IMG/VR virus record: IMGVR_UViG_3300013131_000254
Coordinates: 1-23,153 of that record
Reading direction: 5' to 3' (one strand)
Source: a virus
Length of the DNA: 23,153 nt
In this document: positions 1-23,153 of the stretch, piece after piece
How positions within the stretch are numbered: the stretch's first letter is position 1
Layout: the number at the start of each line of letters is the position of its first letter
Translations under genes and position numbers: made by a program
The notes under the pieces: generated by a model
Seen by the model: only the letters and a program-made list of their open reading frames with translations
The model's database searches: none
Told to the model about the DNA's origin: nothing

Positions 1-789
1 CGGATTCCTGCCTCGACCCGACAGATCATTACTGACACTGATCCGAGCTTTATTCAGGTCTCAGCTCAAAAGTTTGCTGAAAACTTTGCAGTGCAGCCTG
101 GCACAATCCAGAGCCCGACGACTCTCGAGAGAGAAGTGACTTTCTCAGACGAGGTCAAGGGAGCCTACACAGGAATTTCATACGACACCATCATCGATAT
201 TCCCTTGAGGCCCGCCGTGCCAAAGTCGGTCCGAGCCATAAGGTCTCCAGGAAGTCGGCCTGCAAATGTCATCAAGTGGCAAGTGGATGGATCTATCGAC
301 ACAGTCTTTACCTTCGAGATCAACGTCACGATCGACAGAGACCGAACATTCCCACTCATGGGAGTTTCACCCACAGTCTCAGAAGATGGTCAATACGAGG
401 TTCGAGATGAGCTGTTCGCTAGAGAGATCCTTCCTGTTTCTTACAGCGTAACAGCTATTTACAATGACATGTCTAGAAGTCCAATTGCAAAGAGCAATGA
501 GATCTATACGGGCACGACGATACCAGTTTCGATACTCAACCTTGCCATCAAAAAGCAGATACTGTCTGTGCCAAACCTGGATCTGAGCCTGATCAACCCC
601 AATACGCTCAACTCGAGGCAGTTGGAGGCTGACATCGACCCATGGGTGAATGGACCCCTCATCGATCCAACTGCGTCAGGCAGTCGGCTAGCAACACAGA
701 CGCAGGCAAATAGAAACAGCCTCCTTTCCACAGATCGCTTGAACACTCTCAACACGAATAATCCAGCCAGAAGACGCAGAGGGCTCTAA
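1..789 (+). CDS. Virion structural protein with FN3-like fold (5' truncated)
   Basis: The frame is open from base 1 to a TAA at 787-789, so the gene begins outside the window. A GTG at 91 is only an internal codon candidate with no clear ribosome site, and the 30 codons before it read as sensible protein. The visible part has 262 residues. Its middle (about nt 220-520) has alternating beta-strand pattern with landmarks such as VIKWQVDGS, FEINV and YSVTAIYND, which resembles a fibronectin type III or Ig-like domain. The C-terminal 80 residues are rich in Asn, Ser and Leu and end in a basic RRRRGL tail. The next gene starts one base after its stop, so the two are probably co-translated. FN3-like domains are common in phage tail and baseplate proteins. 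The exact role is not known. The gene call is firm; the fold is inferred from pattern only. Confidence 0.8.
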   Translation, partial: RIPASTRQIITDTDPSFIQVSAQKFAENFAVQPGTIQSPTTLEREVTFSDEVKGAYTGISYDTIIDIPLRPAVPKSVRAIRSPGSRPANVIKWQVDGSIDTVFTFEINVTIDRDRTFPLMGVSPTVSEDGQYEVRDELFAREILPVSYSVTAIYNDMSRSPIAKSNEIYTGTTIPVSILNLAIKKQILSVPNLDLSLINPNTLNSRQLEADIDPWVNGPLIDPTASGSRLATQTQANRNSLLSTDRLNTLNTNNPARRRRGL

Positions 790-790
790 T

Positions 791-3700
791 ATGGCACCGA
801 CGATAAACGGAAGAAATGGCATGTATGGGTCGACTGTTTCGACCCAGCCGTCTTTTGGCGTGCAATTAGGCAAAGCTGCCGCCGCCCGACTGGGGGCAAT
901 GATCCCATTCAACAACGTTAAGGGTCTTGACGTAACAGTACTGCAAAAAGCAATCGCTGACGCTGCCGGCTCGACTCCGTCTCCAATCCCGCCAGAGCCA
1001 CCTCCGCCTGCCGTGACCGTCGAGGGAATTACAATTTCAGTGGGCGAGAGCCCTGTCACGACTGATGTCGCTTCCCCGCCTGCCACAGTGAGCATTGTGC
1101 AGGATGCCTCAGACGAAGAGCTCAAGCGCCTCATTCTTGAGAGGACCAAGGGTCCTCTGCCTGTTATTTTATCATCGACCAAGATGCCAGAACTGACCCC
1201 TGGAGATGTCGATACGTTCCTTGAGGTGCCTCAATTCGAGAAGAGAATGCTGACCGAGGCAGTTGTGGGAGGAATAGACAAGGTAAAGCTCGCAGGGGCT
1301 CCTGGTGAAGCAAAAGCAGCTGTCGAAGAGTCCCGAAGGTCTCTCAAGACAGTGGATGAGCGCATTGAAGCGCTGGCTTATATGCTCGACACGATGGACA
1401 CTGCGGCCTCTGGACTCAACGTTTCGAAGCTCTCATCACAGATAATACAGCGGGCAAGCGATTCTCTGGCGCCTATTTTGGCTCCAACAGAATCTAGCAA
1501 CGATCCGCTTCCATCCTCCCTCGACGCATATATCGCCCTCTCATATCCCAATCCTAACATTGACACAGCTCTAACGAATACTGCGCGGCTGGCCCTGTTG
1601 ATGCAGGACACAGCGCTGGCATGTCTGACAGCGCACCCTACAACACTAACAAACCTGAGTCGACCTCCTGTCCACGCTGGATCGCTTTTTTCGGTGCCAG
1701 GTGCCTATCGATATGATCCCGATGGTCCTGGAACCCGCCCTGAGGCCGATATTCCTACAGTGAACCAGCTGTTTCTTAGAAATGAGAACACGGTCGTGGG
1801 TCAGTTTAAGAGAACCCGCCCAGCTGGAGAATCTAGAGTGACATCTAGAAAAAATCCAGGCTTCATTACGCTGGATCCTGACACTACGTCGACTGCGGGC
1901 ACGCAGGAGGAGATGTGGGATGACGTTATCCATTCGATCTGTGCTCTTTCGAACGAAATGGTCTTGTCTGCGGGCGTGGGCAGGCTTCAGGGAAGCAAGC
2001 TGGGCAATCGATTTCTAGAGCGCCGCGCTGATCGCCCCCAACAATATGACCCGTTCATTCGAGCTTTAGGATTTGCTCCCGGATCCACATCTGAGGCAGT
2101 TTCTCGCTTTATTACAGCAGGTCCTGACCGCGCCGGCTCTTATTTTGACTATCTTGCGCTCGGAGAAGAGGTCGCAAATCGCGAGATCATTGTGATGCCC
2201 TTCGAGACGAACACCGTCGTTTATGGAGAGACCCCGTACGTGGCAGGTCGCCAGTACTTTATCGAAATGGCGGCCCAGCTCGAGCGGCCTGCCCTTCGAG
2301 GAGCCCTCCGGAGGTTTTCGACCCAATATTCAGGCGTCGTTCGGGACCTGTCTTCATATCTCACTGAGCTCATGGCTCTAGACGCCGCGACGCCTCTGGC
2401 ACCAGAGCTTCTGTTGGCTAGGATTCTACAGGACTTCAAGAAGATTATCGCAGCCCTGGCTGATGGCGTCAATGAGACCGAGAGACCGGGCGTTTTTGCT
2501 GCGGCGCTCTTTGCTTTGTGCGGATTTGGCGATAAGACGCAGGTCGAGTCTGATACAGGCACGGTCCTAGTGTCAGATGTCCTTAAGATGTCGATCATTC
2601 GAGCGCTAAAGTCTCTTGATGGAACGCTCACAGACACCTCATTCATCCTGTCGAAGCAGTCGACGGCCTACACGACTGGGCCTGGCGACGATAATCCTGA
2701 GAATTCCCTCAAGTCTGCGATTAGAAGCCTAGGGTCTGTGGACGCATCTGGGGGGTCTAGAATCGCCTTGGGCGCAACGGCTCGGGGGCTGGTCTCTGCT
2801 GCCGGACAGAGATACGAGTCATTCACGTTCTCGCCAGGTAGCTCGGCGACCTCAAGGGCAAATGTGTTCCTCGAAGGAGCTCCTGAGATCAATTTGGTCA
2901 ATCTTGCTGCCCTAACGATCAGAGAGGTGCAGAAGGAAGCTCTAAATCTCGCCCGCCGAGGAGGCGCAAAGACTGACTATAGAAATTCGACCGGCGGCAC
3001 ACTGATGTCTGACTGTGACGATGATCGCATGATCGACGTGGTCTCGACAATCTACACAAACTTGGCATATCTGCTCCTACCTGTCACCATCTATAACGAC
3101 GAGAGCAATGGAACAGTCGGCGTTCTGTGCGACACAGACGCGGCCCGTCTAGGTGCCGCAGTCCTCGAGGACACTAGCAATTTTCTGATCAACGGAACTA
3201 GAGTCACCGCTGAAGATATCCAGAACAGGCGCGACATCGATCCATCAACACCCATAAATCTCAGCCCTCTAGGTGACAATACCGCCGTAACAACGCCTGC
3301 CGACCTCGCCGATATTGCCTCGCGAGCAGCTAGGCACCGCTATTACATCAAGGCAGGCCTCAAGATTCTCGAGGCCTCGGCATCAGGAGCCACGGCCTCG
3401 TCTGCGAAGGCAGCCCGGCTCTTCGATGTGATATCAGGAGATGCAAACAGGAAAGAACTCAAGGGCTCCGAGGCAGTCCTGTATGATATGTTCGTGACCA
3501 GTGCGGAGGCAAATCGCCCTCTGCTTCGAAATGTGAGCTCACACCAGGCCAACCTCTGTGCCGCAGGACGGAGTGTCTACGGGACACCAGGCGCCACGGA
3601 AGTGAGAAGGGATATAGCAACCACCACTGCAGAGAGATTGGCCCTCAGGGACTTCACAAAGGAAGTCTATGGCCGAAGTATCAGCGGTCTACAGGTCGTA

Positions 3701-4612
3701 TCTGTCGGAGTCCCAAGCGGACTGCTCGACTCTCTGTACAACCCTGCCCTAGAAGTTGGCGAAGGTCAGGAAGAGATCGTGGCTGCCCGTGGAACAGAAG
3801 CGGATTCTCGTCGCAGATACGTTCGAGTTGAAGTGGACAGGTTCGACAACGTATATTTCAATGCAGTCTCCACAGTAACCACCAACATATTCGGGACCAG
3901 CCCATCAGAGACAGAGTTCGATCCAGAGATTTTCATATTGCCAGGTGACATATCTTACAATCCCAAAGAGTGGCCTGCAGGTTCAGTGACCACGATGGAC
4001 GCGATACTCAGATCCACCACATTTAGCAGAATTAGGAGGGGGCGGGTCATCGAAAAAACCCTGGGGAGCGATGTGCTAGACCAAGAGATCGGTCTCTATT
4101 TCAATGCGCTCCGCAGTTATCTTTTGGATCTATTCATGTACGACGCAGTTGGAGTGAGACACCTCGACGGGTACCCACCGGCCGGATCTCCTCAATTGAG
4201 CCCAGCTGGATATGCCATGCTGCAGAAAGTCTCGACGGACTCTGTAGCATCAAAGGGCCTGTACATGCCAGTCGGATTCTCAGACCTGTATAGCCCCAAC
4301 ACTCGCAGAGTTAAGACAGGCGAAGATCTGCGCACAGTGCTCACATCAGCGTCTCCATATGTCAGTCCTAAATTCAATAGAAACGACGTTACATTCGCGG
4401 CCCTGCTAGCCTGCTCGTCACCTCTCTCTGACCCTTCATCGACTGTCGTATTTAGACCATACGAGAGGGTCTTTCACTTTCTCTATGACGAGACTGTGGT
4501 TAGAAATCAAGTAACTGGAGACACGCTGGACATAAAGACGCGCCGGCGCCAGTTCGACATTTACACTCTCTCGGCCCGCATCTCATACGGTGGAGGAACA
4601 AGTGGCAGTTGA
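791..4612 (+). CDS. Large virion structural protein, function unknown
   Basis: This ATG-started frame of 1273 residues has AGAGGG at 778-783, seven bases before the start. I do not recognise a named domain. Residues about 60-90 form a proline-rich segment (PIPPEPPPP) that is probably a flexible linker. Residues about 130-240 look helical and charged, and the rest is a mixed alpha/beta sequence with many Asp, Ser, Thr and Arg. There is no signal peptide or membrane segment. It lies between two proteins with FN3-like domains, inside a run of structural genes, so a baseplate, neck or tail component is the likely role. This is inference from context. The coding call is secure because of the length, the ribosome site and the tight spacing with both neighbours. 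Confidence 0.85.
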   Translation: MAPTINGRNGMYGSTVSTQPSFGVQLGKAAAARLGAMIPFNNVKGLDVTVLQKAIADAAGSTPSPIPPEPPPPAVTVEGITISVGESPVTTDVASPPATVSIVQDASDEELKRLILERTKGPLPVILSSTKMPELTPGDVDTFLEVPQFEKRMLTEAVVGGIDKVKLAGAPGEAKAAVEESRRSLKTVDERIEALAYMLDTMDTAASGLNVSKLSSQIIQRASDSLAPILAPTESSNDPLPSSLDAYIALSYPNPNIDTALTNTARLALLMQDTALACLTAHPTTLTNLSRPPVHAGSLFSVPGAYRYDPDGPGTRPEADIPTVNQLFLRNENTVVGQFKRTRPAGESRVTSRKNPGFITLDPDTTSTAGTQEEMWDDVIHSICALSNEMVLSAGVGRLQGSKLGNRFLERRADRPQQYDPFIRALGFAPGSTSEAVSRFITAGPDRAGSYFDYLALGEEVANREIIVMPFETNTVVYGETPYVAGRQYFIEMAAQLERPALRGALRRFSTQYSGVVRDLSSYLTELMALDAATPLAPELLLARILQDFKKIIAALADGVNETERPGVFAAALFALCGFGDKTQVESDTGTVLVSDVLKMSIIRALKSLDGTLTDTSFILSKQSTAYTTGPGDDNPENSLKSAIRSLGSVDASGGSRIALGATARGLVSAAGQRYESFTFSPGSSATSRANVFLEGAPEINLVNLAALTIREVQKEALNLARRGGAKTDYRNSTGGTLMSDCDDDRMIDVVSTIYTNLAYLLLPVTIYNDESNGTVGVLCDTDAARLGAAVLEDTSNFLINGTRVTAEDIQNRRDIDPSTPINLSPLGDNTAVTTPADLADIASRAARHRYYIKAGLKILEASASGATASSAKAARLFDVISGDANRKELKGSEAVLYDMFVTSAEANRPLLRNVSSHQANLCAAGRSVYGTPGATEVRRDIATTTAERLALRDFTKEVYGRSISGLQVVSVGVPSGLLDSLYNPALEVGEGQEEIVAARGTEADSRRRYVRVEVDRFDNVYFNAVSTVTTNIFGTSPSETEFDPEIFILPGDISYNPKEWPAGSVTTMDAILRSTTFSRIRRGRVIEKTLGSDVLDQEIGLYFNALRSYLLDLFMYDAVGVRHLDGYPPAGSPQLSPAGYAMLQKVSTDSVASKGLYMPVGFSDLYSPNTRRVKTGEDLRTVLTSASPYVSPKFNRNDVTFAALLACSSPLSDPSSTVVFRPYERVFHFLYDETVVRNQVTGDTLDIKTRRRQFDIYTLSARISYGGGTSGS

Positions 4613-6542
4613 TGAGACATCACTCGAAGAAATTACATCTCTTGTCTCTGTGCCCATCACGAACTGTGATGTTCCAGATCCGAGAAAGATCGAGGTCGAC
4701 TTTGTTTACAATTTCTATGTTGATGGCGAGGACGTCAACTACAATCCTGAGCCCACTTCTCCTATCCCTTATGACATGGGTCTCATCGATCGAGAGACTG
4801 TAGACAAGATCGAGACTCGAGAGAGAGGAGCCCTCTCCGCGCGAGTTCCAAGGTACATGCGCCTGAAGATCTCGCCTTCTCTTCTTGACATAGCTCCTCT
4901 GGAGTCTGGTGAAATATCCGAGGAGTTACTATCGCTTTTGAGGAATTCGACCGGTAGAACACGCGCATACACGCCTGAGAGCGAAGTCGAAAATGCCTAT
5001 GGAGCCCGCCAGGTGAGCGCTGACTCCTCGGCACAGAGGCGCATTCAGGCTGAGATCTATAGGGTCGCTGCATCTCTTATCGAGGGAGCCACATCCGCGT
5101 CAGAGTACTCGGACCAGATGGTCGCCATGGCGCTGAACGGTCTTCTTTCTGATGACATAGACGCCTCGATCATAATGGACGCGCTAGCAGACAACACGAT
5201 AAAGGGATACCAGTTCGTCAATCAGATATCTGGAAAGCGCTACAGTCGGTTCGACTTGCGGCAGTCGATTCGGGTCTTATCGAAGGTAAATGCCGGCGGC
5301 TACCGCGATTTGACGACACAGATGGTGACCGCAAATCCATTTTCGAGTAACTTCTACTCTGACCTTCTCGGATCTGCAGCGGACCAGCAAGACAGAAACT
5401 GGCTGCTAGATGGCACGCTCTTTCGAAGCTTCACATCGTTTTCAGATGGAGATCTTGAGAGCCTACAGCCCAGTCTAGCAATTCTTGACATCACGGATGA
5501 GAGGTCGGTCCCTAATAGAGAATCTCTGGCAGCGCTTGGATATCCTACGATCAAGCACGCCGGCTACATTATAGAAAAGGTAGGAACTTCCCCTGCCGGC
5601 GTGCAAGAAAGATTTGACGATCTCATTGCGCTGAATCCAAATGTCACCGAATTTATCGACCCTCTCGTCAAGTACGGATACACATACACGTACAGGGCCC
5701 GCCAGCTCTTTATCGTCAAGTTCCTGCAGGCTCTACCTGGCGATGAGGCCGCGGCAGACTATCGGTATAGGATCGTGACAGTTGCCATAGCTTCATCATC
5801 TCCAACACCGGCGACTGTTCGTGCAATCGAGACGACACCTCCTAATCCACCTAGCACTCTCATCTGCAGCTTTATCTATAAGGCTGGAAATGGAATTCGC
5901 CTAGATTGGTCAAAGCCGTCAAATCCAACCAGAGATATCAAGAGGTACCAGGTCTTTAGGAGAAAAGGCTTCCTAGACCCGTACCAGCTAATAGCTGAGT
6001 ATGATTTCTCAGATCCTGAGTACACGATGTTCGAACAGAGAGAATTTGTAGATTCATCTCTTTCAATTTCTGCGAATTCTCCTATCTACTCGCACGTCGA
6101 TAGAGACTTCGACCGCGGTTCGTCCTATATGTACTGTGTGGCTTCAGTCGATGCACACGGATTCACTTCTGGATATGGAACCCAGGTGATGGCGTCATTC
6201 GACAGAGGGTCTAATACGCTGAGCACGAGAGTTGTATCTCGTGCGGGGGCTCCCAAAGCATATCCAAACTATTTTATCGACCCGACTGAGCTCGAAGAGT
6301 TTGGCTCTGATCGCCTAATAGAGGACGTCATCAAGGACAGTGGCCACAGTCGCATGCGAATATACTTTAATCCGGATGCCTATCGAATCGGTAGCGATGA
6401 GGATGGAACAGAGACCCAGCCCATCGTGCTTTCGACCGAGCGTGGCGAGTACAAGATGCAAATAATCAATCTCGACCGGCAGATTTCGAAGGTCCTGACT
6501 GTTAGAGTTCGGCCTGACTCGAGCCTGTCTGGCTTGATATAG
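4602..6542 (+). CDS. Virion structural protein with C-terminal FN3 domain
   Basis: I place the start at GTG 4602 because GGAGGA at 4592-4597 sits just before it. A GTG at 4590 in the same frame would add four residues but has no such site. The gene overlaps the end of the previous one by 11 bases, which suggests translational coupling. The product has 646 residues. The N-terminal two thirds is unrecognised. A clear FN3 domain lies at about residues 415-540: it opens with PPNPPSTL, then shows IRLDWSKP, IKRYQVFRRKG and SSYMYCVASVDAHG, which are the usual FN3 B, C and F strand patterns. FN3 domains in phages are typically found in tail-tip, baseplate or fibre proteins. The gene ends in TAG at 6540-6542, followed by a 59-base gap with a hairpin and a possible promoter. 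Confidence 0.85.
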   Translation: MAVDETSLEEITSLVSVPITNCDVPDPRKIEVDFVYNFYVDGEDVNYNPEPTSPIPYDMGLIDRETVDKIETRERGALSARVPRYMRLKISPSLLDIAPLESGEISEELLSLLRNSTGRTRAYTPESEVENAYGARQVSADSSAQRRIQAEIYRVAASLIEGATSASEYSDQMVAMALNGLLSDDIDASIIMDALADNTIKGYQFVNQISGKRYSRFDLRQSIRVLSKVNAGGYRDLTTQMVTANPFSSNFYSDLLGSAADQQDRNWLLDGTLFRSFTSFSDGDLESLQPSLAILDITDERSVPNRESLAALGYPTIKHAGYIIEKVGTSPAGVQERFDDLIALNPNVTEFIDPLVKYGYTYTYRARQLFIVKFLQALPGDEAAADYRYRIVTVAIASSSPTPATVRAIETTPPNPPSTLICSFIYKAGNGIRLDWSKPSNPTRDIKRYQVFRRKGFLDPYQLIAEYDFSDPEYTMFEQREFVDSSLSISANSPIYSHVDRDFDRGSSYMYCVASVDAHGFTSGYGTQVMASFDRGSNTLSTRVVSRAGAPKAYPNYFIDPTELEEFGSDRLIEDVIKDSGHSRMRIYFNPDAYRIGSDEDGTETQPIVLSTERGEYKMQIINLDRQISKVLTVRVRPDSSLSGLI

Positions 6543-6601
6543 CGCAAATTTACTGAAAAGTTTGCGATAGATATAGTTACAGAGCATAGGAGCATTGATC
6601 C
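6543..6601 (+). promoter_or_regulatory. Intergenic segment with hairpin, sigma70-like promoter and RBS
   Basis: This gap holds three things. CGCAAA (6543-6548) can pair with TTTGCG (6561-6566), and inner TTT/AAA pairs with one bulge extend the stem; no T-run follows, so it is not a typical terminator. TTTACT (6549-6554), a 17-base spacer and TATAGT (6572-6577) fit a sigma70-like promoter (4 of 6 and 5 of 6 consensus bases). AGGAG (6588-6592) is a good ribosome site nine bases before ATG 6602. Before the homing gene arrived, this segment was probably the leader of the virion gene now starting at 7321. The promoter and hairpin overlap, so both may not act together. Promoter activity is inferred. 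Confidence 0.35.
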
Positions 6602-6619
6602 ATGGGTTTTCTTGATCAT
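6602..6619 (+). repeat. Upstream copy of 18-base direct repeat (MGFLDH codons)
   Basis: ATGGGTTTTCTTGATCAT forms the first six codons of the homing endonuclease gene. It matches the first 18 bases of the virion gene at 7321-7338 at 16 of 18 positions. Both differences are in third codon positions, so both copies encode MGFLDH. Similarity stops at the edge of the repeat. This marks the insertion boundary of the homing gene. Confidence 0.85.
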
Positions 6620-7318
6620 GACAACTACACTGTGTACAAAGTTACGAATACACGTAATGGAAAAGTGTACGTTGGCGTGACATCAAAATCGATTGATCAG
6701 AGATGGAAGAGTCATGTCCTCTCGTCAAGAAAAAATAGATTGGCTCTCGGTCAGGCAATTAAAAAATATGGCGAAACGAATTTCAATATAGAAGCTTTAG
6801 AAACGTGCGAGTCTAAACATCAGGCATTGGAACAAGAAAAGTTTTGGATCGAAAAGCTTAATTCTCACATTAGCGCTAATCTTGGATACAATATGACACG
6901 CGGTGGAGATGGCGTCTTTGGCTACAAGCATTCAGAAAATGCGAAGTTGTCGATGTCGGAGAAGAGAAGTGGGAGTCAGAACCATAACTTTGGCAAAAGA
7001 TGGGGTAGAACGTCACACTCACCCGATCATCTACAAATGATGTCTGAAAAACATTCAGGACGAGGAAATCCAATGTACGGTCGAAAGCACAGCGACGAGT
7101 CTAGAAAAAAGATCTCTGAAGCAAATAAGCTTAGAACTTACAAAACAACACCGGTGCTACAATACAGTCTAGACGGTAATTTTGTCAAAAGATTCGAATC
7201 TGCTCAAGAAGCGGCGCAGTCCGTGAGTGGCACCGATCATAAAATATTGGCAGTTTGCAAAGGTCATAGAAAAACTCACAAGAACTATAAGTGGCAATAT
7301 GCTGCGAAAGGCGCGTAA
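6602..7318 (+). CDS. Free-standing GIY-YIG homing endonuclease with NUMOD motifs
   Basis: The 238-residue protein would cut a specific DNA site and promote its own spread. The GIY-YIG nuclease domain covers about residues 9-95: YTVYKVTN (Tyr12) is the GIY element, YVG (Tyr23-Gly25) is the YIG element, Arg34 in DQRWKSH is the conserved Arg, and Glu79 in EQEKFWIEKLNS is the likely metal-binding Glu. The C-terminal half holds NUMOD3-like repeats (NFGKRWGRTHS-like and NPMYGRKHSDESRKKISEAN) and a NUMOD1-like DNA-binding region near TPVLQYSLDGNFVKRFESA. The first six residues, MGFLDH, are the same as those of the next gene and are not part of the nuclease fold. Base composition is more AT-rich than in neighbours (23 G/C in 60 at 6721-6780, by hand count), a sign of transfer. 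It has captured a strong RBS, AGGAG at 6588-6592. Confidence 0.93.
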   Translation: MGFLDHDNYTVYKVTNTRNGKVYVGVTSKSIDQRWKSHVLSSRKNRLALGQAIKKYGETNFNIEALETCESKHQALEQEKFWIEKLNSHISANLGYNMTRGGDGVFGYKHSENAKLSMSEKRSGSQNHNFGKRWGRTSHSPDHLQMMSEKHSGRGNPMYGRKHSDESRKKISEANKLRTYKTTPVLQYSLDGNFVKRFESAQEAAQSVSGTDHKILAVCKGHRKTHKNYKWQYAAKGA

Positions 7319-7320
7319 TT

Positions 7321-7338
7321 ATGGGGTTCCTTGATCAT
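7321..7338 (+). repeat. Downstream copy of 18-base direct repeat (MGFLDH codons)
   Basis: ATGGGGTTCCTTGATCAT is the genuine start of the virion gene. It is repeated with two synonymous changes at 6602-6619. The pair flanks the homing endonuclease coding region, and the downstream copy probably lies in or beside the original cleavage or insertion site. Confidence 0.85.
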
Positions 7339-8037
7339 AGTACTTCGAATATTATCGTCGACGCTGTCTTGACGGACCTAGGTAGACAGGCCCTCGCAAA
7401 TGGAACTTTTGACATAACCCAGTTCAGCCTCGCAGACGATGAGGTAGACTACACGATTATCGAGAAGTTTGGTCGCACAGTGGGCAAGGAGAAGGTCATC
7501 AAAAACACTCCGATCTATGAGGCCCAGACGACAGCAACGCTGGCCACAAAGCACAGGCTGCTCACTCTGGCTGATCCCACTGTAATCTACCTGCCCACTG
7601 TGACCGTCGCAGGAGACGTTTCTGGAAATACTGTGACGCTAAGTTCCACGACCAACAGCACAGCGGCGATAACGATTACACAGGACATTCAGGGCGTCAC
7701 TTCTCCTGCCTCGAAGATTCCAATCGACGACGTCTTCTATGTCGAGGTTCCCAATCGCTTCCTTCGACTTCTTGACTCTTCCGCTGCTTCGATTGGTATC
7801 ACAGACTCTAGGATCGAAAAGGGAACCCAGACGGCTCTCTATACAGTCAGCCGCACGTCGACGACGGTCAAGGGCCTGCCTATCCTCACGCTCAACCTTA
7901 AGACGCAGGGCCTCGACGACACCGTGTTCAACACGTTCGGCACCACGGCGTCCAAGAATCGAATCGACTGCGTCTTTGCCGTGATTGGTCGCAGCACCGG
8001 ATTGCGCACGACAATCAACGTCATCATCAACAAGTGA
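7321..8037 (+). CDS. Virion structural protein, 238 aa
   Basis: I choose ATG 7321, two bases after the homing gene stop. A GTG at 7291 in the same frame would only add ten residues read from inside the homing gene. The MGFLDH start is also the sequence copied upstream. AAAGG at 7307-7311 is a weak ribosome site, so coupling to the homing gene may help. The N-terminal part (NIIVDAVLTDLGRQALA, then a stretch with ADDEVDYTIIEKFGRTVGKEK) resembles conserved but unnamed structural proteins of T4-like phages, as I recall them. The middle (about residues 95-130) is Thr/Val/Ser-rich and beta-like. It stands at the head of a group of three virion genes (7321, 8054 and 9345). No enzyme motif or membrane segment is seen. 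The precise role is unknown. Confidence 0.82.
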   Translation: MGFLDHSTSNIIVDAVLTDLGRQALANGTFDITQFSLADDEVDYTIIEKFGRTVGKEKVIKNTPIYEAQTTATLATKHRLLTLADPTVIYLPTVTVAGDVSGNTVTLSSTTNSTAAITITQDIQGVTSPASKIPIDDVFYVEVPNRFLRLLDSSAASIGITDSRIEKGTQTALYTVSRTSTTVKGLPILTLNLKTQGLDDTVFNTFGTTASKNRIDCVFAVIGRSTGLRTTINVIINK

Positions 8038-8053
8038 ACAGGAGACATAGATA

Positions 8054-9325
8054 ATGCCCGTCGTAGTAGGAAGCTTTACACAGCTTGATGATGATGATAA
8101 GAAGTCATCGCGCTCAATTCTAAACCAGCTCGTCGACGTAATCCAGGAAGACATCTCTGGATCTCTCACACGTAGAGAGTACCAGGTCTTCGTGACCGGC
8201 GGAGTGGGACCAGGCATCACGTCCTCTCTATTCCAGACAGTCTACGACCAGGACTTTACGCTTCAGACAGCAAACCCGATCTTCGACATGACCGTGGGAC
8301 TTTTCCATGGATATGACAGTTCTGGCGTGAGAATCGCGAACACTGCAGGAAATGCAGTCATTGCTGAGGACTCGTCAGGCAAGCTCCTGTTCCCCTCACA
8401 GTCTGTGATGATGCGTGAGAAGATCGACATCTACAAGCAGTACGCAAAGAACCTGCTCGGCGATGCTGACTCGGCCTTCTACTCTCCATTCGAGTCTGAG
8501 CTTTCTGCCAATAGAATCGATGAGGCGATGTTCATCTCTTTCAAGCGTCTCTTCAAGAGGGACGCAATCAAGAAGGAGACGTTCGCCATGCGGTTCTATC
8601 GCACGGGAACAATGTCCAACTTCGAAGTCTCGACGAACCCCGAGAGGACAACGCTCGATGTGACGTCGACATCAGGGTCTATTATCCTCACAGACATTGG
8701 CGCTGCGACCAATACTCGTCGAGTTTTCGGTGGTGATGTTGCATCTCTTGTCGAAGCCACTAACACAGCAAACACCGTAGGCCTGCTCTTCTATGATCAC
8801 GGAACTGCGATCTTCGATCTCAAGAAGATCATGTCTGGCACACAGCACGTCTCTGGAGTTATTCGGGCAATGAATGCAGGATCTCCAGACGGAGTCCTCG
8901 TGACAGGGACCATGGTTATTGGCGGAGCTAATAGCGGAAATCCAAACGCCAAGTACATTCCTGACCTCATGGTCTCTGCGTCGATAGATGATATTGTTGA
9001 TCATCTTGCCAACGCCAGGTTCCAGTCAGGCACGCTCACTGCGATGACGTTCCAGAACAACACAATCATCAACTCCTCGCTCTACTTCTGCCGAGCACCG
9101 GCCGACGCATACAACTTCTCATCCAATCCTACCTTCGTCGACGACAATGGTCGACTTCGAGTTGTCGAGGACGGACAGAACGCGACCCAGAGGAGCTTCA
9201 CATTCCCGACGACGATCGGTCTGCACGACTCACAGGGGAATCTCCTGGCCGTCGCGAAGCTTTCCCGCCCTGTAGAGAAGAATGACGAGAGAGATGTTAC
9301 GTTCCGGGTCAGACTCGACTTCTGA
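8054..9325 (+). CDS. Virion structural protein, 423 aa, with shared C-terminal motif
   Basis: The ATG at 8054 follows AGGAG at 8040-8044 by nine bases. The acidic N-terminus (QLDDDDKK) leads into a mixed alpha/beta protein. A segment at about residues 145-185 (YSPFESELS, then EAMFISFKRLFKRDAIKKETF) looks conserved and helical. The last 38 residues (nt 9209-9322) form a compact motif, LHDSQGNLLAVAKLSRPVEK then FRVRLDF. A related motif ends the next virion protein. This suggests both proteins use the same C-terminal fold or docking element. Similar endings occur, from memory, in structural proteins of marine T4-like phages, but I could not check this. A baseplate, neck or tail role fits the context. 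No catalytic motif is seen. Confidence 0.82.
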   Translation: MPVVVGSFTQLDDDDKKSSRSILNQLVDVIQEDISGSLTRREYQVFVTGGVGPGITSSLFQTVYDQDFTLQTANPIFDMTVGLFHGYDSSGVRIANTAGNAVIAEDSSGKLLFPSQSVMMREKIDIYKQYAKNLLGDADSAFYSPFESELSANRIDEAMFISFKRLFKRDAIKKETFAMRFYRTGTMSNFEVSTNPERTTLDVTSTSGSIILTDIGAATNTRRVFGGDVASLVEATNTANTVGLLFYDHGTAIFDLKKIMSGTQHVSGVIRAMNAGSPDGVLVTGTMVIGGANSGNPNAKYIPDLMVSASIDDIVDHLANARFQSGTLTAMTFQNNTIINSSLYFCRAPADAYNFSSNPTFVDDNGRLRVVEDGQNATQRSFTFPTTIGLHDSQGNLLAVAKLSRPVEKNDERDVTFRVRLDF

Positions 9326-9344
9326 TTGAAAATGTTAGAGCGAG

Positions 9345-11810
9345 ATGTCAATCCAAAGGATAACCAAGGATAATATCGAGGTCTTCGCTCTACACACTTA
9401 TCCTGAGCGCACCTACGTTTCATCGTCCAGTGGTATAACCGGTTCAGTTCTTCTATTCGCTAGAGAAAATCGCATTCTCAAAGATGCGTATGCGAATGAA
9501 GATTATGGCGCGACTGTTCTGCAGGTCAACACCCTCGAGGACCTCCGCCGCACAGTCATTCGCTCCGCAGGGATACCGGGGTCCGACATTTCAGGCGGTC
9601 TAGAGAAATATCTGGAAGGTGTAAATTCAGGGTCTCTTTCTCCTGCGTGGAGCAAGAAGCTCGAGGTCACACGATTCATACCTAGTGTCAAGTTCACAAA
9701 GGACACCCTGCGCAAAGCCGCCGTAAAAGACGTCCTCTTTCCATATTATCGCACGGCATACCCCTGTCTCAACTGGGGCTTCACAAACTATCATACGCTC
9801 AACTTTTTCACTGCGTCGACGGTACCGTCGACTTCTGCGCTCATATATCCTGCTGGGACTGGTTCGCTGGCAGGTGGTGATGTGTTTCCCTATTCTCCCA
9901 CAGGGTCATTCACATTCGAGTTCTATATCAATCCGAGATATACCACAGATACTCCTGGGGGAGAATTCAAGGCAGGAACTATTTTGCACCTGTCTTCTTC
10001 CTATGCCATCTCTCTGATATCAGGAAGCGGACGGGACATCAACGGTTATGCTAACGCCTATAAGGTGATGCTGCAGCTAAGTCACAGCGCTGATATAGCG
10101 CCATCAACTTTGGCTCCAGGCGTTGGTGGATTTGTGACGTCTCTAGGCGCAGGGTATCGGCCTGACCTCATTTTCACTTCATCTGAAATTCCTCGTAATA
10201 CTTGGAATCATATTGCGATTCGTTGGGAGGCTCCTGACGGAACAGGCACAAACACGAATGGGTACACCGGTTCTTTTGTTCTCAACGGAGTCAAGGACAC
10301 CGCATTCTATATTCCGTCGTCCAGCGTAATCCCTCAATCGTTCTCTAATCCACAAGGCGATCCTGATGCGCTATTCATAGGGAACTATTACGATGGTCCC
10401 AACAATGGAAATGCTGTAGGAACTCCTCTTCTTTCCCGCTTTTTCAACATCAATTCTTCTTATGAGCAGGGACTGACTTCTCTTTATGCTGGTGCCTATG
10501 ATCCTGCCAATATAGCGCCAGACTACACTGACATTCCAGGCACAGCGTATAACCTTTCACACCCTCTCAACGCTGAAGTGCATGACATTCGAATCTATGA
10601 TAGCCATAGGACCATAGGCGATATCGATCTAGATCGACAATCTGGGCCCAGTAGTCTCGATGGTCTTCTCTTCTATCTTCCGCCCTTCTTCGTGAGAGAG
10701 TCTCGCACTCGTGATGTGCTACAGACACCCTTTAAGTCTGTTCGCGCGACGACCGATGACCCCTTCAACGTTTCACTATCTTTTGGCGTTGCAGGTCGAC
10801 TAATCAATATTCCAAACTTTACTAGAGAGTTTGTTCGAGCCGAGTATCCAAGGCTATTCCATCTCTCTGCCTCCGAGATCACTTCAGCAACGACAGCGCT
10901 ACCTGCAAACACATTCCTGTACCAGAGTCCCTCGACCGTAAAGGGAAATTTGACGATTCTTCCTTGCGATAACGGGCTCTTTACTCCTAGCTTTGATCTT
11001 CTTCGCACAGGAACAAGTCCAGATGCTAGCCCTCCTATTTTTGGCACGCTGACTGATAAATTCGTTTCTGATGTGGGAATACTCAGGTATGACCTGGTGA
11101 GCCTGAATGAGATGGTTCTCACATCATCTTACATCACGCAGATTGCTCCGTTCGAAGTTGCCGCCTTGTCATCTGGCACAATTTCTGCGGCGCTTCAGGG
11201 GGCTACACCTGAGGATCCAGGCATCGAGGCTGGTCCAATTCTCACGATCCTTGACAGAACGCGCGACCCCTCTTCGAACGAAGTCACTTTTTTCGATATC
11301 TCTAATCTCTTCTACGGCCGTAAGTTGATGCCAGAGACGCTCTCATTCTTCGACTCGAGTTTGACTGGATCAGGCGGCAAGGTCTCGATGAGGATTAGAG
11401 ATAATGGAGCAGGTGGTCTTTATCGCGCCGATGCAAATAGCGCCCATGCGACTTGGAGCAATATTGGGTCCGTCGTATATGACGAGGGGCTAGCAGTCGT
11501 GACCAATCCCACTGCAGTGTTTTATGGGAAGGACCAGTTCGAAGTCGCGATGAAGGGTATGAGACCGGTCTTCGTCAAGGAGGTCAATGTTCTCGCTCCT
11601 GCAGGGGCGGTGAACTCCTCCTCTAATCCCAACTGGATTCCTGTTCCCCCCACAGACAACGCGAATGAGACTGCCGACAAGTTCGTGTACATTACCCACG
11701 TCAATCTGCACGACGACAACCTGAATATCGTGGGTAAGGCGTCTCTGGCCCAGCCTCTGGTCAAGAGGTCGGATGACAAGTTCCTTGTTCGGCTCAAGAT
11801 GGATTACTAG
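9345..11810 (+). CDS. Virion protein with LamG/concanavalin-like jelly-roll domain
   Basis: The 821-residue frame starts at ATG 9345 with only a weak ribosome site (GAG). Residues about 145-430 look like a laminin-G-like (LamG_3, concanavalin A-like) domain: SFTFEFYINP, GTILHLSSSYAISL, NTWNHIAIRWE, GSFVLNGVKD, ALFIGNYYDG and EVHDIRIYDSHRTIGDI follow the usual strand order, including the closing 'IRIYD..RT' signature. The N-terminus has SSSSGITGSVLLFARENRI. The last 41 residues end in LHDDNLNIVGKASLAQPLVK and FLVRLKMDY, similar to the end of the preceding protein. LamG-type domains usually bind carbohydrate or other surface ligands, so a host-recognition or decoration role on the tail or capsid is plausible. 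That role is inferred; the fold call is fairly strong. Confidence 0.85.
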   Translation: MSIQRITKDNIEVFALHTYPERTYVSSSSGITGSVLLFARENRILKDAYANEDYGATVLQVNTLEDLRRTVIRSAGIPGSDISGGLEKYLEGVNSGSLSPAWSKKLEVTRFIPSVKFTKDTLRKAAVKDVLFPYYRTAYPCLNWGFTNYHTLNFFTASTVPSTSALIYPAGTGSLAGGDVFPYSPTGSFTFEFYINPRYTTDTPGGEFKAGTILHLSSSYAISLISGSGRDINGYANAYKVMLQLSHSADIAPSTLAPGVGGFVTSLGAGYRPDLIFTSSEIPRNTWNHIAIRWEAPDGTGTNTNGYTGSFVLNGVKDTAFYIPSSSVIPQSFSNPQGDPDALFIGNYYDGPNNGNAVGTPLLSRFFNINSSYEQGLTSLYAGAYDPANIAPDYTDIPGTAYNLSHPLNAEVHDIRIYDSHRTIGDIDLDRQSGPSSLDGLLFYLPPFFVRESRTRDVLQTPFKSVRATTDDPFNVSLSFGVAGRLINIPNFTREFVRAEYPRLFHLSASEITSATTALPANTFLYQSPSTVKGNLTILPCDNGLFTPSFDLLRTGTSPDASPPIFGTLTDKFVSDVGILRYDLVSLNEMVLTSSYITQIAPFEVAALSSGTISAALQGATPEDPGIEAGPILTILDRTRDPSSNEVTFFDISNLFYGRKLMPETLSFFDSSLTGSGGKVSMRIRDNGAGGLYRADANSAHATWSNIGSVVYDEGLAVVTNPTAVFYGKDQFEVAMKGMRPVFVKEVNVLAPAGAVNSSSNPNWIPVPPTDNANETADKFVYITHVNLHDDNLNIVGKASLAQPLVKRSDDKFLVRLKMDY
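9815..9832. repeat. Perfect 18-base palindrome
   Basis: GTCGACGGTACCGTCGAC reads the same on both strands. It lies inside the LamG-type virion gene and encodes part of a Ser-Thr-Val-Pro-Ser-Thr stretch. It could form a hairpin or cruciform or be bound by a dimeric protein, but could also be a chance product of codon use. Confidence 0.6.
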
Positions 11811-11824
11811 ACCAGCGCATCGCC

Positions 11825-11830
11825 TATAAT
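11825..11830 (+). promoter_or_regulatory. Possible -10 promoter element TATAAT next to the RuvC-like gene
   Basis: A perfect TATAAT stands six bases before ATG 11837. If it works as a -10 box, transcription would start at or next to the ATG and give a leaderless mRNA. No good -35 box is seen at the usual distance, and no Shine-Dalgarno site lies before the ATG. A phage-modified RNA polymerase could use a -10-only promoter. This is a guess from spacing. Confidence 0.3.
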
Positions 11831-11836
11831 CACCTG

Positions 11837-12412
11837 ATGAAGAGGCTCGGGTTAGACATATCGACTGCGTGCACAGGTTGGGCTGTGGCGGACGTAAACC
11901 CAGCAGGCCTGGTCACGCGGGTCGAGCTGGGTCACATTGAGCTCTCCAAGATTCAAGGCTTGATTCCCAAGGCCCTGCACGCTGAGAAGGTGATCAGGGC
12001 CCTGCAGGAGAAGCATGGGTTCGATGAGGTCTACGTGGAGGAGAACATGCAGGCCTTTCATCCCGGAGCCTCCTCGGCACAGACCATCGTGAAGCTGGCC
12101 AAGTTCAACGGCATCGTCACCTTCATCTGCCACCAGATAATCGGAAAGATGGCGACGAATGTCAACGTCAATCGTGCCCGCAAGTCGCTGGGAATCAGCC
12201 TCCAGCGCGAGAAGGCCTGTGGGATCTCCACCAAGGAGCAGGTTTTCAGGTGGGTCAGTGCGCATCCAGTCTTGAGCGACTATTCCTGGCCCTACAAGGT
12301 CCTGGGATCTGGCCCCCGGAAGGGTGAGAGGATCCTGGAGCAGCACTCCTATGATATGGCGGACGCTTTTGTCGTTGTCATGGCCGGACCTATCGTTTCG
12401 GCCGAGGAATGA
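11837..12412 (+). CDS. RuvC-like Holliday junction resolvase
   Basis: The 191-residue product has the RNase H-like fold pattern of RuvC family resolvases. The first strand LGLDIS carries Asp7, followed by CTGWAV. The second acidic site is YVEEN (Glu68/Glu69). The C-terminal site is YDMADAFVV with Asp173 and Asp176, the usual D..D pair. The enzyme would cut four-way junctions and branched DNA, which in T4 is done by the unrelated gp49 endonuclease VII before packaging. It heads a replication/recombination cassette together with the primase and the SbcD-SbcC fusion. The ATG at 11837 lacks a Shine-Dalgarno site and sits just after a TATAAT. The sequence is GC-rich with strong use of AAG, GAG and CTG codons. 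Length is close to bacterial RuvC (about 170-190 residues). Confidence 0.9.
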   Translation: MKRLGLDISTACTGWAVADVNPAGLVTRVELGHIELSKIQGLIPKALHAEKVIRALQEKHGFDEVYVEENMQAFHPGASSAQTIVKLAKFNGIVTFICHQIIGKMATNVNVNRARKSLGISLQREKACGISTKEQVFRWVSAHPVLSDYSWPYKVLGSGPRKGERILEQHSYDMADAFVVVMAGPIVSAEE

Positions 12413-12445
12413 ACATGGTAGCCTGACACACTTACTATCGAATAA

Positions 12446-13420
12446 GTGACCACGGTAGTAAAAAAGATCGCGCTTCTAAAAAGAGCATTTGGCGAGCCCA
12501 CTGTGTCTCGCGATCAAAAAGAAGCGCAGTTCTTCTGCCCACAGTGCAAGAAGAATGGCAAGAAGAAAAAGAAGCTGAGCATAAGGCTCGACGATGGCGT
12601 CTATCACTGTTGGGTCTGCGAGCTCAAGGGCAAGAACCTCGGGTACCTTTTTAAGACGTATGCATCAGGGCTCCAGGGTGAGCTCAGTAGTGTCGGGTTC
12701 AATCCAGGTAGTTCCGGAAGGCAGGAACCTGAGAGTGCACCAGATGAGGCCGAGAAGGTCACCATACCTGCAGGCTTTGTCCTCCTGGCAAGCAATGTCA
12801 ACAGCACCGACCCTGATGTGAAAGACTGCGTGCGCTACTGTTATTCTCGCGGTCTCACGTTGAGCGATCTCTGGTATTTCAAGCTTGGAACCTGCAGGAC
12901 TGGTAAGTTTCGTCGGCGAGTCATATTCCCGTCTTTCGACGCTGAGGGTGAGCTCAACTACTTCACCGCTCGTGCAATTGATCCAGTCACTGTGATGAAG
13001 TATGTCAACTCGAAAGTCTCCAAGTCAGAGATCATATTCAACGAAATCAACATCGACTGGAAGTCTGAGCTTGTCCTGGTCGAGGGTCCTTTCGACCTGA
13101 CAAAGACCACGGGAAACGCCGCGTGTCTTCTGGGGTCGAGCCTTTCGAAAGAGTGCGCTCTGTTCAGGCAGATAGTTAAGCATGGCACCCCCATCGTGCT
13201 AGCTCTCGATCCTGACGCTAGGAGAAAATCCCACTCGATCGCGAAGCTGTTATCGCAATATGGTGTCGATGTCAGGACTGTGGACGTTCCAACAGGAACC
13301 GACATTGGCGACATGTCCAAAAAGCAATACGACCAGCTCATGATGACTGCGGCTCCATGGCGCTCGTCCGATCGTTTGCTGCACTTAATATCCAACATCA
13401 AGTCTGGTTCTATAATCTAG
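12446..13420 (+). CDS. DNA primase, DnaG/T4 gp61-type (zinc ribbon + TOPRIM)
   Basis: The 324-residue product makes RNA primers for lagging-strand synthesis. A zinc ribbon at the N-terminus is built by Cys31-x2-Cys34 and Cys55-x2-Cys58 (CPQC and CWVC). The catalytic core follows, with RRVIFPSFDAEGELNYFTAR and KYVNS, typical of the DnaG-type RNA polymerase core. The TOPRIM domain has Glu213 (LVEGPFD) and Asp255/Asp257 (ALDPDA), with a further acidic site near GTDIGDM. Length is close to T4 gp61 (about 340 residues), and no helicase domain is fused as in T7 gp4. The start is GTG with no Shine-Dalgarno site; TACTAT at 12433-12438 lies seven bases upstream. A basic Lys run (residues 39-43) lies within the zinc ribbon. 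Confidence 0.9.
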   Translation: MTTVVKKIALLKRAFGEPTVSRDQKEAQFFCPQCKKNGKKKKKLSIRLDDGVYHCWVCELKGKNLGYLFKTYASGLQGELSSVGFNPGSSGRQEPESAPDEAEKVTIPAGFVLLASNVNSTDPDVKDCVRYCYSRGLTLSDLWYFKLGTCRTGKFRRRVIFPSFDAEGELNYFTARAIDPVTVMKYVNSKVSKSEIIFNEINIDWKSELVLVEGPFDLTKTTGNAACLLGSSLSKECALFRQIVKHGTPIVLALDPDARRKSHSIAKLLSQYGVDVRTVDVPTGTDIGDMSKKQYDQLMMTAAPWRSSDRLLHLISNIKSGSII

Positions 13421-13432
13421 TAGGAGTTTCGA

Positions 13433-16400
13433 TTGAAATTTAGATGCGCACACATTAGCGATGTCCACTGGCGCGGATTGACTCGCCACGAAGAATACAG
13501 GGCTTCGTTCACGGCCCTATTCAAGCAGCTCCGCGACCTGAATCCAAATGCCATCTTCATCGGCGGCGATATCGTCCACACCAAGACGCAGGGGATCTCT
13601 CCTGAGATCATCGACAACCTGAGCTGGTGGTTCAACGAGATGGCGAGTATTTGTCACGTGCACGTCATCCTGGGCAACCACGACGGCCTGATCCTGAATA
13701 AGGACAGGCAGGATGCCATCTCGCCTATCGTGACTGCCCTCAACAATGAGCGCATTCACCTCTACAAGAAGTCTGGCGTCTATCCGACGGGGGTACCTGG
13801 GTTCAACTGGTGCGTGTTCTCCTGTTTCGACGAGGAGGGCTGGCCCAGCGTGGCTCCGGTGCCTGGCGAGGTCAACATTGCGACATATCACGGCGCCGTT
13901 AGAGGATCTTTGACTGATGTCGACTGGCACATCGAGGGTGAGGCTGACCTTAGCTTCTTTAAGGCATACGACTTCACCTTCCTCGGGGACATCCACAAGT
14001 TCCAGTACCTAGATGATGAGAAGCGCGTCGCCTACCCCGGCTCGACCATCCAGCAGAACTACGGCGAGGACACCGGCAAGGGTTACCTGTTCTGGGAGAT
14101 CGATTCGCGCAATGACTACAAGAGCACATTCCACGAAGTGCCGCATAAGCACCCCTTCATCACCGTTGATTGGGCTGGCGACATTGCGACCACCGTCGAA
14201 ATCTGTAAGAAGTACCAGGATGGTGCGCGCTTCAGAATTCGCAAGGATGTCACGATTCCAAACACTGAGATGCGACAGCTCTTTGGAGCCCTCAGGGAGG
14301 CGAAGAATGCCGAAGAGATCGTATTCAAGAACGAGTCTGATGTCGACCCCTCATCCATCGTGCTCAGTGATGAGTCCTGTCGGCCGGCCGACCTTCGAAC
14401 TCCTGCGACTCTACAAAAATTGCTCAGGGAGTATTACGCCAATTCCACCATTGGCGATGATGAGTGGAAGAGACTCGACGATATGGCATCTCGATACCTG
14501 TCCTCGATCAAGCACAGCGATATCGCCCGAAACGTCAAGTGGTCCCTCAACAGGATGGAGTTCGATAACACCTTCTCGTACGGCAAGGGAAACAGCATCA
14601 ACTTCGATGAGCTGAGGGGGATCACCGGCATCTTCGGTCGGAACCGGAGCGGTAAGTCATCGATTCCAGGCACTCTCATGTATGGCCTCTATAACGCCAC
14701 CGACCGTGGCGCGATGAGCAACCTCCACGTGATTAACATGCGCAAGGGTCACTGTGAGGTGAGAATAGACCTCACCGCGAACAGTAAAAAGTACCGCGTT
14801 GAGAGACACTCAGTCCGCAAGACGAATCGTACCGGCGACATGAGCGCCGTCACCAATCTCAATTTCTATGAGCTCGACGAAAATGATAACACCAAGGACA
14901 TGAACGGCGAGCAGCGGAGAGAGACTGAAAAGCTCCTCCGAGAGATCGTGGGCAGTGCCGACGATTTCCTCCTCACGTCCCTGGCGTCGCAGGGCGAGAT
15001 GAATAATTTCATCAAGTATAAGGCATCACAGAGGAAGCTGATCCTGACCAAGTTCCTCGATCTCGAGCTCTTTGAGGAGATGCTGCTTCAGGCCAAGTCG
15101 GACTCTTCGACTCTCAAGGGTCGACTGTCGGCCGTGCCTGATCGCGAGTGGGGAGCGATCATTGGCGATCTCGAGCTCGAAAAGTCGGAGCTTGAAAGAA
15201 AGAAAGAAAAGCTGCAGGAAGAGCTCGATGGACTCCGGGTCAAGCTGCAGCAGGCACAGCTTAATCTTGCGACACAAAAAGACTCCAAGCTGGTGACCGC
15301 TGAGGACGTTGCAGAGCATGAGCAGTCTCTGCAGCGGTGTGGTAAGGACCTGGAGAGCAGTCGGCAGGAGCTCGACACGATAAGATCTAAGATTTCGACC
15401 TACGAAGGTAAGATCTCGAACATCAAAACCCTCAAGGCCCAATTCCCCATTGACCAGCTCAGAGAGAGAGTCAGCGCACGCCACGACCTTGAAAAGAATG
15501 TGCTCCAGCTCGAGGCCCTTCGTGATGCTGAGAAGGGCAAGCTGGCTCAGAGCAAGCGCTCCATTAAGCTCCTGGATGAGGTACCCTGTGGCGACTCATA
15601 TCCTACGTGCAGATTCATCAAGGATTCGCATGAAAGCAAGGCCTCGCTTCCAAAGCAACTCGAGGCTATAGACAGCCTGCTCGAGAGGCTGTCCGCCATC
15701 AAGAAGTCACTCGAGAGCCTGGACAAGGAGAACCTACAGGAAAAATTGAGCCGCTACGACGGGATTCTGGAAAAGGAGCGGGACATGCAAATTTCGATGT
15801 CAGGGCTCCAGGTGTCGCTTTCCAAGCTGACCACCAAGATCGAAAATCTTATCTCTCTAAAGTCTGACATGGAGAACAAGCTCGAGTCCATGAGGAGCCG
15901 GGTCGTCTCGACTGCCGAGGCCGAGAGGCTGCAGATTCTCAAGCGCCAGATAAAGGAACTCAATGACAGGGTCAATGAGAAGGACGCCGAGAGAATGTCA
16001 GCTGCCCAAATGATTGGTGCTCTAAATTCGAAGATCGAGAGAACTCTACATGAAAAGGAGAAGCACCATCAGCTCATGTCAGAGTGGAAGATATATGAGC
16101 TCTTCATGGGCGCTGTCTCCAAGAATGGCATTCCTCTAAAGATCATGTCATCCCAGCTTCCTGCGATCAACGCTGAGATCGCCAAGATTCTGCAAGGCGT
16201 CGCCGGGTTTACTGTCGAGCTCGACGCGGATCCATCATCGAGCGACATGGATATCTACCTCAACTATGGCGATTCCAAGCGCATCATCGAGTGTGGATCT
16301 GGAATGGAGAAGATGATGGCTTCACTGGCAATTCGTGTGGCCCTGATCAACATCACCTCGCTCCCAAAGTCAGACATTCTTGTCATTGATGAGGGATTTG

Positions 16401-16570
16401 GAGCCCTAGATGACTCGAACGTCGAGGCCTGCACGAGGCTCCTTGACTCCCTCAAGCGCTGGTTCAAGTCCATCTTCATCATCTCGCATGTCGATGCCGT
16501 GAAGGATAGCGTTGACAATGTCCTCGATATCACACACCATGGAATGGACGCGGCTCTAATCCATGAATAA
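13433..16570 (+). CDS. Single-chain Mre11/SbcD nuclease - Rad50/SbcC ATPase (gp47-gp46-like fusion)
   Basis: The 1045-residue protein joins two subunits that are normally separate. Residues 1-320 are a calcineurin-like phosphoesterase: Asp10-x-His12, GGD (Asp46), GNHD (81-84), His153 and GDIH (185-188). A helical linker at about 320-365 matches the place of the Rad50-binding tail of Mre11. The ABC-type ATPase starts at about 368, with Walker A GRNRSGKS (402-409). Long coiled coils run at about 570-715 and 735-890 around a hook, Cys719-x6-Cys726. The signature SGMEK (956-960), Walker B ILVIDEGFGALDD (Asp986, Glu987) and the H-loop IFIISHVD follow. It should process DNA ends for recombination-dependent replication. 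The start is TTG at 13433 with AGGAG at 13422-13426. In T4, gp47 and gp46 are separate proteins. No stop or frameshift lies between the halves. Confidence 0.93.
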   Translation: MKFRCAHISDVHWRGLTRHEEYRASFTALFKQLRDLNPNAIFIGGDIVHTKTQGISPEIIDNLSWWFNEMASICHVHVILGNHDGLILNKDRQDAISPIVTALNNERIHLYKKSGVYPTGVPGFNWCVFSCFDEEGWPSVAPVPGEVNIATYHGAVRGSLTDVDWHIEGEADLSFFKAYDFTFLGDIHKFQYLDDEKRVAYPGSTIQQNYGEDTGKGYLFWEIDSRNDYKSTFHEVPHKHPFITVDWAGDIATTVEICKKYQDGARFRIRKDVTIPNTEMRQLFGALREAKNAEEIVFKNESDVDPSSIVLSDESCRPADLRTPATLQKLLREYYANSTIGDDEWKRLDDMASRYLSSIKHSDIARNVKWSLNRMEFDNTFSYGKGNSINFDELRGITGIFGRNRSGKSSIPGTLMYGLYNATDRGAMSNLHVINMRKGHCEVRIDLTANSKKYRVERHSVRKTNRTGDMSAVTNLNFYELDENDNTKDMNGEQRRETEKLLREIVGSADDFLLTSLASQGEMNNFIKYKASQRKLILTKFLDLELFEEMLLQAKSDSSTLKGRLSAVPDREWGAIIGDLELEKSELERKKEKLQEELDGLRVKLQQAQLNLATQKDSKLVTAEDVAEHEQSLQRCGKDLESSRQELDTIRSKISTYEGKISNIKTLKAQFPIDQLRERVSARHDLEKNVLQLEALRDAEKGKLAQSKRSIKLLDEVPCGDSYPTCRFIKDSHESKASLPKQLEAIDSLLERLSAIKKSLESLDKENLQEKLSRYDGILEKERDMQISMSGLQVSLSKLTTKIENLISLKSDMENKLESMRSRVVSTAEAERLQILKRQIKELNDRVNEKDAERMSAAQMIGALNSKIERTLHEKEKHHQLMSEWKIYELFMGAVSKNGIPLKIMSSQLPAINAEIAKILQGVAGFTVELDADPSSSDMDIYLNYGDSKRIIECGSGMEKMMASLAIRVALINITSLPKSDILVIDEGFGALDDSNVEACTRLLDSLKRWFKSIFIISHVDAVKDSVDNVLDITHHGMDAALIHE

Positions 16571-16790
16571 AAAAATACCACATGACTGTCCAGTTTGCGG
16601 TCTCTTGTTCAGAGACATGAACGATATTCTTTCGTACGAAGAGTTCGAGTGCTGCACAGAGTGCCAGGACAAATTCGTTTATCGAGACATAAGCGCCTGG
16701 AAGAGAGGCGAAAGACCTCATCAAGACCTGGTGCAGCAGTTTAGAGATGAACTCCGTCGACGAGCGTCATATTTAGTTACTAAGCTATAG
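16563..16790 (+). CDS. Small zinc-ribbon protein, 75 aa
   Basis: The ATG at 16563 overlaps the end of the SbcD-SbcC gene by eight bases (ATGAATAA), so translation is probably coupled; no separate ribosome site is seen. The protein has CPVC at residues 9-12 and CTEC at 31-34 plus Cys30, a spacing that fits a zinc ribbon or treble-clef-like knuckle. The C-terminal half is charged and helical (RDELRRRASYLVTKL). I do not recognise the family. It may bind nucleic acid or act as a small adaptor for the neighbouring recombination or packaging proteins. The overlap pattern and the cysteine pairs make it a real gene; its role is open. Confidence 0.75.
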   Translation: MNKKIPHDCPVCGLLFRDMNDILSYEEFECCTECQDKFVYRDISAWKRGERPHQDLVQQFRDELRRRASYLVTKL

Positions 16791-16800
16791 GAGCAATGCA

Positions 16801-17172
16801 ATGCAGGTAATGACGCACCACAGTGTCCTGAGCACTCTGTTGAATACCACGTTTGGTCAGGGTGGCTCGACATCAGGAACTGTTTCGATCACACCAACCT
16901 TTTCTGGAAACACGCTAACTCTCAAATATAAGACCGTCGTCCACTTTGCCGAGGAGCGCAGTCTGCAGCTCCAGGTCGAGAGAGTCTCACGGGAGTCTAT
17001 TGATCACCTTGCTTCTTGCATGGCAGACCTTAAGAAGAACTTCAAGGAAGCGACAGGAAAGGCTCTCAAGCTCTCAGAGGTGAAGTCCACTGATTCGATC
17101 GAGCTGGTCTCAGGGCTCTCTCCTCGTAAGGTCGCCTACTATCGCCGTATGCACGTTTTGGAAATTGGATGA
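16801..17172 (+). CDS. Hypothetical protein upstream of the large terminase, 123 aa
   Basis: The ATG at 16801 follows AGGAG at 16789-16793 by seven bases. Residues about 5-55 are Ser/Thr/Gly-rich and beta-like (STSGTVSITPTFSGNTLTLKY). The rest is helical and charged, with SLQLQVERVSRESIDHLASC and a C-terminal SPRKVAYYRRMHVLEIG. It lies where many phages have the small terminase gene, directly before the large terminase. However, I see no helix-turn-helix DNA-binding motif typical of small terminases, so I do not make that call. No membrane segment or signal peptide is visible. Confidence 0.75.
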   Translation: MQVMTHHSVLSTLLNTTFGQGGSTSGTVSITPTFSGNTLTLKYKTVVHFAEERSLQLQVERVSRESIDHLASCMADLKKNFKEATGKALKLSEVKSTDSIELVSGLSPRKVAYYRRMHVLEIG

Positions 17173-17179
17173 TATACAG

Positions 17180-17201
17180 GCGCTCCTCACCTGGAGTGCG
17201 C
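17180..17201 (+). promoter_or_regulatory. Hairpin in the leader of the large terminase gene
   Basis: GCGCTCC (17180-17186) can pair with GGAGTGCGC (17193-17201) with one bulged T and a six-base loop. It ends ten bases before the terminase ATG. The only GGAG near this start lies within the 3' arm. No T-run follows, so it is not a rho-independent terminator. It may influence terminase translation or mRNA processing. Function is inferred. Confidence 0.35.
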
Positions 17202-17211
17202 GTCATGCATT

Positions 17212-18822
17212 ATGTCCATCACATCCAAGCCGGCGCAGATCAAAGAAATCCTCAGGTGCGGTAAGGATCCAGTCTACTTCATCAACAAGTACGTCAAGAT
17301 CCAACACCCGACAAAGGGAACGATACCATTCAATACGTTCCCCTTCCAGGATGAATGTATCAACGATTTTAGAAAGCATCGCTTCAATATCATTCTGAAG
17401 TCGAGGCAGCTCGGTATCTCCACCGTCGCCGCGGCCTACGCAGTCTGGATGGCGTGCTTCTACAAGGACAAGAACATCCTCATCATCGCGACTCGACTTG
17501 CGGTCGCAAAGAACTTCATCAAGAAGGTCAAAGTCGCGATTAAGTCCCTGCCCAAGTGGCTTCTGATCCCAGAGATCACGATCAATAACCAGCAGTCGAT
17601 CGAGTTCAACAACGGATCCTCCATCAAGGCAATTCCGACCTCCGAGGACGCCGGCCGCTCCGAGGCACTCTCTCTACTCATTGTCGATGAGGCTGCCTTC
17701 GTCAGGAACTTCGACACCCTGTGGACCTCGCTCTATCCCACCATCTCAACTGGTGGTCGTGCCATCATCCTCTCCACACCGAACGGTATGGGTGGACAGT
17801 ACTACGACATCTGGGCGAAGGCCGAGAACAAAGAGAATGAATTCAACCCCATCAAGCTCCCCTGGGACGTCCATCCTGAGCACGATCAGGCTTGGTTCGA
17901 GAAGGAGTGTAAGAACTTCACACAGAAGCAGATCGCCCAGGAACTGCTCTGTGACTTCGCCACTTCTGGCGACACCTACTTCAATACCGAGGAGATCCAG
18001 AAATTGAGCTTCTCGATCAGGAATCCCATTGAGAAGTGGGGGCCTGAGATGGGGGTCTGGGTCTGGAAGTACGCGCTCTCCGAGCACAAGTACGTGATAT
18101 CTGCCGACGTCGCCCGTGGAGATGCTTTCGACTACTCCGCCTTCCACGTGATAGACACTACCGACTCCGAGGTCGTGGCCGAGTTCAGGGGCAAGGTGCC
18201 TCCGGATCAGCTCGCCATTGTTCTCGCCGAGGCAGGCAAGAGGTACAATGAGGCGATGCTATGTCCTGAGAATAACACGTACGGCTACGCCGTCATCATG
18301 AAGCTGCGAGACATCGGGTACAGGAACATCTACTTCAAGAATGAGAGGGACAAGTTCAACGCCCTCTACGGGGCCGGAGTTGCAGACATCTCGAAGGCAG
18401 GCTTCACCACCTCAGGACAGAGCAGGTCCCAGATCCTCACCAAGCTCGAGGAGATGCTCCGTAATAACAGCATCAGAATTCCCTCCTCACGCTTCTACAA
18501 TGAGCTCAAGACCTTCGTCTGGACCGGCTCGAAGGCCGAGGCGCAGAAGGGCAAGCACGATGATCTCATCATGTCCCTGGCAATCGGCACCTGGCTCTAT
18601 GAGGCCACACCTCTAGGCAGTCAGGTGGCACAGGACATCAACAAGGCAATGTTAGCAGGATTCCTGCTCAATGCGACGTCGAAGGACACGGTCCTCAACC
18701 CGTGGGCTGGAAAGAACTATAACCCATTCAAGCCTCACTTGCTGCAGGGTATACCTGAAACTTCACCAGGATCCCAAGATCCTAAGACGCCCTACGGCGA
18801 TTTCAACTGGCTCATCAAGTAA
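17212..18822 (+). CDS. terL: Terminase large subunit (T4 gp17-type packaging ATPase/nuclease)
   Basis: The 536-residue protein is the DNA packaging motor and cuts the concatemer. The ATPase domain has a P-loop-like LKSRQLGIST (residues 62-71), Walker B LLIVDE (Asp159, Glu160) and the coupling motif STPNG (188-192). The C-terminal RNase H-like nuclease has Asp299 in SADVARGDAFDYS, Glu353 in CPENN and Asp450/Asp451 in KHDDL, matching the D-E-D triad of T4 gp17. The usual P-loop lysine is replaced (GIS instead of GKT); Lys63 near the start of the loop may serve, as in other terminases with a deviant Walker A. The ATG at 17212 lacks a close Shine-Dalgarno site and sits after a hairpin. The portal gene follows without the sheath and tube genes that lie between them in T4. 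No intein is present here. Confidence 0.96.
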   Translation: MSITSKPAQIKEILRCGKDPVYFINKYVKIQHPTKGTIPFNTFPFQDECINDFRKHRFNIILKSRQLGISTVAAAYAVWMACFYKDKNILIIATRLAVAKNFIKKVKVAIKSLPKWLLIPEITINNQQSIEFNNGSSIKAIPTSEDAGRSEALSLLIVDEAAFVRNFDTLWTSLYPTISTGGRAIILSTPNGMGGQYYDIWAKAENKENEFNPIKLPWDVHPEHDQAWFEKECKNFTQKQIAQELLCDFATSGDTYFNTEEIQKLSFSIRNPIEKWGPEMGVWVWKYALSEHKYVISADVARGDAFDYSAFHVIDTTDSEVVAEFRGKVPPDQLAIVLAEAGKRYNEAMLCPENNTYGYAVIMKLRDIGYRNIYFKNERDKFNALYGAGVADISKAGFTTSGQSRSQILTKLEEMLRNNSIRIPSSRFYNELKTFVWTGSKAEAQKGKHDDLIMSLAIGTWLYEATPLGSQVAQDINKAMLAGFLLNATSKDTVLNPWAGKNYNPFKPHLLQGIPETSPGSQDPKTPYGDFNWLIK

Positions 18823-18875
18823 AGTTTATGAACCTGCCCTAGAGGTTAGAATTTTCGTGATACTTAGGTCTACAC
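18823..18875 (+). other. Terminase-portal intergenic gap with weak hairpin
   Basis: AACCT (18831-18835) can pair with AGGTT (18843-18847) around a seven-base loop, followed by AGAATTTT. This could be a weak terminator or a chance hairpin. Only a short AGG (18866-18868) precedes the portal ATG. No convincing promoter is seen. Confidence 0.25.
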
Positions 18876-21800
18876 ATGGCAAATGAATACAACAAGAATC
18901 TCTTTGGCAGGCTAACAAAGCTCTTCAGATCTGGTCCAGTAGTTCGTCGCCGCGTCAAGGGCATGAACCAGAAGACTGGTACGGCGTCGACGGCCATGGA
19001 GGTCTTTAGGGCAGCGCACAGCGACGTCTACAACAGCACGCTCTCTGCCTACGGCGCCTTCGACCGTATGTCTCGCTATTCAGATTTTTCGGAAATGGAG
19101 TCGACACCCGAAATTGCGTCTGCGCTCGACATCTACGCCGAGGAGTCGGTCTCCCAGGGCACCGACGGCCGGGTCCTCCACATACACTCCGATAATAGGA
19201 AGATCAAGGAGCTCCTCGAGTCGCTCTTCTATGACACCATCAACATCGAGTTCAACCTCGTCATGTGGGTCAGGAACCTCGTCAAGTACGGCGACTTCTT
19301 CCTCTTCAACGACATCTCTCCAGAGTACGGCGTCCTCAACGTGATTCCGATCTCCATCTCCGAGATCGAACGTGAGGAGGGGTTCGATCCTGCCGATCCC
19401 ATGGCAGTGCGCTACCGGTGGATCACGCAGGGCAACCGGGTTCTAGAGAACTGGCAGGTGACCCACTTCAGGTTGCTGGGCAACGACGCCTTCCTCCCCT
19501 ACGGCTCCTCCGTCCTCGAGGGAGCCCGGCGTATCTGGCGCCAATTGATCCTCATTGAGGACGCAATGTTGGTCTACCGGGTCATCAGAGCCCCGGAGCG
19601 CAGGGTCTTCTACATCGACGTCGGTAACGTGCCGCCGGAGGAGATCTCGAACTACCTGGAGCAGGCTCAGACATCCCTCAAACGCAATCCAATCGTCGAC
19701 AAGATGACCGGCAAGGTGGACCTGCGTTTCAATCCCATGGCCGTTGACCAGGACTACTTCCTGCCGGTCCGTGGTGGTGAGAGCGGGACGAAGATCGATA
19801 CCCTTGCAGGTGGTCAGAATACAGCCGCGATCGAGGACGTGCAGTACATCCAGAAGAAGCTCTTTGCGGCGCTCAAGATTCCGAAGGCGTACCTCGGTTA
19901 CGACGAGGATACTGGATGTTTCACTGGAGACACCAGGGTGTCGCTTTTCGACGGGCGCGAGGTCGAAATCGAGCGTCTCGTGGAGGAGTACAAGACAGGA
20001 AAGCAAAACTGGGTATATTCGTTCGACGCTAGTGGAAAGCCTCGTGTTGGCAAGGTCTTGAATGCCTGGGAGACGAAGAGGGTGAATGAACTTTACGTCG
20101 TTAGTCTCGACAACGGCGAAGAGATTAGATGTACTGGAAATCATCGCTTTATGATGAGGGACGGCACGTATATTCGGGCCGATGAGCTCACGCCGGGCGC
20201 GTCTTGTATGGCTCTCTATAGGAGCGTTTCCGACAAGAAAGAGGGAGACTTCGCCACGGGATATGAGAAAGTATACGATCACCAGGACACGTCCTGGATA
20301 TACACGCATAGACTAGTCGCCAGTGAGTGCTCCCTAAGACAGCATGCTTCTGTTCTCGAAGAACGCGCTTCTGTAATACATCACGCATCATACGACAAGA
20401 GAAACAATAATCCCGATCAGCTTCTTCTGATGGGAAAGAAGTCGCACGTAAAGCACCATCAGGAGCATGCTAATGTTCTGAATGAAAATTGGTGTCGCGA
20501 CAGACTTCGCTCTTCAATGAAGACCGAAGGTTACGTTAAGAAGCACCGTTTCGCTGTGCTTGATGCCTGGCGAAAGGATGATGGAACGCGGCGAAGTCTG
20601 GTCTCCAAGACCAATCGCGCTTTCAACAAAATCGAAAAGATGCAACGTACTCTGTCTGAAATGCGTGCCAATGGTCTTTATGACACGTCAGGCGTGAATT
20701 CACCGACGTGGAAGTCTCGTCCATCCTACGAGAGCATCATAAAGTGCGTGCTTGAAGATAAGCTACATATTCGCAGCCAAATCGCCAAACGCTTAGGTTG
20801 CTCCGAGGTAGGCATCAACGATACTTTGCAGAAGGAAGGAACGGATTGGAATACGTTTATCACCTCTCAAGTTGGAACAAAAAAAGGAAGAAAGACGGTC
20901 GATTCGACGATCGACTATCGTGAAATTGTTTCAATCGCAGCCTCATCTTCGAATAGAAAAGAATTTCACTCGAAAAACTTTATGAGTAGGGGTGGGTTCG
21001 AGAACTATTTGAGAAGGCAAGGTAAAAATCCGACCGAATGGTACGACGGTCACATTGGGGTTAAAAATCACAAAGTTTTGTCTGTTAGTATCATCGTCCT
21101 CGAAGAGCCCGTTCCCGTGTATGACCTCGAAATTGAAAAGTGGAGTAACTTCTCCCTGTCAGCCGGCGTCGTCGTACATAACTCCAAGGCGACGTTGGCC
21201 CAGGAGGACATCAGGTTCTCTCGCTCGATCCAGCGCATTCAGAAGACCATCCTGGCCGAGCTCAACAAGATGGCCATGATCCACCTCTACTCACACGGGT
21301 ACGAGGGCGAGGACCTCATGGACTTCACCCTCAAGCTCTCGAATCCGAGCTCCATCGCCCAGCAACAGAAGCTTGAGCTGGTCAAGTCGAAGTTTGAGAT
21401 CGCCGGAACAGCCCCTGAAGGGCTGGTCAGCCGTCGTTGGATTCGCAAGAACATCCTCGAGATGACAGATCAGGAGATCGAGGCGGTCAAGGAGGAGAAG
21501 GCAGATGACAAGCTGGAAGATGCCGCTGTTGAGGCTGCTGGGAAAGAGGAAGAGGGAGGTGACGCAGCCGGTGGTGCTGAGACCGGAGGTACTGAGACGG
21601 GCGGTGAGGAGGCAGGCGGTGAGGAAGGTGGAGGCCTCTTCTCCGGCGATCGTCCCAAGGGCACTCTTTTGACGGCTCTTCCTGGCACAGGAGATGAAGA
21701 AGACTTCGAAGCTGGGGAGTCTGACGAAGAGTTTATCACACCCTCGATCGACGACATCGAGGCACCGGTAAAAATTAGCAATCGCATTGACAAAGTCGGC

Positions 21801-22151
21801 AAGAAGCTCAACATGTTTGGCGAGCCGATCCCAAAGTCTAGGAAGAATACCACAGGTCCAGCCTCAACTGGATTCCACGATTTCAAGAGCATGACCGGTC
21901 TGGGGTCTGCTCAGAGCACTCTGCGAAATCCATACCAGAAGGATTGGCTCGCAAGTCCAGTAAAGTTTGGTGAGTCGGCCCGTGTCGACTCTCCAGAGTC
22001 AACTCTCATGAGAACGATGAATGCTCTTCGTGCCTCAAGAAAATTGGCTAAACCAGAGATACTTAAGGAAGCCGAGCAGAGCACTGGTGATAAGAGCGCC
22101 ATGCTGGAAGTCGATCTAAAATCCTTAGGGAGTGAGCTAGGTGATGAGTAA
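18876..22151 (+). CDS. Portal protein precursor (T4 gp20-type) interrupted by an intein
   Basis: The 1091-residue precursor has portal sequence on both sides of a 422-residue intein (residues 348-769). Removing it leaves a 669-residue protein. The N-extein shows typical T4-like portal features: SALDIYAEESV, VMWVRNLVKYGDFFLF, VYRVIRAPERRVFYIDVGN, DYFLPVRGG and IPKAYLGYDEDTG, in line with known portal families. The C-extein continues with SKATLAQEDIRFSRSIQRIQ. The portal is the dodecameric ring at one capsid vertex through which DNA enters and to which the terminase docks. The C-terminus holds an acidic Gly/Glu/Ala-rich stretch (about residues 888-925) and a disordered-looking tail that is unusually long. 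The gene follows the terminase and overlaps the next gene by eight bases. Without splicing the portal core would be broken, so splicing is probably essential. Confidence 0.94.
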   Translation: MANEYNKNLFGRLTKLFRSGPVVRRRVKGMNQKTGTASTAMEVFRAAHSDVYNSTLSAYGAFDRMSRYSDFSEMESTPEIASALDIYAEESVSQGTDGRVLHIHSDNRKIKELLESLFYDTINIEFNLVMWVRNLVKYGDFFLFNDISPEYGVLNVIPISISEIEREEGFDPADPMAVRYRWITQGNRVLENWQVTHFRLLGNDAFLPYGSSVLEGARRIWRQLILIEDAMLVYRVIRAPERRVFYIDVGNVPPEEISNYLEQAQTSLKRNPIVDKMTGKVDLRFNPMAVDQDYFLPVRGGESGTKIDTLAGGQNTAAIEDVQYIQKKLFAALKIPKAYLGYDEDTGCFTGDTRVSLFDGREVEIERLVEEYKTGKQNWVYSFDASGKPRVGKVLNAWETKRVNELYVVSLDNGEEIRCTGNHRFMMRDGTYIRADELTPGASCMALYRSVSDKKEGDFATGYEKVYDHQDTSWIYTHRLVASECSLRQHASVLEERASVIHHASYDKRNNNPDQLLLMGKKSHVKHHQEHANVLNENWCRDRLRSSMKTEGYVKKHRFAVLDAWRKDDGTRRSLVSKTNRAFNKIEKMQRTLSEMRANGLYDTSGVNSPTWKSRPSYESIIKCVLEDKLHIRSQIAKRLGCSEVGINDTLQKEGTDWNTFITSQVGTKKGRKTVDSTIDYREIVSIAASSSNRKEFHSKNFMSRGGFENYLRRQGKNPTEWYDGHIGVKNHKVLSVSIIVLEEPVPVYDLEIEKWSNFSLSAGVVVHNSKATLAQEDIRFSRSIQRIQKTILAELNKMAMIHLYSHGYEGEDLMDFTLKLSNPSSIAQQQKLELVKSKFEIAGTAPEGLVSRRWIRKNILEMTDQEIEAVKEEKADDKLEDAAVEAAGKEEEGGDAAGGAETGGTETGGEEAGGEEGGGLFSGDRPKGTLLTALPGTGDEEDFEAGESDEEFITPSIDDIEAPVKISNRIDKVGKKLNMFGEPIPKSRKNTTGPASTGFHDFKSMTGLGSAQSTLRNPYQKDWLASPVKFGESARVDSPESTLMRTMNALRASRKLAKPEILKEAEQSTGDKSAMLEVDLKSLGSELGDE
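19917..21182 (+). mobile_element. Intein with HNH homing endonuclease inside the portal gene
   Basis: The intein begins at Cys348 (TGT 19917-19919) with CFTGDTRVSLFDG (block A). Block B is TGNHRFMMRDG with Thr420 and His423. Block F is VPVYDLEIEKWSNFSL, and block G ends VVVHN with His768-Asn769 before Ser770, the +1 nucleophile. All residues needed for splicing are present. The central part holds an HNH-type nuclease: VIHHASYDKRNNN (500-512) through SHVKHH (523-528). A helix-turn-helix-like region follows (RSQIAKRLGCSEVGINDTL), probably for target binding. The intein DNA is more AT-rich and uses codons such as AAA, AAT and CGT more than the exteins, a sign of separate origin. The frame is unbroken, so both splicing and homing may be active. 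The insertion site is in a conserved part of the portal. Confidence 0.94.
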
Positions 22152-22983
22152 GCACAACAAAAAGAGAAATGTTGGCATTGTCTACGAGCAGCTCGTCGCA
22201 GTTGTCTCCCAGGCAACGGTAGAGGGTAACCAGGCGAAGGCGAATAATGCCCTAAGGATCATCAAGAAGTACTTTGCCCCGGGCACCGAGCTCTACCGTG
22301 AGTTCAGGCTCATCAATTCGCTGGTGAAGACGCACGTGGGATCGGATGCACTGGCCTCGAGGATCCTCGACGAGACGAAGAGGGCTGCAATTGGCTACGA
22401 CGTCCACAGGCTCCAGAGCGAAAAGTCAGCGCTAATTGGCGATATCAATAGGACCTTCCAGAAAGAGTCTTTCTATAGGACGTCTGTGAAGAACTATAAG
22501 GTCTTTGCGACGATTCACACGCTCCTCGAGGACTGGCGCTCGAAGAATCCAGATATTCCGCGCCGACTCCAGTACGAGACGGTCCTCCATGGCTGGCTCC
22601 TACAGGAGAAGAGCGAGCCTCGAGTCGATGGAATGAAGACTGCCGGTGTCAATGACCTGACCGTGAAGATCATGCGGGAGTCCTTCAATAAGAAGTTTGG
22701 CGACTCCCTCAACGAGAGCCAGAGGAAACTACTGCAAGCCATCGCTTTTGGCGGAAAGAGCGCCGTGCTGGTCGCTGAGATGAAGGACCAGAAGACCTCG
22801 GCGATTAAGTCTCTGCAGACCTACAGGTCCCAGTGTGATAGCAGAATCGTTGAGCAGAAGATCCCAGGCATCGTGCAGATCCTTGAGTCTCTCAACCCAG
22901 AGGATACCTCAGATCAAAATGTCGCCAGGTTTATGACGGTTTCACAGCTCTGCGACGAGCTCATGGAGAAGAAAAATGACTGA
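22144..22983 (+). CDS. Conserved head-assembly-region protein between portal and prohead protease
   Basis: I choose ATG 22144 over the GTG at 22141 because its eight-base overlap with the portal stop (ATGAGTAA) matches the overlaps at 16563 and 22976. GGGAG lies at 22128-22132. The product has 279 residues. The N-terminus is basic (SKHNKKRN) followed by VGIVYEQLVAVVSQATVEG, and the protein looks mostly helical and charged, with YFAPGTELYREFRLINSL and KSALIGDINRTFQKESFYR. In T4 the prohead core genes 67 and 68 lie at this position between portal and protease. A scaffold or core role is therefore plausible, but I cannot show homology. No enzyme motif or membrane segment is seen. Confidence 0.8.
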   Translation: MSKHNKKRNVGIVYEQLVAVVSQATVEGNQAKANNALRIIKKYFAPGTELYREFRLINSLVKTHVGSDALASRILDETKRAAIGYDVHRLQSEKSALIGDINRTFQKESFYRTSVKNYKVFATIHTLLEDWRSKNPDIPRRLQYETVLHGWLLQEKSEPRVDGMKTAGVNDLTVKIMRESFNKKFGDSLNESQRKLLQAIAFGGKSAVLVAEMKDQKTSAIKSLQTYRSQCDSRIVEQKIPGIVQILESLNPEDTSDQNVARFMTVSQLCDELMEKKND

Positions 22984-23153
22984 CAAAAAGCTCCTGACAG
23001 AGTGGCGTCCCTTCGAGTACACGAAGGACATGATCGAAGAGTCCAAGCGTATTAATAACGGTAAGATCATCATGAGGGGAGTCCTGCAGAAGTCCGACAC
23101 CCTCAACCAAAATGGACGCATCTATCCACGTCCCATCCTCGAGCGTGAGGTGA
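22976..23153 (+). CDS. Prohead (head maturation) protease, T4 gp21-type, 3' truncated
   Basis: The ATG at 22976 follows GGAG at 22965-22968 by seven bases and overlaps the previous stop by eight bases (ATGACTGA). Only the first 59 residues are in the window. They include LLTEWRPFEYTKDMIEESKR, NNGKIIMRGVLQKSDTLNQN and GRIYPRPILEREV, which match the N-terminal region of T4-like prohead proteases as I know them (RGVLQ..D..N.NGRIYP..IL..EV). The enzyme would cleave scaffold and capsid proteins during prohead maturation. Its catalytic His and Ser lie beyond the window edge. The order portal, core-region protein, protease is the same as in T4. Confidence 0.88.
   Translation, partial: MTDKKLLTEWRPFEYTKDMIEESKRINNGKIIMRGVLQKSDTLNQNGRIYPRPILEREV

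Follow-up and report, generated by a model that had tools for sequence, protein, structure and literature searches.

The gene at positions 13433 to 16570 of the window, by which we mean the whole 23,153-nucleotide stretch of IMG/VR record IMGVR_UViG_3300013131_000254 that was analysed, very probably encodes a single-chain phage form of the Mre11-Rad50 enzyme (gp47-gp46 in T4, SbcD-SbcC in bacteria) that resects DNA ends in the service of recombination-dependent replication. This reading draws on SbcD-like and SbcC-like profile matches, invariant catalytic residues, structural matches of the predicted model, the lack of a separate pair in large relatives and the primase gene directly upstream. 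The fusion of Mre11 and Rad50 as such is not new and was already described in 2011 (Yoshida et al., 2011; PMC3175470). Our analysis adds a full phage context, the lack of a separate pair in 15 large contigs, trees of both halves and an unusual hook.

The earlier note on this DNA had proposed that one frame carries both an Mre11-like nuclease and a Rad50-like ATPase, and the frame, the Pfam and PHROGs profiles and the conserved residues all bear this out. The frame runs without interruption from a TTG start through 1045 codons to a stop at 16568-16570:

13422..13426, forward strand: AGGAG, likely ribosome-binding site of the fused gene, read directly from the letters, 6 bases 5' of the TTG
13433..16570, forward strand: fused Mre11-Rad50 gene, 1045 aa plus stop (open frame, Pfam and PHROGs)

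Pfam assigns Metallophos to residues 4-155 (E 1e-11) and AAA_23 to residues 376-661 (6e-11), while PHROGs assigns the SbcD-like phrog_100 to residues 3-357 (6e-26) and the SbcC-like phrog_77 to residues 368-1034 (2e-55). A single uninterrupted chain thus holds an SbcD/Mre11 profile in its N-terminal part and an SbcC/Rad50 profile in its C-terminal part, and a frame of this length with both profiles is not a product of chance. Judged from its sequence, the protein appears to be an enzyme of about 120 kDa with locked stoichiometry; the 1:1 ratio that had been claimed for it holds by construction of the single chain. Such an enzyme could suit structural work.

The domain anatomy was delineated with the help of an AlphaFold2 model (76 sequences, mean pLDDT 85.5, pTM 0.54), whose pTM is too low for the relative positions of the Mre11 and Rad50 halves to be reliable:

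13433..14332, forward strand: Mre11/SbcD nuclease and capping domain, residues 1-300 (Pfam Metallophos; structure match to SbcD)
14402..14506, forward strand: helix pair 324-334 and 342-358, expected Rad50-binding helix-loop-helix of Mre11 (predicted secondary structure)
14507..14536, forward strand: linker of about 10 residues, 359-368 (predicted structure)
14537..15112, forward strand: Rad50 N-terminal ATPase lobe, residues 369-560 (AAA_23, invariance, structure match)
15113..16117, forward strand: antiparallel coiled coil, residues 561-895 (long predicted helices)
16118..16567, forward strand: Rad50 C-terminal ATPase lobe, residues 896-1045, with SGMEK signature, Walker B DE 986-987, D-loop and H-loop H1019

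Model residues 1-301 match SbcD of E. coli and S. aureus (Z about 24), and residues 370-1045 match E. coli SbcC (Z 30.7). A low-confidence loop at 305-316 lies between the nuclease part and the helix pair, which from its position we expect to be the Rad50-binding segment and which agrees with the helical junction that had been anticipated between the halves. The capping and helix-loop-helix region is thus retained in the predicted structure, and the length of the linker agrees with the 9-12 residues estimated for the published fusions and argued there to suit the known complex (PMC3175470).

The catalytic motifs also lie where they had been placed from the letters: D10, H12, D46, GNHD 81-84, H153 and GDIH 185-188 in the nuclease, and Walker A 402-409, SGMEK 956-960, D986-E987 and H1019 in the ATPase. 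All metal ligands of a calcineurin-like phosphoesterase are present (D10, H12, D46, N82, H153, D186 and H188). The canonical GHxH is GDxH here, as in all aligned members, and the metal chemistry could differ with this Asp in place of the first His. The ATPase half has a complete split ABC head, in which Walker A (GRNRSGKS), Q-loop (Q520), signature, Walker B, D-loop and H-loop flank the coiled coil and are invariant or nearly so across 142 relatives. Since all catalytic and structural elements of the two-protein enzyme are retained, the word 'simplified', which the earlier note had applied to the machine, does not fit.

A first scan of viral contigs returned eight relatives, all full length, at 40-65% identity. 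An alignment-based scan then identified 558 relatives in a candidate set of 599, from which we retained the 80 best, and two further scans around other members contributed their best 80 relatives each. We scored a locus as fused when an Mre11-half and a Rad50-half profile, built separately, both matched one frame of at least 850 codons; by this measure 239 fetched loci, which encode 191 distinct proteins and lie mostly on aquatic viral contigs, carry the fusion. The scans were ranked by similarity to fused queries, so this is not an unbiased count of fused versus split forms. Among 142 non-redundant fused proteins, D10, D46, N82, H83, H153, D186 and H188 of the Mre11 half and G407, K408, S956, G957, E959, D986 and E987 of the Rad50 half show no substitutions, only gaps, and H12 and H1019 are almost invariant. 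The fusion is thus the norm in this lineage of myophages, which forms a large aquatic group. The suggestion of a distinct or unusual machine is therefore not supported, given both the fusions published in 2011 (PMC3175470) and how common the arrangement is within the phage clade, an outcome that the earlier note had itself named as refuting.

These relatives also bear on whether an assembly or sequencing error, by a lost stop or a frameshift, merged two adjacent genes. Such errors do occur: the 1009-aa 'fusion' of Listeria phage LMTA-57 differs by one base in length from more than 50 near-identical two-gene phages, so that some apparent fusions are frameshifts and call for caution. For the window we consider an error of this kind extremely improbable, because the fused frame recurs in many independent metagenomes and in several isolates, the position of the linker is conserved among relatives, and substitutions at the junction follow codon structure. 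Between the window and a 65%-identical relative, positions 14380-14640 differ at 28, 24 and 56 first, second and third codon positions, respectively, a concentration at third positions which indicates that the junction behaves as coding sequence. We reject the frameshift artefact on the strength of the independent relatives with the fused frame. The LMTA-57 frame itself (L013:2896-5925), annotated as a single recombination exonuclease, is probably a sequencing error.

A genuine fused frame might still yield two proteins, through an internal start or proteolysis, and so give an ordinary two-subunit complex. ATG codons do lie near the junction, at residues 351 and 375, but both lack a ribosome-binding site in the window, and across 142 relatives start-plus-RBS pairs were no commoner at the junction (5/142) than in control stretches (4 to 29), which means that a conserved internal start was not found there. 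We regard two products as quite unlikely, and a free Rad50 half from an internal start is unsupported by this survey.

Fusions of this kind were described in Mimivirus (R555), bacteria, plasmids, eukaryotes and Bacillus phage 0305phi8-36 (Yoshida et al., 2011; PMC3175470). The same study argued from phage-gene neighbours, including primases, and from viral size fractions that abundant aquatic homologs may belong to phages; it confirmed the fusion in a few long environmental sequences, and placement in a phage genome was not achieved (PMC3175470). The window and its relatives fit the prediction of that paper, and our census bears on the point left from 2011: the aquatic Mre11/Rad50 fusions, which are abundant, do occur in the genomes of tailed phages. 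Like R555 and the aquatic homologs as published, the window protein has an N-terminal Mre11, a short linker and a C-terminal Rad50 in one chain. It further shares with the fusions of that study the Asp replacing Pyrococcus His206 (PMC3175470), the origin in aquatic viral metagenomes, the adjoining phage primases and the occurrence of the fused form only. R555, compared here by its published description, differs in being longer (1351 aa) and in belonging to an amoeba virus.

A BFVD structure search placed fused proteins of giant viruses (Tupanvirus, Yasminevirus and Catovirus) among the best matches, at 17-22% identity and with lengths similar to that of the window protein. The same fused architecture is found in cultivated phages, namely Microcystis phage Mel-JY01 (WWT39521.1), Tenacibaculum phages pT24 and PTm1, Chryseobacterium phage MA9V-1 and Sphingomonas phage PAU (gp288), where the annotation goes no further than AAA domain protein, DNA repair or metallo-phosphoesterase. 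Labels of this kind conceal Mre11-Rad50 fusions. These proteins differ from the window protein in their identity to it, which is 28% (Mel-JY01) or less, and in having CXXC hooks; those of the Bacteroidota/PAU group also have longer coiled coils. T4 gp47-gp46 and bacterial SbcD-SbcC share with the fusion both enzymes, the gene order with the Mre11 gene first, the motifs and the fold, but they are two separately encoded proteins where the window has a single chain. T4 gp47 moreover has GHxH where the window has GDxH, and the hook of T4 gp46 is CPTC.

The gene is embedded in a phage replication and virion neighbourhood:

11837..12412, forward strand: RuvC-like Holliday junction resolvase (phrog_159, E 7e-10)
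12446..13420, forward strand: DnaG-type primase, directly upstream (phrog_47, E 5e-39)
17212..18822, forward strand: T4-type terminase large subunit (Terminase_6N, E 7e-20)
18876..22151, forward strand: T4-type portal protein with intein (Portal_T4, E 7e-76; Intein_splicing, E 5e-20)

Together, resolvase, primase, T4-type terminase and T4-type portal identify the window as a fragment of a myophage. A primase lies immediately 5' of the fused gene in 116 of the 130 loci with enough flank, and a terminase lies downstream in 63/110. Just 3' of the fused gene, positions 16563-16790 encode a 75-aa protein with two cysteine pairs (CPVC and CTEC), for which a Pfam search gave no match and which has similar stretches in 48 relatives. 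The portal intein spans about residues 351-769 and contains an HNH-endonuclease-like signal. Amid the structural genes, positions 6602-7318 encode a free-standing GIY-YIG homing endonuclease with NUMOD motifs. RNA-family and tRNA searches across the window found nothing.

In 15 viral contigs of 123-298 kb that carry the fusion, only the fused frame gave a strong SbcC-like match, and an intact separate gp47/gp46 (SbcD-SbcC) pair was not found in these possibly incomplete contigs. The same search recovered two separate genes in each of the controls, T4, Synechococcus phage S-SKS1 and Pelagibacter phage HTVC008M. The 735-kb phage LR756501 combines a fused copy with a separate gp46-like gene.

That gp46/gp47 act in resection and recombination-dependent replication is well established (PMC3175470), and the simplest reading of the fusion is the following single-chain mechanism. 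Two chains would assemble into the usual M2R2 head, with two nuclease and two ATP sites, in which the Mre11 parts would pair with each other and helices 324-358 would dock onto the base of a Rad50 coiled coil. ATP binding would close both Rad50 heads, and the hook cysteines would link the coiled coils, probably via zinc. As an active nuclease and ATPase, the enzyme would process DNA ends by resection and by opening hairpins or blocked ends. The 3' single strands so produced would feed recombination-dependent replication and genome repair in the phage, and the neighbouring primase and RuvC-like resolvase may act together with the enzyme.

The enzyme might instead have been turned to another task, namely host DNA degradation, defence or counter-defence. 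T4 gp46/gp47 are also active in host DNA degradation (AF158101 annotation), and SMC proteins of Lamassu and Jet are among the structural matches, although ranked below Mre11-Rad50. The neighbours, however, are a primase, a resolvase and virion genes with no defence island, and no MR enzyme besides the fused protein was found in the large viral contigs. A different task thus seems unlikely, and we favour end resection for phage replication.

The earlier note had named a hook; at the tip of the coiled coil lies not the usual CXXC but two apical cysteines with a wider spacing:

15587..15610, forward strand: hook C719-X6-C726 (CGDSYPTC), read directly from the letters

Because of this CX6C spacing we keep the name Rad50-like for this half and do not call it a canonical Rad50. 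In the alignment, 73 of 143 rows have CX6C and 69 have CX2C. The CX6C form marks the clade of the window protein, CXXC being kept in the sister Mel-JY01 clade and in the PAU group, and on the 143-row tree the hook type needs only three changes. CX6C is a clade-specific variant of the Rad50 apical cysteine feature, and its cysteines may join the coiled coils, probably with zinc as the bridge. A targeted literature search did not find a description of a CX6C hook. In Moorella phage MTATph1 a split SbcC carries a similarly wide hook (VPC-X7-C), which indicates that the hook variant is not tied to the fusion.

The trees are compatible with a single fusion event in the ancestor of these phages. In the Rad50-half tree one branch separates fused from split forms (89/89), and for the Mre11-half tree an AU test does not reject one fused clade (p 0.55); because both trees contain long branches, this evidence is weak. 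Several separate fusion events among phages are not required by either tree. This one-fusion reading for the phages contrasts with the recurrent fusion proposed in 2011 for all fused proteins together (PMC3175470). Two phages with related terminases, Flavobacterium phage immuto and Rhodothermus phage RM378, yielded nothing similar to SbcC or SbcD and are thus unusable as split sisters. We offer only tentatively the wider scenario of an old single phage fusion, carried by a large aquatic and Bacteroidota lineage and sharing ancestry with the giant-virus enzyme, in which one clade changed its hook from CXXC to CX6C with a different metal-dependent dimerisation.

The fused gene is broken in three loci. 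In the 484-kb phage LR756508 (L011:7944-12169) it is cut between GDIH and SLIQQN by an inserted gene; an Rfam search at this insert gave no family above threshold, and the inserted gene matches a TnsA-like endonuclease. The other two, L078 (780-1000) and L079, are interrupted at this same site in the Mre11 half by a short insert that contains an in-frame TAA.
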